DNA of 64,000 nucleotides from Legionella erythra (GTDB lineage: Bacteria > Pseudomonadota > Gammaproteobacteria > Legionellales > Legionellaceae): positions 225,085 through 289,084 of the forward strand of contig NZ_LNYA01000034.1 of NCBI RefSeq assembly GCF_001467615.1, written 5' to 3'. Both the position numbers and the translations under genes were made by a program. How positions within the stretch are numbered: position 1 is the first letter of the stretch; each line of letters begins with the position of its first letter. Below are positions 1 through 64,000 of the stretch, in pieces. The notes beneath the pieces were generated by a model. That model did not search any database and was not told the DNA's origin. It saw only the letters and a program-made list of their open reading frames with translations.

Positions 1-1
1 T

Positions 2-88
2 GCTAAAACAACTACCATTGAGGTCCAGTGTGATAAAGTGGTTTCATTGAAAAAATTAAAGGGAGATACTGAAGAGATCACTGATTAA
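2..88 (+). CDS. C-terminal fragment of an unrecognised protein
   Basis: An open frame enters from the left edge and ends at TAA 86-88, giving 28 residues (AKTTTIEVQCDKVVSLKKLK, then GDTEEITD). It looks like a genuine coding tail because the next 90 bases are non-coding and lead into a cold-shock remnant. No family can be named from so short a piece. Confidence 0.4.
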   Translation, partial: AKTTTIEVQCDKVVSLKKLKGDTEEITD

Positions 89-182
89 ATGGCCATGAGC
101 TATTCGATTAACCACTATTGGCATGGAGAGTAACGTCGCATGACACCATGTAATCCACTTAATTATAAGGAAATAAACAAAA

Positions 183-355
183 ATGACCAATAAAATTCGT
201 GGTAAAGTAAAGTGGTTTAATAAAGACAGGGGATTCGGTTTTATTGAAAGCAGTGGCAGAAAAAGCAAGCCTTGCAAGGCTTTGATATTGACATTGTCTA
301 CGTGGATACTTCTTCCTTCAATGATTGTGAGAAGCTGTTCCATAAAGTGATGTAA
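183..355 (+). pseudogene. Chimeric remnant: 5' end of a cold-shock gene joined to an internal piece of phaB
   Basis: From ATG 183 the frame reads a cold-shock N-terminus ([20 protein letters not shown], then IESSGRK) up to about 262. There the sequence switches, in a different frame, to a stretch encoding KQALQGFDIDIVYVDTSSFN DCEKL (263-337). This corresponds almost residue for residue to the acetoacetyl-CoA reductase PhaB encoded at 23319-24062. In that region a cold-shock gene also lies directly upstream of phaB, but on the minus strand. The left copy is therefore an inverted, internally deleted relic of the same csp-phaB pair. The leader before ATG 183 also resembles the leader of the right-hand csp gene. 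No functional product is expected. Confidence 0.75.
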
Positions 356-376
356 CAATAGAGGAACATCCTAGCA

Positions 377-382
377 TATAAT
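377..382 (+). promoter_or_regulatory. Candidate -10 box for the ATPase operon
   Basis: A perfect TATAAT sits 28 bases before the first atpD start codon. No convincing -35 hexamer is found at 16-18 bases upstream (a GTAACA lies 19 away). It is a weak prediction based on the -10 alone. Confidence 0.3.
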
Positions 383-400
383 ATCATGTGACACGAATAA

Positions 401-1810
<1,410 letters not shown>

Positions 1811-1818
1811 CGACTGAC

Positions 1819-2229
1819 ATGGAGCTTTTTACTATCCATCTTAAGAGTGCCACACAATATGAAACAAGGGATAGGGTAGTTAGTTTTGTTGGCGAAGACC
1901 ACTCTGGGCAATTTGGGATTTTAGCTCATCATGGCCGAATGATGACGTGTTTAAAATTTGGTTTGGCCTGGTTTCGTTATGAGAATGATGAGACTGAATA
2001 CTTAGCCTTACCAGGAGCGGTGGTTTATTTCATTGATAATCAATTGCATATCGCGACTAGACATTATGTACGCCATAAAGATTACCAAGCCATACAAATG
2101 GCGATAGAGGAAGAATTACATTGGGAAGAAAACAATCTATCACGTATCAAAGAAAGCTTACATCGTTTAGATGAAGAAATGTTAAAGCGTTTATGGGACT
2201 TAAAACGGCAGAATACCTATGGGATTTAA
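1819..2229 (+). CDS. atpC: N-ATPase F1 subunit epsilon
   Basis: 136 aa, matching the epsilon subunit in length and place. The N-terminal beta-sandwich contains the characteristic GQFGILAHHGRMMTCLKFGL segment, followed by a charged helical C-terminus. It links the rotor to F1 and can inhibit ATP hydrolysis. It overlaps atpQ by 11 bases, which suggests translational coupling. Confidence 0.9.
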   Translation: MELFTIHLKSATQYETRDRVVSFVGEDHSGQFGILAHHGRMMTCLKFGLAWFRYENDETEYLALPGAVVYFIDNQLHIATRHYVRHKDYQAIQMAIEEELHWEENNLSRIKESLHRLDEEMLKRLWDLKRQNTYGI

Positions 2230-2497
2230 AGATTCGAAAAAGGAGCTTGAACAACAAGTGAAACGGAATGTCCACAAAATCAATGAAGCAAAAAAGGGAA
2301 AATCTACTTTATTAGCCCAAACGGTTTACTTGGGTACTTTAGGCTTTGTTTTTGTTTTACCCATCATTGCAGGAGCCTATCTCGGGGTTTGGCTCGATGA
2401 AAAGATAAAAGGGTATTCCATTAGTTGGACCATCAATTTAATCATCGTCGGTGTGATTATTGGCGCCATTAACGTGTATCTTTTAATTAAGGATTAA
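2219..2497 (+). CDS. atpQ: AtpQ/AtpI-family membrane protein of the N-ATPase operon
   Basis: 92 aa with a charged N-terminus and two membrane helices (about residues 33-55 and 67-89) joined by a short GVWLDEKIKG loop, the signature of the AtpZ/AtpI family. In N-ATPase operons this position is called AtpQ and is thought to help c-ring assembly or divalent-cation supply. It overlaps the end of atpC. The atpR gene that normally follows in N-ATPase operons is absent: atpB begins 2 bases after this stop. Confidence 0.82.
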   Translation: MGFKDSKKELEQQVKRNVHKINEAKKGKSTLLAQTVYLGTLGFVFVLPIIAGAYLGVWLDEKIKGYSISWTINLIIVGVIIGAINVYLLIKD

Positions 2498-2499
2498 CT

Positions 2500-3192
2500 G
2501 TGGGAGAAGAAGGATTCTTAGCGCACTTCGCCTTTTCAATCGGTGGGCTACCCATCACACAGAGCGTATTGACCACGTGGTTCATTATGATGGCCTTATT
2601 CCTTTTGGCATGGAGTTCTACTCGAAAACACTCTCTCCTACAACCAAGCACTTATCAAGTCATTTGGGAGGGCGTTTTGAGCACCATGTATGATGCGATG
2701 AACGAAGTATTGCCTCAACACGTTGAACAGATATTTCCTTTTGTAGCCACCTTATGGATTTTTATCCTTGTTTCCAATTTAATCGGTGTTATTCCAGGTT
2801 TTTATTCACCAACGGCTGATTTATCTGTGACGGCGTCACTTGCGATGATTACTTTTTTATCGGTACACTGGTTTGGAATTCGTGCCGAAGGATGGCGAGA
2901 TTATTTGAAACATTTTATTAAGCCAACTCCTTTTTTGTTGCCTTTTCATTTGATAAGCGAAATATCTCGAACATTCGCATTGGCAGTCCGATTGTTTGGT
3001 AATATCATGAGCTTGCAATTAACCGCCTTGATTGTCCTCATGATTGCCGGATTTTTAGCCCCTATTCCAATCCTCATTTTACATATTATTGAAGCCATCA
3101 TCCAAGCTTATATTTTTGGCATGCTGGCTTTAATTTATATCGCCGGGGGCATTCAAGCTCATGAACTTAAAAGCCGAGGAGAATCGTTATGA
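2500..3192 (+). CDS. atpB: N-ATPase Fo subunit a
   Basis: 230 aa, GTG start 2 bases after atpQ. It is hydrophobic with about six membrane helices. It carries the essential arginine segment in FALAVRLFGNIMSLQL and the C-terminal helix motif IIEAIIQAYIFGML. Subunit a forms the ion half-channels next to the c-ring. Its stop overlaps the atpE start (ATGA). Confidence 0.92.
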   Translation: MGEEGFLAHFAFSIGGLPITQSVLTTWFIMMALFLLAWSSTRKHSLLQPSTYQVIWEGVLSTMYDAMNEVLPQHVEQIFPFVATLWIFILVSNLIGVIPGFYSPTADLSVTASLAMITFLSVHWFGIRAEGWRDYLKHFIKPTPFLLPFHLISEISRTFALAVRLFGNIMSLQLTALIVLMIAGFLAPIPILILHIIEAIIQAYIFGMLALIYIAGGIQAHELKSRGESL

Positions 3193-3464
3193 ATGACATG
3201 AGTTGGTTTAGTTTAGCGTCAACCGTTATTGCAGCAATAGCCATTGCCATAGGAACCATAGGACCGGCACTGGCCATGGGGCGCGCCATTAGTCACGCCC
3301 TGGATGCTTTAGCAAGGCAACCTGAGGCTGAAAAATCCATCACGAGAACCTTATTCATTGGTTTGGCCATGATCGAATCATTAGCCATTTATTGTTTGGT
3401 GATTGTTTTGATTATTCTCTTTAGAAATCCATTATTGTCTTATTTTGTAACGCAACAGGGATAA
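3189..3464 (+). CDS. atpE: N-ATPase Fo subunit c (rotor ring)
   Basis: 91 aa, a helical hairpin with the polar loop ARQPEA. The ion-binding carboxylate is in helix 2, in the segment GLAMIESLAIYCLV. Compared from memory with the sodium-type c subunit of Ilyobacter, the Glu-Ser pair and the distal Tyr are kept. The helix-1 glutamine position is Met (GPALAMGRA) and the Thr after Ser is Leu. The sodium ligand set therefore looks incomplete and proton coupling is possible. The start codon overlaps the atpB stop. Confidence 0.92.
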   Translation: MNDMSWFSLASTVIAAIAIAIGTIGPALAMGRAISHALDALARQPEAEKSITRTLFIGLAMIESLAIYCLVIVLIILFRNPLLSYFVTQQG

Positions 3465-3469
3465 AGCCA

Positions 3470-4213
3470 ATGGAACTCTCTTGGACCACTTTTTCATTAG
3501 AAATCATTAATTTTCTTATTCTCCTTTGGATTTTGAAACGCTTTCTTTATGCGCCAATACAAAAAACCATGTTAGAACGAAAAAAAAGGGTGCAAGAACA
3601 ATTAGCGAATGCTGCAACACTGCACGAGGAAGCAAAGCAATTGCAAACAACCTATGAAAATCGTCTTACCGATTGGCAACAAGAGAAAGCAACCCTGCAA
3701 AACGAGTGGCATGAGGCAATGGAACAATGGAAATTGGAAGAGAGGCTTCGCTTTGAAACACAATTGAGTCAAGAGAAAGAGCGGATTTTTTCCCATGAAA
3801 TGCAACGAGCCTCAACCATCATTGAAAACAATGCTAAAGAAGCATTCCTTTTGGCTGGGAAATTTGCTGAAAAGTTGTTAATACCTTTTGCTGATGCGCA
3901 TCTTGAAGAGAAAATCATCGAAAAAACCATTGAGGAGCTCCATCATTTCCCAGTGGAAAAGTGGCCATGGGGGAATATTATTTCTGAGGAAGAGACCGTT
4001 TCCATACAAAGTGCCTACCCCATCAAGGAACACCAAAAGCAGCGACTGCTACAAGCCATTGAACAATTAGTACCTCAAACACTTAAAATCCATTTTACGG
4101 AAAATCCAAAGCTTCTAGCCGGATTAACCCTTCAAATGGGTCCGATGTGTTTGCAAGCCAATCTTCGTGATGAATTAAAATTCTTTACAGAGACAAAAAA
4201 TGAACTGGCCTAA
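3470..4213 (+). CDS. atpF: N-ATPase Fo/F1 stator subunit b (long form)
   Basis: 247 aa, longer than an ordinary b subunit (about 156 aa), as is usual for N-ATPases, which lack a separate delta gene. One N-terminal membrane helix ([20 protein letters not shown]) is followed by a long charged coiled coil to about residue 110. The C-terminal domain, about residues 120-247, is thought to take over the delta role. It overlaps atpA by 14 bases. Confidence 0.87.
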
Positions 4214-5672
4214 CACCCCTTCTTTTCTTGAGAAGCAACGACAACGCCTTGAGAACTATCAGTTTCAAGTCAAGATATCAGAACAGGGAGAGGTGGTTTC
4301 TGTGGGAGATGGCATTATCTGGATTAAGGGATTACCTGGAGCCGCTATCGATGAAATTCTTATTTCAGAGGATAATTGTTGTATCGCCATGGTGTTCCAT
4401 CTCACAGAAAACCTTGTAGGCGCCGTTATGTTGGTACAAACCAAAAAATTAAAGGCAGGCACTCCTATTTTTCCTCTAAAGCGAGTATTGAGTATTCCTG
4501 TAGGCGATAAACTGCTTGGACGAGTGATTGATCCATTAGGCAATCCCTTGGATGGTGGCGAGATTCCTCCGTGTGATGAACAAGGATTACTTGATAGGTT
4601 GTCGCCACCTATTATTCACCGCGACTTTGTCAGTCGTCCCTTTTATACGGGCAATAAGATTATTGATAATTTAATTCCTATTGGCAAAGGGCAGAGGGAA
4701 TTAATTATTGGCGACAATGGGCTTGGTAAAAGTTCTCTGGCCATTGATATTGTGATGAATCAAAAAGATAAACAGGTGTATTGTGTCTATGTGTTGATTG
4801 GACAAAAGCGTTCCACAGTGAGCACTACCATTCAATTATTAAAAAAAGCCAATGCATTGGACTACACAACTGTTGTGGTGGCCCTTGCAACGGCATTACC
4901 TGGATTACTTTATCTGGCCCCTTTTGCAGGGTGCGCCATTGCCGAACACTGGATGAAAAAAGGCTTGGATACCCTGGTGGTCTATGATGATTTGAGTGCC
5001 CATGCCAATAGTTACCGTGAGCTTTCCCTTTTACTGCGTAGACCACCTGGACGTGAAGCGTTTCCTGCTGACATTTTTTATCTGCATTCTCGTTTATTAG
5101 AGCGCTCAACCTGTCTTTCCCCTGCTATGGGAGGCGGCAGTATGACTGCGTTGCCTATTATCGAAACCAAAGAAGGTGACATTGCGACTTATATCCCTAC
5201 GAATCTTATCTCAATCACCGATGGACAAATCTTTTTTGATGAATCATTATTCTCTTCTGGATTTCTTCCAGCCATTGATATCACCAAATCGGTCTCACGA
5301 GTCGGTGGTAAAGCTCAGCATTTGCAAATTAAAAAAGAAGCCAGTCGAATGAAACTGGATTACATGCAATTTCTTGATTTGGAAATGTTCACTCGCTTTG
5401 GGGCAAGGCTGGATGCCAAAATGCAAAAACAAATTCAAAAAGGGCGAATTTTAAGAGAAATTCTGAAACAAGAACGATTTTCACCACTACCTATTGAATT
5501 TCAACTCGCATGGCTTGTTGCTTACAATGAGGGTTTCTTTGACGAATTGAATATAGAAGACATCCCCAAAAACCTCAAAAAAATAGAAGAAGAAATAAAA
5601 CAGAGCAATTGGTCATTGGGCAGCACCCGAGAACAATGGAAAAAGGCTATAAAAGAATGGCTAATGGCATAG
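4200..5672 (+). CDS. atpA: N-ATPase F1 subunit alpha
   Basis: 490 aa. The P-loop is [10 protein letters not shown], where GDRQTGKT is common. The arginine-finger segment [10 protein letters not shown] is intact. This is the non-catalytic nucleotide-binding subunit of F1. ATG 4200 lies inside the end of atpF, giving a 14-base overlap that supports coupled translation. Confidence 0.93.
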
Positions 5673-5734
5673 AACTGACTCATTATCCATTCCAAAGTAA
5701 AGTAATGAGTATCATTTACCACTTGGATGGTTTT

Positions 5735-6604
5735 ATGACTAAGCGAACGAAACTGAAAGAACACCTTCATACCTTAGAGGAAATTGGCAACATCATGACG
5801 GCCATGAAAAATCTTTCTTTAATTGAAATTGGCAAAATCACCAAATTTCTTTTCATGCAAGACAATGTCATTAGAACAATTCATGAGGCGAGCAGTGATT
5901 TTTTAAGTTTCTATCCTATTTCCCTCATAAATCAACAAGGGAATCACCCGTTAATTTCTATTCTTATCGGCTCAGAACGAGGCTTTTGTGGCCCTTTTAA
6001 CGATAATTTAATTCATCAGCTGGATGCTCTCAAAAAGCAAAATTCTGAATTGGAGCCAGTACTCATTCTTGTAGGAAATAAACTGACGCTAAAAATGGCT
6101 AATGATCCTCGTGTCATGGCAACAATAGAGGGACCCAATGCTATTGAAGAAATTCCAGCCGTGATTTTAAATTTATTACAAACGTTAGAAAAAGTCTTAT
6201 TACAAAGACATAGGACATTACATTCTTTGCATTGGAATGTTCTCTTCAATGAGGAAGAGCGAAATCAAATTCAAGTAAAAACCTGGCGACCCTTTGAAGA
6301 ATTTGATCCAAGTCTTGTGAATCATTTTTCTATACCACCCATTTTAAATTTACCCCAAGACCAGTTTTTCTCTGACTTGGTAGAACATTATTTACTTGCC
6401 ATGTGTTATTCGATTTTTTATCAATCGTTTTTTGCGGAGAATCATCAAAGACTTTTTCATTTAAACCAGGCATTAGATCGCCTAGAAAATAAAAAAAATT
6501 CATTAAACAATCGTCTCAATTTACTGCGCCAAGAAGAAATTACTGAAGAAATTCAGAATATTTTGCAAAGCGCGGAAGCGATTATTGGCCAGGAACTCAC
6601 TTAA
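5735..6604 (+). CDS. atpG: N-ATPase F1 subunit gamma
   Basis: The central shaft subunit, 289 aa from ATG 5735. The canonical gamma N-terminal helix is recognisable in MTKRTKLKEHLHTLEEIGNI followed by MTAMKNLSLIEIGKI, and the conserved SERGFCGPFNDNL segment is present. The frame is open from 5609, but the extra residues overlap atpA and do not resemble gamma. An alternative start is ATG 5705. A 62-base gap separates it from atpA. It ends the operon. Confidence 0.85.
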   Translation: MTKRTKLKEHLHTLEEIGNIMTAMKNLSLIEIGKITKFLFMQDNVIRTIHEASSDFLSFYPISLINQQGNHPLISILIGSERGFCGPFNDNLIHQLDALKKQNSELEPVLILVGNKLTLKMANDPRVMATIEGPNAIEEIPAVILNLLQTLEKVLLQRHRTLHSLHWNVLFNEEERNQIQVKTWRPFEEFDPSLVNHFSIPPILNLPQDQFFSDLVEHYLLAMCYSIFYQSFFAENHQRLFHLNQALDRLENKKNSLNNRLNLLRQEEITEEIQNILQSAEAIIGQELT

Positions 6605-6626
6605 AAATACGAGGTAAACAAGTAAC

Positions 6627-6654
6627 ACCGCCTCTTTATGAGGTCGTTTTCTTA
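6627..6654 (+). terminator. Weak terminator after the ATPase operon
   Basis: A short CCTC-tttat-GAGG stem is followed by TCGTTTTCTT, 23 bases after the atpG stop. The stem is only four strong pairs, so this is a tentative call. Confidence 0.35.
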
Positions 6655-6943
6655 TACAGGTTACAGACGACTATTAGTTTCAACTGCCCTAGTTTCGTTT
6701 CTCCACGACATAAAGCCTTATATTTTTCCTGGCCCGAAATCGCGATGAGTTCGAGAGCGATTTGGTTGAGTTTGGCTAATCAATGGAATTAATTACTACA
6801 TGAATTCATAGTCATCCCTTTTGAGTCATTGGAAATTTGTTACAGAATATGGGATAAACTAATATTAGATTGGAAAACAATAATTTCAGTTCAAAATACA
6901 GAATGTCTTTTAGCGAATAAGAAAGACTTTCTTGAGGACTGTT

Positions 6944-6980
6944 TCACTTAAACCATTTCATGAATTGACATTTTAAGTGA
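6944..6980 (+). promoter_or_regulatory. Inverted repeat in the leader of the redox operon
   Basis: TCACTTAAA (6944-6952) and TTTAAGTGA (6972-6980) are perfect inverted arms of 9 bases separated by 19 bases. They end five bases before the GGAGGAAGAGG ribosome-binding site of the next gene. It may be an operator or a leader hairpin that controls translation. Confidence 0.4.
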
Positions 6981-6996
6981 GCTTTGGAGGAAGAGG

Positions 6997-8874
6997 ATGC
7001 CGTTTCAATACATTAAAAAAGGATTTGCTCCGCTTCGATTTTTTCAAAAAGGGTTAGTTTATTGCATGTTGGCGGTGACCTTTCTTACTTTTGCACAACC
7101 CTCAACGGAAGAGCATGCCGCACATCATCAAGGAGGAAAAGAGAAAGAAGGCGGAGGAATGAGTGGCATGATGAAAAACATAGGTACTCCCTCTCAGGAG
7201 CTTTACCCCTCTTTGATGAATTTACCCACACTATCCCCAGAAAAACGCATTGCAATTCAACAAATGGCACACCAACGCATAACATCGGGTATTGCGCTCA
7301 TGAAAGGTGGACTTGGCGATCTGGTGTTGGCGTCTCGCAATAACGATTACTCTAACATGCAGAATGCTCTAGAGAAATTACGTGAAGGGATTGCCCAATA
7401 TGAAAGTGGGCTGGCAGCACTTCGTGCGCTTGCTGAGGGAAAAAATCCGCACTACATCGCATTACAGTGGTTTAAACGGGAAATGAATCTCCTTCCAAGT
7501 GCTCCTCAAGCCAATCATATCTTAGGTGGTCCTTTTTTTCATTTAACGATTATAGGCCTATTTATCCTGTTTTTTTTAGTCATGATTTGGATGTATTTTT
7601 TCAAAATGAAAAGGTCCGCTGCATTGCTTGATCGTTTAATAAGACAAAATACGTCTACTTCTTCGGACGCATCACACCCCTCTGCAAAAGCAGCTGAACC
7701 AACATCTTCATTAGCATCAGTTGAATCCAACGGCACAACTCAAATTTCTGAAGCACCGTCGGAAACCGCATCAACCTCCCCTCCTAAATGTCTCATTCCT
7801 AAATTTCCAGTCATGAGATCATTAACCGAACCGGAAGAGAAGTGGGAAGGAAAACTCCGCGTTTGTCGTATTTTTCAAGAAGCCCCAGGAATAAGAACAT
7901 TTCATTTGGCGTCACAACATCAGGTGGCTTTACCATTTACCTATTATCCTGGCCAGTTCATTACGCTCACCGCAGTGATTAATGATAAAACAGTAAGGCG
8001 CAGTTATACCATGGCCTCGACACCGACCCAATTACATTATTGTGCCATCACGGTAAAGCGAGAAGAACAAGGCTTGTTTTCTCGTTATTTGCATGATGAA
8101 ATTAAGGAAGGCGATCTTCTTGATGTGATGGGGCCCAATGGTAAATTTACTTTTACTGGCGAAGAAGCAAAAAGCATCGTACTGATTTGTGGAGGGGTTG
8201 GCATTACTCCGATGATGGGTATCATACGCTATCTTACTGATATTGGGTGGCACAATGAGATTTATTTGCTTTACTGTTGTCGCACAACCGTTGATTTTAT
8301 CTTTCGCGAAGAATTAGAACATCTTCAGGAAAGATACCCTAATCTCCATGTTTATGCTTCGATGCTGCGTTCAGAGGGAACCATTTGGATGGGCTTACAA
8401 GGTATGTTTACCAAGAATATCATCAGCTATCTTGTCCCCGACATTGCCTCTCGTCGTATTCATGTTTGTGGTCCTCCTGCCATGATGGACGCGGTACTGG
8501 ATATCTTGAAAGAACTTAACGTACCAAACGACTTGATTGTAACGGAAGCGTTTGGGCCGGAAAGAAAACCTGAAATAACACAGGCAGACTTTGACTTCAT
8601 CAAAGCAGATGCTCGTGCGATGGTTTCTTTTAGAAAATCCAACAAAACAGTTCCGATTTTGCCAAACCACACACTACTTGAAATAGCCGAAGCAAACAGT
8701 ATTGCTATTGATAATGCCTGTAGAACTGGTCAATGCGGATTATGTAAAGTGACATTGCTGTCAGGAGAGGTGACCATGGCTTGTGAAGATGCCCTTTCAA
8801 AGGAAGACAAACAACAGGGGCTTATCTTGGCCTGTCAGGCAAAAGCCACCCAAAATATTGAGGTGGATGCTTAA
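6997..8874 (+). CDS. Membrane-anchored FAD/NAD(P)H oxidoreductase with C-terminal 2Fe-2S ferredoxin domain
   Basis: 625 aa, strong GGAGG site. Order of parts: a signal or membrane segment (about 18-33), a His/Gly/Met-rich stretch, a helical domain (about 60-170), a membrane helix (about 184-205), a Ser/Thr/Ala-rich linker, a ferredoxin-reductase fold (about 280-520) with FAD motif RRSYTMAS and NAD motif CGGVGITPMMG, and a plant-type 2Fe-2S domain with CRTGQCGLC and a distant fourth cysteine. It probably passes electrons from NAD(P)H to the next two genes (b-type membrane protein and multihaem cytochrome), which overlap it. The reaction partner is inferred from context only. Confidence 0.85.
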   Translation: MPFQYIKKGFAPLRFFQKGLVYCMLAVTFLTFAQPSTEEHAAHHQGGKEKEGGGMSGMMKNIGTPSQELYPSLMNLPTLSPEKRIAIQQMAHQRITSGIALMKGGLGDLVLASRNNDYSNMQNALEKLREGIAQYESGLAALRALAEGKNPHYIALQWFKREMNLLPSAPQANHILGGPFFHLTIIGLFILFFLVMIWMYFFKMKRSAALLDRLIRQNTSTSSDASHPSAKAAEPTSSLASVESNGTTQISEAPSETASTSPPKCLIPKFPVMRSLTEPEEKWEGKLRVCRIFQEAPGIRTFHLASQHQVALPFTYYPGQFITLTAVINDKTVRRSYTMASTPTQLHYCAITVKREEQGLFSRYLHDEIKEGDLLDVMGPNGKFTFTGEEAKSIVLICGGVGITPMMGIIRYLTDIGWHNEIYLLYCCRTTVDFIFREELEHLQERYPNLHVYASMLRSEGTIWMGLQGMFTKNIISYLVPDIASRRIHVCGPPAMMDAVLDILKELNVPNDLIVTEAFGPERKPEITQADFDFIKADARAMVSFRKSNKTVPILPNHTLLEIAEANSIAIDNACRTGQCGLCKVTLLSGEVTMACEDALSKEDKQQGLILACQAKATQNIEVDA

Positions 8875-9635
8875 TGAACGCGCCAGGACGTATGATGGTT
8901 TTAGGCTTGGTATTGTTAATGCTTATCACGTGGCTAGGCTTTACAGTCCATGTGTCTCCTCGATTTGCAGGGAGTTTTTGGGGTGGGGTTTTTGGCGTTA
9001 GTGGCTCAATATTGATGCTGATTCCACTATTCTATGTCTTTATTAAGCGCATTTCATTTTTGAAGAATTGGGTAACGCAGTATGTCTCCATGAATACCCT
9101 GTTGTCCTGGCATATTTACACAGGCATTATTGGTTCTATTTTAGTCTTGATTCATACAGGGCATAAATTCAATGGCGCTCTGGGTATAGCCCTTACTGCA
9201 ATGACACTCATCGTCACTATCAGTGGTTTTATTGGTCGTTATCTCATGGGCTTTATTACTCATGAAATAGATGAAAAAAAGGCCATACTGATGGGATTGC
9301 AAAGGCAATATCAAATCGTTGCCCAAGAATTGAAATCGAGCACATACTCCAATCAGAAAATCGGGAAATTAAGTCTTATGAGAGCGCGCTTCCTTCTATG
9401 GTTGCTTGAAGACACCGTATTTGATAGTCATTTAATAAAATCTTCAGAGGTACGTGCTTTGTCTTTAGCAGAAACCATATCTGAGCTTGAATACGCCATC
9501 CGTTTTCATGAGCACTTCAAACGCGTATTTCAAAAATGGTTAACGTTTCACATTATTACAGCACTGGCATTGTATGTTCTGCTGGGTCTACACGTGTGGT
9601 CCGGAATTTATTTTGGATTAAGGTGGTTTCGATGA
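8874..9635 (+). CDS. Ferric-reductase-like / b-type haem membrane protein
   Basis: 253 aa with about five membrane helices. Paired histidines lie in helices at LSWHIYTG, LIHTGHKF, FHIITALALY and LLGLHVWSG, spaced as in cytochrome b or ferric-reductase-like haem domains. A cytoplasmic charged segment (about 125-210) interrupts the helices. Its start shares a base with the stop of the upstream reductase, and its stop overlaps the cytochrome start. It is therefore the likely transmembrane electron conduit of the module. The exact substrate is unknown. Confidence 0.75.
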   Translation: MNAPGRMMVLGLVLLMLITWLGFTVHVSPRFAGSFWGGVFGVSGSILMLIPLFYVFIKRISFLKNWVTQYVSMNTLLSWHIYTGIIGSILVLIHTGHKFNGALGIALTAMTLIVTISGFIGRYLMGFITHEIDEKKAILMGLQRQYQIVAQELKSSTYSNQKIGKLSLMRARFLLWLLEDTVFDSHLIKSSEVRALSLAETISELEYAIRFHEHFKRVFQKWLTFHIITALALYVLLGLHVWSGIYFGLRWFR

Positions 9636-10453
9636 AGCTTAGCTGGGCTACACTGGTTGCCCTTATTGTTTTAGCGACGCTGTCTTTTGTCGCCTATTAT
9701 ACGTCTTATCATGGGGATGAGAGCAGCAGCTTGACTAGCGTGACAGAGTGGCAAAGAATGGCTAGTCCCGGAGAGCTTTCCAAGGCTCACTCTTTTCTTA
9801 GTCACAACTGTAATGCGTGTCATACTCCAGTAAAAGGGGTTGAGGCAGTAAACTGTATTGCATGCCACGCCAACAACGAGTCTCTTTTAAAACGCCAACC
9901 CACCTCATTTCATGCCAACATTGGCAGTTGTGTCGAGTGTCATACAGAACATCAGGGTAGCAAGACACGCATAACTCACATGGATCATAATGCGCTGGTT
10001 TCGTTAGGACTTCAGCAAATCCAATTTTTTTCAAACTCAGATGATGAAGAAGAACGATTGATTATTGAACAGGTTACGCTCTTTCTAGAGCAGAATGAAT
10101 CCAAAAAGCCAACGTTACTGGCAAACCCCCATTTATCGACTCAAGAACTTACTTTACGGTGTGCCTCTTGCCATCAAAACAAAGACAAGCACTTTAAATT
10201 ATTTGGTGACGATTGTTCTGCTTGCCACGAAACGGCTCATTGGAGCATTCCTGAGTTTAGACACCCTTCCCCTCGCTCAATGGATTGTGCTCAATGCCAT
10301 CAAGCCCCACCAAGCCATTATATGGAGCATTTTCATATGATCTCAAAAGTGGTTGCTGGCAAGCCACATGCTCGTGTTGATCAATGTTTTCTTTGTCATC
10401 AAACCACTTTGTGGACTGATATTAAAGGCGTTGGGTTTTATAAGCATCATTGA
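9632..10453 (+). CDS. Seven-haem c-type cytochrome
   Basis: 273 aa from ATG 9632 (the frame is open further upstream, but only over the preceding gene). One N-terminal membrane anchor (LSWATLVALIVLATLSFVAY) is followed by seven CxxCH motifs: CNACH, CIACH, CVECH, CASCH, CSACH, CAQCH and CFLCH, with additional His residues for axial ligation. It is periplasmic and membrane-tethered. ATGA overlap with the b-type gene indicates one operon. It probably accepts or donates electrons across the periplasm. Confidence 0.87.
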   Translation: MKLSWATLVALIVLATLSFVAYYTSYHGDESSSLTSVTEWQRMASPGELSKAHSFLSHNCNACHTPVKGVEAVNCIACHANNESLLKRQPTSFHANIGSCVECHTEHQGSKTRITHMDHNALVSLGLQQIQFFSNSDDEEERLIIEQVTLFLEQNESKKPTLLANPHLSTQELTLRCASCHQNKDKHFKLFGDDCSACHETAHWSIPEFRHPSPRSMDCAQCHQAPPSHYMEHFHMISKVVAGKPHARVDQCFLCHQTTLWTDIKGVGFYKHH

Positions 10454-10523
10454 TGGGTATAGGCTTAAAGTTCTAATGCAGTTAATTCACTGAAATTCAA
10501 CCAGGATAATTTTCTTTGTAGAA

Positions 10524-11165
10524 CTAGCTTGAAAACAGTTTAGGAATAAAGGCCGGAGTTTTCTGTGCATAGTGTTGGTATTCTTCCCCAAACTCCCTAA
10601 GAGTTTCCTCTTCTTCTTTATGCGCCAGTTTCACATACATGATGACCAGTATAGGAAACATGATTAAGGTCAGAATGGTTGGCCATTGCAGTAAGAAACC
10701 AATCATCACCAGAATAAATCCATCGTATTGCGGATGGCGAATTTTAGCATAAAGTCCTGTCGTGGCTAATTGATGATTCTTTTGAGCGCGATAAAGAGTA
10801 CCCCAGGCTGATGCAATCACCCAAAGACCACCGATGATGAACACAAAACTTAAGATATGAAAGACATCAAAATGGGGATCTCCTTTCAAGCCAAATAGAG
10901 TATGTAGTAAATGGCCACTGTCATGACCGTACAAATCAACTCCAGGATAATATTTAGAAAGCCATCCTGACAATAAATAAATGGTTAAAGGAAAACCATA
11001 CATTTCAGTAAAATAAGCAGCCACAAAGGCAGAGAAAGCCCCAAATGTGCGCCAATCTCGCCCTGCCTTAAATGTGGTGGTAAAACTATAGGCAAACAGA
11101 ATGAAAATGACTGAATTAACAATAACTAATGACCAAAAACCATAAGCATAAGCAGTATGTTCCAT
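10524..11165 (-). CDS. Isoprenylcysteine carboxyl methyltransferase (ICMT/PEMT) family membrane protein
   Basis: 213 aa from ATG 11165, with AAGGA 9 bases upstream; the TTG at 11174 would overlap the preceding stop. Several membrane helices precede the family's C-terminal SAM-binding signature: GLYAKIRHPQYDGFILVMIG, then a segment with KEEEETLREFGEEYQHYAQK. Bacterial members of this family methylate lipids or small molecules of unknown identity. They often sit beside copper-resistance genes, as here. It lies 5 bases after the DUF2933 gene. Confidence 0.8.
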   Translation of the reverse strand: MEHTAYAYGFWSLVIVNSVIFILFAYSFTTTFKAGRDWRTFGAFSAFVAAYFTEMYGFPLTIYLLSGWLSKYYPGVDLYGHDSGHLLHTLFGLKGDPHFDVFHILSFVFIIGGLWVIASAWGTLYRAQKNHQLATTGLYAKIRHPQYDGFILVMIGFLLQWPTILTLIMFPILVIMYVKLAHKEEEETLREFGEEYQHYAQKTPAFIPKLFSS

Positions 11166-11170
11166 TTCGA

Positions 11171-11467
11171 TCAATCCTTATTCTCAGAAGAATCGTTGTC
11201 CTCGTTATCCGATTTATGGTGATGGTCCTCTCCATGCTTTCCATGTCCTTTGTGCATAAAAAGATGCATCAATGGACAGAGTAAGACTAGGAGCACCAAA
11301 GGCGAAGCTCCTAGAAAGCTTGCTATGTGCGCACCATGCTCTACAATCAAGTAATAGCCAATAATCCCAATAATGACGATGGCCACCAAGCCAGAAGGAG
11401 AACTCCAAAAGCGCTTCTCGTTTTGTGGTTTTGGTGGCCTCGGGTGATGCCCAAATGCAGGCGACAT
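11171..11467 (-). CDS. DUF2933 small membrane protein
   Basis: 98 aa, GGAGG site. Two hydrophobic helices, the second ending in the DUF2933 signature LLCPLMHLFMHKGHGKHGED, then a His/Asp/Glu-rich tail. Function is unknown. The family is found with heavy-metal and methyltransferase genes. The His/Met-rich CPLMH segment could bind metal, which is an inference. Confidence 0.8.
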   Translation of the reverse strand: MSPAFGHHPRPPKPQNEKRFWSSPSGLVAIVIIGIIGYYLIVEHGAHIASFLGASPLVLLVLLCPLMHLFMHKGHGKHGEDHHHKSDNEDNDSSENKD

Positions 11468-11669
11468 GATGTGTCCTCCTTTGACTCATTAATCTAATTA
11501 GTATAGTCCATTCTTATAAAGGATTGCGCCAGTAATGTATAACCCGAAATGCCTCAAAACATGTTCAAAAATTGAATAATTATTATGCCTTGTCTATAAT
11601 TAAAGCGATAAATGTTAGATTTATAATAGTTTAGAATGGCATAATCACATCCTTTACAAGGAGCAGTGT

Positions 11670-11978
11670 ATGTGGACTTTAAAGATGTTGAAGCTGTTTG
11701 TTGCTGTAGCAGCTTTGGCAGGTTCAACTGCTGTAACTGCTGCCTTTGATACCTCAATCAAAAATGATTCACAATTAGGTTCTATGATATTGGCTGCCAA
11801 TGTACCTCATGCACCTCACTGGACACCTCATGGTGGACATGGCCGGTGGCATTGGAATGGACATCGATGGCATTGGATTCAATATCACCAAAATTGGCAT
11901 CATAACTGGCATCAAAATTGGCACCAACAAAATTGGCACCAACAAAACTGGCAACATGGTGGACATGGTGGGCATTAA
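11670..11978 (+). CDS. Secreted His/Trp-rich repeat protein
   Basis: 102 aa with AAGGAG 8 bases before ATG 11670. A signal peptide (MLKLFVAVAALAGSTAVTAA) is followed by a mature part that is almost entirely His, Trp, Asn, Gln and Gly. It contains imperfect repeats of NWHQ/NWHQQ (residues about 74-95) and ends in GGHGGH. It is probably a periplasmic metal-binding (copper or nickel) peptide, given the neighbouring multicopper oxidase. No family is recognised. Confidence 0.75.
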   Translation: MWTLKMLKLFVAVAALAGSTAVTAAFDTSIKNDSQLGSMILAANVPHAPHWTPHGGHGRWHWNGHRWHWIQYHQNWHHNWHQNWHQQNWHQQNWQHGGHGGH

Positions 11979-12271
11979 GAGTGGGAAGTTCACTCCCAAA
12001 TCTTGATGAGTGAGTAAAGGTCTTAGCATTTTGTTAAGAAGGGTTTGTTGTGCCAAATATAACCAGCCATATAAGTCAGTCACCGTCATAAAGATGGAGG
12101 AGGGATGCCCTCTTCCTTGGGAAGAATAAGCCTAATATTCCAATCAACAAGCCAGTTCATTGATATGAGATAATGTCCATCCTTGATGGACTAATATCAT
12201 GAATTAGACTATATTATTCTTATGAATTCCAAATAAGACAGTTGATCAGTACTTTTATGGGTTTTACTTTC
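11979..12271. other. Intergenic region between convergent genes
   Basis: 293 bases. A small hairpin GAGTG/CACTC (11979-11995) follows the His-rich gene and may terminate it. No open frame or RNA gene is supported in the rest. Confidence 0.4.
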
Positions 12272-15235
12272 TTAAAAAAGAACAGCAACCCCTAAAGTAA
12301 CGGTGTCTTGAGTAGTGGGCTCTCCCTGGCTTTGAAGAATCCTCTTAAGAGTCCCATACTCTTTATCATGCTCGTACTCTGTAAAAATACTAAGCCCTGG
12401 CTTAAGACGATAATAAGGTCTAATGATGTAACGCATTTGATTTAAACCATTGCCAATCTCATTCTTAACTACGGTGTGAGTGGCCAGAATGCTACGGATC
12501 CCCGTTAGGAAGAAGAAGTTATTGGTCAGCTGGGTAGCTCGCGCTAACTGAATGTCAAACTTAACACTACCATCACGGTAATAGGTTCTAATGTTGGTAT
12601 CAATGTAATAAGGCATCACCCCTTCAATACCAATACCGGGTTGCCAATAAGGTCCTCCCGGGCGATAAAAATAATTGACCCCACCTTTAATGGCCCAAAA
12701 TTGACTGATCAAATGCCAATAGAACACATCGATGTCTGCATTTTCAACAGCTCCTTTATAAATTTCCGCATCCTCAGTATACAGCTGAAGCTTGTTGTAA
12801 TCTGGGCCATAGAGTCCTCTAAAAGACATTTCCTGAGCATTATGAAAAGGGTCTTCACCCAGTTCGATATAGTTTGCGCGATAGAAGCCTTGATGATGCC
12901 CTGCAGGGTGTTTGATGAGTGACGCATCCAGTGGCATGACTTCGTCTTCTCTTACGATAGGTCGATTGATATAGGCTTGTTGAAAAGCGTAATTCTCTGG
13001 CTTTCGAGTCCCATTGGCAATCTCTATGATGGTGGTGTATTGAAATACCCGCGCCATACCCGCCGTCATGTGCAAAAGATGATGGCAATGGAAAAACCAT
13101 TGGCCACTGGCCTCCGTATCAAAATCAGCAACGGCAGTGGCGCCTGGAGCGACCTCAATAGTATGCAATAAAGGATCGTAAGCCCCATGGCCATTGCGTA
13201 AAATAAACCAATGGCCATGAATATGCATGGGGTGACGCATCATCGAATTATTGGTAAAAATAATCCGATAGCGCTTTCCTGGCTCAATCAGAATCGGTTT
13301 GGCCTTGTATTCCGGTAGGCCATTAATAAACCAGATATAACGGTCCATGTAACCAAACAATTCCATTTTAATAATCCCATCGACGGGTTTATTCGGATTG
13401 TTGGTTTTCACTGCTCCTTTTAACTCTTGATATTTGGTTCCTAAAGTAGTGGCCTTTGTAGAATCAGGTGGCTCTATCTTATCGCCGATGATGGTCGGCT
13501 CAATAGGCATCTGCATATTCATAGAATCATTCATCGACATGCCATGCTCCATAGGCATATCAGGCTTCATTTTCATATCTGCAGACATGTCGCTGTAATT
13601 AGCAGAGTGAGCCATTTTTTTGCCCATGGACCCTTGTGTTGAAGAAGAATGCTTTGGCATCGAATGAGACGATTGAGTAGAGTTAGGCCTCTTATTGTTG
13701 TTCATTGTGCCATGATTCATGCCCGGCATGTCCATACTCTTCATCGAGGTCAATGAGGATTTGGATTTCATTGAGGGTAAGGAGTGAACTGAATGATTTG
13801 ATAAATTGTCCATTTTCTTTTGGGAAGTCATGGAGGCCCTGGAGTGATTAGCACTTTGCGAACTCATTGTTTTAGAATGCGAAGGCATGGTCATTGATGG
13901 TTTCATCGCCGTTGATGATTTATTTTTGCTCATCAAACCATGCGGTTGGTTTCTATCCATCGCCCCGCCATTCATAGACTTCATCATGTTGGCCATCATC
14001 TCTCTTGTGACAGGAAGTGGTTCAGGAAAAGGAGTCACCTGCTGATAGTTGACGGCTTGGTTAGAGTTGGTCACTAAGGCTCCATAGGCTTTGCCCAGGG
14101 TGTCAATCGACTCGGCATAAATAATGTAAGGTTTGTTTTTTTGAATTGTAACCAGGATATCATAGGTTTCACCCGGTGCAATCCAAAAATCCTCAATGGG
14201 ATAAGGTGTCACATCATTTCCCTGGATGTGCACCATTTCCACTTTGGCATCAGGAATTTTGACACGATAGATGGTACTTGCTCCCGCGCCAATGAAGCGT
14301 AAACGCACAGTATCCCCTACCTTCACAGGAGCTGTCCAGGGATGAGATTTAGGCTGACCATTTAATAAATACGCATCGTACGCCACGTCACTTAAATCAT
14401 AGATGCTCATGCGCATTTGTTGCATCATTTTGTAATCAGCGATTAACTTTTTGCGCTCTTCAGGAGAGGCTTTGCGATAATCATGAAGAAATTTCATAAG
14501 AGAGGGTTGTAGGGGAAATCGAGGACCGTAATAATCACCGTCTTTTTTTAAATTCGCAAGCACTTGTTCGGCGGGTGTGTTGCTCCAATCGGATAACACC
14601 ACCACATAATCTTTGGTGTAGTGGTAGCTTGGTGGGTGTGGTGGGTCAATAATAAAAGTCCCATACAAACCTTCTTGCTCTTGAACCTTGGCATGGGCAT
14701 GATACCAATAGGTCCCCCTTTGATAAAGCTTAAAGCGATAATGGAACACCCCTCCTGGGGGAATTGGCTTTTGACTCACCTCGTCCACCCCATCCATTTG
14801 CCAAGGGACTAAAAGACCATGCCAATGAATAGATGTTCCCTCATCCAAATGGTTATACACATTGATGGTGACATCATCTCCTTCTTTAAAATGTAACGTA
14901 GGCGCCGGAATTTGCCCATTGACGGCAATGGCACGCCGGGGTTTGCCTGCAAAATTTACCGTTTTATAAGCAACCACCAAATTGACGATATGCTTTGCTC
15001 CGCCTGTCATGGTGAGGGGCTTCACTGTACTAATGGGTTGCTTTTTAGACGGTTGTTGTTCCGTTTTGTATTTCACAGGTTTGGGTTGAGACGGTGTTGC
15101 CTTGGGAGAGGTGAGTGTTTGTGTTGAAACATTGTGTTGCTTATGCTGGGCAAACAAAGCAGAAGAACTGAACAATAAAAAGGAAAAAATAAAGAAATAG
15201 TTCCTTACTGAACAACGCAAGTCCTTTTGTAACAT
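12272..15235 (-). CDS. Multicopper oxidase CopA fused to outer-membrane CopB
   Basis: 987 aa, AGGATGG site before ATG 15235. It has a signal peptide, then three cupredoxin domains with all copper motifs: HWHG, YWYHAHAKVQ, MRHPMHIHGHWF and FFHCHHLLHMTAGM. A Met/His/Ser-rich segment (about 400-590) splits the second and third domains. After the oxidase (about residue 760) comes a complete CopB-like domain starting YRANYIELGEDPFHNAQEMS and continuing as alternating beta strands to a C-terminal VTLGVAVLF with terminal Phe, typical of outer-membrane barrels. CopA and CopB are normally separate periplasmic and outer-membrane proteins in copper resistance. Here they are one chain. Confidence 0.88.
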   Translation of the reverse strand: MLQKDLRCSVRNYFFIFSFLLFSSSALFAQHKQHNVSTQTLTSPKATPSQPKPVKYKTEQQPSKKQPISTVKPLTMTGGAKHIVNLVVAYKTVNFAGKPRRAIAVNGQIPAPTLHFKEGDDVTINVYNHLDEGTSIHWHGLLVPWQMDGVDEVSQKPIPPGGVFHYRFKLYQRGTYWYHAHAKVQEQEGLYGTFIIDPPHPPSYHYTKDYVVVLSDWSNTPAEQVLANLKKDGDYYGPRFPLQPSLMKFLHDYRKASPEERKKLIADYKMMQQMRMSIYDLSDVAYDAYLLNGQPKSHPWTAPVKVGDTVRLRFIGAGASTIYRVKIPDAKVEMVHIQGNDVTPYPIEDFWIAPGETYDILVTIQKNKPYIIYAESIDTLGKAYGALVTNSNQAVNYQQVTPFPEPLPVTREMMANMMKSMNGGAMDRNQPHGLMSKNKSSTAMKPSMTMPSHSKTMSSQSANHSRASMTSQKKMDNLSNHSVHSLPSMKSKSSLTSMKSMDMPGMNHGTMNNNKRPNSTQSSHSMPKHSSSTQGSMGKKMAHSANYSDMSADMKMKPDMPMEHGMSMNDSMNMQMPIEPTIIGDKIEPPDSTKATTLGTKYQELKGAVKTNNPNKPVDGIIKMELFGYMDRYIWFINGLPEYKAKPILIEPGKRYRIIFTNNSMMRHPMHIHGHWFILRNGHGAYDPLLHTIEVAPGATAVADFDTEASGQWFFHCHHLLHMTAGMARVFQYTTIIEIANGTRKPENYAFQQAYINRPIVREDEVMPLDASLIKHPAGHHQGFYRANYIELGEDPFHNAQEMSFRGLYGPDYNKLQLYTEDAEIYKGAVENADIDVFYWHLISQFWAIKGGVNYFYRPGGPYWQPGIGIEGVMPYYIDTNIRTYYRDGSVKFDIQLARATQLTNNFFFLTGIRSILATHTVVKNEIGNGLNQMRYIIRPYYRLKPGLSIFTEYEHDKEYGTLKRILQSQGEPTTQDTVTLGVAVLF

Positions 15236-15261
15236 GTTTCCATCCTTCTATGACAATCGTA

Positions 15262-15750
15262 TTAATGCGGCGATACCGTCTTTTCTGCTTTGACAGGCAG
15301 AACACCATACCCATAGCGATAGACTAATTCCCCTCCATACCAAGCCGTTGTGAGTAACAGCACTTGGAGAATGAACAACGCCATTAAGAAGGTCAGAGTC
15401 GGTTTTTGGCCTTTAATATAACGCCAAATTGACCAAAAAGCCATAAGTACAATAGCACTCGCTGTAGCGAGTGCCCAGTTGCGGTGAATCACTTTTGCTG
15501 CATGCAGCAGAGCGCCATGTTTTACCGTATAAAAAGCATAAAACCCAGCTGACACGGTGGTAATCACGCTCAATGCGCCTAACCATAAACACCAACGAGC
15601 CACTATTTCAAATTCGACAACAAACAAACTCCTGTTCCATCGGCTATAAGAGGCCAAATAGATGACGGCATAAAGAATCACTGAAACGGTGAATAAAGCT
15701 ACTGTAAAATGAACAAAAATGGGGTGCCAATTAGGTATAATTTCTATCAT
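15262..15750 (-). CDS. DUF2231 membrane protein
   Basis: 162 aa from ATG 15750, which has AAGGAAAG at good spacing; the longer frame to 15798 would need a GTG and has no such site. Four membrane helices, with the family's N-terminal WHPIFVHFTVAL motif (conserved His pair) and a later HAAKVIHRNWAL. DUF2231 proteins are predicted haem- or metal-associated membrane proteins of unknown function, often linked to copper or cytochrome genes. It is probably co-transcribed with the CopA-CopB gene 26 bases downstream. Confidence 0.8.
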   Translation of the reverse strand: MIEIIPNWHPIFVHFTVALFTVSVILYAVIYLASYSRWNRSLFVVEFEIVARWCLWLGALSVITTVSAGFYAFYTVKHGALLHAAKVIHRNWALATASAIVLMAFWSIWRYIKGQKPTLTFLMALFILQVLLLTTAWYGGELVYRYGYGVLPVKAEKTVSPH

Positions 15751-15953
15751 GGTCGATGCTTTCCTTATTCCAGTTTGGGGAACCAACATCCCCCTCACCC
15801 TTGATTTCCCTATAAAAAATACCCCATTCTAATGGACATGCTATGGATGCCTCTTTTATTCCTTACTCTTGTCAATTAAATGGTTATGCGCCATGCTAAA
15901 GGTTGGCTATGGAAATAGCAACAATAAACCAGATTGTTTCTAAAGGAATGGCT

Positions 15954-16109
15954 ATGAATGCGAAAGATAGTTTTGTAGAGAAGGAGCACGAAGAAAAAAC
16001 AAGGGAGGCTACCCCTCTTCTTGATGAGAAAAAACGTCATGAAATCATGGAATTAGAGAATAAGATTGACCTTGATGACGAATTTTATGCCATACGCTCT
16101 GTGAATTAA
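15954..16109 (+). CDS. Small charged hypothetical protein
   Basis: 51 aa, highly charged and probably helical (MNAKDSFVEKEHEEKTREAT at the start). AAAGGA lies 6-7 bases before ATG 15954, which favours this start over ATG 15903. It ends at a hairpin shared with the convergent DUF3141 gene. No family is recognised. Confidence 0.5.
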   Translation: MNAKDSFVEKEHEEKTREATPLLDEKKRHEIMELENKIDLDDEFYAIRSVN

Positions 16110-16126
16110 CGTCCTCGCACGTTAAT
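16105..16126. terminator. Hairpin between convergent genes
   Basis: ATTAACGT (16105-16112) and ACGTTAAT (16119-16126) form a perfect 8-base-pair stem with a 6-base loop. It spans both the stop of the small gene and the stop of the DUF3141 gene. There is no long T run, so termination efficiency is uncertain. Confidence 0.45.
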
Positions 16127-17801
16127 CGGGGTCTTTATAGAGCGCATCAAACCAATTTGCCATCAAATCATTACGCATTATTCTGACCGATTCCAACGAA
16201 TCCCTTATCATTTGTGCCCAAGCATGCTCTGTTTTTTTAAAGTAATTGTTCTCTGCTGCCATTCGGCGATTAGCATGAATGGGTGGGGCTAATAGTTCCA
16301 TTGCTTTCATCAGCGGATTCACTTTTTCAGAAAAAACATAGCGACTCATGCGCATGGGATGAGTTTTCTCAAGCCACCAGGATAAGAAAGGATTACTTAA
16401 GCTTCGCACCCAGGGTTGCGTTGTTTTTTGGTAAATCGAATCATTGGCTTCAGATGTTTGACGAACCTTGTCAAACGGCTGGGTGGAATGACTTGTGCAA
16501 AGTTCTGTGAGTTCGCGCTCTTCAAAACGCACATGATATTGTTCTTTACTGCAATCGAGATCACCCGTTGGGTTAATAATCATCATTTCATAAAGCCCTG
16601 GCTGCAATTGCTCAATGGCATCACGATGCTCTAGAATAGCGCGATGGTGCAAGCGAACGACTTTGACTGAGACAAAAATCCCTAAATGCCCTATGGAGGG
16701 GTGAAGAAGATAAACAATCCGCTGTTTGGCTTCCTTCAATGCTTGCGTAGTAGGATAAATAGTTCTTATCCAATGCAAAGCCTGCCTCGGTGGTGTAATT
16801 TGATCACCTTGGGAAGCAAAGAGAACAATGGGACTTTGAATGCGTTTCAAATCGTAAACACATCCTTTATGAATCTGCATTTCACCGCGCTCTAGTTGAT
16901 TACCAATAAAAAGATTATTCACTGTGGCCATTATCTCTTCTTGGCTAAATTGGTAAAAACCATTCCACCAGCGTTCAAATTCTAAAAATCGCTCCCGCCC
17001 CTCATCGATTTCATCAAATAAACCATAATATTTATCCCAAATCGCTGTGGTTGGATTGAGCAATTCAAAATTAGAGACCAACCACGCCCCATCCAATACC
17101 CCCTCCTTTAAATCCGATAGAAAGCGGGCACTCCAGGCACCACCCAAGAGTCCCCCTAATAATTGCATGGGGTTGGCTTCTTCTTCACTGTTTGACCAAT
17201 AAGAAACCGGTGAGCCATTCATGACCGTCAAATCAACGGTTCCTACACAATCAGAAGCCAATAAGGCAAGCATCCAACCGGCTTGACAATTACCATAAAG
17301 AATGGGCGATTTGCCTTCATGCCAAGTTTGGACATTTTCAACAAAATGGCGCAAAGTAATCAGGACATCAGCGAGCGCTTGATGCGGAACAGGGTTAGGA
17401 TAAAAAATAACAAAGTACACGGGATGACCACTATGAAGTGCAATGCCCACTTCAGAGTCCCGCTTGAAACCACCAATCCCTGGACCATGGCCTGATCTGG
17501 GATCAATGATAATGACCGGATGAGCATGAGGATCAAAACACTCTTCAAAACAAACATCGCCGACTTCAAGAATTTTAACTAAGGCATAATTCGTTTTGGG
17601 CTCTAATGATTTCCCATCCAGGACTAATTCGTATTTAAAATTAAGCAGTGGTGGCAACCCTTGTTGTTCGTGCTCCATCATATTATTGGCACGTTCACGC
17701 AAAGCATCCAAAAACAAAATAGAACGCTGCCAACAATCCAGTTGATAAGAAAAAAAATCACGCCCCATTTGATAAGGCGAGTCGATGTTTTGCTTGTCCA
17801 T
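16122..17801 (-). CDS. DUF3141 protein (alpha/beta-hydrolase-like)
   Basis: 559 aa. The family is recognised from segments such as IIDPRSGHGPGIGGFKRDSE, LYGNCQAGWMLALLASDC (a nucleophile-elbow-like turn with Cys) and a later VLFASQGDQITPPRQALHWI. These follow the plan of PHA-synthase-like hydrolases. DUF3141 genes commonly sit next to phosphotransacetylase, acetate kinase and fabI genes, as they do here, but no activity is established. It is divergent from phaC across a 359-base regulatory region. Confidence 0.82.
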   Translation of the reverse strand: MDKQNIDSPYQMGRDFFSYQLDCWQRSILFLDALRERANNMMEHEQQGLPPLLNFKYELVLDGKSLEPKTNYALVKILEVGDVCFEECFDPHAHPVIIIDPRSGHGPGIGGFKRDSEVGIALHSGHPVYFVIFYPNPVPHQALADVLITLRHFVENVQTWHEGKSPILYGNCQAGWMLALLASDCVGTVDLTVMNGSPVSYWSNSEEEANPMQLLGGLLGGAWSARFLSDLKEGVLDGAWLVSNFELLNPTTAIWDKYYGLFDEIDEGRERFLEFERWWNGFYQFSQEEIMATVNNLFIGNQLERGEMQIHKGCVYDLKRIQSPIVLFASQGDQITPPRQALHWIRTIYPTTQALKEAKQRIVYLLHPSIGHLGIFVSVKVVRLHHRAILEHRDAIEQLQPGLYEMMIINPTGDLDCSKEQYHVRFEERELTELCTSHSTQPFDKVRQTSEANDSIYQKTTQPWVRSLSNPFLSWWLEKTHPMRMSRYVFSEKVNPLMKAMELLAPPIHANRRMAAENNYFKKTEHAWAQMIRDSLESVRIMRNDLMANWFDALYKDPD

Positions 17802-18160
17802 GCGTTACCACCATCCTGAATAATCAACCTCTTTATTTATTTTGGACCAGCGGAGGGACTTTTACAAAAGTTTTCGATCAATTGGATTCCTGCTATTTAA
17901 AGACAACTCCTTTTCAATTCTTTTGAGGGGCTTGATGTGTACGTCTGAAAAGTTTTGTAACAATAAATTAGATTAAATACAATCTAGAATGATTAATATA
18001 ATTTCGAATTAATCGGTTCAACGGATATTGAAACTATAAAACATCTTTTTGGTAATAATAAAGGTGTTAGAACCCTTTGAAAATGGAATTGGCGGGTTAA
18101 ATTTTGTGCTATGATTTACTATATTTTATTGAATATAAGCTTAAGCCAAGGATATCGGCT
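17802..18160. promoter_or_regulatory. Divergent regulatory region with candidate phaC promoter
   Basis: 359 AT-rich bases between the DUF3141 and phaC starts. An extended -10 (TG-C-TATGAT, 18107-18115) lies 45 bases before phaC, with TTGGCG (18089-18094) at a short 15-base spacing. The leftmost part presumably carries the DUF3141 promoter, but none is convincing. No gene is seen. Confidence 0.4.
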
Positions 18161-19951
18161 ATGAATGAACTAGAAAAGGAATGCTGTCCTAAGAAAATTC
18201 TATTAACTCCGCAGGAAGAATCTCCAGAAGGTTTAGATTCTTGTTGTGTACCCAGTGATGTGGGTGTTTCAGATAATTTCTTTGCTTTTTTTGGTCAGTT
18301 ATTTCAAGCAAATCTTGCTAAATGGACTGCGGGGATAAGTCCTGCAGCGATAGGTTCTTCTTATTCCACCTGGCTTTGGCAATTAGCACAATCCCCGGAA
18401 GTATTATGGGAATTGGCCTTTTATCCTGTCTTTCATGCCAATGACTGCATTAATAATATCATTTGTGTCGAGCGTGCTGCTGATGGTAAAGACGTGCGTT
18501 TTAAAAAAGACAGCTGGCAGCCTATGCCTTGGCGTTTATATGCGGAAGGGTTCCTGCAGGTGGAGGATTGGTGGCGACGTGCCACGACCAAAGTTCCTGG
18601 TCTACCCAAACAGGTGGAGCGCACCGTTTCATTCTGGGCACGACAATATCTTGATGCCCTATCCCCTTCCAATTTCGTGTGCTCTAACCCTGATTTATTT
18701 CATGAAGCCATTCGCACTGGGGGACTTAATCTCATTCATGGCGGCCAAATTGCATTTGAAGACTGGGTAGAAAAGCTAACAGGCGCGCTTCCTACAGGTT
18801 CTGAACATTTTATCCCAGGTAAACAAGTGGCTATTACCCCAGGGCGGGTGGTATTTCAAAATCATTTAATTGAATTGATTCAATACGAAGCTCAAACTAA
18901 AACCGTGTATAAAGAGCCGATATTAATCCTGCCTGCCTGGATTATGAAATACTATATTCTTGATTTATCTCCCCATAATTCCTTGGTGAAGTGGCTTGTT
19001 AGACAAGGGCATACCGTATTCATCATTTCCTGGCGCAATCCAGATAAAGAAGACCGTGATTTAGGAATGGATAATTATTATCGCCAAGGGGCCATGGCTG
19101 CGATTGATGCCGTGTCAGCTATTCTACCCAAAATAAAAATTAATCTGATGGGTTATTGTTTAGGTGGCACGTTAGCCCTGATTACGGCAGCAGCGATGGG
19201 AAGAGATAAGGATGAACGCTTAAATAGCCTCACCCTTCTTGCAGCTCAAGGGGATTTTACTGAAGCAGGGGAATTAATGCTCTTTGTTACTGAAAGCCAA
19301 GTGGCTTTCCTTAAAAACATGATGGGAGAACAAGGATATCTTGATACCAAGCAAATGGCAGGTTCGTTTCAAATGTTACGCGCTTACGATTTGATATGGT
19401 CCAAAATGGTTCAAGACTACATGAAAGGGATGCGGCGTGGGATGATTGATTTAACCGCTTGGAATGCGGATGCCACCCGAATGCCTTATAAAATGCACAG
19501 TGAATACCTTGAAAAACTGTTCTTAAAGAACGATTTTGCCGAAGGGCGCTTTACGGTTGAAGGAAAGCCTGTGGCTGCTGAAAATATTCAGTTGCCCGTT
19601 TTTGCGGTGAGTACTGAAAAAGACCACGTAGCACCCTGGCAGTCGGTGTATAAAATTCATCTCATGACCGAAGGGGATGTCACGTTTGTCCTGACAGGTG
19701 GTGGGCATAATGCAGGGATTGTGAGTGAACCGGGTCATCCTGGGCGCTCTTACCGCGTCCATGAGCACAAGAAAGGGGATGCTTATCTCAACCCCGCGAG
19801 TTGGCTTGAGATTGCAGAAAAACGAGAAGACTCTTGGTGGCGAGAATGGCATGACTGGTTAGTGCAGCAATCCACCACAAAGCGTTTTTCACCACTCACA
19901 CTGGATATGTCACTACCTGCTGCTCCAGGGACTTATGTGCTGCAGAAATAG
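18161..19951 (+). CDS. phaC: Poly(3-hydroxyalkanoate) synthase, class I
   Basis: 596 aa from ATG 18161 (AAGGA 9 bases upstream; the frame runs open to 18104 but without a site). It polymerises 3-hydroxyacyl-CoA into storage polyester. The lipase-like box GYCLGGT carries the catalytic Cys. The Asp is in FAVSTEKDHVAPWQ and the His in TGGGHNAGIVSEPGHP. An unusual feature is two Cys-Cys pairs in the N-terminal 30 residues (ECCPKK and DSCCVP). It begins a tight four-gene run through fabI. Confidence 0.93.
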   Translation: MNELEKECCPKKILLTPQEESPEGLDSCCVPSDVGVSDNFFAFFGQLFQANLAKWTAGISPAAIGSSYSTWLWQLAQSPEVLWELAFYPVFHANDCINNIICVERAADGKDVRFKKDSWQPMPWRLYAEGFLQVEDWWRRATTKVPGLPKQVERTVSFWARQYLDALSPSNFVCSNPDLFHEAIRTGGLNLIHGGQIAFEDWVEKLTGALPTGSEHFIPGKQVAITPGRVVFQNHLIELIQYEAQTKTVYKEPILILPAWIMKYYILDLSPHNSLVKWLVRQGHTVFIISWRNPDKEDRDLGMDNYYRQGAMAAIDAVSAILPKIKINLMGYCLGGTLALITAAAMGRDKDERLNSLTLLAAQGDFTEAGELMLFVTESQVAFLKNMMGEQGYLDTKQMAGSFQMLRAYDLIWSKMVQDYMKGMRRGMIDLTAWNADATRMPYKMHSEYLEKLFLKNDFAEGRFTVEGKPVAAENIQLPVFAVSTEKDHVAPWQSVYKIHLMTEGDVTFVLTGGGHNAGIVSEPGHPGRSYRVHEHKKGDAYLNPASWLEIAEKREDSWWREWHDWLVQQSTTKRFSPLTLDMSLPAAPGTYVLQK

Positions 19952-19963
19952 AAGGAAACAAGG

Positions 19964-21370
19964 ATGGGCAAGGAGTATCTGGAGAATGTGGTCTTTGATG
20001 AACTTGCTGTGGGTCGTCAAGCGAGCCTAAGCAAGACTCTGACTCAAGATGATATCAATTTATTTGCTGCCATGTCTGGCGATGTGAATCCGGCGCACGT
20101 GGATCTCAAGTTTGCTAAAAGCGATATCTTCCACGGCATCGTCGGTCATGGCATGTGGTCTGGTTCACTCATTTCCGCACTCCTTGGCACTGTTTTACCT
20201 GGGCCGGGCACGATTTATCTAAAGCAGGATATTGAATTCAGAAAACCAGTGCGTTTAGGCGATACCATCACCATTACTGTGATTGTTAAAAACAAGCACA
20301 CTGATAAACCCGTTGCTATTTTTGATTGCAAGGGTGTTAATCAGCGCGGAGAAACGGTCATCGAGGGATTAGCAACCGTGCTTGCGCCAACTGAAAAAAT
20401 ACGGGTGGCACGGACCCAACTACCCCATATTGAAATTCATAGACATGATCGTTTCGAGGCCATAATCAAAGCGTGCCGTTGCATGGGTGCTATCCGCACG
20501 GCCATTGTGCATCCGGTTAGTGCTAGCTTAATGGAAGCAGTGAACGATGCGGCAAAAGCTGGGCTTCTTAATCCCATATTAGTGGGGCCTTTGGCCAAAA
20601 TGAAGACAGCAGCCCGTGAAGCCAATATTAATTTATCACAGTGGGAAGTTATTGATACGGAGCATAGTGATGCAGCAGCAAACAAAGCTGCTGAATTAGC
20701 AGCCTCTGGAGAAATTGACGCCATTATGAAAGGTTCACTAAGCACCCATGAATTAATGGCGGCTATTGTGCCCACGACATCTGGTTTACGTACCCAACAT
20801 CGAATCAGTCACGCCTATGTCATGGATATCCCTTCCTACCACAAACCGCTCATCATTACGGATGCAGCGATTAATATTGCCCCTACTGCCACCGACAAAG
20901 CGGATATTTGCCAAAACGCTATTAATCTTTGGCGAGTATTATTTGGCGAGGATAAAAAGCCCAAAGTAGCTATCCTTGCCGCTATCGAAACCGTCAACCC
21001 TAAGATGCAAGCTACCGTAGATGCCTCTATTTTGTGCAAAATGGCTGACCGAGGACAGATAAATGATGGCATTCTTGACGGTCCCTTGGCTTTTGATAAT
21101 GCAATTAACAAGGAGGCAGCCAAAGAAAAAGGAATCCTTTCTTCTGTGGCAGGAGACCCGGATATTCTTTTGGTTCCTGACATCGAATCTGGGAATATTT
21201 TGGCCAAACAATTGACTTTTCTAGGCCATGCGGATGCTGCCGGAATTGTTTTGGGTGCTCGTGTTCCAGTCATTCTGGTGAGCCGAGCCGACTCACTGCG
21301 AACGAGGCTTTTTTCATGCTCACTGGCTGTTAAACTGGCGGCAGCTCGAAAGAAAGGACGAATCAAATGA
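19964..21370 (+). CDS. Bifunctional MaoC-type enoyl-CoA hydratase / phosphate acetyl(butyryl)transferase
   Basis: 468 aa, start 12 bases after phaC with AAGGAAACAAGG. Residues about 1-145 form a MaoC hotdog domain with the hydratase motif FAAMSGDVNPAHVDLKFAKS and HGIVGHGMWSGSL. Residues about 160-468 form a phosphotransacetylase/phosphobutyryltransferase domain (for example LNPILVGPLAKM, MKGSLSTHELM, DGPLAFDNAI). It probably links R-3-hydroxyacyl-CoA formation with acyl-phosphate chemistry, supplying PhaC and AckA. Overlap with ackA (ATGA) indicates coupling. Confidence 0.88.
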   Translation: MGKEYLENVVFDELAVGRQASLSKTLTQDDINLFAAMSGDVNPAHVDLKFAKSDIFHGIVGHGMWSGSLISALLGTVLPGPGTIYLKQDIEFRKPVRLGDTITITVIVKNKHTDKPVAIFDCKGVNQRGETVIEGLATVLAPTEKIRVARTQLPHIEIHRHDRFEAIIKACRCMGAIRTAIVHPVSASLMEAVNDAAKAGLLNPILVGPLAKMKTAAREANINLSQWEVIDTEHSDAAANKAAELAASGEIDAIMKGSLSTHELMAAIVPTTSGLRTQHRISHAYVMDIPSYHKPLIITDAAINIAPTATDKADICQNAINLWRVLFGEDKKPKVAILAAIETVNPKMQATVDASILCKMADRGQINDGILDGPLAFDNAINKEAAKEKGILSSVAGDPDILLVPDIESGNILAKQLTFLGHADAAGIVLGARVPVILVSRADSLRTRLFSCSLAVKLAAARKKGRIK

Positions 21371-22530
21371 CCCAAGTACAAGCAGCCAGTATCCTTGTGA
21401 TTAATGTGGGCTCTTCCAGCGTCAAATTTCAGCTTTTCTCCAGGCAATCCAACCCGCAGCTTTTAGTTCAAGGAAAAGTTTCTGATATTGGCGAGAGCCC
21501 TTCTTTTATAGCTAGCGATTCAATACCAAGTCTCGGCAATACAGAGGTTGATAAAAAAAGGCTTTCTGACGAGTGTACGCATGAAGAAGCTTTATGTCTT
21601 ATTTTGAACTGGATTAAGGATTGGAGTGAACAATGGCAAGTAACTGTGGTTGCTCATCGCATTGTCCATGGTGGATCCCTCTTTAAAAACAGTATCGTAA
21701 TCAACCCAAATGTCATGCAGAAATTATGGGAATTAGCCCCATTAGCTCCTTTACACCAACCACATAATTTGAAAGCCATTGAGCTCATCAGCGCGCTGAA
21801 ACCAGAGGTACTTCAAATTGCTTGTTTTGATACAGCGTTTCATGCCCATCATGAGGCTTTGTTCACCGAGTATGCATTGCCACAAAAAATAAGGGAGCAA
21901 GGTATTCGTCGCTATGGGTTTCATGGATTATCTTATGAATGGATTGTTCACACCTTGCAACGCTATGAGCCGTCATTAGTTGAGGGACGGCTTATTGCGG
22001 CTCATCTCGGCAATGGAGCGAGTTTGTGTGCAATACGCAATGGAATAAGCGTTGATACGACGATGGGCATGACAGCCTTGGATGGGTTACCCATGGGAAC
22101 TCGTTGCGGGAGCCTTGATGCCGGTGCTGTGACATTTATGATGCGTCATTTAGGATTGTCTTCTGATGAGGTTGAGCATCTTCTTTACAATGAATCTGGA
22201 CTTCTTGGTTTATCAGGCTTAAGCAATGATGTTAAAACCTTGCAAGACAGTACGGATGTCAGGGCTCAATTTGCACTAGAGTATTTCTGCCTCAAAACTT
22301 CCCAATTCATGGGGATGATGGCAGTAACCCTAGGTGGGGTTGATGGCATCGTGTTTACGGGCGGTATTGGTGAGAATTCAGCCTTTGTGCGAAGCACTGT
22401 CTTGCGTCATTTGAAATTTCTTAAGCCTTTTGAAACACGAGTTGTTGCGGCCAATGAAGAGCGCATGATGGCACTTCATGCCATGTCGCTTCTTGAACAT
22501 CAAGCGGGAGTAAAAACTGATGGAGAATAA
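21367..22530 (+). CDS. ackA: Acetate/propionate-family kinase
   Basis: 387 aa. It makes ATP from acyl-phosphate, or the reverse. Family motifs are visible in order: VINVGSSSVKFQLF, HRIVHGG, ACFDTAFH, RRYGFHGLSY, AHLGNGASLCAI, TALDGLPMGTRCG and FTGGIGENSAFV. Its start overlaps the MaoC-Pta stop and its end overlaps the fabI start by 11 bases. With the phosphotransacetylase it forms an acyl-CoA to acyl-phosphate to acid route. Confidence 0.93.
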   Translation: MTQVQAASILVINVGSSSVKFQLFSRQSNPQLLVQGKVSDIGESPSFIASDSIPSLGNTEVDKKRLSDECTHEEALCLILNWIKDWSEQWQVTVVAHRIVHGGSLFKNSIVINPNVMQKLWELAPLAPLHQPHNLKAIELISALKPEVLQIACFDTAFHAHHEALFTEYALPQKIREQGIRRYGFHGLSYEWIVHTLQRYEPSLVEGRLIAAHLGNGASLCAIRNGISVDTTMGMTALDGLPMGTRCGSLDAGAVTFMMRHLGLSSDEVEHLLYNESGLLGLSGLSNDVKTLQDSTDVRAQFALEYFCLKTSQFMGMMAVTLGGVDGIVFTGGIGENSAFVRSTVLRHLKFLKPFETRVVAANEERMMALHAMSLLEHQAGVKTDGE

Positions 22531-23275
22531 AAAAGGATTGATTGTTGGCATTGCCAACGAGCACTCCATTGCTTGGGGTTGTGGCAAAGTGTTACATGAA
22601 GCGGGGGCTGAACTAGCTATCACTTATCAGAATGAGAAAACCAAGAGTTATGTGCAGCCTTTGGCTGAAAAAGTGTCATCTCCCATTGTTATGCCCTTAG
22701 ACGTGACGGATAAGGCACAATCTGATGGCCTATTTCAGAAAATAAAAGACTGCTGGGGTCGTCTTGATTTTGTTATCCATGCGATTGCCTTTGCACCAAA
22801 AACTGATTTACAAGGTCGTGTTGTCGATTGCTCGAAAGACGGCTTCATGATGGCGATGGATATTTCTTGTCATTCGCTCATTCGGTTGGCAAAAGCCGCT
22901 GAACCATTGATGGTAGATGGCGGGAGTATCATTACCATGAGTTATTATGGGGCCGAAAAAGTTGTAAAAAATTACAATCTAATGGGGCCAGTCAAAGCCG
23001 CTTTGGAAACCTCAGTGCATTATCTCGCCATGGAACTTGGCAGTAAAAAAATTCGAGTCAATGCCATTTCTCCAGGGCCAATCAATACTCGTGCGGCATC
23101 AGGTTTATCCGATTTTGATAAGCTGATGGAAAAGGCGGCAAAGGAAGCACCCTTGCATCAGCTGGTTACAATAGAGGCCATTGGTGAAGCGGCTTCTTTC
23201 TTGGTATCCGATAAAGCCTCATCCATTACTGGACAAGTCCTTTATGTGGATGGCGGCTATAATATCAAGGCCTAA
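22520..23275 (+). CDS. fabI: Enoyl-ACP reductase (NADH), FabI type
   Basis: 251 aa, a divergent short-chain dehydrogenase. It has the FabI-type nucleotide turn GIANEHSIAWGCGKVL, the catalytic Tyr-x6-Lys in YNLMGPVKAAL, and the C-terminal ITGQVLYVDGGYNI. It reduces enoyl-ACP (or enoyl-CoA) in fatty-acid elongation. In this PHA/acyl-phosphate cluster it may act on a local acyl pool. It is convergent with phaB. Confidence 0.92.
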   Translation: MENKKGLIVGIANEHSIAWGCGKVLHEAGAELAITYQNEKTKSYVQPLAEKVSSPIVMPLDVTDKAQSDGLFQKIKDCWGRLDFVIHAIAFAPKTDLQGRVVDCSKDGFMMAMDISCHSLIRLAKAAEPLMVDGGSIITMSYYGAEKVVKNYNLMGPVKAALETSVHYLAMELGSKKIRVNAISPGPINTRAASGLSDFDKLMEKAAKEAPLHQLVTIEAIGEAASFLVSDKASSITGQVLYVDGGYNIKA

Positions 23276-23318
23276 TAAACTAAAAGTAGTTCTGCTCCCC
23301 AGAATGGCACTTGGTTAT

Positions 23319-24062
23319 TTACATGTATTGGCCACCATTAATGTCAAAATTAGCGCCGGTGATAAAGCCATTTTGTTCATCAGCTAGGAAGGCGACAGTC
23401 CGAGCAATTTCTTCAGGGTGCCCTAATCGTCCAACTGGAATTTGGGCAATAATCGACTCTAAAATATCGTCCCTCAGGGAGGCGAGCATCTCTGTTCTAA
23501 TGTAGCCAGGAGAGACTGTATTCACGGTGATTCCTTTCTTTGCCACTTCTTGCGCTAGACTTTTGGTGAAGCCGTACAGCGCTGATTTACTGGCCGCATA
23601 ATTACACTGTCCAAACTGACCTTTGCGTCCATTAATGGAGGAAACTGTGATAATACGCCCATAACCATTATCCAACATATTAGATAGCGCGGTTTTCGTC
23701 ATATTAAAAACGCTATTTAAATTGGCATTGATCACATCCTGCCATTGTTCGGGAGTCATCTTTTTCAAGGTGGCATCGCTGGTAACACCTGCGTTGTTGA
23801 CTAGAACGTCGATTTTGCCGTATTTTTCTAAAACCAAATCCACCAATTTTTCACAATCATTGAAGGAAGAAATATCCGCGTAGACAATGTCGATATCAAA
23901 TCCCTGAGTAGCTTGCTTCGTCTGCCATTCTCTTGCCAAATCATGATTGCCCTGTTTGAAATAACAGGCAACAACTTGGTAATCCTGTTTTTGCATCTCT
24001 TGGCATATGGCTGTTCCAATGCCACCTGTTCCACCCGTCACTAAAGCAATTCGTTTATTCAT
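23319..24062 (-). CDS. phaB: Acetoacetyl-CoA reductase
   Basis: 247 aa short-chain dehydrogenase. The Rossmann motif GGTGGIGTAICQEM, catalytic Ser, Tyr and Lys around SSINGRKGQFGQCNYAASKS and the SPGYI turn are all present. It makes R-3-hydroxybutyryl-CoA for PhaC. No thiolase (phaA) is in the window. A fragment of a near-identical gene lies at 263-337 on the other strand. The csp pseudogene lies 29 bases upstream. Confidence 0.92.
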   Translation of the reverse strand: MNKRIALVTGGTGGIGTAICQEMQKQDYQVVACYFKQGNHDLAREWQTKQATQGFDIDIVYADISSFNDCEKLVDLVLEKYGKIDVLVNNAGVTSDATLKKMTPEQWQDVINANLNSVFNMTKTALSNMLDNGYGRIITVSSINGRKGQFGQCNYAASKSALYGFTKSLAQEVAKKGITVNTVSPGYIRTEMLASLRDDILESIIAQIPVGRLGHPEEIARTVAFLADEQNGFITGANFDINGGQYM

Positions 24063-24091
24063 CTTCCTTCCTCCTTGATTTGGTTATTTAA

Positions 24092-24304
24092 TTATTTAAC
24101 GAGTTCAACGTCCTCTGCTTGCGGCCCTTTTTGTCCTCTACCTGCTTTAAATAGAACATTTGCTCCTTCAGGAAGCGTTTTAAAGCCACTACCTTGTATG
24201 GCGGGCGCTGAAATGGACAAAATAATCCTTGCCACCGCTTCCAATAAAGCCAAAACCCTTGCTTTCATTAAACCATTTTACTTTGCCGCGAATTTTATTG
24301 TCAT
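24092..24304 (-). pseudogene. Frameshifted cold-shock (CspA-family) gene
   Basis: Reading the minus strand, [27 protein letters not shown] and then [20 protein letters not shown] up to DVELVK can be assembled, which is a whole cold-shock protein. Two indels break it: one base is missing just after the ATG (24302-24304), compared with the copy at 183, and about four bases (CCGC) are extra at the FSA/IQ junction. A single ATG-to-stop frame therefore does not exist. It lies directly upstream of phaB. Confidence 0.75.
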
Positions 24305-24429
24305 TTTAGTATCTTTCCTGATAATTGAGTGCTTTATAGTGTCATTTTTGAGGGGCAATGAACGTAAGTCTGATTCAGGGTATCTTTTGACAAATAACCC
24401 AATCATTAATGCATCGTATTCTACTCCTC

Positions 24430-24546
24430 TTTTCTGCGTCACTGCAATTTTGTGCAGTGACGCAGAAAACCAACCATGATTTTACCGAGTAAAATCAAAC
24501 CATTAACGCATTTTGTCCTGGCGCCAGTCTGGCGTCAGGACAAAAT
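24430..24546. repeat. Three successive hairpin-forming inverted repeats
   Basis: Arm pairs are 24430-24446/24453-24469 (17 bases, perfect, 6-base loop), 24478-24485/24489-24496 (8 bases, perfect, 3-base loop) and 24510-24526/24530-24546 (17 bases, one G-T mismatch, 3-base loop). They lie between the csp pseudogene and the first ribozyme. None has the stem-then-T-run of a standard terminator on the plus strand. They may mark a junction or a single-strand-folding site of the element. Confidence 0.7.
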
Positions 24547-24599
24547 TCTTCCCTTCAACCCCTTGCGCAGCAAGCACCACTTTGTTACTTTTTAATGAA

Positions 24600-24653
24600 G
24601 CACAACTGAAGAGCTGGTGTGATTCCAGCGAAACGTAATGCAACGTCTTGTGC
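24600..24653 (+). ncRNA. Type I hammerhead ribozyme, copy A
   Basis: Every invariant core position is present: CTGAAGA (24606-24612), then stem II GCTGG/CCAGC with a 7-base loop, GAA (24630-24632), stem III ACGT/ACGT with loop aatgca, and C at 24647 as the cleavage-site nucleotide. Stem I is GCACAA (24600-24605) with TTGTGC (24648-24653) and is the open stem, making it type I. A further CTTT/AAAG pairing beyond an 8-base bulge could extend stem I. It lies about 345 bases before the recombinase genes. A second copy at 27370 keeps the stems with different bases. Confidence 0.88.
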
Positions 24654-24655
24654 AA

Positions 24656-24700
24656 AGCCACTTTATTCCCTAACTCTGTGGCTGGACGTTCAGTCGGGAA
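24656..24700 (+). ncRNA. H-type pseudoknot following ribozyme A
   Basis: Stem 1 pairs AGCCAC (24656-24661) with GTGGCT (24678-24683). The loop bases TTCCC (24666-24670) pair with GGGAA (24696-24700). The same arrangement occurs after ribozyme B, with TGCCAT/ATGGCA in place of stem 1, so two base pairs have changed together. Spacing from the ribozyme is 3 bases. Confidence 0.78.
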
Positions 24701-24784
24701 AACCATCTAGGAATCTCTGTCATCCGACAGGGCAACTCCCTCGGGAGTTTAAGTCAATTTATTTCAATTTGACCATGGACTTGT

Positions 24785-24811
24785 GACAAAGCCCATTGTT
24801 TTGTCGTTTTT
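24785..24811 (+). terminator. Terminator after ribozyme-pseudoknot unit A
   Basis: GACAAA (24785-24790) pairs with TTTGTC (24800-24805) and is followed by GTTTTT. It lies about 85 bases after the pseudoknot and before the recombinase genes, so it could end a free RNA or act as an attenuator. Confidence 0.55.
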
Positions 24812-24864
24812 ATTAATCAACAACACAAGGAGGAATAACCAGAAAAACTGTTGTAAATCGGCGA

Positions 24865-24886
24865 AATCGTTTGCCTTATAACGATT
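24865..24886. repeat. Inverted repeat upstream of the recombinase genes
   Basis: AATCGTT (24865-24871) and AACGATT (24880-24886) flank an 8-base centre. Arms around a 6-8 base spacer resemble the core sites used by tyrosine recombinases. It could equally be an operator. No second copy was spotted. Confidence 0.35.
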
Positions 24887-24994
24887 GTTTTGCCCCCCAA
24901 CTTCGAGCTTTATGGCTTTTGCCAGGTTTCATCTTTGAGTGAGCCGCTCGACCAACACTAAACCAGAGACAGGGCAAATGAATTTTCGGATTGG

Positions 24995-25801
24995 ATGATG
25001 AGAAAAAATTCCTTAAGACAAGCTGCAAATCGGTACTTCCAACTTGATAACCGAGGGAGCTACCAAGAAAAGAAAAAACGCGCATACGTCATACAAAAGA
25101 TGATTGATGATTTATTCCGTATTGGAGAGGTTCCTGTTTCATGGCAAGACATGAAATCAGAGCATATTCAAAAACTAATTGAATATTGGAAAAGAAACCT
25201 TGTTAAAGACGCAACAATTATGCGTTACATGACAATTATCAGAAATTATTTACACAATATTAATTGTCCAATATCCAATATAGACAACAAGTCTCTACAA
25301 TTGCATCGCAAAAAACTAAAACCCCAACGATTAAAATGGCAACCCAACCTCTGGGAATCGTTCTCTGAAATGACATCACGCATTATTATGGCCTTACAAA
25401 CAGAATTTGGGCTGACTTTTAGTGAAGCAATACATATTAAGCCAGGTGTCCATATCAAAGAGCATAAACTTTCACTCACGAGAGAAATCACTTTTAACTC
25501 GGTGGATAGAACGATCCCCCTCAGAAATGAAATTCAAAAAATCATCTTGTCTGACTTAGAAAAACTAACCAACAGACAAAGCTTAGTACAATTTTTTAGC
25601 TATAAACGGCTCAAACTTAGCTGGAATCATGCCCTCATAGAACTCGACATACCCATAAAAAAATCTTGGCGTTATTTATATGCCAAGAAAATGTATCAAT
25701 ACTTACTGCCAATACTAGGTAACTACCAAACCTGCTTGGTTTTACAAGATGAGCTGGGAATAAAATCCCGTAACACACTATGGACATACCTACATGAGTA
25801 A
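24995..25801 (+). CDS. Tyrosine-recombinase-like protein lacking catalytic residues
   Basis: 268 aa (tandem ATGs at 24995 and 24998). It aligns by eye with the next gene: a SAM-like N-terminal DNA-binding region (QDMKSEHIQKLIEYWKRNL against LKSKHIYVLVQYWKKQ) and a catalytic-type C-terminal region. Where the active gene has FGLRREES this one has FGLTFSEA. Where the active gene has HGLRHAYAQKRY it has KSWRYLYAKKMY. The first Arg and the His-x-x-Arg are therefore lost, while a C-terminal Tyr (TLWTYLHE) remains. It may be a non-catalytic partner, and it overlaps the active gene by 8 bases. Confidence 0.75.
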   Translation: MMRKNSLRQAANRYFQLDNRGSYQEKKKRAYVIQKMIDDLFRIGEVPVSWQDMKSEHIQKLIEYWKRNLVKDATIMRYMTIIRNYLHNINCPISNIDNKSLQLHRKKLKPQRLKWQPNLWESFSEMTSRIIMALQTEFGLTFSEAIHIKPGVHIKEHKLSLTREITFNSVDRTIPLRNEIQKIILSDLEKLTNRQSLVQFFSYKRLKLSWNHALIELDIPIKKSWRYLYAKKMYQYLLPILGNYQTCLVLQDELGIKSRNTLWTYLHE

Positions 25802-26693
25802 ATCAAAACTGAAAAGCGCACTATTTTCTATTAACGAATGCATCAAAGAACTAAATGTATATTCCCATGCCAGTAAAGCTGACACACGCCATATCTTGAA
25901 TCGCTGCATTAAGGATCTACACGAGCAAGGCTTTATGGTAGCTCATATTAAGGGACTAAAATCAAAACACATTTATGTGTTAGTACAATACTGGAAAAAA
26001 CAGGGTAAAACCCCAGCCACTATCAAAAATTACATGTCTAAACTGAGGAAGTTATCCATCTGGCTCAATAAACCAGAATTGATCAAACCTAGCAATGATC
26101 ATTACCAGATTGACAAACGGAATTATATACCTACTTATAATAAAGCCATTACTGACATAAACTTCTCAAAATGCGAAGAGCCAATGATACGTCTGTCTCT
26201 TGAAGCTCAATATCTCTTTGGTTTGCGTCGAGAGGAGTCAATGAAATTGGTTATTAGTGAGGCTTGGAGAGGAGATCGTCTCATATTGAAGCCCAGCTGG
26301 ACCAAAGGCGGTATTGGAAGAGCCATTGATATTACCAACAAAGAACAAAAGGAATGGCTAGAAAAAGCGATTAAACAAATACCGCATGGACATTCATTGA
26401 TCCCAAAAAATAAAACATATAAACAATATCTGAGACAATATCAAACTGAAACAGAAAAGCTAGGATTGAAAAATTGTCATGGTCTGCGTCATGCTTATGC
26501 TCAAAAAAGATATCACGATATAACAAGCCAACTATCGCCTGATAAACAGCCATTTAAATGTTTCATTGAAGGGGGAAAACCGTCTAAATATTTGTCTCAA
26601 TCAGAAAAAGCAATAGATCGTGAAGCCCGTGAAATTATAAGTAGAAACCTCGGTCATTCCAGAGTATCCATAACCAAAAGTTATTTAGGCTAA
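25794..26693 (+). CDS. Tyrosine recombinase / integrase
   Basis: 299 aa with a full catalytic set: Arg in LFGLRREESMKL, Lys near WTKGGIGRA, His-x-x-Arg in HGLRHAYAQKRY, His in RNLGHSRVSI and Tyr in TKSYLG at the extreme C-terminus. The N-terminal 100 residues form the SAM-like arm. It resembles the integrase type of conjugative islands that also carry ssb. It probably integrates and excises the element bounded by tRNA-Pro at 32443. Its stop overlaps the convergent acetyltransferase stop. Confidence 0.87.
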   Translation: MSKSKLKSALFSINECIKELNVYSHASKADTRHILNRCIKDLHEQGFMVAHIKGLKSKHIYVLVQYWKKQGKTPATIKNYMSKLRKLSIWLNKPELIKPSNDHYQIDKRNYIPTYNKAITDINFSKCEEPMIRLSLEAQYLFGLRREESMKLVISEAWRGDRLILKPSWTKGGIGRAIDITNKEQKEWLEKAIKQIPHGHSLIPKNKTYKQYLRQYQTETEKLGLKNCHGLRHAYAQKRYHDITSQLSPDKQPFKCFIEGGKPSKYLSQSEKAIDREAREIISRNLGHSRVSITKSYLG

Positions 26694-27220
26694 CACTTTT
26701 TATTTTTTAGCATTTCAATACACAATTGCATTTTATAGTGTGGCACTGGATGCCATGAGGCTATAAATTCTCCAATAATTTCAAAACCAGCTTTTTTATA
26801 AACATGGACTGCACGCTCATTAGAGATCTCAGGATCAATAAGCACTATTTTGGCATTAGAAAATTGACTTAAGATAAATTCATGAATCATCTGTACTGAT
26901 AATCCCTTACCGATATAATCCAATCTGCAAATAAATAAATCTAGTGTAACCGCATCATCAGGATATTCTTCTGATTTCTCTATTTCAGAAGTAATTAAAT
27001 AAGCGAATGGGGTTTCATTATCATAGGCTATCCAATGAGTAGCCCACGGCTCCCCATCATTTAAAAATTGATCAATATCTTTAATGGTATTACTTAGTCC
27101 TTCACCATGAAGCCATTCATTAATATGTGGCTGATGAATCCACCCAAGAATAAGCTCATGTTGTGATTTATTCACTGGTTTGAAACAAAAACGAAACTCA
27201 TTTTTAGTAACTTTAATCAT
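26690..27220 (-). CDS. GNAT-family N-acetyltransferase
   Basis: 176 aa from ATG 27220; the open frame extends to 27310 but conserved sequence begins at FRFCFKPVNKSQ. The acetyl-CoA-binding region is around LDYIGKGLSVQMIHEF, and the C-terminal NERAVHVYKKAGFEIIGEFI is typical of the fold. It is similar in plan to AAC(6')-type acetyltransferases, but the substrate is not predictable. It is cargo inside the mobility module, oriented against the integrase. Confidence 0.8.
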   Translation of the reverse strand: MIKVTKNEFRFCFKPVNKSQHELILGWIHQPHINEWLHGEGLSNTIKDIDQFLNDGEPWATHWIAYDNETPFAYLITSEIEKSEEYPDDAVTLDLFICRLDYIGKGLSVQMIHEFILSQFSNAKIVLIDPEISNERAVHVYKKAGFEIIGEFIASWHPVPHYKMQLCIEMLKNKKC

Positions 27221-27333
27221 CCAAATTATACCCAAATAGTTGGAAACTAATCCCAAAATTGTATCACTTATCTTGGAGCTATGTATCAATGAATTTTCAA
27301 ATAAGTTCATTTACTATCAATTGAAAAAAGTCC

Positions 27334-27361
27334 TTGATTTCAAGAACTGGCTTGATAATCT
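27334..27361 (+). promoter_or_regulatory. Candidate promoter for ribozyme unit B
   Basis: TTGATT (27334-27339) and TAATCT (27356-27361), preceded by TGA, are 16 bases apart. Initiation would fall at about 27367, only a few bases before stem I of the ribozyme. The -10 match is poor, so this is tentative. Confidence 0.3.
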
Positions 27362-27369
27362 AAAAGCAA

Positions 27370-27417
27370 CACAACTGAAGAGTCAGTGCAACTCTGACGA
27401 AACCTATAGGTCTTGTG
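27370..27417 (+). ncRNA. Type I hammerhead ribozyme, copy B
   Basis: Core CTGAAGA (27375-27381), stem II GTCAG/CTGAC with 7-base loop TGCAACT, GAA (27399-27401), short stem III (ACC/GGT with loop TATA) and C at 27412 as the cleavage nucleotide. Stem I is CACAA (27370-27374) with TTGTG (27413-27417). Compared with copy A, stem II differs at three of five pairs yet still pairs, which is strong evidence for selection on structure. It lies upstream of the 64-aa gene, ssb and ardA. Confidence 0.86.
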
Positions 27418-27420
27418 ATA

Positions 27421-27465
27421 TGCCATCTTGTTCCCTAATTCCATGGCAGAGCGTTTAGCAGGGAA
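27421..27465 (+). ncRNA. H-type pseudoknot following ribozyme B
   Basis: TGCCAT (27421-27426) pairs with ATGGCA (27443-27448). The loop TTCCC (27431-27435) pairs with GGGAA (27461-27465). Geometry and the second stem are the same as after ribozyme A, while stem 1 carries compensatory changes. Confidence 0.78.
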
Positions 27466-27547
27466 ACCCATCCATCAGGAGATGTCTTTACGGCTTTACG
27501 CCCGAGGAGTGCTTTAAGCACATCATCATTAATAATCAGGTAAATCA

Positions 27548-27571
27548 ACCGATGTTTCGGTGATCTTTTTT
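27548..27571 (+). terminator. Terminator after ribozyme-pseudoknot unit B
   Basis: ACCGA (27548-27552) pairs with TCGGT (27557-27561) over a TGTT loop, followed by GATC and six T. It lies 66 bases before the next start codon, so unit B may be a free RNA or an attenuated leader. Confidence 0.55.
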
Positions 27572-27636
27572 GCATAACCCAATCGGGATTTATAGTCCCT
27601 TTGGGGCTAATCCTCCCTATTTCCAAGGAGACTACC

Positions 27637-27831
27637 ATGCAACAACAGGAACCAGCACAACTTGAAATTGAACATTTGCTGTTTGAGCTGAATTGTTGTG
27701 TCAATGATTTAAGTCGTCACCGACTGCAAATTAATCTCTATGACATTCAGCAAGCAGAGTTAAGTTTGCACAAACTGGAATCTCTGATTTCCTTTGTCAA
27801 ACAGTTCGATACTCAACGAATTGCTTGTTAA
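27637..27831 (+). CDS. Small hypothetical protein upstream of ssb
   Basis: 64 aa from ATG 27637, preceded by AAGGAG at 6 bases. The sequence is helical (LEIEHLLFELNCCVNDLSRH) with a Cys pair and no recognised domain. It sits 100 bases before ssb in the mobility module and is probably an accessory protein of the element. Confidence 0.65.
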   Translation: MQQQEPAQLEIEHLLFELNCCVNDLSRHRLQINLYDIQQAELSLHKLESLISFVKQFDTQRIAC

Positions 27832-27930
27832 TTGAAGCAAACTACGTCTTATCTGCATAACAGAAAATCACCTGCCTATGCGGATGTTTTTCTGATATGC
27901 GCTCACATTTAACAATAACAGGAGAATACA

Positions 27931-28353
27931 ATGACTGCATCTTTAAACCGCATTCAATTAATCGGCAATCTCGGTGCTGATCCTAAAAGCATCATCCGAA
28001 AAGATGGACAATCTTTTGTCACAGCCACTTTGGCTACCAATGAATCATTCAAACAAAATGATGAATGGCAAAGCAGAGTGGAATGGCATCAGCTGGTGTT
28101 TTTTGGAAAGCTAATCAAAGTCGCTGAATATTTAAAGAAAGGAGCGCAAGTATACCTTGAAGGCAAACTACGCTCTAATCAATGGACTGACAATGAAGGT
28201 AAAGCACGTCAAGCCTTAAATGTTGTTGTCAGCCATATTCAGCTTCTCAGTCCACCCAAATCAGCTGATGAATCAAACAACAAGACCGCAGAACACCATA
28301 TGGCGCAAATGCGTGAAATGTTGCAAACCGATTCAGAAGAAATTCCGTTTTAA
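27931..28353 (+). CDS. ssb: Single-stranded DNA-binding protein of the mobile element
   Basis: 140 aa, AGGAG site. The OB fold starts MTASLNRIQLIGNLGADPKS and includes VEWHQLVFFGKLIKVAEYLK. The acidic C-terminal tip is SEEIPF, equivalent to the usual DDIPF partner-binding tail. It is a second, element-encoded Ssb, as is common on conjugative islands. A pseudoknot lies immediately downstream. Confidence 0.93.
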   Translation: MTASLNRIQLIGNLGADPKSIIRKDGQSFVTATLATNESFKQNDEWQSRVEWHQLVFFGKLIKVAEYLKKGAQVYLEGKLRSNQWTDNEGKARQALNVVVSHIQLLSPPKSADESNNKTAEHHMAQMREMLQTDSEEIPF

Positions 28354-28364
28354 TCATACCCTAT

Positions 28365-28393
28365 CACGGGAGCAACTCCCGTGCGGGATTGCT
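28365..28393 (+). ncRNA. Pseudoknot-capable hairpin between ssb and ardA
   Basis: CACGGGA (28365-28371) pairs with TCCCGTG (28377-28383). The loop GCAA (28372-28375) can pair with TTGC (28389-28392), giving an H-type pseudoknot. It ends 11 bases before the AAGGAGA site of ardA. A bioinformatic class called STAXI was reported near ssb, antirestriction and XerDC-like integrase genes; membership here is only a suggestion. Confidence 0.5.
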
Positions 28394-28418
28394 TCCTTCA
28401 CATAAGGAGATAATCCCC

Positions 28419-28925
28419 ATGGATACCCCTTCAATCTATGTCGCTTGTTTAGCATCCTATAACAATGCCTTCTTGCATGGCATCTGGATAGATGCTACAC
28501 AAAGCGAAGATGAAATCATGGAAGAAATTTGGGAAATGCTGGATAACAGCCCTGAATCTAATGCTGAAGAATACGCCATACACGATTATGAAGGATTCGG
28601 CAGCATCCAAATCCATGAGTACGAAGCAATAACCAATATTGTGGAGTATGCCTCATTTATTCAAGAACACGGCGAGCTAGGATTAGCCCTTCTCTGTGAT
28701 TATTCAGTAGATGATGCACAAACTATGTTGGAGGATCATTACCAAGGTTGTTATGATTCAGAGGTTGATTTTGCCAGACAGTTGTTTGATGAGTGTTATG
28801 CCCATCAATTACCGGATAGTTTGATCTGCTATTTTGATTATGAGGCTTTTGCTCGTGATCTTTTCATCAGTGATTATTATTCAGTGGATGTTGATGGACA
28901 GACGCATGTTTTTTCAAGGTATTAA
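28419..28925 (+). CDS. ardA: Antirestriction protein ArdA
   Basis: 168 aa from ATG 28419, which has AAGGAGA upstream (the frame is open to 28389 but overlaps the pseudoknot). ArdA is an elongated acidic DNA mimic that blocks type I restriction enzymes. The family opening IYVACLASYNNAFLHGIWID and the acidic YAIHDYEGFGSIQIHEYE segment are clear. It protects entering element DNA. Confidence 0.9.
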   Translation: MDTPSIYVACLASYNNAFLHGIWIDATQSEDEIMEEIWEMLDNSPESNAEEYAIHDYEGFGSIQIHEYEAITNIVEYASFIQEHGELGLALLCDYSVDDAQTMLEDHYQGCYDSEVDFARQLFDECYAHQLPDSLICYFDYEAFARDLFISDYYSVDVDGQTHVFSRY

Positions 28926-28944
28926 ACCCCTTAAAGGGGTTTAA
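28922..28944. terminator. Palindromic terminator after ardA
   Basis: TTAAACCCC and GGGGTTTAA form perfect 9-base arms around TTAAA, starting within the ardA stop codon. There is no T run beyond the stem. Confidence 0.5.
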
Positions 28945-29115
28945 TACACTCAATTTAATAGCTAATGGTAAAATATAAAACTATTATCTTCTCTAGATTA
29001 ACTGTTTATAAATCACTGTTGTATATACTTGACTGCATTTACACATAAAAGAGTGAATATGCACAAGTCGTTAAAATATTAACTAAATTTGGCTGTTATG
29101 CATAATTTTTTACTA

Positions 29116-29124
29116 TGCTATAAT
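29116..29124 (+). promoter_or_regulatory. Extended -10 promoter of the toxin-antitoxin pair
   Basis: TG-C-TATAAT is a consensus extended -10 box, 20 bases before the antitoxin start at 29144. The -35 is weak, as extended -10 promoters allow. Confidence 0.5.
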
Positions 29125-29143
29125 GACTTTAATGGGAGAGTAT

Positions 29144-29590
29144 ATGAATAGTGTATTTCAAGTAGCTGATTATTTTCTTAACAAAGCATCTAAAGAAGAA
29201 GATGGTGGCGAAATTATTTCAAATCTTAAATTACAAAAATTGGTTTATTATGCCCAAGGATTTCACTTGGCTATGTATAATCAACCATTATACACAGAAT
29301 CTTTAGAAGCATGGACACATGGTCCTGTGTGCCCGGACTTATATCATGATAAAAAGAAATACAAAAATGGCGCAGTGGAGCCAAACACCAATTTTGATGC
29401 TTCTGTATTCTCAAAAGAACAAAAAGATTTACTAGATGAAATCTATGAAGTTTATGGGCAATTTTCAGCTTGGAAACTCAGAAACTTAACTCATGAAGAA
29501 GCACCTTGGAAAGATAATTTAGACAATGATAATAATAACCTTATTTCTCATGAAGACTTAAAAAAATATTTTAAAACCCAATTAAATTGA
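29144..29590 (+). CDS. Panacea-domain (SocA-like, DUF4065) antitoxin
   Basis: 148 aa from ATG 29144, with GGGAGAG well placed. The Panacea signature is clear: LQKLVYYAQGFHLAMYNQPL, then EAWTHGPVCPDLYHDKKKY. Panacea domains serve as antitoxins for many unrelated toxins. The partner starts 2 bases after its stop. It is typical island-maintenance cargo. Confidence 0.88.
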   Translation: MNSVFQVADYFLNKASKEEDGGEIISNLKLQKLVYYAQGFHLAMYNQPLYTESLEAWTHGPVCPDLYHDKKKYKNGAVEPNTNFDASVFSKEQKDLLDEIYEVYGQFSAWKLRNLTHEEAPWKDNLDNDNNNLISHEDLKKYFKTQLN

Positions 29591-29592
29591 TT

Positions 29593-30003
29593 ATGTCTAA
29601 GCAAACAATTAAAAAACCTAATATTAACCAAGGAAAAAATTTATCAGTTAATCCTAAAAGTTCGTCAACCAATCATTTAAAACCAATTTTTTCCTTAGAG
29701 CATATACAGGCGAATTATTGTGTAACTAACTGCACTAAAGATCAAAAAGCTGCTTTTGCAGAAGCTCTTCGAAAACGTAGCCAAATGACCTGGAATGAAA
29801 TAATACAAGCTCCACGACATGGCTTAGGACAGGAAAATATTGAACAACATGCTATTAAAGTCCCATTGCCTCATGATGTAACACCTGACACTCAGCTAAT
29901 TGCATTACGGTTTGATGGAAAAGCTCCAATGGTAGGGCGACGAGATGGTAGAGTTTTTATAATATACTGGCTAGATCATAATTTCAGTTTATATAACCAT
30001 TAA
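29593..30003 (+). CDS. Predicted toxin partner of the Panacea antitoxin
   Basis: 136 aa from ATG 29593. A disordered, basic N-terminus (about 1-35) precedes a compact domain containing KAAFAEALRKRSQMTWNEII and ending in IALRFDGKAPMVGRRDGRVF then IIYWLDHNFSLY. The terminal strand resembles the ending of several RelE-like or MqsR-like toxins, but no firm family assignment is possible. Function is inferred from its position directly after the antitoxin. Confidence 0.65.
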   Translation: MSKQTIKKPNINQGKNLSVNPKSSSTNHLKPIFSLEHIQANYCVTNCTKDQKAAFAEALRKRSQMTWNEIIQAPRHGLGQENIEQHAIKVPLPHDVTPDTQLIALRFDGKAPMVGRRDGRVFIIYWLDHNFSLYNH

Positions 30004-30035
30004 TTTAAACTTGTCGTTTCTTATCCGTAAAACAA

Positions 30036-31115
30036 TCATTTGTCATCCATAAGTTGACAAAAAACTCCCTTAAAATACTCTATAGAATTATATGCACTAG
30101 CACTTAGCTGTAGTAGATAAGCATTTTCATTATCCCACCAAAGAGCATCATGTGGCCCAAAACAATTATTAAGACTTGCAATGTATATATTGCTCGCAAT
30201 CATGCCACTCTTCGGATCTAGGACGGTTAAATTAAAATTACTATAGCCACTAAATGAATTCATACTAGGCAATCTAGAGAGTGCTGGCTTCTTTATTGGA
30301 AAAGAGGCTTTATTGAAAACACGAAACCATGCCATTTGGTTTTTCTTTCCATTCTTCGGAAACAGGACAAATTGAATTTCTTCTATTTGATTTTCATTAC
30401 CATAAATAATTTGGCTATCTGGAATAAAGTCTAAGTTAAGTTGGTTTGAATACTTGATATAGCAATTCGGCTTGCTAGCTCTAAGGAGATTATGCATTGG
30501 CCATCTTAAATTCCATAAACTCGAGGGTGGTTTATATTCATTGCTGTTAATGCACGCATTTTCTATGCAGTTGTTGTAACGTGACCAATAAGATAGTTCA
30601 AAAAAACTCTTTTCTAATATTTCACTTGATGATGAAAAAGGAGAAAAAGATTTACAAAGCTCTAAAAATTCTTCATCCTTCAAATTTCCTTCAAGAAGAC
30701 GAAGTTCAATATTAGTCCCATAGGATAAAAAACTTAACGTTTTTGATTTTGAATAATCATAACCAATCCAACAAATATTTTCCAGATTCAATACATGGGG
30801 CTTCATTTCCCAAACCCAATGATCGAATAAAGCAGCATTATCTAATGTTGATAAAGGACCAAAGTCATACAAAAATTGCTTGCATCTTAAGAGAGCATTT
30901 TTATATTTAACGAAAAAGTAATAAGAGGAAAAATGAGCAGAACACCAAGCAGACCACTTTTTAAATTGATAATGACTTGGTAGTTCATTATAAGGAACAT
31001 CTTCTTCCCTAAGTATAAAGTTATATAAACTAACTTCATCAGTATTGGGTATCAAAATAACAAAATTTACTTTTTCTTGAGCCTGTGTAGGTTGGATATC
31101 GTGCACTAAATTCAT
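30036..31115 (-). CDS. Unrecognised protein, third gene of the peptide/oxygenase operon
   Basis: 359 aa from ATG 31115. It is rich in aromatic residues (WSAWCSAHFSSYYFFVKYKN, FELSYWSRYNN, SSLWNLRWPMHNLL) and has no signal peptide or membrane helix. No known domain is recognised. It lies 62 bases after the 2-oxoglutarate oxygenase in the same direction, so it may be a second modifying enzyme, a binding protein or an immunity factor. All of these are guesses. Confidence 0.6.
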   Translation of the reverse strand: MNLVHDIQPTQAQEKVNFVILIPNTDEVSLYNFILREEDVPYNELPSHYQFKKWSAWCSAHFSSYYFFVKYKNALLRCKQFLYDFGPLSTLDNAALFDHWVWEMKPHVLNLENICWIGYDYSKSKTLSFLSYGTNIELRLLEGNLKDEEFLELCKSFSPFSSSSEILEKSFFELSYWSRYNNCIENACINSNEYKPPSSLWNLRWPMHNLLRASKPNCYIKYSNQLNLDFIPDSQIIYGNENQIEEIQFVLFPKNGKKNQMAWFRVFNKASFPIKKPALSRLPSMNSFSGYSNFNLTVLDPKSGMIASNIYIASLNNCFGPHDALWWDNENAYLLQLSASAYNSIEYFKGVFCQLMDDK

Positions 31116-31177
31116 TTTTAATTCCAAGCAGATTAAGATTGGGAGTTATCTATAATTTGGCGGGACTAAACTAATAA

Positions 31178-31939
31178 TTATAAGATTGAATGTTCTTTTT
31201 CAGTTTCTTTCGCTTCATCTATTCTGTCATTACTCATAAAAAAACCAGTTATCGATGCCCTTACATGATTTCCTGCTGCAGTTTCTACTTTTTTTATACA
31301 ATGTAAAATATTATTTTTAAAAATAACCAACCTATTAGGTTTTGGTACGATATAATAGCCTATTCCATCATCAGCATATTTATTCAACTCAGCGCTATTA
31401 AGATGGTATCCTACTTTTTTCTTCTTATTATTGATTAACATCACTTCAGGGTAATCGAAATCCAGTTGAGGTGTAGGATTAATCAATAATTCTGCGCCCC
31501 AATTTATGTCCCAAATAGGATGGCAGTAATATACATATGCACCTGAAATCTTGTACTTACCATCAGTATGCCAAGAAAGCCCTGAGCCTCTGGGATACAG
31601 ATAGGGCCTAGCATAGAAAAAATCCCAATCTTTATCTTTGAAACCTATTAAATGAGAATAGTCAGCGGATTCCGCAATTAGTTCCTTGATAAATAAATCG
31701 ATGGTTGTGTTAGTAGGGTAAATTTGCTCTGTTGTGCAAGCTTCAGGCCTAGAATGAGAAATAGTAACACTGCCCCATAATGGAGAACCATCCTCAAGAC
31801 TAAAAGCATTTACCCATCTAGAAGAGTGAACAAACTTGAATTTTTCAGTTTGAATAAAATTCCAAATTTTTTTAAAGGCTGATAGCTCTATGAAGTCATC
31901 AATTACAGCAAGAACATCATTGTTTAAAACTAATTTCAT
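31178..31939 (-). CDS. 2-oxoglutarate/Fe(II)-dependent oxygenase (prolyl-hydroxylase-like)
   Basis: 253 aa. The iron triad is readable: His and Asp in LSWHTDGKYK and the distal His in IFKNNILHCIKKV, followed by the 2-oxoglutarate-binding Arg in HVRASITGFF. It is expected to hydroxylate or otherwise oxidise a peptide or amino acid. It follows a 26-aa reading frame and a perfect hairpin, and it has no ribosome-binding site of its own except GGAGATA inside that hairpin. Translation may therefore depend on the upstream peptide. Confidence 0.82.
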   Translation of the reverse strand: MKLVLNNDVLAVIDDFIELSAFKKIWNFIQTEKFKFVHSSRWVNAFSLEDGSPLWGSVTISHSRPEACTTEQIYPTNTTIDLFIKELIAESADYSHLIGFKDKDWDFFYARPYLYPRGSGLSWHTDGKYKISGAYVYYCHPIWDINWGAELLINPTPQLDFDYPEVMLINNKKKKVGYHLNSAELNKYADDGIGYYIVPKPNRLVIFKNNILHCIKKVETAAGNHVRASITGFFMSNDRIDEAKETEKEHSIL

Positions 31940-31952
31940 ATCAATATAAAAC

Positions 31953-31984
31953 TATCAAAGGAGATACTTATATCTCCTTTGATA
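31953..31984 (-). promoter_or_regulatory. Perfect 14-bp hairpin between peptide and oxygenase genes
   Basis: Arms 31953-31966 and 31971-31984 are perfectly complementary with a 4-base loop. On the minus-strand transcript the hairpin covers the last codons and stop of the peptide gene and is followed by GTTTTATATTG. It would work as an attenuator giving more peptide than enzyme, and it hides the GGAGATA that could serve the next gene. Confidence 0.65.
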
Positions 31985-32048
31985 ACCAAGGCATATATTC
32001 GTCCTTATCTTCATCGGCATCAATTCTATTAGAATAATATACTTTCAT
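31968..32048 (-). CDS. Short peptide, candidate substrate of the adjacent oxygenase
   Basis: 26 aa (MKVYYSNRIDADEDKDEYMP then WLSKEI). ATG 32048 has an AAGGAGA site 4 bases upstream and a promoter 38-66 bases upstream. The acidic middle, tyrosines and the terminal MPWLSKEI are notable. Being first in an operon with an oxygenase, and followed by an attenuator-like hairpin, it looks like a precursor peptide. This is inference; it could instead be a regulatory leader peptide. Confidence 0.55.
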   Translation of the reverse strand: MKVYYSNRIDADEDKDEYMPWLSKEI

Positions 32049-32085
32049 AACATCTCCTTATTAATTACTTGTAAAACAGATTCCG

Positions 32086-32114
32086 ATTATAGATTTATTA
32101 TCTCATCAAGGCAA
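32086..32114 (-). promoter_or_regulatory. Promoter of the peptide/oxygenase operon
   Basis: On the minus strand, TTGCCT (32114-32109) and a perfect TATAAT (32091-32086) are exactly 17 bases apart, and the expected start of transcription is about 30 bases before the peptide ATG. Confidence 0.6.
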
Positions 32115-32139
32115 TTAAGTTGAGGTGACATTTTTTACA

Positions 32140-32424
32140 CTATGATCTATACAAAACCACAAAATGATTATGTATTTCATAACTTGTTTTCATTGCAATC
32201 AAACAAAGTGTCAGTCTTTCTAATTTGCAAAATAAATTCATCATAGTGATTTGTTCGACGTTATTTGGTTCATAATCCAACAATACTGGAGAATAATAAC
32301 CGCCATACATTGGCCCTTGATACTGCAACATTAATGCGATTTGCTTAACCCGTTGGATATCTAAATTTCGGAAAGTGTAGCCAGAAGTGTAGCCAAGAAT
32401 ATCTATTAGGGGATGGGGATTCAT
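32140..32424 (-). CDS. Hypothetical protein next to tRNA-Pro
   Basis: 94 aa, AAGGG before ATG 32424. It is mildly aromatic ([20 protein letters not shown]) with a hydrophobic helix near residue 70. It lies 18 bases beyond the 3' end of the tRNA, the place where an island end is expected. No family is recognised, and it could be a truncated gene. Confidence 0.45.
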
Positions 32425-32442
32425 TACAACCCTTGCTGGGAT

Positions 32443-32519
32443 TGGTCGGGACGGAAGGATTTGAACCTTCGACCACTAGCACCCCATGCTAGTACGCTAC
32501 CAGGCTGCGCTACGCCCCG
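32443..32519 (-). tRNA. tRNA-Pro (anticodon GGG)
   Basis: The 77-base minus-strand gene includes an encoded CCA end. The acceptor CGGGGCG pairs with the 3' side, the anticodon stem CTAGC/GCTAG frames loop ATGGGGT with GGG at 34-36, and the T arm contains GGTTCAAATCC. The 3' end faces the AT-rich accessory DNA (lower coordinates) and the 5' end faces the core. It is therefore the likely attachment site of the island. Confidence 0.93.
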
Positions 32520-32612
32520 AACTGGATGGCAATAATAACTTGACCGGCGAGAAATAACAAGCCTCTTCTTGTGATTAATGCCCGCCCACAGGCGTGGCAT
32601 GGTTAGGTTTCT

Positions 32613-32996
32613 TTATTCCTTGCCAGACTGCCAGAAAGCAATGTGGGCGCCGGCTGGGTCCTTTAGAATAATAAAACGCCCCATCTCGCCTGCCTGTGTA
32701 ATGGGCATAATGACTTCTGCGCCGAGTTTTTGAGCCTCCGTCAATGTCTTTTCGAGATCATCCACCAGAATGTATCCCATCCAGTGCGGAGGAATCTGCT
32801 CTTGCATGTCACGAGGAATCTGCCAGATGCCGCCAAATGCCTGATCACGTTTTTCTATCATCGTGTAGGTTTACTCACCCATGTCATGATCGGTGAATGT
32901 CCAGCCCAGCAATTGACCATAAAACGCTTTGGCGGTCTCTTTGTCGGCAACAGCCAGCTCATTCCAGCAGAATTCCCCGGTTTGCGGTTGATTCAT
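32613..32996 (-). pseudogene. VOC-family (glyoxalase-like) gene interrupted by an in-frame stop
   Basis: The minus strand from ATG 32996 (GGAGG upstream) reads MNQPQTGEFCWNELAVADKE then TAKAFYGQLLGWTFTDHDMG E, meets TAA at 32871-32873, and continues in the same frame TYTMIEKRDQAFGGIWQIPR to IAFWQSGKE. The two halves together make one complete VOC domain of about 127 aa. A single CAA-to-TAA change would explain the break. Confidence 0.8.
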
Positions 32997-33127
32997 TTCC
33001 CACCTCCTTGTCATTGGATTTAATTGAGTATAGACAATGGCGATAATTTTTTGCTTTTGCATTTTTAAGCCTTAACAATCTCAGGTATGATGGTGCATCC
33101 GAATGACTGAGTCACAGAGGGATAATC

Positions 33128-34879
33128 ATGCCAATACAATTAACTGACAATCAACGCCGTTCCTGGGCTTCTTCTCCCAGCGAGCTGTCTACTTTTTTAA
33201 TCAATATTACCGAATTTATAATTGAAATTAGCGCGCCCAAAGCACTGAAAAACCCGAAATCAAAAGAATTCGTGATTTTTTCACAGGTTTCCGCCAAAAT
33301 TCTGCAATACATCTGCAGTGAAAATGCTAACTATCTGGCCCTTTCCGGTGCCTATTTTCGTCACATTAAAAAAGACGGCTTAATCGATTGGACATCTAAG
33401 GATGAGGACGGCTTAAATGCCCTTTTAGGACCTTACCGGCATACAGCCAGCGGCTCTGTCTATCTGCGAAGTTTTACTACGGAACAACGAAGTGGGAGTG
33501 ACGCGCACTGCGCCTTCCTCCGTACCATTCTATTTACTGATTTAGAACCTTTGGTCCCAAAAGACAGCGATCTTAATGATTTATTGACTTCCGCTCTGAA
33601 GGTGGTTGATTTTCTTACAACCCCCTATGCTGTTCTTTTTGAAGAAGCGGATGTCCATAAAAAGACCACCTCTGGGACTGATTTGCAGTGGAGCAGTATG
33701 CAAAAGGGCATAAAAGGAGCAGTAGATAACCTTTTTAAGTTGAAAACCAAATCCGTATCCGCTTTTAAAAAGCCAATAAGCTCGAAGCTGCAGACCCAAG
33801 CCGCCAAAATGGAAAAAGATTTACAGATTTTCCAATCCTGCCTGGGTATAGAAAATGTCCGTCTGGAAGCCCAGGCCAATTATCAGGCGCTGTTAGAAAA
33901 ATACCAGGCCTTGCAAAAAGGACAGGCGGAACTGGAAAACTTTATTCGCCCCCTGTCACCAGAGCTGCCTAAAACAGCCACCCTTGAGGATTGCATTCGA
34001 GCTTATGGCGAACACTGGCAAGCCAGTTATGAGAAATTGAAGCAACAGAACTTTAAAAAACAATACGACCAAACTTTGGCTGAACTGGAAATTTTGCGTC
34101 AGGAAATCAAAGCCAAACAGGCTGACATTGAAACACTCCTGCAACAAGCCCCTAACCCATCACTTAAGCAATCCATGGAAGAGCTTCAGACAAAATGCGA
34201 TAAGCTCATGCAGGAAAATAAAGGTCTACTCGACAAAGCCACGGAATTGGCGGACGCCCAATCACTGATGACGCCCCAGAATAATCCATTAAAAATGACG
34301 TTTAAGACCTGGATAAAAGGTTTATTGAGTCAATTAAGCCATCTTCAACAGACCGTGCAGCAATCGGACAAAACAATAGATACACTCAAGAAGAATAATA
34401 TAAAGCTGGCCGCTGAAAATCAGAGTTTAAAGGATCAATTACAAACCAAGATTGAAAGCCCTATTCCACCTCACTCGGCTATGAGTGCTAATAACGCAAT
34501 ACCGCGCCTTGAAACCTGGGGTATCCTCTTGCAACAACACTGCACGGGAACCAACAGTGCCGGGGTGAAAGCGATCATGGCGGAAATTGAAAAACTGAAA
34601 AAAACAGCATGGCCTAAAACAGAAAAATTATCGATGCTCAGCCTTAAAATGCGTGAAATCGCTATGTCACGTAAAGACAGCAGTTGGTCAAAGTCTCATT
34701 TTTTTGGTAAAGGACGTCATCAGGGCGTGCAGGCGCTTTATACGCTGATGGCTGATGAAGCGTTTTCTCTACATAATGAAACCTGTTGTGATCAGTTGCT
34801 GAATTTACTCACCAAGGGTCATTTTGTTCATACAAAGGATGAACAAAGAGAAGAAAAAAGCCCGCTGCTCGTGCAATGA
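33128..34879 (+). CDS. Large coiled-coil protein, effector-like
   Basis: 583 aa. A folded N-terminal region (about 1-210) contains IKKDGLIDWTSKDEDGLNAL. A long coiled coil (about 220-440, rich in Gln, Lys, Glu and Leu) follows, then a small globular C-terminus. The last residues (KDEQREEKSPLLVQ) combine a Glu-rich stretch with hydrophobics at -3/-4, as seen in Dot/Icm-secreted effectors. Secretion is an inference from that pattern and the assumed Legionella-like host. No enzymatic domain is recognised. Confidence 0.75.
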   Translation: MPIQLTDNQRRSWASSPSELSTFLINITEFIIEISAPKALKNPKSKEFVIFSQVSAKILQYICSENANYLALSGAYFRHIKKDGLIDWTSKDEDGLNALLGPYRHTASGSVYLRSFTTEQRSGSDAHCAFLRTILFTDLEPLVPKDSDLNDLLTSALKVVDFLTTPYAVLFEEADVHKKTTSGTDLQWSSMQKGIKGAVDNLFKLKTKSVSAFKKPISSKLQTQAAKMEKDLQIFQSCLGIENVRLEAQANYQALLEKYQALQKGQAELENFIRPLSPELPKTATLEDCIRAYGEHWQASYEKLKQQNFKKQYDQTLAELEILRQEIKAKQADIETLLQQAPNPSLKQSMEELQTKCDKLMQENKGLLDKATELADAQSLMTPQNNPLKMTFKTWIKGLLSQLSHLQQTVQQSDKTIDTLKKNNIKLAAENQSLKDQLQTKIESPIPPHSAMSANNAIPRLETWGILLQQHCTGTNSAGVKAIMAEIEKLKKTAWPKTEKLSMLSLKMREIAMSRKDSSWSKSHFFGKGRHQGVQALYTLMADEAFSLHNETCCDQLLNLLTKGHFVHTKDEQREEKSPLLVQ

Positions 34880-34915
34880 TGCCACTGCGCGCGAAGATAA
34901 GCCCATTTAAGTTAA

Positions 34916-34950
34916 ACCCGGATTGTCCTATCCCACAGATTAATCCGGGT
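34916..34950. terminator. Bidirectional hairpin between convergent genes
   Basis: ACCCGGAT (34916-34923) and ATCCGGGT (34943-34950) pair perfectly around a 19-base loop between the coiled-coil gene and hsp20. Only a short T-rich stretch follows. Confidence 0.45.
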
Positions 34951-34960
34951 CTTTAAGCCT

Positions 34961-35395
34961 TTATTCCTCAGTTTTGACTTCAATTTTCTTTTGTACAGCC
35001 ATGGGTTTTTTAGGAATGGATATTTCCAGAACACCGTGTTTATAGGTCGCACTGATTTGCGCCTCATCCGCTGTTTGCGGCAGGCTAAATCGGCGATAAA
35101 ACTGCCCCTGTACGCGCTCTACCCGAGAATAACCATTCTTTTCTTCTTTGCTTTCAAATTTTCTTTCACCGCTGATGGTCAGAATATTATTTTCCAAAGA
35201 AATATGGATGTCGTCTTTATTAACGCCGGGAATATCAGCCACAACTAAAAATTTTTCTTTTTCTTCTTTAATATCAACCGCCGGAGCCCAGGTTCCTGTA
35301 TCCACAAAGGAAGAATCTGCCGTGTTATCGCGAAAGAAATGGTCAAAAATATTGCTTAAATCTTTTTGTAAGGGATAATAACTACGAATATTCAT
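34961..35395 (-). CDS. Small heat-shock protein, Hsp20/alpha-crystallin family
   Basis: 144 aa from ATG 35395 (another ATG at 35398). The alpha-crystallin domain runs from APAVDIKEEKEKFLVVADIP through GVNKDDIHISLENN to the signature GVLEISIPKK. It is an ATP-independent holdase chaperone. Length and motif are normal for bacterial IbpA/HspA-type proteins. Confidence 0.92.
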   Translation of the reverse strand: MNIRSYYPLQKDLSNIFDHFFRDNTADSSFVDTGTWAPAVDIKEEKEKFLVVADIPGVNKDDIHISLENNILTISGERKFESKEEKNGYSRVERVQGQFYRRFSLPQTADEAQISATYKHGVLEISIPKKPMAVQKKIEVKTEE

Positions 35396-35506
35396 CATTG
35401 TCTCCTGAACGTTTCATGGGGTGATATTAAACATAGGGGTTTTCGCCTGATTTTCAAGGGATTTGGCAAAAATTATTTGAAAATGAAGGGTAAGGCATGG
35501 CCTGCT

Positions 35507-35737
35507 TTATGATTTGGGGCTATTGACTAACTGATCATTGCCAATTTGATCCAGGGGATCACATTCCCCCGTGGTTTCATAACCCGGGACCCCATCGCCT
35601 AACAAATCGACTTCGTCACCGCTGATAAACTGGTTTTGATTTAATTCGTCAGAGGAGCCATCCAGCGCCAACTCATCGGCAAAATCAGGTTCGGGCTTAA
35701 CCAGTGTATCCACGGTCTCTTTCTCAAGATTACTCAT
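35507..35737 (-). CDS. Small acidic hypothetical protein
   Basis: 76 aa from ATG 35737 (GGAGAG upstream). It is strongly acidic, with a distinctive GDGVPGYETTGECDPLDQIG segment near the C-terminus. It lies 13 bases after the GGDEF-EAL gene in the same direction, so it may be co-transcribed. No family is known. Confidence 0.65.
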   Translation of the reverse strand: MSNLEKETVDTLVKPEPDFADELALDGSSDELNQNQFISGDEVDLLGDGVPGYETTGECDPLDQIGNDQLVNSPKS

Positions 35738-35749
35738 CAACGCTCTCCG

Positions 35750-37102
35750 CTAACCGAATTTATTGTACATTTTGTTGTTGTTTTTCTTAACCAGAGGATT
35801 CCATTTATTACCCTGCGCCAGTAAGTCCGTACACTCTCCAACATCCAACGGTTCACTGTAATAAAAGCCCTGAACCTGATCACTGTGATGTTTGCGCAGG
35901 TACTTTAGCTGCTCTCGGGTTTCCACCCCTTCAGCAAGCACTTCCAGATTCATTTGTTTGGCCAGGTTAATGATGGCTTCGACAATGTATTGTTCATTAT
36001 TATTGGAGGTAATTTCATCAATAAACAATTTATCAATTTTAAGCTTGTCAAAGGGGAAATGTTTTAAATAACCGAGATTGGAATAGCCGGTGCCAAAATC
36101 ATCGATGACAAAGTGCACGCCGGTTGCCTTTAATTCACTCATTTTCTGCGCACACTCATGGAAATTGGTGGTGATCGATGACTCCGAAATTTCAAGTTCG
36201 AGCCGGGATGGATCGACCTGGGTTTCCGCAATAATTGCCTTCATTGTGTCCACAAAATGGGGGTGCTGCAATTGGCTGATGGCAATGTTAATGGCCATAC
36301 GAATGGGTGCATAACCTTGATCCTGCCATTGCCGGCTTTGTTGACAGGCCTGGCGCATGACCCATTCCCCAATGGAATTAATCAAACCATTTTTTTCCGC
36401 CAGGGGAATGAAAACTTTCGGCGGAATATTACCCCATTGCGGATGATACCAGCGAAGGAGCGCCTCGACCCCCATCATCACATCGCCATCCAGGCTGATT
36501 AAAGGCTGGTATTGCAGTTTAAACTGGTTATTGGACAAGGCTTCGTACAAATCGAGCGTTAGATGGGTGTAGCGCAACACATCATCCTGGTATTCGGCTC
36601 GATAAAATTGATACGTGTTGCGGCCATTCTTTTTCGCATTGTACATGGCAATGTCCGCTTCTTTACTTAATTGTTCTGCAGGACGCATGGTATCGAAATG
36701 AGCAAAACTGATGCCTATGCTGGTGGACATCTGACATTTGTATTCATTGAGAATAAACGGTTCTGCCAGAATGGCAATGATTTTATCGGCGAGATAACCC
36801 ACCTGCTCCTCAGTGATATGGCCGTCGACAACAACAATGAATTCATCACCGCCCAGGCGATAAATATTATCGCCTTTGCGCAGGTTTTTTCTTAATCGTT
36901 TAGCCAATTGCCGCAATAACAAATCACCGTAACTATGCCCCCAGGCATCATTGATTTGTTTGAATTCATCCAAATCCAGAAATATCACGGCTAAGGATAA
37001 TTTTTGCCGCAGGCAGCGTTCGATAATAAAGGGAAGCTGGTTATTAAACTGATTGCGATTGGCGAGACCCGTTAACAAATCATAATTGGCGAGGTATTGC
37101 AA
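35750..37102 (-). CDS. GGDEF-EAL part of a cyclic-di-GMP regulator, split from its receiver domain
   Basis: 450 aa. The GGDEF domain has the intact active site RLGGDEF and an RKGD inhibitory site five residues before it. The EAL domain has EALLRW, IDDFGTGYSNLGYLKHFPFD and LAEGVET. Both synthesis and breakdown of c-di-GMP are therefore possible by motif. The frame begins (TTG) within a region that, one frame over, continues the receiver gene 37120-37503. With one extra A in the A7 run at about 37134-37140, the two would form a single receiver-GGDEF-EAL protein. Confidence 0.85.
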   Translation of the reverse strand: MQYLANYDLLTGLANRNQFNNQLPFIIERCLRQKLSLAVIFLDLDEFKQINDAWGHSYGDLLLRQLAKRLRKNLRKGDNIYRLGGDEFIVVVDGHITEEQVGYLADKIIAILAEPFILNEYKCQMSTSIGISFAHFDTMRPAEQLSKEADIAMYNAKKNGRNTYQFYRAEYQDDVLRYTHLTLDLYEALSNNQFKLQYQPLISLDGDVMMGVEALLRWYHPQWGNIPPKVFIPLAEKNGLINSIGEWVMRQACQQSRQWQDQGYAPIRMAINIAISQLQHPHFVDTMKAIIAETQVDPSRLELEISESSITTNFHECAQKMSELKATGVHFVIDDFGTGYSNLGYLKHFPFDKLKIDKLFIDEITSNNNEQYIVEAIINLAKQMNLEVLAEGVETREQLKYLRKHHSDQVQGFYYSEPLDVGECTDLLAQGNKWNPLVKKNNNKMYNKFG

Positions 37103-37119
37103 TTGCTGGTTGACTTTCG

Positions 37120-37503
37120 TTAACTGATCCTCATTTTTTTGCGTTCAATGGTATAACGGATTACCCGCTCAAGCAGTTGTCCGCTTAATTCCTGCTTATC
37201 AAGGCAGTCGCTGGCTCCCGCATCCGCAGCGCCCATACTGTCCTCCTCGGAGGCTAACATAATAAAGGGCACCTCACTGCCTTTGCTGATAGCCTGACGC
37301 ACCAGATGAAACCCATCCAGAGGTTCAACCACGTAATCAATTAGGCAAACATCCACATCACCGCTTAACGTTGCTGCCAGCGCATAATCATAATTAACAA
37401 CCACATTGACTCGGAAGCGGCTTTTTTTTATCTTGCTCAACAGGTTCTTAATGCCTGATAATTCCTTTTTATCATCACCGGCCAATAAAACCTGGATTTC
37501 CAT
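37120..37503 (-). CDS. Response-regulator receiver domain, 5' part of the split regulator
   Basis: 127 aa CheY-like domain: acidic pocket LLAGDDKKEL, phospho-acceptor Asp in VDVCLIDYVVEP, and Lys in CLDKQELS. The chain ends ERKKMRIS directly after AAAAAAA. In the -1 frame it would continue RKKNEDQLTKVNQQLQYLAN into the GGDEF domain. A -1 ribosomal slip at A-AAA-AAA or transcriptional slippage could produce the full protein; otherwise the gene is broken. Confidence 0.8.
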   Translation of the reverse strand: MEIQVLLAGDDKKELSGIKNLLSKIKKSRFRVNVVVNYDYALAATLSGDVDVCLIDYVVEPLDGFHLVRQAISKGSEVPFIMLASEEDSMGAADAGASDCLDKQELSGQLLERVIRYTIERKKMRIS

Positions 37504-37810
37504 AATTAACTCCCTACACCAATAAGGTTAGCACGCAACCGTTTCATCGCGTGTAGTAATCCGGTATGACAGGGTTTTAAACCATCAGGGCTTATGTGGT
37601 GAGTCATCCTGCTTCCCTTCATAATCAATCCTGAACCAGTGGTTCTTATCCAAGCCAGAATATATGTAAAAGTATAGCTAAAACAGGGTGAATTGCTTGC
37701 GTTTCATCAGCAAACTGCTGAAAAATAATTTAAAAAACATGAAGGATTTGACCCGTAGCCGCCGCCTTGAAATAGCGCATCGGCGGTTGCTACAGGTGAT
37801 GGAAGGGCTA
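37504..37810. other. Intergenic region
   Basis: 307 bases upstream of the receiver gene and downstream of the acyl-CoA dehydrogenase. It presumably contains the promoter of the regulator. No gene, RNA or strong hairpin is seen. A plus-strand frame at 37688-37900 runs into the dehydrogenase antisense and is not credible. Confidence 0.4.
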
Positions 37811-38968
37811 TTAACTGAACGCATTGATGCCGGTGATATGACGGCCAAGCACCAGAGTATGCACATTATCCGTGCCTTCGTAGGTAAATACGGATTCTAA
37901 ATTCAGCATGTGGCGAATGATGCTGTATTCAAGGCTTATTCCGTTGCCGCCTAATAAATTACGGCATTGGCGGGCAATTTTAAGAGCCTCGCGACAGGCA
38001 TTGCCTTTGGCGAGCGAAATCATAACCGGCGTTTCACGGTGCTGGTCTTTTAACCGGCCAATTTGCAGGTTCAGGCACTGAGCTTTGATGATTTCCGTGT
38101 ACATGCCAGCTAAATCTTTCTGAATCAATTGAAACGAAGCCAGGGGACGATCAAATTGCTTACGCTCCAACAGATAATCGCGGGTTTCATTGAAGCAAGC
38201 CATGGCAGCTCCCATCGCGCCCCAGGCAATGCCATAACGCGCCTGACTGAGACAGCTTAAAGCCGCACCCAAGCCTTTTTCGGTGCCGGGCAACAGATTT
38301 TCATCCGGAACAAACACATCTTCAAACACCAATTCGCCGGTGATGGACGCGCGTAATGACATCTTGTGTTTGATTTCCGGGGCGCTGAACCCTTTACTGC
38401 CTTTTTCAACGATAAATCCGCGGATGCCGGCCTCGGTTTTTGCCCAGACAATAGCGATATCAGCAATCGGGGCATTGGTTATCCACATTTTACTGCCATT
38501 TAAACGATAGCCGCCATCGACTTTCTTCGCCTGGGTGCGCATACTGGCGGGATCAGAACCGGAGTCCGGTTCAGTCAGGCCAAAGCAGCCAATGATCTCA
38601 CCCGCAGCCATAGCCGGTAAAAAGCGCATTTTTTGTTCTTCATTCCCGTAGCGAAAAATAGGATACATGCACAGCGAACTTTGTACCGAGACAAAACTGC
38701 GCAAACCGCTATCGCCTTTTTCCAACTCCTGGCAAACAAGGCCATACGCCACATAAGACGCTTCCGCACCACCATACTGCGCCGGCAGAGTCAAACCCAA
38801 CAAGCCCAAATCAGCTGATTTTTTAATCAATTGACGGGGAAATTGCCCGTTTTCGAACGATTCAGCCATTAAGGGAATCACATCGTTGTTGACAAAACGT
38901 GCGACACTGTCGCGAATCATGCGCTCATCATCGTGCAATTGTTCGTCAAGAAATAACAAGTCGTCCAC
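37811..38968 (-). CDS. Acyl-CoA dehydrogenase (glutaryl-CoA dehydrogenase-like)
   Basis: 385 aa, full length. FAD and substrate motifs are CFGLTEPDSGSDPASM and GSKMWITNAPIADI. The catalytic Glu is in FTYEGTDNVHTLVLGRHITG, and the C-terminal RNLLGGNGISLEYSIIRH fits the glutaryl-CoA branch. It oxidises acyl-CoA and feeds electrons to ETF. Its first 23 bases overlap the end of the fused E1 dehydrogenase gene, suggesting joint expression for amino-acid or ketoacid breakdown. Confidence 0.87.
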   Translation of the reverse strand: MDDLLFLDEQLHDDERMIRDSVARFVNNDVIPLMAESFENGQFPRQLIKKSADLGLLGLTLPAQYGGAEASYVAYGLVCQELEKGDSGLRSFVSVQSSLCMYPIFRYGNEEQKMRFLPAMAAGEIIGCFGLTEPDSGSDPASMRTQAKKVDGGYRLNGSKMWITNAPIADIAIVWAKTEAGIRGFIVEKGSKGFSAPEIKHKMSLRASITGELVFEDVFVPDENLLPGTEKGLGAALSCLSQARYGIAWGAMGAAMACFNETRDYLLERKQFDRPLASFQLIQKDLAGMYTEIIKAQCLNLQIGRLKDQHRETPVMISLAKGNACREALKIARQCRNLLGGNGISLEYSIIRHMLNLESVFTYEGTDNVHTLVLGRHITGINAFS

Positions 38969-41183
38969 CTTCTTTCTCCCTTTTTACTGAATGCAATGCC
39001 AAAACGGCCGCAATAATTGAATCCCGGCTTGGCAATAAATACTGCCAGGCGGTACCTAACGGAATAAAGCAGTCTTCCCCGGTGATGCGTTTGATTTTTA
39101 ACCGCGAGGGGGCTTCTTCCATCAACAGCGTCATTAACCCCTCACTGACCGAGGCGCTGCGTCGGCCTTCATCGACAATAAGCACCCGCTTGGCTTTAGC
39201 CACTTCCTTGATAATGGCAGCCGCCGGCAAGGGGCTTAACCAGCGCAGATCCACAATTTTGGTTTTAATGTTGTACTGTTCTTCTAATAGTTTAGCGGCT
39301 TGCCGGGATAAATAGTAACCATTGGCATAGGTTAGAATGACGGTATCGCCTTGCCCATGCACGCCGACTTCCCCGGGTTCAATGGTTTGTTCGGGCGATG
39401 GGTAATCAAACAGCCAGCCGTTATCGCCGTTTTCGTGTAAATCCTTGGTCATGTAAAGTGCGATAGGCTCCAGGAAAACCACAATACGGCCTTCCTTGTA
39501 AGCCAGACGCATAGCCGTGCGCAACATTTTTGCCGCATCAGGCCCATTGGAGGGACAGGCGACGATAACACCGGGTAAATCGCGAAGAACCGAAATGGAA
39601 TTGTCATTATGGAAGTGACCGCCAAACCCTTTCTGGTAAGCCAGCGAGGCAATGCGGATAACCATGGGATTCTGGTATTGACCGCTTGAGAAAAACGACA
39701 AAGTAGCTGCTTCCCCTCGCAATTGATCTTCGGCATTGTGCAGATAAGCTAAAAATTGGATCTCGGGCACGGGAATAAAGCCATTATGCGCTAAACCAAT
39801 GGCGGTACCTAAAATGGTTGTTTCATCCAGCAGGCTGTCAAAAACGCGGCGTTGGCCAAAGCGAGCCTGCAAATCGGCAGTTACCCGATAGACGCCGCCT
39901 TTTTTACCCACATCCTCGCCAAAAACCAGCATATTGGGGTATTGCATCATCAAATCAGTCAGGGCGAAATTAATCTGCTGGCAAAGGTTGCGTTTTAACT
40001 TCAACTGATTAGCCGCCGCCCCGAATACGGTCATGCGCTGAGTCTCATCAGGCAGAGGGAAATCAGCCTTTGGCTTAATGACCGGGGTAATCGAGGCCAT
40101 AATCTGCCTGGCGCTGGTCATGCGCGGCAGACGGATGGCTTCAGTGGCTTTGGCTTCGATTAATGCACGGTTATCGCGGTACAAATCAATCATGGCTTTC
40201 TGCGACATCCAACCACTATCGTACAAAATCCGGGCGGAATGCAGAAGCGGATCCTGGCTTTCAAGGTGTTCGATTTTACTCTGACTATGGTATTGCGATT
40301 CGATATCTGAACCCGCATGACCGAGCAGGCGCACGCAGCGCATATGCAGAAATACAGGCTGTTTTTTATGGCGGGCGATGGCCTCTGCCTGGCGGGCTTT
40401 AAGATAAATATCAGCCATATTTAACCCGTCGCAACACAGGTAATGAAGGCCGGGACGCTGTTTCACGGAGGACTCAATCCAGCTTTCCGGCGTGGGCACG
40501 GAAATACCGATGCCGTTGTCTTCGCAAATAAAAACAATCGGCAGCGGGTAGTTCTGACTGGTAATCCAGGAGCAGGCATTTAACGTGGTTTGAGTTGACG
40601 CATGATTGGTTGAGGCATCGCCAAAGGAGCAGAGAATGATACTGTCAGGCAACAAATTTGCCGGAATAGCCAATTCTTTTGCACGAGTGATCGATAAAGC
40701 CGCGCCAAGCGCCTTGGGCAGGTGCGATGCAATGGTGGAGGTTTGCGGCGGGATGTTCAACGGCACGCTGCCAAATACCTTGTGCCGCCCGCCTGAAATG
40801 GGTTCTTCTGCCGCCGCCACCAACGAAAGAAGAATGTCCCTCACCCCATCACATCCCGCCACCTGCTTCGCCCGCTGCAGATAAAAACCACCGCTTCGGT
40901 AGTGCAGAAACGCCATATCAGCCGGTGAGAAGACTTCGCCAAACACGGCATTGCCCTCATGGCCGCTACTGCCAATGGTGTAAAAGGATAACCCCTTTTC
41001 CTTAAGCTGACGGGCAATTAAATCAAGCAGGCGCGATTTCATCTGCGAATCAAAAATCTCGATGCTTGTTTTTTTATCCATGCCGGCCTGAGAGGGAGTC
41101 AGTACGCTTCGGGGAGCAGGAAAATCACCCTTCTGAACGCGTTTTATAAATTGTTCGTCAACAACACTCGCTCTATCTAACAT
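38946..41183 (-). CDS. Fused E1 alpha-beta 2-oxoacid dehydrogenase (thiamine-diphosphate enzyme)
   Basis: 745 aa from ATG 41183; a TTG at 41231 is less likely. Residues about 1-370 are E1-alpha, with the ThDP-binding region CSFGDASTNHASTQTTLNAC. Residues about 400-745 are E1-beta, with LVFGEDVGKKGGVYRVTADL and IVDEGRRSASVSEGLMTLL. Branched-chain-type E1 alpha and beta are usually two genes. Here they are one chain and no E2/E3 is adjacent. The substrate is probably a branched-chain or related 2-oxoacid. Confidence 0.85.
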   Translation of the reverse strand: MLDRASVVDEQFIKRVQKGDFPAPRSVLTPSQAGMDKKTSIEIFDSQMKSRLLDLIARQLKEKGLSFYTIGSSGHEGNAVFGEVFSPADMAFLHYRSGGFYLQRAKQVAGCDGVRDILLSLVAAAEEPISGGRHKVFGSVPLNIPPQTSTIASHLPKALGAALSITRAKELAIPANLLPDSIILCSFGDASTNHASTQTTLNACSWITSQNYPLPIVFICEDNGIGISVPTPESWIESSVKQRPGLHYLCCDGLNMADIYLKARQAEAIARHKKQPVFLHMRCVRLLGHAGSDIESQYHSQSKIEHLESQDPLLHSARILYDSGWMSQKAMIDLYRDNRALIEAKATEAIRLPRMTSARQIMASITPVIKPKADFPLPDETQRMTVFGAAANQLKLKRNLCQQINFALTDLMMQYPNMLVFGEDVGKKGGVYRVTADLQARFGQRRVFDSLLDETTILGTAIGLAHNGFIPVPEIQFLAYLHNAEDQLRGEAATLSFFSSGQYQNPMVIRIASLAYQKGFGGHFHNDNSISVLRDLPGVIVACPSNGPDAAKMLRTAMRLAYKEGRIVVFLEPIALYMTKDLHENGDNGWLFDYPSPEQTIEPGEVGVHGQGDTVILTYANGYYLSRQAAKLLEEQYNIKTKIVDLRWLSPLPAAAIIKEVAKAKRVLIVDEGRRSASVSEGLMTLLMEEAPSRLKIKRITGEDCFIPLGTAWQYLLPSRDSIIAAVLALHSVKREKEGGRLVIS

Positions 41184-41338
41184 GTTCACACCCTGTTTGT
41201 TAGTATCCCTATGACGCCTTTTCGTGGACAAGTATCAAGAAAAGGGTTTACCAGCCGATAACAAAGGCATCAGTATAGTGAAATGACTTTAGAAAAGACA
41301 AGAAAAATTGGTGGTGAGCGCAGATTAAGGATGCCATC

Positions 41339-42535
41339 ATGGCCTTTGACATTGGTGCGGTGCAAAACGTACGCTTAAATCCGGTGCAGGAACTTAAACT
41401 GGCCAAACCGGCTGTGGATCTGTACGTCGGCCAAATCCTTAAAAGCGTAGTCGTCGGTGCATTAAAGGATGATCAGGTCACCATCCAGATTAATGGCCAG
41501 AACATCAATGCGAAAACAGCGCATCATTTTGCCCCGGGTGAAGTGCTGGATGTGAAGGTGTTGCAAATTGGAGAAGAAACCATTTTACAGGTGTTAAGCG
41601 ATAAAGCGCCCCCCTCTCCCATCCAGACAGCACTGGCACAAAACCTGCCGCGTCAGGCACCGGCAACCGCCTTACTGGCTACCCTAAATACCTTAGCCGA
41701 ACATCCCAACCTTCCGGCCAATATTAAAGAACAGATAAACAGCATTCTTGCAAGCCTTCCAACCATTTCGCAATTGCCAAAACAGATTATGCAGGCAGTC
41801 AATCAAAGCGGCCTGTTCCTGGAAGCGAATCTGCTGACAGCGGCCCATACCCCGGCCGCCGTCCCGCCGGCGGTTTTAACCGCTGACTTAAAAGCGCAAT
41901 ACCTGAATCTTTTAAATACCTTAGCGCAACAAGGCATCACCCCACCCTCCAAACCCATGGCCACCACAGGGTATGAAATGGTAGAAAATGACTCCCTGCC
42001 TCTCCCAGGCGCGGTACCGCAACCCCATCACCGCATGGAACCCAAATCCCTGCAATCCATGGCCGACATGCCGGTGGAGAAATTGCTGTCCGTGCTCAGC
42101 GAACACACGGAACATGCGCTCGCTCGCATTAATACCAGTCAATATTCACACCTGATGAAAACCCCGGATCAACCTTACAGCCTGATGCTTGATTTACCGG
42201 TACGAACACCCGATGGCCAGGAAGCCATCCCCCTCCTGATTAATGAGGAACATCAGAATAACCTTATGCCGCCGCGCTTTAGTATTTCATTTGCCTTAAG
42301 CTTAAACGACCTGGGCGATTTGCAGGGCACGGTAACCCTGCATCAAAACACCATCGATATCCACATCAACGCCGATAAACCGGCCACCCTGGATATCTTA
42401 CAGGATCATCATGATGAATTTTCAAAACTGGTCAACGACTTAGGCTTAAATTTAGGCGCCTTTGGTCTGCATCTCGGGCTTGAAGACAACAAAATCGACG
42501 GCAGCCGCTTTTCTTTACTGGATTTAAAAGTATGA
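41339..42535 (+). CDS. FliK-like flagellar hook-length control family protein
   Basis: 398 aa. It has a Pro/Ala-rich middle (about 90-240) and a C-terminal hook-length domain where FSISFALSLNDLGDLQGTVT and a later LDILQDHHDEFSKLVNDLGL match the FliK C-terminal pattern. Its stop overlaps the start of the FlhB-like gene by 4 bases. The pair lies away from any other flagellar gene in this window. Confidence 0.75.
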   Translation: MAFDIGAVQNVRLNPVQELKLAKPAVDLYVGQILKSVVVGALKDDQVTIQINGQNINAKTAHHFAPGEVLDVKVLQIGEETILQVLSDKAPPSPIQTALAQNLPRQAPATALLATLNTLAEHPNLPANIKEQINSILASLPTISQLPKQIMQAVNQSGLFLEANLLTAAHTPAAVPPAVLTADLKAQYLNLLNTLAQQGITPPSKPMATTGYEMVENDSLPLPGAVPQPHHRMEPKSLQSMADMPVEKLLSVLSEHTEHALARINTSQYSHLMKTPDQPYSLMLDLPVRTPDGQEAIPLLINEEHQNNLMPPRFSISFALSLNDLGDLQGTVTLHQNTIDIHINADKPATLDILQDHHDEFSKLVNDLGLNLGAFGLHLGLEDNKIDGSRFSLLDLKV

Positions 42536-42822
42536 ACAAGACACCGCCTCAGGCCGTAGCCCTGCAATACGATGGTGAATCAGCCCCGCGGGTCGTGGCC
42601 AAGGGCGAGGGCTTTATTGCCGAGCAGATCATCAAGGTTGCTCAGGAAAATGGCATTCCGCTGGAAAAAGATCCAGAGTTGACAGCGATGTTATCCAAAG
42701 TCAAATTAAACGATGAGATTCCCCCATCGCTTTATCTGGCTGTCGCTCAGTTACTGGCTTTCCTTTATTATCTGAATGATAAAAAGCCTAAGGGGTACAC
42801 GGAAGACGATCAGCAGGGATGA
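42532..42822 (+). CDS. FhlB: stand-alone FlhB cytoplasmic-domain homologue
   Basis: 96 aa. It resembles the C-terminal FlhB/EscU domain (AVALQYDGESAPRVVAKGEG followed by AEQIIKVAQENGIPLEKDPE) without the membrane part. The usual NPTH self-cleavage site is not present; the protein begins where the cleaved domain would. It is translationally coupled to the FliK-like gene and may tune flagellar export specificity. Confidence 0.85.
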   Translation: MNKTPPQAVALQYDGESAPRVVAKGEGFIAEQIIKVAQENGIPLEKDPELTAMLSKVKLNDEIPPSLYLAVAQLLAFLYYLNDKKPKGYTEDDQQG

Positions 42823-42887
42823 TTAATTGGCAAATAATAATCAATCAAACTACAATTTGAGCTAAATGACGAAGAAGGAATAACAAC

Positions 42888-43055
42888 ATGAAATGGATGG
42901 CCTTAATACCCTTCGTTTTATTGACTGGCTGCAACTATAGTAATACCGAATTTGTTCAATATCAGCAGGTCATGGTGGTACCGCCTCATCAAACCATCAC
43001 CATTGTCAAAGACGCCCCGGTGGATGTAACCACAACGCGTGTGGAGTGTTATTGA
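42888..43055 (+). CDS. Small lipoprotein
   Basis: 55 aa, AAGGA site before ATG 42888. The N-terminus MKWMALIPFVLLTGCNYSNT is a signal peptide with lipobox LTGC. The mature part is short and ends in VECY. Membrane anchoring is predicted; function is unknown. Confidence 0.75.
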   Translation: MKWMALIPFVLLTGCNYSNTEFVQYQQVMVVPPHQTITIVKDAPVDVTTTRVECY

Positions 43056-43065
43056 TTTCTGTCAA

Positions 43066-43953
43066 TTACAACAACCGATGCAATTTAAAGGGCAAATGAA
43101 CATCCGGCTCTTTCTCCCATAGGCTTATCACGTGGCCGCCATACCCTGCACCAACAATTTTGCAGGCTTTGGCGTGTTTTTTTAATTCCTGCACATGCCG
43201 GTGCAGTTTTTCCGAAACAAGCCCCCAGTCATAAAAACATTGATTGCCCTTGTTTAAAGCGCTTTCCAACAGCAAAAAACCTTCAGTCGCCTCGCTTTCC
43301 AGGGCCATTTGAATTTCTCTTGAGGATTCAAGCATCTGATCATCAATACCGCTTGCCAACTCAGGATGGCTCTTGCGAAGCGCATTCACCGTCCTGACGC
43401 AGCTGTCGGTAATGCTTTTTTCACCGGATGACGATACATAAAGATGCGGTTTCCAGCGCGGTTGAATGGGTTGTATGTCGTGGTTGGTTGAGTATTTGAT
43501 CACCCCGCTGGACATGACACCGGCAATATCCAGGCCGCTGCTTTTGACATGAAAGGCATTTTCAAGCTGAATGGCAAACTCAAAGAGTTCCGCCTGGCTG
43601 ATTAAGCCGTAATACAGGCACCACCGGGCGACTGCCACGCAAATGGCGGCTGAAAACCCAAGGCCTGCGCCAATGGGAATGGAGCAGTCTATCTTGAAAA
43701 AACCAGTTAATTCCGCCGGGTTTTTATCCCTCAGCAACAGCGCCTGGCTGATGACAGGCCAGAGCATAATCGACAGCGAATTGTTCCCTTCAGCGGAAAT
43801 TGTTTGTATGGTACGAACAGCATCCTTTGTGTAGTCCAGGGTAAGTTTATAGTTGGTAAATGGGGTTACAAAGGCAAAACCACGATTGACGATGACATGC
43901 TCGCCTGCCAGTATGCATTTGGCTGGGACAGAGGTATGGAAATCCATAAGCAT
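43066..43953 (-). CDS. Mevalonate kinase-like GHMP kinase
   Basis: 295 aa. GHMP motifs: AKCILAGEHVIVNRGFAFVT near the N-terminus, the ATP loop SIPIGAGLGFSAAICVAVAR, and C-terminal KIVGAGYGGHVISLW. It probably phosphorylates mevalonate. It is divergent from idi, which supports a mevalonate-route isoprenoid role. Starts at 43953 and 43947 are both possible. Confidence 0.82.
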   Translation of the reverse strand: MLMDFHTSVPAKCILAGEHVIVNRGFAFVTPFTNYKLTLDYTKDAVRTIQTISAEGNNSLSIMLWPVISQALLLRDKNPAELTGFFKIDCSIPIGAGLGFSAAICVAVARWCLYYGLISQAELFEFAIQLENAFHVKSSGLDIAGVMSSGVIKYSTNHDIQPIQPRWKPHLYVSSSGEKSITDSCVRTVNALRKSHPELASGIDDQMLESSREIQMALESEATEGFLLLESALNKGNQCFYDWGLVSEKLHRHVQELKKHAKACKIVGAGYGGHVISLWEKEPDVHLPFKLHRLL

Positions 43954-44076
43954 TCTTTAAAAATGGACCTAATTAACTATAGCACAGCACCATGAAGTTG
44001 ATTAAATTTTATTCAAAAAAACGCGATGTACGGTCTATACTCTTAGTACCCATGTGGTTTAATAAGGAAAATTTGA

Positions 44077-44631
44077 ATGAATAACCCTCATGTGGTGCTG
44101 ATTACACCAGATGATGACATTTTGGGAACCATCGACAAGTTGTCTGCACATCAATTCGCTATGCTGCACCGTGCTTTTTCGGTGTTTATTTACCGCAGGC
44201 GGCAAGACCAGTTTGAAATCCTTTTACAGCAACGCCAACAGGGCAAATACCATTCCGGCGGTTTATGGACCAATACCTGCTGTTCGCACCCCACGCCGAA
44301 CGAAAGCGTGGTTTCAGCCGCCGAACGCCGGCTCTATGAAGAGATGGGCATTAAAGCCACGCTTCATACCGTGGGTAAATTTCATTATGTGGCCGTATTC
44401 AATAACGGCTTATTTGAAAACGAACTTGATTACGTGCTGGCAGGCACTTACGAGAGCGACGTCATCCCCTTTAATCAGGATGAGGTGCAGGCTGTGCTCT
44501 GGATTAGCCTGGCGGACTTAAAGCAATGGGTCAACGATGAACCAGGGCAATTCACACCCTGGTTCCAACAGGCGCTGCGGCTATTCATCCCTTATCTGGA
44601 AAACCGGGTGACGGATAAATCCGTCAGTTAG
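44077..44631 (+). CDS. idi: Isopentenyl-diphosphate delta-isomerase, type I
   Basis: 184 aa Nudix-fold enzyme converting IPP to DMAPP. The active-site Cys segment is LWTNTCCSHPTPNE, and the metal-binding Nudix-like helix is AAERRLYEEMGI. Length matches bacterial Idi. It stands divergent to mevalonate kinase. An 8-base inverted repeat (44609-44626) covers its 3' end. Confidence 0.93.
   Translation: MNNPHVVLITPDDDILGTIDKLSAHQFAMLHRAFSVFIYRRRQDQFEILLQQRQQGKYHSGGLWTNTCCSHPTPNESVVSAAERRLYEEMGIKATLHTVGKFHYVAVFNNGLFENELDYVLAGTYESDVIPFNQDEVQAVLWISLADLKQWVNDEPGQFTPWFQQALRLFIPYLENRVTDKSVS
44609..44626. terminator. Hairpin at the convergent idi / effector-like gene junction
   Basis: TGACGGAT and ATCCGTCA are adjacent inverted arms separated by AA (a usable stem of about seven pairs with a four-base loop) inside the last codons of idi, 10 bases before the opposite gene's stop. 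No T run follows. Confidence 0.3.
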
Positions 44632-44635
44632 CCAT

Positions 44636-46573
44636 TCAGGTAAATTTCATAGCTGTCGTAGCAGGACTCAACGTCGGCTTGGGTTCTTTCTTGAAAAATC
44701 CAAGCGTTTTTTTGGGCGTTTCCTCCGATTGAAGCGCAATTTTTAATGTCGGCAATTTATGCTTAAGGATTTCTCTTTCCTCCTCGGAAAAGCATTTACC
44801 CAAAACGACTTTTTTTAAGCTGTTGCTGTTTTTCTCTAAAAAGCTCACCAACGACACAAAATTGGACTTGAAGGGATTATCAACAAATCCATCGATGATG
44901 ACGCTTTCAAGCCGTGGTAATTTAAGATTTCGCAACCAGGTCAGCAGATCAGCAAATTCATTAAAATAGCCATGCGGTGCGAATAGATGACGGTTTGATG
45001 AGTTTTCTATAAAAGAATCCAGGGTTAAGTATTTGATGTGTTCAAATTGGTCAAGATTCAGATGAGACTGTACCAGTTCGTCTTCAATTTTTTTAAAATC
45101 CTGAAGCACCTGTTTTATAAACAAGGCTCTGATGTCGTGCTCTTCGGGCGACTCCTTAGACGCCTTATCGGCAAATAAGGCAAAAAACAACAGCAGCCTA
45201 TCCTGAATCTCCTTACTGGTTACGCTGGATGCTACTTTGGCCATTTGCCGTGTAGGCAGCCATGCATTCATACTCACCAGTGCCAGTTCCCCGCCTAAGG
45301 GTTTGTCAAAATTTTCCCGGGTCTTGGTGTTAAACAAATGAATGACCGTACTAATCTCAATTAAAAGCAATACCCAGTTCAGTAAACGACTCTTGCCTTC
45401 TTCATAATTAACAGCTGTTTTTTCAATGCCCTTCAGGCTTTCAAACCGTCTGTCATTCAGTAAATACCCAAGCAGTTTTTGCAGTTCCCTAATTGATTCA
45501 AGCTTTGATTTTTGTTTATACAAAGTGACATTATCGCGGATAAAATCCATGTTGTCATACCAGCAGGTATACCCATTCAGTAATGAATTATTTTTAAACT
45601 CATTATTAGGTTCTGACAGTATTTGTATAATTGACTCGCTGGCAGCGTCTTGAACGTGAGGCAGTGTAACCGATGCTTTTAAAAGCACCACCTCTTCTTT
45701 GCCTGATTTTACATCGTCAGTGGCTTTATCCTCTTCACTTTTTATGGAATTAGATAGCCTCGTTGGATCCAGGCGTTCCATATCCTGCAACAATCCATTG
45801 TCATGGGGTTCCAGCTCCGATCCAGTCCCCACTTCATCAAGCCCCACCTTGCCAGGCTCTGCCGGGGGCTTGCGTGATGGGGGTATCGAATCAGCGGAAG
45901 CCTTACAGACCACTTCATCAACAGAAACCTGTCGGGACAGCACATGACTCGGTTCTGAAGGGTTAACGATCAACATGTCCATTTGCGAATTTTTTCGACT
46001 GATGGCTTCAACATCATAGGGGGTAACCGCATTATCGACCGTATTGGTTCGCGTGAATCGGGAAAACGACGATGGCGCATCACTGATTTTGCGGGGTATA
46101 TGGTTTGGCATAGAGACCGCTGTTTTGTCGTAAGCATCGCCTGGTGCAAGCTGGGAGGACGACTTGGGTGGCAGGATACTGATCCTTGCAGGCCCGTAAT
46201 TACTTGGTATAAGGACTGCGCTTCTATCAACAACATCCCTTTGTGTTTGCTGGGAGGGCGACTCGGACTGTTCACAGATTTCGCTGGGTACGTTGTTTGT
46301 TTTATAGAGTTCTTTTAGTCTGTTTGACGTGTAGGATTGCGTGTGGGATAATTTTCTTGCATCCTTAGCAGCCATTTCACTGGCTTTCTGCGAGGTAATT
46401 GAATACTCCTCGAAGGAGGGAGCAAGCCCTTCCGGGGCTCCATCAAGACGATTCTGTCCAAACTTCAACTCTTCTTTTTTTCCCTCTTTTTGAGTATTGG
46501 TAAAAAGCAGCCCCTTAAACCCCTTATCATTTAATGTCTTTTTCATAATCATACCGCCCATCAAAAATGTCAT
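44636..46573 (-). CDS. Large effector-like protein with LRR-like C-terminus
   Basis: 645 aa (ATG 46573, or ATG 46546 for a start MKKTLNDKGFKG). The N-terminal 270 residues are low-complexity, Ser/Pro-rich and probably disordered. A helical middle (about 310-500) is followed by LRR-like strands (LPRLESVIIDGF, NSNSLKKVVLGKCF). It has no signal peptide or membrane helix. Such modular proteins are common among Legionella-type secreted effectors. Assignment is by appearance only. Confidence 0.7.
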   Translation of the reverse strand: MTFLMGGMIMKKTLNDKGFKGLLFTNTQKEGKKEELKFGQNRLDGAPEGLAPSFEEYSITSQKASEMAAKDARKLSHTQSYTSNRLKELYKTNNVPSEICEQSESPSQQTQRDVVDRSAVLIPSNYGPARISILPPKSSSQLAPGDAYDKTAVSMPNHIPRKISDAPSSFSRFTRTNTVDNAVTPYDVEAISRKNSQMDMLIVNPSEPSHVLSRQVSVDEVVCKASADSIPPSRKPPAEPGKVGLDEVGTGSELEPHDNGLLQDMERLDPTRLSNSIKSEEDKATDDVKSGKEEVVLLKASVTLPHVQDAASESIIQILSEPNNEFKNNSLLNGYTCWYDNMDFIRDNVTLYKQKSKLESIRELQKLLGYLLNDRRFESLKGIEKTAVNYEEGKSRLLNWVLLLIEISTVIHLFNTKTRENFDKPLGGELALVSMNAWLPTRQMAKVASSVTSKEIQDRLLLFFALFADKASKESPEEHDIRALFIKQVLQDFKKIEDELVQSHLNLDQFEHIKYLTLDSFIENSSNRHLFAPHGYFNEFADLLTWLRNLKLPRLESVIIDGFVDNPFKSNFVSLVSFLEKNSNSLKKVVLGKCFSEEEREILKHKLPTLKIALQSEETPKKTLGFFKKEPKPTLSPATTAMKFT

Positions 46574-46719
46574 AAAATAGTCAATTTGGAAAAAAATTAC
46601 AAGAATAAACCAAGCGTTTTAGCTTTATTTTCTGACTGTTATACCTCGTTTCATCGCTTGCCAAAGCTTGAAAAGATTGATTATAGTTATTCTTCTCTTG
46701 TTATCACTGGCAGGACGCC

Positions 46720-47445
46720 ATGCGGCCCCGACTCATTATCCTGTTGACCTGTGCATGGACCACCGCTGTGTCGGCTCTGCCGTCGGGTTTTGTCTACCTG
46801 AATCAGGTGTCGCCTGACATCATCGAAGAATTACGATACGCCAGCGCCGATAATTTCACCGGGCAGCGCGTACCGGGTTATCAGGCCGGGCGCTGCATTC
46901 TGACTCGGGAAGCAGCAGAGCAACTGGCCCTGGTTGAACAAACCGCCTTAAAAAACGGGTATACGCTCAAAGTCTATGATTGCTATCGCCCCCGCCGCGC
47001 CGTAAAGGCCTTTTATCAATGGAGCCAATCCAATGACACCCGCACCAAACCCTACTATTATCCCCGCGAGGCAAAAGACACCCTCTTTGCCAAAGGCTAC
47101 ATTTCTTTAGCCTCAGGCCACAGCCGCGGCAGCACGGTGGATTTAAGTCTCGTGAAGCTGACTGAGCGCGGTCGCTACCCCCAAAAAGCCAGTGCGGCCT
47201 GCTACAGTCAAACCACTCAGCATATTAATGATGATTCAATCAATACCGGTACCCGCTTTGACTGCCTGGATAAAAGCGCGCATGTTTTTTATCCTGAATT
47301 GACAGCCAGTCAGCGGCGAAACCGCCTGCTGCTCAGGCAATGGATGATGGCTCATGGATTTAGCCCCTACAGAAAAGAATGGTGGCACTTTACGTTAAAA
47401 CAGGAGCCTTATCCCCGAACTTATTTTGATTTTCCCGTACATTAG
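46720..47445 (+). CDS. D-alanyl-D-alanine dipeptidase, VanX/DdpX family (M15)
   Basis: 241 aa with a signal peptide (LIILLTCAWTTAVSALPSGF). The VanX zinc and catalytic residues are present: SGHSRGSTVDLSL (His, Asp), EWWHF (Glu, His) and Arg in VYDCYRPRRAVKAF. Being secreted, it probably recycles peptidoglycan D-Ala-D-Ala rather than conferring glycopeptide resistance. No vanH/vanA genes are present. The next gene starts 14 bases after its stop. Confidence 0.9.
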   Translation: MRPRLIILLTCAWTTAVSALPSGFVYLNQVSPDIIEELRYASADNFTGQRVPGYQAGRCILTREAAEQLALVEQTALKNGYTLKVYDCYRPRRAVKAFYQWSQSNDTRTKPYYYPREAKDTLFAKGYISLASGHSRGSTVDLSLVKLTERGRYPQKASAACYSQTTQHINDDSINTGTRFDCLDKSAHVFYPELTASQRRNRLLLRQWMMAHGFSPYRKEWWHFTLKQEPYPRTYFDFPVH

Positions 47446-47458
47446 GAAAGGTTTCACG

Positions 47459-48223
47459 ATGCAAACAAATACCCGCTATTCGCTCCTAAAACCACTGCTG
47501 TGTCTGTTTCTTTTTTTACTGATGCCGCAAGCCTTTAGCCGAAACGTCAATGTGTATCTCGAGTTGGATAACCTTGCTGTCTATCAATCCATCGAACAGT
47601 TTAACCAGTTTTTAAAAAGCAAGGGTATTTTTAAGAAATACGACATGGAACCCTTTCTGCACGCTTACCCGCTGCATATTACCCTTTATCTTACGGATTA
47701 CCCGGATAAAAACATCCCGCAATTGGTCAAGCGCGTTGCCTTTCTGGCCAAATTCTGGCAGGCGGTGGCGTTAAAAACCACGTCCTTTTACGTCACAGAG
47801 GGAAATTATGTCATGCTCGGCATTGATCTGGCGCCTGAGCCGGACGGCAGCAACCCTTACCTGCAGCAAATGAGTGATGAGGTCGTACTGCAATTGAATG
47901 CCCTGCGCGACCATAAGGCCCCCATTCCTGATTGGGCCATGAATAATGCGGTTAAACGTCAGGCCTTCAGTCTGTATGGGAGCCCCAATGTGTTTTTTGA
48001 ATACACGCCCCACATTACCCTGATGGCCAAAGCATTTAAAACGGCTGAGGAAGCCGCGGCTTTCCATGACGACATGGCGGCTATAATTAAAGAATACCGG
48101 CAATTTAAACCGCTGCGATTCAACGCATCGGCGATTGGTGTGGGCTATACGGATGCATTCGGACAAATTACGCAACCTTTTGCGCATTTTAAATTATCAT
48201 CGCATTCGAAAAAAACAGGTTAG
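47459..48223 (+). CDS. Secreted 2H-phosphoesterase-like (LigT-fold) protein
   Basis: 254 aa from ATG 47459 (GGAAAGG upstream). A signal peptide (LLKPLLCLFLFLLMPQAFS) is followed by two HxTx motifs at matching distances, PLHITLYLTDY and TPHITLMAKAF, the hallmark of the 2H phosphoesterase fold. Family members act on 2',3'-cyclic or 2'-5' RNA bonds, mostly in the cytoplasm. An exported version is unusual. It is in an operon with the dipeptidase. Confidence 0.72.
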   Translation: MQTNTRYSLLKPLLCLFLFLLMPQAFSRNVNVYLELDNLAVYQSIEQFNQFLKSKGIFKKYDMEPFLHAYPLHITLYLTDYPDKNIPQLVKRVAFLAKFWQAVALKTTSFYVTEGNYVMLGIDLAPEPDGSNPYLQQMSDEVVLQLNALRDHKAPIPDWAMNNAVKRQAFSLYGSPNVFFEYTPHITLMAKAFKTAEEAAAFHDDMAAIIKEYRQFKPLRFNASAIGVGYTDAFGQITQPFAHFKLSSHSKKTG

Positions 48224-49410
48224 GATTTAAGCCGCTTTGACGCCCTTTTGCTGTAACGCGTTAAATCCTTGTCAAAATTTTTAACCTGAGCCGCCTTGCT
48301 TTGCCGGCTCTGCTCCTGCTCCATGAGGGCCTGCAAACGCAGCAACTCACTTTTTACACCGCTCGTCTCGGTTTTTACCTGTTGAATTTCTTCTCTTAAA
48401 TGAAGCGCTTCCTGATTCCGCGTGACAAATTCCTGCCTTAAGGCTTCCAGCAGGTTTGCTTCAATTTGAAGCTGCTGCTTGAGCTGCTGATTTTCACTGC
48501 GCAGTTTTTTAATTTCCTTTTGCAGGTTGCCGGCTTTTTCGGATGTCTCACTCAAGGCTTTTTTCTTCGCCGCGAGACGCTCCTTCACCAGACTTAAAGA
48601 GCGCTCCGAGGATTTCATGGTGAATTCAATCGCCAACTGGGAAGCAGCATTCACTACCGCCAAAACCTGGCGCTCAATTTGAGCCTGATTTTGGCGAAGA
48701 AAAATGGCTTGCCGGCAGGTGTCAGCCACATCCATAGCCGCCTCGCGCAGACGAGTGGTGACGGTGTGGATTAGCTTGCCGCTTTTTAAATGGGCATAAT
48801 ATTTATTGTCTTTTCTTAATACAGCAAGCGGCGTCAGCGCCATCCCCACCGCTTTCAAAAAATAAATCACTAAAACCGTCACCGCTTTGGTTAATTCAAG
48901 CCCATCATCCACTTTTTTAGGTGTTCTATGAAATGCCTTAAGGTAAACCGTCAACTGTTCCTGAAAAAATAACTGATGGATGCCCGCCGCCATGATGTCG
49001 TTCGGTTTAGGGCTTTTTTTATTGAGGCTGGCGGCGGTGATAAAGTGCTGAAGCTGTTCCAGGCATTGTGGCTTAATATCAGCGGTTTTTTCATTGTTCA
49101 ACGGCAACAGAATCCGCTCTAACACCAGCCAATCCTCATCGACAAAATCAATCCACCCCTCTTTATCACTGCGGATAAATTTGGCCAGACACCCCATGCT
49201 CTCCGGGGAGTCGCTGTCAAAACACAAGGAGACCTTAGCCAGTACTTTTTGCAGCCATTGCTCTACCAATAGGTTATTTGCCTTGCTCTCATTGCGGGCA
49301 ACGAGGGCAAGGAGCAAGAGGACTTCATTTATGAGGTTTAACAGGCTTTTTCTGTTAAACCACCCTTCATTCGACAGCGTAGTTGATTTTATTCGTGCTG
49401 TTGAAAGCAT
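48220..49410 (-). CDS. Coiled-coil hypothetical protein
   Basis: 396 aa. The N-terminal half is helical with KEGWIDFVDEDWLVLERILL, loosely like IKKDGLIDWTSKDEDGL in the protein at 33128. A coiled coil runs from about 250 to 375 (SEKAGNLQKEIKKLRSENQQ and onwards). The C-terminus is basic (KRASKRLKS). It may be a paralogue of the 33128 protein and effector-like. Function is unknown. It is convergent with the 2H protein, overlapping by 4 bases. Confidence 0.7.
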   Translation of the reverse strand: MLSTARIKSTTLSNEGWFNRKSLLNLINEVLLLLALVARNESKANNLLVEQWLQKVLAKVSLCFDSDSPESMGCLAKFIRSDKEGWIDFVDEDWLVLERILLPLNNEKTADIKPQCLEQLQHFITAASLNKKSPKPNDIMAAGIHQLFFQEQLTVYLKAFHRTPKKVDDGLELTKAVTVLVIYFLKAVGMALTPLAVLRKDNKYYAHLKSGKLIHTVTTRLREAAMDVADTCRQAIFLRQNQAQIERQVLAVVNAASQLAIEFTMKSSERSLSLVKERLAAKKKALSETSEKAGNLQKEIKKLRSENQQLKQQLQIEANLLEALRQEFVTRNQEALHLREEIQQVKTETSGVKSELLRLQALMEQEQSRQSKAAQVKNFDKDLTRYSKRASKRLKS

Positions 49411-49693
49411 AATGTTGACTAATTTTTATTAGGAACACTTTGAATTATAGCAAAAAATAATCCACAAGGGTCGGTGTGGGAAAACCATGCCGCGTTATTC
49501 TGAATGGCTGTACAGGGTGGAACGGGGCGAACGTCCCCTGGAATGCTGACCTAAAATAGCATCAAAACATCAACAGGCTGCCTCTGCGACGTGCCGCGAC
49601 TTGTTCGCGGCATCCAGACAAGCCGGGGCAGTCATTCATTTCTCATCACGCACCTTTCTGGATTGCGCGCACAAGACGCGGAACGTCGCTTCA

Positions 49694-50857
49694 TTATCCC
49701 TTGCGGGGGTTAACCTGGTAAAAATGGGCGCAGACTTTGGAAGCCACCTTATCACTTTTTACGCCATAATAATGGCCTTGTTCCAGGCGATTGCATACCT
49801 CGAGCGTGCTTAATGCATCCAGACAAGAGGCAAGCGTGGGCGAAGCGCACTGGGGAAATATCGTATCCGGCCCGTCAAGGGCGGCATAACAATCATTTCT
49901 CCAGGCATTCGAAGCGCGGGTATAGTACGTGGTAAAATCGGCAAGAAGGATCTTGTCATTCAGTTTAAACAGCTTCATTCCCGAATAATTATGGTGATCA
50001 CGGCTGATAGAAGGCGTTGAATAGGCATACACCGTCGACTGAGAGAGCTTGATTTGCCGAATTTCATCCATATGGGTATGGGATGTCAACAACGAGATTT
50101 GCCCATAACGCGGCTGGGCCGCATCCAGCAGGCGGATAAATGCCTGCTGGTATGCGTCATGCCAAAGGGGCTCGCCCTTGAAATTGTTGCCCGGAGGAAT
50201 ATGCATGGCAATCAGCAATTGCCTGGCTTTATAAGTGGACAATTGCCTTTTTAGCCAGTGCAATTGCCTGTTTGCCGCTTCCTGTTGACGCGGATAGGAC
50301 GGCAGAAAAAACGGCGTGTGGCTGAACAGGGTTGTATTCAACACAATGAGGATAATATCGTGATTACCCGGTTTGACGTAGCTTGCGTAATAGCCATCGC
50401 GTGCCATGGCGCTGTCATCGAGCAGCAGGCCTTCACAATAAGCACAAGCCCCCTCCCAATCGGCGGCTAAATCCAGCGGAGTTTTGTGCGCGGCGTTAAA
50501 CGGCTGGTAATTTCCTTGCAGCGCGTCATTATTCCCCGGGACATAAAACAAGGTTTTTTTACCTTTATTGGCTTCATACAAGGCATGAAATACTGCTTTT
50601 TCATAGTCAGCCTTAACCGGTGCATACCCCAATAAGTGGGTGGGGAGGTCACCGAGCGTGATGATAAAATCAGCTTGTCGCGACAATTGGGCGTATTTTT
50701 TCATCGCCAGTTTCAATAGCGACTGGCCGGTATCCTGACCATCGCCATCGGTATTCAGAGCGCCATAATGAATGTCGGAAATCGTTAAGAAGTGGATAGC
50801 GGCATGGCCGGCAAATGAGGCCATTAACAGAAATATAATCAGAATCAAACGGTTCAT
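49694..50857 (-). CDS. Secreted calcineurin-like metallophosphoesterase
   Basis: 387 aa from ATG 50857, which opens a clear signal peptide (MNRLILIIFLLMASFAGHAA); the frame is open 26 codons further but without a signal. Metal motifs appear in order: TISDIHYG, TLGDLPTH, YVPGNNDAL, AMHIPPGNN and LLTSHTHMDE. It resembles sphingomyelinase or acid-phosphatase-type members. The substrate is unknown. Confidence 0.82.
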   Translation of the reverse strand: MNRLILIIFLLMASFAGHAAIHFLTISDIHYGALNTDGDGQDTGQSLLKLAMKKYAQLSRQADFIITLGDLPTHLLGYAPVKADYEKAVFHALYEANKGKKTLFYVPGNNDALQGNYQPFNAAHKTPLDLAADWEGACAYCEGLLLDDSAMARDGYYASYVKPGNHDIILIVLNTTLFSHTPFFLPSYPRQQEAANRQLHWLKRQLSTYKARQLLIAMHIPPGNNFKGEPLWHDAYQQAFIRLLDAAQPRYGQISLLTSHTHMDEIRQIKLSQSTVYAYSTPSISRDHHNYSGMKLFKLNDKILLADFTTYYTRASNAWRNDCYAALDGPDTIFPQCASPTLASCLDALSTLEVCNRLEQGHYYGVKSDKVASKVCAHFYQVNPRKG

Positions 50858-50903
50858 GACAAGCGTTGTTAAGCGCCCGGGTAACCAGGCGCTTAAACCG
50901 CGA

Positions 50904-52700
50904 TTAACTGGTGGCTTCACGAATAGTCCAGACACGCTGAGCGGCCAGCGGGGCCTCGTCTATCCACATCACCAGGGGTTTGCCGGTCAATGCGGGCTTG
51001 CTTTTGGAAGCCAGGGCTACGGCAAACGGGTATTTTTTCCGAAGGCTCTGCAAGGCGTTCATGACCCGATTGGCATCCGCCTGATTATCCTTAAGAACCA
51101 GCTCATTGCCGCGGTAGAGAATAGTCACCGCCTGTCCGCGCAACGCCTGTTTAACCACTGTTTCCAAACGGCGCCATTTCGCCTGACGGCTGCGCTGCAA
51201 CTCAGTCTGGGTTGGATTTTGCTGGTACTTGATACGCGGGTGTTTGGAAAAGACCTTCGCCCAGGAATTATTGCTCGGCTTTTGCTGCAGGAAGTAAGCG
51301 CACAGGGCATCCACAACATAACGATAACGGCCGGATACCGATGGTTTGGTTCCCGGTAAGCGGTTTATGTAGATTGCGAAAGCCAGGGTGTGGGCATTGG
51401 CGGTATAAAGATACCCGGATAAGCTGATTACGCCGGTCATGGTGCCGGTTTTGGCACGTACCAGATCTTGCTGATCAGGGCGCTTAAAGCGACGCTGCAG
51501 GGTGCCATCCCGTCCCGAGATCGGCAAGGCAGCGATGTATTCATAGGACAGGGGGAAACGCTCATATAAAAATTTAAGCAGGCTCACGGTTTGATTCGGC
51601 GTCAGCAAATCATGCCGTGACAATCCTGAACCATCGGTAAGGATAGCATTCTGCAAAGGAATATTGGTTTGCTGCTGCAAAAATTTCTTAATGATGCTTT
51701 GCGCATCCGCCCAATTCACCGGTGTGCCCTGTAATTTGGCGGCGGCATGCAGGAACAGGCTGTCGGCGTACAGGTTGTCTGACGGTTTCAGTGTATCGGC
51801 CATCAACTGGGCAATGGGTTTGGATGTGTCGGTCGCGAGCAGCAGCGAACCAGCGGGGGCCCTGCCCAGAGTTACCGTGCCTTCATGCACGATATTCAAT
51901 TGATTTAATTGTTGTTTAATCAAACCCTGGGCGTAAATCAGCGGATTTTGAATGGCCATTTTCTGCTGAACCGCCCACTGGCCAACCCCGACGCAACCAC
52001 GAACCGTGAGTTGATTTTGCTTGTTCATGGAAAAATCAACCCCGCAACGCGACGCTTTGTCTTTCGTTGTAACCTGATTATTAATGACGATACCGCCCTT
52101 GTCGCCTTCCACCTCCACAATGGCAGGGGCTCCGGGTTTATCGCCGGGATTCACCGTCACAATCATGCGGTTGGCATCAATAACCACCGGGGCCAGCGGC
52201 GCGCCATAACTGTAAACCAGATCCTGAACCATCCAGCCTGGCGGGTAAGGATTGACATTGGCATGGCTGCTGTCAATCACAACATTGCCGACAATACGGT
52301 CGATATGCCAGGTTTTTAAAGAAGACAGCAAACTGGCCAACCGTTCCCGGCTGAAGGAGGGATCGCCGGGTAAATGCAGATAAAGCGTGCCATTCAATAC
52401 CCCGTTTTGTAATGTGCCTACCCCGGCGCTTAACTGATTTTTAAAACGATAATCCGGCCCAAGAACCATCAGGGCCGCGGCATCTGAAAATAATTTCATG
52501 TTACTCGCGGGAATGAACGAGCGGGTCTGATTGCGACGATAAATGGTTGTGCCGCTGGTTAAGTCCACCACTTCCACACCGATGTTCATGGCGGGATCGA
52601 CCTGATTGATAATCCTGTCCGCGCCGCTTTGAAAACTGGCATGCAGGCTGGTTGTGAATAACGCGCCCATAATCAAACCTGATAAGGTCCTTTTCATCAA
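50904..52700 (-). CDS. dacB: D-alanyl-D-alanine carboxypeptidase/endopeptidase, PBP4 (S13) family
   Basis: 598 aa (ATG 52700 or 52697) with a signal peptide. The serine triad is IPASNMKLFSDAAAL (SxxK), KPSDNLYADSLF (SxN) and VRAKTGTMTGVISL (KTG). It trims peptidoglycan side chains in the periplasm. It is about 120 residues longer than E. coli PBP4. The extra C-terminal region (about 470-598) contains a small alpha/beta segment (QAVTILYRGNELVLKDNQAD) not assignable here. Confidence 0.88.
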   Translation of the reverse strand: MMKRTLSGLIMGALFTTSLHASFQSGADRIINQVDPAMNIGVEVVDLTSGTTIYRRNQTRSFIPASNMKLFSDAAALMVLGPDYRFKNQLSAGVGTLQNGVLNGTLYLHLPGDPSFSRERLASLLSSLKTWHIDRIVGNVVIDSSHANVNPYPPGWMVQDLVYSYGAPLAPVVIDANRMIVTVNPGDKPGAPAIVEVEGDKGGIVINNQVTTKDKASRCGVDFSMNKQNQLTVRGCVGVGQWAVQQKMAIQNPLIYAQGLIKQQLNQLNIVHEGTVTLGRAPAGSLLLATDTSKPIAQLMADTLKPSDNLYADSLFLHAAAKLQGTPVNWADAQSIIKKFLQQQTNIPLQNAILTDGSGLSRHDLLTPNQTVSLLKFLYERFPLSYEYIAALPISGRDGTLQRRFKRPDQQDLVRAKTGTMTGVISLSGYLYTANAHTLAFAIYINRLPGTKPSVSGRYRYVVDALCAYFLQQKPSNNSWAKVFSKHPRIKYQQNPTQTELQRSRQAKWRRLETVVKQALRGQAVTILYRGNELVLKDNQADANRVMNALQSLRKKYPFAVALASKSKPALTGKPLVMWIDEAPLAAQRVWTIREATS

Positions 52701-52788
52701 TTTCGCTTCCTTAAAGTAGGTGATTTAAATAACATTTTGTTTAAATTTTTGATTAACACAAGACACCACGCACAGCCGTGCAAAAGTG

Positions 52789-53583
52789 CTAATCATAACG
52801 CAAGCCCATGCGCTCAAGAAGCCCTGCCAGGGTATCATTGTCAAAAAATTTTATTTGCAGCCATCCGCCACGACCGTCATCGTTTACAATTTGCACAGGC
52901 GCCCCCACCTGGTCTGCCAACTGGCTTTGCAAACGCTCGATATCCCGGTCGCAACGCCGGTCTTTTAAAGGCGGCTGGGCGGCTTTAGCCTGACGTACTT
53001 TTTCTTCCAGTTGACGCACGGACCATTGCTCGTCAATGATTTGCTGAGCCCAACCCAGCTGCTCAAAAGGGGGCATCCCCACCAGATTACGTGCATGTCC
53101 CAGGGATAACAGGCCGCTGCGAATTTTATCCTGAACCGGTTCAGTCAGCGTCAATAGACGCAGAATATTGGCGATATGGCTTCGGGATTTGCCCACCAGA
53201 ACCGCAATTTCATCCTGTTGAAAATGAAATTCATCACACAGACGGCGATAACCCGTTGCTTCCTCAATCAGATTAAGTTCCTGCCGCTGAATATTTTCAA
53301 CCAGCGTCAAAGCCGCGGCTTGCTGATCCGTGTATTGGCCGATTAGGCAGGGAATATCGTTTAAACCAGCCAGTCGGGCAGCACGCCAGCGGCGTTCACC
53401 GGCAATGATTTCATAACGCCCTGCCGCGATGGCCCGCACCACCAGCGGTTCAATCAAACCCTGGGCGGTAATTGAGTCTGCAAGCTCCTGAAGGTTTTTT
53501 TCCTCGAAATGGATACGCGGTTGATAGCGCCCCGGTTGCAAGGCGTCTAGAGGCAGTAATTGATAGTGGGCTGGGGTTTGCAT
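52789..53583 (-). CDS. parB: ParB/Spo0J-family protein
   Basis: 264 aa. The N-terminal CTPase/ParB domain has YQPRIHFEEKNLQELADSI and GERRWRAARLAGL. The central helix-turn-helix (QQDEIAVLVGKSRSHIANIL) binds parS, and a C-terminal dimer domain follows. No parA neighbour is seen, so it may be a second, orphan ParB or one separated from parA. No parS site was identified. Confidence 0.87.
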   Translation of the reverse strand: MQTPAHYQLLPLDALQPGRYQPRIHFEEKNLQELADSITAQGLIEPLVVRAIAAGRYEIIAGERRWRAARLAGLNDIPCLIGQYTDQQAAALTLVENIQRQELNLIEEATGYRRLCDEFHFQQDEIAVLVGKSRSHIANILRLLTLTEPVQDKIRSGLLSLGHARNLVGMPPFEQLGWAQQIIDEQWSVRQLEEKVRQAKAAQPPLKDRRCDRDIERLQSQLADQVGAPVQIVNDDGRGGWLQIKFFDNDTLAGLLERMGLRYD

Positions 53584-53678
53584 TCACACAATCCGGGCAG
53601 AAAAAACCATTGCAAAAAATTGTTTCATACCCGCAACCTGCTGGCAATCAAATACTTGGGCTGACAGGCAAAACCAGT

Positions 53679-54431
53679 CTATCGCGGTGCTGGATCGTAA
53701 AGATACCAGCCAATATGAAAAAGAATGTGCCCGACTATGGCCGCCACAAGACCGTATTGCCAAAATAGCCAGCCAAACAGAACCGTCTGCCACAGATTGA
53801 TTAGGAGCATGGTGTAAACAAAGCGGCGGCTGTTTGCACACCCAGCGGCGATGTAGGCCGGTAAATGCCCAAGCCCGAGTAACAACCCACTGCTGATAAT
53901 GGCAAACCAGATAACCCCCGCCGAGAGCCTGCCAATAAAGAGGGCCCCGAAATAAGCGATGACATTCATAAGCCCAAACCGACCGATGATTTCATCCACA
54001 ACGCCACCATACAAAATACACCCGTCAAGCCGCAAAGCGGCGCGCATGGCGTACAAAGTGGCCAGGGTTTTGTCATCCAGAATACTCGCTACAACGCCAT
54101 AATAAAGAAAAAAGAAAACCAAAAGCCCGCCCAGCACCGTTAAAAAGACGGGTAATAACATGTCCTGTACGAACCCTGTCACGGACTGATTGAGCAGGAG
54201 ACCTTGCAGGATGGGTTCTTTTAAGCCTGTTTTCAGTGATAAAACCGTGCCGGCAAAAGTCATCAAAAGAACCATTATGAGCGTTTGCAACATTGCAAAG
54301 CGGCTGATTTTTTTTCTTAATTCCTCGCTGTTTTGCGGCAGCAGGAAATGAATCAAACGGGGAATGGCAACGACAATCCCCGGTAAAGACAGACCCGTCA
54401 GAATAATAATCAGCGGCCAGTTAATCAGCAT
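53679..54431 (-). CDS. CPBP-family intramembrane protease-like protein
   Basis: 250 aa with about seven membrane helices. The three CPBP motifs are recognisable: VVDEIIGRFGLM (usually Glu-Glu-x3-Arg; here the first acid is Asp), LLLGLGHLPAY and VGHILFHIG. It is related to CAAX prenyl proteases. The substrate is unknown. It is the last gene of the def-fmt-rsmB run, 5 bases after rsmB. Confidence 0.75.
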   Translation of the reverse strand: MLINWPLIIILTGLSLPGIVVAIPRLIHFLLPQNSEELRKKISRFAMLQTLIMVLLMTFAGTVLSLKTGLKEPILQGLLLNQSVTGFVQDMLLPVFLTVLGGLLVFFFLYYGVVASILDDKTLATLYAMRAALRLDGCILYGGVVDEIIGRFGLMNVIAYFGALFIGRLSAGVIWFAIISSGLLLGLGHLPAYIAAGCANSRRFVYTMLLINLWQTVLFGWLFWQYGLVAAIVGHILFHIGWYLYDPAPR

Positions 54432-54436
54432 GTCCT

Positions 54437-55708
54437 TTACCTTTTACGTAATACACTATAAAAGAAACCATCCCGGTTTCCTTCACCGGGGATTATTTGC
54501 CAGCCATGACCCGTGAAGAGGCCCCACGGCTGCTCCCCCTTTAAGACGTCGCAATCAGGATGGCGGGCCGCAAAGGCGGCAATCTGTTGTTCATTTTCAA
54601 CAGGCAGAATGGAACAGGTGGCATAAACCAACAACCCTTGCGGTACCAGCAGGGGCCATAAGGTTTGCAGTAATTCGTTTTGCAGCGCTGCCGCCCGACG
54701 AATATCCTCTTCACTTCGCAAAAGCTTGATATCCGGATGCCGCCTAATGACGCCCAGGGCGGAGCATGGGGCATCCAGTAAAATGCGATCAAAAGGCGTC
54801 CCATCCCACCATTGCGAAGGCTGCAAAGCGTCTCCTTTGACCACAGTGGCCTGCAGGTGGAGGCGGGCCAGATTGGCGTTGACCCTCTCCAGTCGTTTTT
54901 CATCGACGTCAAGAGCAACGCATTCCTTCAATTGGTTTTCGCTTTCAAGAAGATGGCAGGTCTTACCGCCAGGAGCACAACAGGCATCCAGTACCCGCAA
55001 ACCCGGCCGCAAATCAAGAAGGCTTACCGCCAATTGCGCTGATTCATCCTGAACGGAGAGGTCCCCTTCATTAAAACCGGGTAATTCCTGCACATCGCAA
55101 GGTTTTTCCAGGGCGATGCCTTGCAAAGCGTAAGGGAGGGCTTTCGCGGGCATGCCTTTATCTTGTAGACGCTTAAGGTAGTCTTCGCGTGAGCAGCGGG
55201 CTTGATTGACGCGCAAACTCATGGGTGGATGCTGATCGTTCGCCGCTAGTAATTGCTGCCAATGATGCGGCCAATCCTGGCGCATACGTTTAATGAACCA
55301 ATCCGGATGGCCGTAAATATATTCCGGCTTGTTTTTTAGTTTCGCGAGCAACGCGTCTTTTTCGCGGCAAAAGCGTCTCAATACCGCATTAACCAACCCT
55401 TTCGCCCAGGATTTCTTGACTGCGTCCAGCAAAGCCACTGTTTCCTTGACTGTTGCGTACTCGGGTTTGTTTAAATACAGTAATTGATAAAGCCCCATCA
55501 ACACCGCAATCCAGATATCCTGTTCTTTGGGACGTTTTGTAAGCAGGCTGTCAGCCAAGTGTTGTAACCGGTAGTAATGCCGGCATACGCCAAACGCAAT
55601 TTCCCTCGCCAGGGGCGAGGCATGGGTCAGGTTATGGGATAAGGGGATTTTATCCTTAACCACAGCAATCAGGATTTCCAGGGCCTGCAAGCGATCATTT
55701 TTACTCAT
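54437..55708 (-). CDS. rsmB: 16S rRNA cytosine-967 C5-methyltransferase
   Basis: 423 aa. An NusB-like RNA-binding domain (about 1-140) precedes a SAM domain with [16 protein letters not shown]. The two catalytic cysteines are in [10 protein letters not shown] and [14 protein letters not shown]. It overlaps fmt by 4 bases, the usual fmt-rsmB arrangement. Confidence 0.94.
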
Positions 55709-56649
55709 TGAAGGACCCGATTAATCAAAAGCCCTGCGCGGGGGGCATTCATCCAATCGGCAACCGGCATCGCTTTTCCGCCGGGAAATTGCAGAATTTC
55801 AATACAGAGCTTTCCTTCTTTAGTCGCAACCACCATGCCCTTTTTATCAATGCTTAAAATAGTGCCCGGTACGGCTGAGCTGGTCCCCGGTTCGATTTGA
55901 GCCTGGTGAATCCGCAGCATGTCCTCACCCGCCTGCGTATAGGCCACAGGCCAGGGATTAAAGGCGCGAATTTGCCGGTCAATGGTTATGGCACTTTGAT
56001 GCCAGTCAATACGGGCGTGGTCTTTGTTGATTTTTCCAGCGTAGGTGGCCAGATCATTATTCTGGGGAACCGGTTGGGCTCTGCCTGTTGCCAGGGCATC
56101 AATGGCTTCAAGCAAGGCTTCAGGCGACATCTCAGCCAATTTATCGTGCAAACTGACCGCTGTTTCCCTGTCGCTGAGTTCACAGGACACCTCAATCAAC
56201 CCATCACCGGTATCCAAACCCACGTCCATCTGCATGATGGTGACGCCGGATTGTTTGTCGCCATGCAATATGGCGTGCTGGATAGGTGAAGCGCCCCGCC
56301 AGCGCGGAAGCAGGGACGCATGGACATTGATACAGCCTAAGCGTGGCGTAGCGAGCACACTGCGCGGCAGAATAAGGCCATAAGCAATGACCACCATTAA
56401 ATCCGGCTTTAAGGCAGCCAATTCGTCCACCGCCTCGGGGTTTTTAAAATTGAGCGGCTGGTAAACCGGTAGTTGATGGTTTAACGCCCATTTCTTGACT
56501 GCCGAAGGCTGCAACTGACGTCCACGACCGGCGGGCCTGTCCGGTTGGGTGTATACGGCAATCAGATGATGGCTTGATCGGGACAGTGCATCGAGGCAGG
56601 GAAGACCAAATTCGGGTGTTCCTGCAAACACAATATTAAGCGGCGTCAT
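55705..56649 (-). CDS. fmt: Methionyl-tRNA formyltransferase
   Basis: 314 aa. It formylates initiator Met-tRNA. The formyl-folate site is [19 protein letters not shown] with DVGLDTGD. The C-terminal tRNA-binding domain contains [13 protein letters not shown]. It shares one base with the def stop, so def-fmt-rsmB are coupled. Confidence 0.95.
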
Positions 56650-57158
56650 TATTTACGTGCCATCTGACGTTTGAATTTCTCAAGCTTGCGCCGGGCCATG
56701 GTGCGTTTGAGCGGCGACAGTAAATCAACATAAAGCCTGCCATTTAAATGGTCAATCTCATGCTGGAAACACTCACCCAGCAGGCCGTCGGCCGTCATTT
56801 CATACGACTTGCCGGTTCTATCCAGCGCCCGGATGGTGACCTTATCGGCACGGACTACCGTGTCGTAAACGCCAGGCACTGACAAACAACCTTCCTGGTA
56901 TTCCTTTTGCCCCTCGGAAGCGATGATTTCGGGATTAATCAGTACAAGCTGCTGTTTTTTGTCGCCAATGACATCGATAACCGATAAACGCAGGCTCACA
57001 CCGATCTGCGGAGCCGCCAAGCCTACGCCATTGACGCTGTACATGGTCTCAAACATGTCATCAATAAGCGTTTGTAACGCATCGTCAAATTGTTCAACCG
57101 GTTTAGCCACCTGGCGCAATACTGCATCAGGCAGGTAAATAATCTTGCGAATAGCCAT
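56649..57158 (-). CDS. def: Peptide deformylase
   Basis: 169 aa. The three deformylase motifs are [16 protein letters not shown] (metal Cys) and QHEIDHLNG (metal His pair with catalytic Glu). It removes the formyl group from new proteins, completing the Fmt cycle. It is divergent from the LysM gene across 92 bases. Confidence 0.95.
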
Positions 57159-57250
57159 AAGACATCTGTTTTAAAAGGTGAATTGCGTGGTATTATCGCT
57201 AATACCATGTGCAGCTGCAAGATGCCAACAATTGGACCAAGGACTGATCA

Positions 57251-58309
57251 ATGCGATACTTGCTGATTATTTTATGCTTTTTCCTCTCCTTTGACTTGCA
57301 CGCATTTTCTTCAGCCCCGCACGTGACCTCCCTTCGCTCCGATTATCCCAGGCGCTATGTTGTTCAACCGGGCGATACCCTGTGGTCGATTGCCACCAAG
57401 TACTTAAACCGCCCCTGGGAATGGAAAGCCCTGTGGCATGCCAATCCCACAATTAAAAACCCCAACCGGCTTTATCCCGGCGCGGTCCTTGAACTGAACT
57501 TTTACCATCGCCACCCCTACCTCAAGGTTTTATCCAATGGCACCATCAAATTATCGCCGCACATGCGGCCGATGCCGAGCGATGCAGCGATTGCCCCCAT
57601 CCCGCTGATGGATATCAAACCCTTCCTGAACGCATCCCTGGTGATGGACAAGAATCTGCTGGCCCAGGCACCGTATATTGTTGCCTTTACCGGGGAACAC
57701 ATGCTGGGCGGTCAGGGCGATGAAGTCTATGTTAAAAAACTGCATCCTTCGCGCAAAATGCCGAGAGGCGCGACGATTTCCTATGCTATCTACCGGCCAG
57801 AATGCCCCTATCTTGAGCCGGTCACCCATCGACAATTGGGTTATAAGGCGACCTTGGTCGGTTATGGCGAACTGGTTCGAGGCGGTGAGCCAGCCACCAT
57901 TCTTTTGACGGAAATTACCGAAGGGGTCAAAATAAGGGATCGGGTCATGCTGAATGATTTCCCGGAGTTCAAACTGAATTTTCTGCCCAAAACACCCAGC
58001 TATCCCATACGCGGCTCTATTATTGATTTACCCGGCGGCTTGCCGAGCGGTTCAACTCAAGGGGCAGTGGGACTCGTTGCCGTTATCGACCGAGGCGATG
58101 ATGCAGGCCTTGAGGCAGGCGATGTTCTGGCCATTTATTCCGAGCAACGCTTAATCCGTGATCCGCTCAATCGTCAGGAGGAAATCCTCCTGCCACGTGA
58201 ACGGGTAGGGGAAATGATGATTTTCCGAGTCTTTAGCAAAACCAGTTTTGCCTTAGTCGTGCGTTCAACCCGAGCTGTTCATCTGCTGGATAAAGTTACC
58301 AATCCATGA
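57251..58309 (+). CDS. LysM-domain secreted protein
   Basis: 352 aa with a signal peptide. One LysM peptidoglycan-binding domain (about 35-85) reads RYVVQPGDTLWSIATKYLNR then PTIKNPNRLYPGAVLEL. The rest is beta-rich and conserved in gammaproteobacteria upstream of dprA. It overlaps dprA by 4 bases. Confidence 0.88.
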   Translation: MRYLLIILCFFLSFDLHAFSSAPHVTSLRSDYPRRYVVQPGDTLWSIATKYLNRPWEWKALWHANPTIKNPNRLYPGAVLELNFYHRHPYLKVLSNGTIKLSPHMRPMPSDAAIAPIPLMDIKPFLNASLVMDKNLLAQAPYIVAFTGEHMLGGQGDEVYVKKLHPSRKMPRGATISYAIYRPECPYLEPVTHRQLGYKATLVGYGELVRGGEPATILLTEITEGVKIRDRVMLNDFPEFKLNFLPKTPSYPIRGSIIDLPGGLPSGSTQGAVGLVAVIDRGDDAGLEAGDVLAIYSEQRLIRDPLNRQEEILLPRERVGEMMIFRVFSKTSFALVVRSTRAVHLLDKVTNP

Positions 58310-59391
58310 CCAATAAGCCTTACCTTCTCGCCCTAAACCGTATACCTGCCATTGGCCCCCGCACTGTAATGAAATTACTGCAGCAATGGCCAGTATTGGC
58401 GAATCTGTTCAATACGCCCTCTCAAGCCCTGCTTGATGCGGGTTTACCTGAACGAATCGCGTTGGCGGTAGAGCGGTTTGACAGCAAAATCATTGACGCC
58501 GATACCGCCTGGCAACAGGCTTCCCCAAACCACCATCTGTTGACCTGGGAAGACGATGCCTACCCTGCCCTCCTGCGCGAAATCCATGATCCGCCCATCG
58601 TTTTATACGCGCTGGGTGATTTGGCGGCATTGCAGCAGCCATGCATCGCCATGGTCGGCACGCGCAAACCCTCTGGCAGCGGCGGCGAGACCGCAGAACA
58701 CTTTGCCTTTGAGTTGGCCAGCCAGAATATCACGGTCGTCAGCGGCCTAGCTTTGGGTATTGACGCCCGAGCGCATGCCGGTTGCGTTGCGGCGCAGGGA
58801 AAAACCATTGCCGTCATGGGCACCGGCATTGATCGCATCTATCCACGCCATCATCAGCAACTGGCTGATAAAATAAGCAAAAATGGCTTGTTGATGAGCG
58901 AGTTCCCATTAAATACTCCATCCAGTGCTGGACATTTTCCACGCAGAAATCGTATAATAAGTGGCTTATCCTTGGCCACCTTGGTTGTAGAAGCGGCAAT
59001 TCGCAGCGGTTCGTTGATCACTGCGCGCCTGGCACTGGAGCAAAATCGGGAGGTGATGGCTATACCTGGCTCAATCCACAACCCGCAATCCAGAGGTTGC
59101 CATTTTCTATTGCAGCAAGGGGCGAAGTTGGTTACCTCGACAGAGGACATCCTGGAAGAGTTAAAATTGACCATTCCGGATAAAAAAATGAATCAATCCA
59201 GGTCATCCCTTGCAACAAACAATAAAAACCTAGTAAAGTGCATTGGCTTTGAAACGACGACGGTCGATCAGATTGTCAACCGCAGCGGTTTAAACGTTGA
59301 GGAAGTCGTCTCTGACCTGGCCATATTGGAATTAGAGGGCATTGTCAAATCAGTACCCGGCGGTTACATGAGGTGTGCATATGAAAGATAG
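58306..59391 (+). CDS. dprA: DNA-processing protein DprA
   Basis: 361 aa. An N-terminal helix-hairpin region is followed by the Rossmann core with VGTRKPSGSGGE and VVSGLALGIDARAHAG, and a C-terminal winged helix (TTVDQIVNRSGLNVEEVVSD). It loads RecA on incoming single-stranded DNA in transformation. Its end overlaps smg by 11 bases. Confidence 0.93.
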   Translation: MTNKPYLLALNRIPAIGPRTVMKLLQQWPVLANLFNTPSQALLDAGLPERIALAVERFDSKIIDADTAWQQASPNHHLLTWEDDAYPALLREIHDPPIVLYALGDLAALQQPCIAMVGTRKPSGSGGETAEHFAFELASQNITVVSGLALGIDARAHAGCVAAQGKTIAVMGTGIDRIYPRHHQQLADKISKNGLLMSEFPLNTPSSAGHFPRRNRIISGLSLATLVVEAAIRSGSLITARLALEQNREVMAIPGSIHNPQSRGCHFLLQQGAKLVTSTEDILEELKLTIPDKKMNQSRSSLATNNKNLVKCIGFETTTVDQIVNRSGLNVEEVVSDLAILELEGIVKSVPGGYMRCAYER

Positions 59392-59824
59392 CTTGTTTGA
59401 GATGTTGATGAATTTCTTTGAGAAAAGTTTATCTCAGTTAAAGGAAAGCAAATCTCAGCAAAATACAGAGACAGCCCAGCCAGACGGGGAAAATGGTCTT
59501 GCCTTGACCACCCCCGAAAACCGTACGCTTGTGGTCAGGCCGGCCGACATGAATGCCACGCGGGTATTTACTGTCGATGAGCAAATGAAATTGACCAAAG
59601 CCAGCTACCAGTTTATCGTGCGCATGATGCTTTGGGGCGTTATCGCGACTGAAACCATGGAACAAATCATTAATCAGCTGCTTTTTTCCGAATCCCGCTT
59701 TGTCACGCTGCAGGAGACGAAATGGACTATTCGCAATACTTTGGCAGAGCATCTTGATTCCGCACAACTTGCTTTTCTTGATCTTGTGCTCTATCAAAAA
59801 GAAGATGAGCTACCCTTACATTGA
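59381..59824 (+). CDS. smg: Smg / DUF494 family protein
   Basis: 147 aa from ATG 59381 (a GTG at 59375 would add two residues). MKDSLFEMLMNFFEKSL at the start and the C-terminal KWTIRNTLAEHLDSAQLAFL are typical of Smg, which lies between dprA and topA in many gammaproteobacteria. Function is not established. Confidence 0.9.
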   Translation: MKDSLFEMLMNFFEKSLSQLKESKSQQNTETAQPDGENGLALTTPENRTLVVRPADMNATRVFTVDEQMKLTKASYQFIVRMMLWGVIATETMEQIINQLLFSESRFVTLQETKWTIRNTLAEHLDSAQLAFLDLVLYQKEDELPLH

Positions 59825-59854
59825 TAACACAAAAAAAGTAAAGGCCAACTTTCT

Positions 59855-62137
59855 ATGAACAAACATTTGGTTATCGTGGAATCTCCCGCGAAGGCTAAAA
59901 CTATTCAAAAATACCTGGGCAAGGATTACGATGTCTTGGCCTCTTATGGCCATGTCAGGGATTTGCCGCCGCGCAAGGGATCGGTCAATCCCGATAATCA
60001 TTTTACCATGACCTATACCCCCATTGAAAAGAACGCGCGCCATATCGAATCCATTGCCAAAGCGCTTAAACACTCCGATTCACTCCTGTTAGCCACCGAC
60101 CCTGATCGCGAAGGAGAAGCCATTTCCTGGCATGTTTATGAATTAATGAAAGAACGTAATTTGTTGAAAAACAAAGAAGTTCACCGTATTTTTTTTAATG
60201 AGATCACCAAATCAGCCATTCAGGAAGCGATTAATAATCCCCGTTCCATTTCCATGGATCTGGTCAATGCCCAGCAGGCACGCCGCGCCCTGGATTATTT
60301 GGTCGGTTTTAATCTTTCGCCGCTATTGTGGAAAAAGATTAGACGCGGCCTTTCCGCCGGCCGCGTACAAAGCCCGGCTTTACGCCTGATTGTGGAGCGC
60401 GAGGAAGAAATTGAACGCTTTGTCGCCCAGGAATACTGGCGCATCCTGGCCAATTGCCAACACGACAAGTCGGCTTTTGAAGCCAGGCTAACCCATTATC
60501 AGGGTGAAAAACTCCACCAGTTCAGCATCACGCAAGGGGAAGAGGCTCACCGTCTACGCGATTATTTATTACAACAGGCCCAGGGTGTTCTCGTTGTAGA
60601 TAACATTGAAAAGAAACAGCGCAAGCGCAAACCCGCCGCCCCCTTTATTACATCCACTCTGCAACAGGAAGCCGCTCGCAAACTTGGTTTTACCGCCCGT
60701 AAAACCATGATGGTCGCGCAGCAATTGTACGAAGGGATAGATATCGGTTCAGGAACCGTTGGTCTCATTTCCTATATGCGTACGGACTCGGTGAACCTGT
60801 CCAATGAAGCACTGGAGGACATCCGCGAGTTCATCATTAACCGTTATGGTCAGGACAATTACCCGGGCAGCCCGCGTGTTTACAAAACCAAATCCAAAAA
60901 CGCTCAGGAAGCGCATGAAGCGATTCGTCCGACATCCATTAAACGCACCCCGGAAATGGTGCAGGAATCGCTGAGCTCCGATCAATTCAAACTGTACAGC
61001 CTGATATGGAAACGTACGGTGGCCTGCCAGATGGCCGACGCTGTTCTTGACACCGTCGCCATTGATTTCACCTGCGGCCAGGGCAACCTGTTCCGCGCCA
61101 ATGGTTCCACCATCACCTTCCCCGGTTTTCTTACCGTCTACGAAGAAGGGCAGGATGATTTGACGGAAGACGAGCAGCATGGCGTGTTGCTGCCTAACCT
61201 GAAAGTGGGTGAAAAAGTCATGCTTCAGGGTATCGTGGCTAACCAGCATTTTACCGAACCGCCGCCCCGCTATTCGGAAGCATCCCTGGTTAAGGCGCTG
61301 GAAGAATACGACATTGGCCGTCCATCGACTTATGCCACCATCATTCATACGCTGCAGCAACGCGAGTATGTCATTGTCGATAAAAAACGCTTTGTACCGA
61401 CTGACGTTGGCCGTATCGTTAACCGTTTTCTCACGGGCCATTTTACCCGCTACGTGGATTACAAATTCACTGCCCAGCTTGAAGATACCCTGGATGCCGT
61501 TTCCCGTGGCGAGCGCGAATGGGTGCCTGTGCTGGAAGAGTTCTGGAAACCGTTTATCCAGCAGATTCATCAAACCGATGAACAGGTGCAGCGTAAAGAC
61601 GTCACCACCGAAACCCTGGACGAGCAATGCCCAAAATGCAGTAAACCCTTAGCCATTCGCTTAGGCAAACGCGGCCGTTTTATTGGCTGTACCGGTTACC
61701 CTGAATGCGATTACACCCAGGATTTGGGTCATGCCGAAGGGGAAAAAGCGGAACCGGACGTCGTTGAGGGCCGAACCTGCCCTGAATGCCAGGGCGCGTT
61801 GCATATTAAAACCGGACGTTACGGACGCTTTATCGGTTGCAGCAACTACCCGGATTGTAAATTCATTGAACCACTTGAAAAACCGGCAGATACCGGCGTT
61901 GAATGCCCCAAATGCCATGAAGCGACCATCTTGAAGCGCAAATCACGCAAGGGCAAAATTTTCTACTCCTGCGGCAATTACCCCAAATGCGACTATGCCT
62001 TGTGGAATGAGCCGGTGGCCACACCCTGTCCCCAATGCGCCTGGCCCTTGTTGACAGTCAAGGAAACCAAGCGTTCAGGGAAACAAATCCTTTGTCCCCG
62101 CGAAGGCTGTGGGTACAGTGCCAATGCCAACGAGTAG
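59855..62137 (+). CDS. topA: DNA topoisomerase I
   Basis: 760 aa. The Toprim domain has ESPAKAKTIQKYLG and ATDPDREGEAISWH. The catalytic Tyr is in GLISYMRTDSVNLS. The C-terminus holds four Cys4 zinc ribbons (starting CPKCSKP, CPECQGA, CPKCHEA and CPQCAWP). It relaxes negative supercoils. A hairpin terminator overlaps its stop. Confidence 0.95.
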   Translation: MNKHLVIVESPAKAKTIQKYLGKDYDVLASYGHVRDLPPRKGSVNPDNHFTMTYTPIEKNARHIESIAKALKHSDSLLLATDPDREGEAISWHVYELMKERNLLKNKEVHRIFFNEITKSAIQEAINNPRSISMDLVNAQQARRALDYLVGFNLSPLLWKKIRRGLSAGRVQSPALRLIVEREEEIERFVAQEYWRILANCQHDKSAFEARLTHYQGEKLHQFSITQGEEAHRLRDYLLQQAQGVLVVDNIEKKQRKRKPAAPFITSTLQQEAARKLGFTARKTMMVAQQLYEGIDIGSGTVGLISYMRTDSVNLSNEALEDIREFIINRYGQDNYPGSPRVYKTKSKNAQEAHEAIRPTSIKRTPEMVQESLSSDQFKLYSLIWKRTVACQMADAVLDTVAIDFTCGQGNLFRANGSTITFPGFLTVYEEGQDDLTEDEQHGVLLPNLKVGEKVMLQGIVANQHFTEPPPRYSEASLVKALEEYDIGRPSTYATIIHTLQQREYVIVDKKRFVPTDVGRIVNRFLTGHFTRYVDYKFTAQLEDTLDAVSRGEREWVPVLEEFWKPFIQQIHQTDEQVQRKDVTTETLDEQCPKCSKPLAIRLGKRGRFIGCTGYPECDYTQDLGHAEGEKAEPDVVEGRTCPECQGALHIKTGRYGRFIGCSNYPDCKFIEPLEKPADTGVECPKCHEATILKRKSRKGKIFYSCGNYPKCDYALWNEPVATPCPQCAWPLLTVKETKRSGKQILCPREGCGYSANANE

Positions 62138-62172
62138 CCGCTTAATACGGAAAGCGGCTGCCTTTGTTTTTT
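62136..62172 (+). terminator. Terminator of topA
   Basis: AGCCGCTT (62136-62143) pairs with AAGCGGCT (62152-62159) and is followed by GCCTTTGTTTTTT. It spans the topA stop and the stop of the convergent deacetylase gene. Confidence 0.7.
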
Positions 62173-62960
62173 CTAATCGCATTCTCAAAGGAGAAATCAA
62201 GCTCCGGGGCCGGGTTTTCCAGGGCCTTGGTTAGGGTGATGAATTGATAGCCGTTTTTTCGGTACATGGCAATGATATCACCCAGCACATAGCTATTCAG
62301 GACATTGGCATGCAGCAGCAGAATTTGTCTTGCATCCTTGCTTTTCGCTTTCTTTTCGGCACGCAGCGTGCGGTTCCAGATGTAGGCCAAATACCGGGGC
62401 TTAAGTTTTTGAATATACGCTTCCCTTGAACGATAGGGGACACGATACACCATTTCATTGAAGCGGAAATCATCGCTGTCGATGGTCACCGGCGCTATCA
62501 CATAGTGATGTTCAGCGAGGTATTGATGAACCTTTTCCCGGGTTTGATTGGCTCCTTCTGCCAGATAGGGGTAGCGGAAATATTTAGGTTCAGTCATTAA
62601 CGGGTTAAGAATTTTATCGGCTTTTTCAATATCGGCAATGTATCTGTCTGCGCCAATCTGATTGAGGCTACGATGCGAATAGGTGTGGTTGCCCAACTCA
62701 AAACCGGCTTCACGGAATCGTTCAAGGAAAGCCCATTGACCTTTTTCTATGGCACCGGCAATCACAAAGCCGGTGGCGGGCACTTTATTATCCACCAGGG
62801 CTTGAATAATTTTATTGAAGCGTTCCGTGGCGCGCTGTTGATTACCCGGCGTATCCATTCGTGAAGCAACCAGCGGCAAATCATCGATGGTAATGGCAAT
62901 TTCCTTTTCAGCAAAGCTTAGGCTAGATGCCAGACACAACAAGAGAACTAACGTACGCAT
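62142..62960 (-). CDS. Secreted polysaccharide deacetylase-family protein
   Basis: 272 aa with a signal peptide (RTLVLLLCLASSLSFA). NodB-fold motifs: IAITIDDLPLV (catalytic/metal Asp pair), ELGNHTYSHRSLNQ (metal His pair) and YFRYPYLAEGANQ. The likely action is removal of N-acetyl groups from a cell-wall or other sugar polymer; the substrate is unknown. Confidence 0.88.
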   Translation of the reverse strand: MRTLVLLLCLASSLSFAEKEIAITIDDLPLVASRMDTPGNQQRATERFNKIIQALVDNKVPATGFVIAGAIEKGQWAFLERFREAGFELGNHTYSHRSLNQIGADRYIADIEKADKILNPLMTEPKYFRYPYLAEGANQTREKVHQYLAEHHYVIAPVTIDSDDFRFNEMVYRVPYRSREAYIQKLKPRYLAYIWNRTLRAEKKAKSKDARQILLLHANVLNSYVLGDIIAMYRKNGYQFITLTKALENPAPELDFSFENAIRKNKGSRFPY

Positions 62961-63115
62961 AATAATCCTTTATTCAGCATTCGTTTAATCAGTTTAACAG
63001 ATGATGGTAAAATTTCGAGGGGCATCAATCACTTATATCGACGGCTTTTTTACCTGTTATAAACAAAATGCGCTATAATCCATCATTTTGAATACCCCAT
63101 GTTCCAGAATAAGAC

Positions 63116-64000
63116 ATGCCAATAGACCACGATCAAACCCATGCTGTTCAATTGCAACGCTTTAATCAATTAAAAGCCTTGATTCTTAAACGAAAGGCCT
63201 TCGAAGCAGCGCACCCCTACCCCCCTTACTCCCTCTACCAAACCGATTTTAATTTTACAGACGTACACGGCAATTCCTTATTGCATTATGCAGCAGCGCT
63301 TGGGGATATGAATAAAATCAGGGAATGCCTTAAAGATAACATCAACCCTGATTTAAAAAATAACCTGGCCCAGCAAGCCATTCACCTGGCATTGAATAAT
63401 CATCAATTGGAAGCAGCCAGAGCACTGTTTATGGCAGAAGCCGATTGCACGGAAGTCCATTTAACCCATTGTCAGGACGATCCGAAACAAATCGCCTGGT
63501 TTAAAGAAGAGCTTCAACACGCGTTAAAAGGGGCTTTTCCCCTGCCCAGCAGCAACTATCAATTTCCCCGTTATCATGGTCAATGGTTTAAACCAGCAAA
63601 AAAGCAAGGGACATCGCATCAGGCATTAATTCGTGCGGCAGAAATAGGTGATATCCCATTCCTTCAATCCGTGGTAACCCACCATTCATTGCCGCAAAAA
63701 ACGGTGAATGCCTTGTTGCCGGTTGCTGCCGGCAGTAATCAACTGGACACCGTGAGATACCTTATTGAGAACGCATCTGCCATGGATGAGCCTTATGGGA
63801 AAACAGCGCTAATTGAGGCAGTAAAAAATCGCCACAGGCGCATCATCGATTATTTATTATCAAAAAAGGTAGACCTTAACCGCCAGGATAGCTCGAAAAA
63901 TACCGCATTAAGCTATGCCCTGGCCAATAACGACCAACCCGTCACCAACCAATTGTTACAACACGGTGCCACGTACCTCCATACCAATCTATCCGGCAAT
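63116..64000 (+). CDS. Ankyrin-repeat protein, 5' part (runs off the window)
   Basis: 295 codons are open from ATG 63116 to the window end. Ankyrin-like repeats are visible: DVHGNSLLHYAAALGDMNKI, NLAQQAIHLALNNHQLEAAR, then YGKTALIEAVKNRHRRIIDY and SKNTALSYALANNDQPVTNQ. There is no signal peptide. TATAAT-like bases (63073-63079) lie about 40 upstream. Ankyrin proteins of this kind are frequent effectors in Legionella-type bacteria, but here only the fold is supported. Confidence 0.85.
   Translation, partial: MPIDHDQTHAVQLQRFNQLKALILKRKAFEAAHPYPPYSLYQTDFNFTDVHGNSLLHYAAALGDMNKIRECLKDNINPDLKNNLAQQAIHLALNNHQLEAARALFMAEADCTEVHLTHCQDDPKQIAWFKEELQHALKGAFPLPSSNYQFPRYHGQWFKPAKKQGTSHQALIRAAEIGDIPFLQSVVTHHSLPQKTVNALLPVAAGSNQLDTVRYLIENASAMDEPYGKTALIEAVKNRHRRIIDYLLSKKVDLNRQDSSKNTALSYALANNDQPVTNQLLQHGATYLHTNLSGN

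What the first reader, a model, noticed from the sequence alone, without database searches (positions are those of the whole stretch)
24600..27417. Two type I hammerhead ribozymes bracket the recombinase genes
Both copies (24600-24653 and 27370-27417, same strand) contain all invariant hammerhead core bases, a C at the cleavage position and three pairing stems. Stem II differs in sequence between copies but still pairs. Cleavage of a long transcript at both sites (after 24647 and 27412) would release a 2.77-kb RNA carrying both recombinase messages, and would give the ssb/ardA transcript a new 5'-OH end. Hammerheads are known in bacteria and near integrases, but paired copies at a recombinase module are unusual.
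Basis: partly seen in the sequence, partly recalled or inferred. Interest (0 to 1): 0.92.

Follow-up and report, generated by a model that had tools for sequence, protein, structure and literature searches.

The report
Hammerhead ribozymes at mobile-gene transcript starts
Two self-cutting RNA motifs that seemed to bracket a pair of recombinase genes look instead like the starts of two separate messages, each beginning with a hammerhead ribozyme joined to a knotted RNA fold, a layout repeated in Legionella relatives ahead of genes of mobile DNA.

Summary
Both hammerheads are where stated: intact type I cores, GUC sites, cleavage after 24647 and 27412. Rfam's hammerhead model does not accept them at its cut-off, but 47 related sequences covary well above shuffles. 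The "bracket" is not the best reading. Each hammerhead is fused to a downstream H-type pseudoknot; in copy 1 its 3' half begins the orphan motif RAGATH-32. All 82 RAGATH-32 loci examined match the fusion model. A weak sigma-70-like promoter sits in register: in 37 of 53 non-redundant units it is the best of 96 positions (expected 5), so transcription should start at stem I. Cleavage would then discard about 50 nt and leave a 5'-hydroxyl mRNA with a pseudoknot near its end. 154 of 165 units precede recombinase or small-ORF/ssb/ardA genes; 41 of 82 loci show one unit only. Three units from other families keep the fold with different letters before related genes. New variant of a known kind, resembling the engineered RiboJ insulator. 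No cleavage or 5' end was measured.

The parts
24563..24591 (+). predicted promoter of unit 1: TTGCGC, 17 nt, TACTTT; -10 ends 6 nt before the R1 match
   Evidence: (rank 2 of 96 positions here; a site at this place recurs across units); not listed by the generic scan
24600..24653 (+). hammerhead 1, type I, cleavage after C24647
   Evidence: R1 match 24598-24701, 110.7 bits (this sequence is in the model's alignment)
24656..24700 (+). pseudoknot 1: P1 AGCCAC/GUGGCU, P2 UUCCC/GGGAA, P3 GAC-GUUCA-GUC
   Evidence: covariation; 1 of 200 shuffles as good
24678..24756 (+). RAGATH-32 (RF02922): 3' half of pseudoknot 1 and following hairpins
   Evidence: 99.7 bits, cut-off 41.8
24884..24979 (+). RAGATH-13 (RF02688), ends 15 nt before the rec1 start codon
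   Evidence: 101.7 bits, cut-off 80
24995..25801 (+). rec1: recombinase-like protein, phage integrase N-terminal domain only, probably without catalytic residues
   Evidence: PF12834; alignment; the reading of catalytic residues is mine
25794..26693 (+). rec2: tyrosine recombinase (integrase)
   Evidence: PF12834 + PF12835; R145, H229, R232, H288, Y297 identical in both genome copies
26690..27310 (-). GNAT acetyltransferase, variable cargo between the two units
   Evidence: PF13523; other content at this place in other loci
27334..27361 (+). predicted promoter of unit 2: TTGATT, 16 nt, TAATCT; -10 ends 5 nt before the R1 match
   Evidence: (rank 1 of 96); not listed by the generic scan
27370..27417 (+). 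hammerhead 2, type I, cleavage after C27412
   Evidence: R1 match 27367-27466, 110.4 bits (this sequence is in the model's alignment)
27421..27465 (+). pseudoknot 2: P1 UGCCAU/AUGGCA, P2 UUCCC/GGGAA, P3 GC-GUUUA-GC
   Evidence: covariation; 2 of 200 shuffles as good; only 16.2 bits to RAGATH-32
27637..27831 (+). orf76 (my label): small conserved protein, 64 aa from this ATG, 76 aa from an upstream TTG; first gene of unit 2
   Evidence: found after 62 of 165 units; no Pfam match
27931..28353 (+). ssb, single-strand DNA-binding protein
   Evidence: PF00436, E 7.6e-27
28419..28925 (+). ardA, antirestriction protein (the frame listed runs from 28389)
   Evidence: PF07275, E 7.7e-41

Best explanation
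Each copy is a composite 5' leader of its own transcription unit, not one half of a bracket. RNA polymerase starts at, or within a few nucleotides of, stem I of the hammerhead. The hammerhead self-cleaves after GUC and discards the first ~50 nt, which include the catalytic core and the 5'-triphosphate. The remaining mRNA (rec1-rec2, or orf76-ssb-ardA) begins with a 5'-hydroxyl, and a compact H-type pseudoknot follows about 8-9 nt later. The likely purpose is to give the establishment genes of an integrative conjugative element standard, decay-resistant 5' ends. Shown here: composite structure, covariation, conserved promoter-like position, gene association, persistence in other families. Inferred: actual start sites, cleavage, and the stabilising role (that last step about 0.4 on its own).
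For: 47-sequence alignment: 94.2% of cells paired vs 82.8% shuffled; 17 of 29 pairs change on both sides vs 11.4 shuffled; score 0.348 vs 0.148 shuffled and at most 0.057 when slid. R1 matches at the right place in all 82 RAGATH-32 loci examined; part of these loci are in the model's own alignment. 162 of 165 matches keep CUGANGA..GAAA. Promoter: in 37 of 53 non-redundant units the best of 96 sigma-70-like positions has its -10 starting 9-17 nt before the match, expected 5.0; all 4 non-Legionellaceae units rank 1. Cleavage site to P1 8-9 nt in 124 of 159 measured. 154 of 165 units followed within 1.8 kb by rec1(-rec2) or orf76/ssb/ardA genes. Outside the family: L183 before a rec1 homologue (28% identity, E 1e-22), L185 before ArdA, L186 before SSB; the same pseudoknot with other letters in all three. 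L118 has three units of the second type in tandem, each with its own upstream promoter-like site. ICE context: type IV secretion genes and traD upstream in L207, with one hypothetical gene between.
Against: No RNA data of any kind. The generic promoter scan lists neither window site; window unit 1 ranks second to a site 45 nt upstream; on 151 units only half score above the 95% level of random positions. Rfam's hammerhead model is not satisfied. Window hammerheads are no more stable than shuffles, and the two copies of the second module do not fold as hammerheads at minimum free energy. Two of the 29 pairs (outer stem I, outer P3) fail in 25 of 47 sequences and P2 hardly varies within the family. 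L184 has a hammerhead but no pseudoknot found. Three of 165 cores are mutated; 11 of 165 units have no recognised gene downstream. Distance to P1 came out as 13 nt in 24 of 159, perhaps another helix. Read-through from upstream is not excluded. The binomial assumes uniform placement and independent units.
Confidence: 0.72

Rival explanations
1. One reading: one long transcript is cut at both hammerheads, releasing a 2.77-kb recombinase mRNA and a 5'-hydroxyl ssb/ardA mRNA.
For: Same strand, intact cores, two units in 40 of 82 loci and four in one; clustered hammerheads flanking genes in prophages were proposed to do this, and arrays from A. tumefaciens, A. caulinodans and C. scindens cut long transcripts in vitro (PMC3088659 section 6).
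Against: Own promoter-like site at each unit; single-unit loci and genomes; opposite-strand genes and variable cargo between.
Confidence: 0.12
2. Circular RNA: both cuts followed by ligation give a circular recombinase RNA, as in viroid-like RNAs and retrozymes.
For: Type I hammerheads leave ends that can be ligated; in the window, as in 11 of 34 unit pairs, the hybrid stem (copy 2 5' arm with copy 1 3' arm) pairs 5 of 5.
Against: The hybrid pairs fully in only 2 of 9 distinct arm combinations, own stems in 9 of 9 and 8 of 9 (the scan asked for at least 4 own pairs, so that comparison is biased towards own stems); single-unit loci.
Confidence: 0.03
3. Regulated switch: the pseudoknot binds a protein or small molecule that controls hammerhead cleavage or translation.
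For: Near-constant hammerhead-pseudoknot spacing; conserved unpaired letters around UUCCCUAA and GUUYAG within Legionellaceae; RAGATH-32 is typed Cis-reg and RAGATH-13 lies just before the rec1 start.
Against: The pseudoknot shares no nucleotides with the hammerhead stems, so no alternative pairing is apparent; the loop letters are not kept in the other families.
Confidence: 0.2
4. DNA-level element: a folded single-strand recombination site used by the recombinases, resembling integron attC, with hammerhead likeness incidental.
For: Cargo varies next to the second unit and two extra units sit in tandem in L118.
Against: Unpaired catalytic letters kept in 162 of 165, G-U pairs accepted, promoter in register.
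Confidence: 0.04

Closest known systems
Bacterial and phage hammerhead ribozymes near integrase and ardA genes (Perreault et al. 2011, PMC3088659; section 6, first part of section 11 and passages seen)
   Same: Hammerheads near integrases; ardA directly downstream of a hammerhead in three Legionella strains is already stated there; clustered copies flanking genes; in haloviruses HF1/HF2 a transcript 5' end maps within 3 nt of a hammerhead cleavage site.
   Different: In the parts seen there is no pseudoknot downstream of the ribozyme (the one described joins stems I and II) and no promoter placed so that transcription begins at stem I; the proposed role was cutting of long transcripts.
RAGATH-32 (RF02922) and RAGATH-13 (RF02688), Rfam
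   Same: Unit 1 contains both above their cut-offs.
   Different: The RAGATH-32 model starts inside the pseudoknot and lacks its 5' half and the hammerhead; all 82 RAGATH-32 loci examined (of 114 listed) have an R1 match there, three of them with mutated cores. The composite also occurs where RAGATH-32 falls below its cut-off (unit 2).
RiboJ insulator (engineered; PMC6206723, passages seen)
   Same: Hammerhead at the promoter junction, followed by a structured element that stays at the new 5' end after cleavage; reported to raise mRNA and protein levels.
   Different: RiboJ is an sTRSV-derived ribozyme plus a 23-nt hairpin, man-made; here the follower is an H-type pseudoknot, natural and repeated per transcription unit.
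Viroid-like circular RNAs and retrozymes (recalled)
   Same: Two hammerheads of one polarity around a segment.
   Different: Junction stem not conserved, single units common, protein-coding operons downstream.

Membership tests
Type I hammerhead ribozyme | Invariant core CUGANGA, GAAA and NUH cleavage triplet | tested here: met
   CUGANGA..GAAA in 162 of 165 homologous units
Type I hammerhead ribozyme | Three helices with stem I open, supported by covariation | tested here: met
   changes on both sides in 7 of 7 stem I, 4 of 5 stem II and 1 of 3 stem III pairs; outermost stem I pairs often absent
Type I hammerhead ribozyme | Rfam Hammerhead_1 gathering score (a detection cut-off, not a mechanistic feature) | tested here: not met
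   21.7 bits vs 34 for copy 2; copy 1 not listed
Type I hammerhead ribozyme | Self-cleavage | not testable with these tools
   no RNA data
RAGATH-32 | Covariance model above gathering score | tested here: met
   unit 1: 99.7 vs 41.8 bits; unit 2 only 16.2, so unit 2 is not filed as RAGATH-32
RAGATH-13 | Covariance model above gathering score | tested here: met
   101.7 vs 80 bits; ribozyme activity not tested
RiboJ-like 5' processing leader (works like) | Ribozyme at the promoter junction, structured element kept after cleavage | tested here: met
   by sequence position only; effect on expression not tested
Circular hammerhead RNA (viroid-like, retrozyme) | Junction stem able to re-form from the distal 5' arm and the proximal 3' arm | tested here: not met
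   fully paired in 2 of 9 distinct combinations, 11 of 34 unit pairs including the window's

The most novel reading that the evidence does not exclude
A mobile-element gene-expression system in which each establishment operon begins with a hammerhead fused to a pseudoknot, transcribed from its first base, so that these mRNAs carry 5'-hydroxyl, pseudoknot-protected ends; a natural counterpart of RiboJ kept, with much changed sequence, in several families of one bacterial class, in which RAGATH-32 is the truncated tail of a larger ribozyme leader.
Probability: 0.6. Interest if true: 0.82.

Novelty: new variant of a known kind. Interest (0 to 1): 0.72.

Why it matters
The function of bacterial hammerheads was called unclear in 2011 (PMC3088659). 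Here the position relative to the promoter and an attached pseudoknot give a concrete, testable role: making 5'-hydroxyl mRNAs for genes that a conjugative element needs at establishment. It places an orphan Rfam motif (RAGATH-32) in a larger RNA, warns that start-site mapping which depends on 5'-phosphates would miss or misplace these ends, and shows evolution reaching the layout that synthetic biologists built as RiboJ.

Tried and rejected
Rfam hammerhead models as the arbiter: below cut-off, so replaced by comparative evidence. Bracket model: weakened. Circular RNA: junction stem not conserved. Folding energy as evidence: uninformative. Generic promoter scan: lists neither site and finds fewer sites than shuffles (6 vs 12.6). 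The palindrome at 24510-24546 as an intrinsic terminator for this strand: no T run follows it and it is not in the terminator list. ArdA relatives in viral contigs: none confirmed. In phages I took 4 of 136 records; one (L203, Pelagibacter phage) has a type I hammerhead by a loose scan, before marR and integrase genes, not pursued. Plasmid ArdA hits (4105 records) were not followed. tRNA-Pro as attachment site: its 3' end is not repeated in the window. Phylum-wide draw with R1: 1 of 398 genomes, the window's own. Papers: 9 searches, of which I saw listings; only PMC3088659 and PMC6206723 were opened, in part. No listed title or abstract start mentions a pseudoknot behind a bacterial hammerhead leader, and 'RAGATH-32' occurs in no held paper. 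Subscription papers, including those that named the RAGATH motifs (recalled), were not available.
Full report
1. They fold as hammerheads at minimum free energy, though not more stably than shuffled sequence. The case therefore rests on comparison.

2. Surroundings. Rfam finds two other motifs between hammerhead 1 and rec1: RAGATH-32 at 24678-24756 and RAGATH-13 at 24884-24979. The window's genome holds a second RAGATH-32 and, on the same strand, a second hammerhead pair about 5.7 kb apart with the same plan: hammerhead, RAGATH-32, rec1, rec2, cargo (three further tyrosine recombinases), hammerhead, small ORF, ssb, ardA. Relatives of rec2 in public genomes were all from Legionella (17 of 17 loci), so the window is taken to be Legionella. 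An annotated relative in L. adelaidensis has the module after type IV secretion genes and traD, with one hypothetical gene between, and aminoglycoside phosphotransferase and GNAT genes as cargo, i.e. in what looks like an integrative conjugative element.

3. A composite RNA. RAGATH-32 matched 64 of 143 Legionellaceae genomes (53 over its cut-off) and, in a class-wide draw, 3 of 369, all Legionellaceae. I examined 82 of the 114 matches. A strict scan found a hammerhead with its cleavage site 30-32 nt upstream of RAGATH-32 in 74 of the 82; of the 8 misses, 3 have mutated cores and the others stem mismatches. A covariance model later matched all 82 at that place. Between hammerhead and RAGATH-32 lies the 5' half of a pseudoknot whose 3' half is the start of RAGATH-32. 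The second hammerhead has the same pseudoknot with other letters, too different for RAGATH-32 (16.2 bits). In 47 aligned units the structure, pseudoknot included, pairs in 94.2% of cells (82.8% shuffled); 17 of 29 pairs change on both sides (11.4 shuffled); sliding destroys it. Within the family P2 hardly varies, and the outermost pairs of stem I and P3 fail in about half the sequences. Model R1, built from this alignment, finds units in 85 of 143 Legionellaceae genomes and in four genomes of three other families of the class. In L183, L185 and L186, from those three families, the program recovers P1, P2 and P3 in the same order with quite different letters (3, 4 and 1 of 200 shuffles as good); in L184 it finds none. 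The fourth genome, G329, gave only a partial match near a contig end and was not examined.

4. Promoters. Upstream of the units lies a TTG.. / 16-18 nt / TA...T site at nearly constant distance. In 53 non-redundant units the best of 96 positions falls in the 9-nt window before the ribozyme 37 times (expected 5.0); 13 of the other 16 rank second or third there; all four non-Legionellaceae units rank first. On 151 units before thinning the fraction was 61%, against 9% expected, and half of the units score above the 95% level of random positions. The sites are weak by consensus and the generic scan does not list those of the window. With the -10 box ending 4-10 nt before the match, the start should lie at the first bases of stem I.

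5. Genes. 154 of 165 units are followed within 1.8 kb by rec1(-rec2) (91) or by orf76, ssb and ardA in some combination (63); 11 by neither. Most of these loci were chosen through RAGATH-32 or R1 in one family, so the units are not independent. Outside Legionellaceae L183 precedes a rec1 homologue, L185 ArdA and L186 SSB; since those units were found by the RNA model alone, this is independent support that leader and genes belong together. Units occur singly: 41 of 82 loci show one, 34 of these with at least 8.8 kb of downstream sequence held; 40 show two; L118 shows four, three of the second type in tandem. In L078 and L084 a second unit lies just beyond the fetched stretch, so single-unit counts per locus are upper bounds. 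24 of 85 genomes gave one match only.

6. Mechanism. The simplest reading is a 5' leader: start at stem I, self-cleave, leave a 5'-hydroxyl mRNA with a pseudoknot about 8-9 nt from its end (124 of 159 measured). 5'-hydroxyl ends are poor substrates for the 5'-end-dependent decay of gammaproteobacteria (RNase E pathway; recalled), so stabilisation is the likeliest benefit, but this is inference. The bracket and circular readings predict paired units and a shared junction stem; neither is conserved. A regulated version, with the pseudoknot as receptor, remains open.

7. Known or new. Perreault et al. 2011 (PMC3088659; section 6, first part of section 11 and passages seen) already report bacterial hammerheads near integrases, ardA just downstream of a hammerhead in three Legionella strains, clustered copies flanking genes, and active arrays in vitro. 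New here, as far as the listings of nine searches of the held library show, are the fused pseudoknot, RAGATH-32 as part of it, the start-site position, and the repetition per operon. The engineered RiboJ (PMC6206723, passages) is the closest functional analogue.

Noticed in passing
window 24430-24469 and 24510-24546: Two strong palindromes upstream of promoter 1. The second recurs before first-type units with changed inner letters that still pair, while outer TTTTGTCC/GGACAAAA is often kept; no T run follows. Might be a transfer origin or single-strand hairpin.
   Followed up: partly
window 24995-25801: rec1 is a degenerate recombinase overlapping rec2: the arginine of rec2's FGLRREE is T in FGLTFSE and no HxxR is seen; a partner protein is likely. 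The FGLT stretch is kept in the distant L183 homologue.
   Followed up: partly
L118:2924-8900: Four hammerhead-pseudoknot units in one module, three in tandem after rec2 with small ORFs or remnants between them.
   Followed up: partly
L006:7920-11174 (own genome, C34): Three consecutive tyrosine recombinases (RIT-like trio, name recalled) between rec2 and the second unit.
   Followed up: no
window 27469-27630: By eye, the leader between pseudoknot 2 and orf76 has further hairpins and a stretch that could mask the ribosome site; similar letters in L006.
   Followed up: no
L203:4324-4372: Type I hammerhead-like motif before marR and integrase genes in Pelagibacter phage Jormungand.
   Followed up: no
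window 29123-29587: SocA/Panacea antitoxin-domain gene downstream of ardA, a possible toxin-antitoxin remnant.
   Followed up: no
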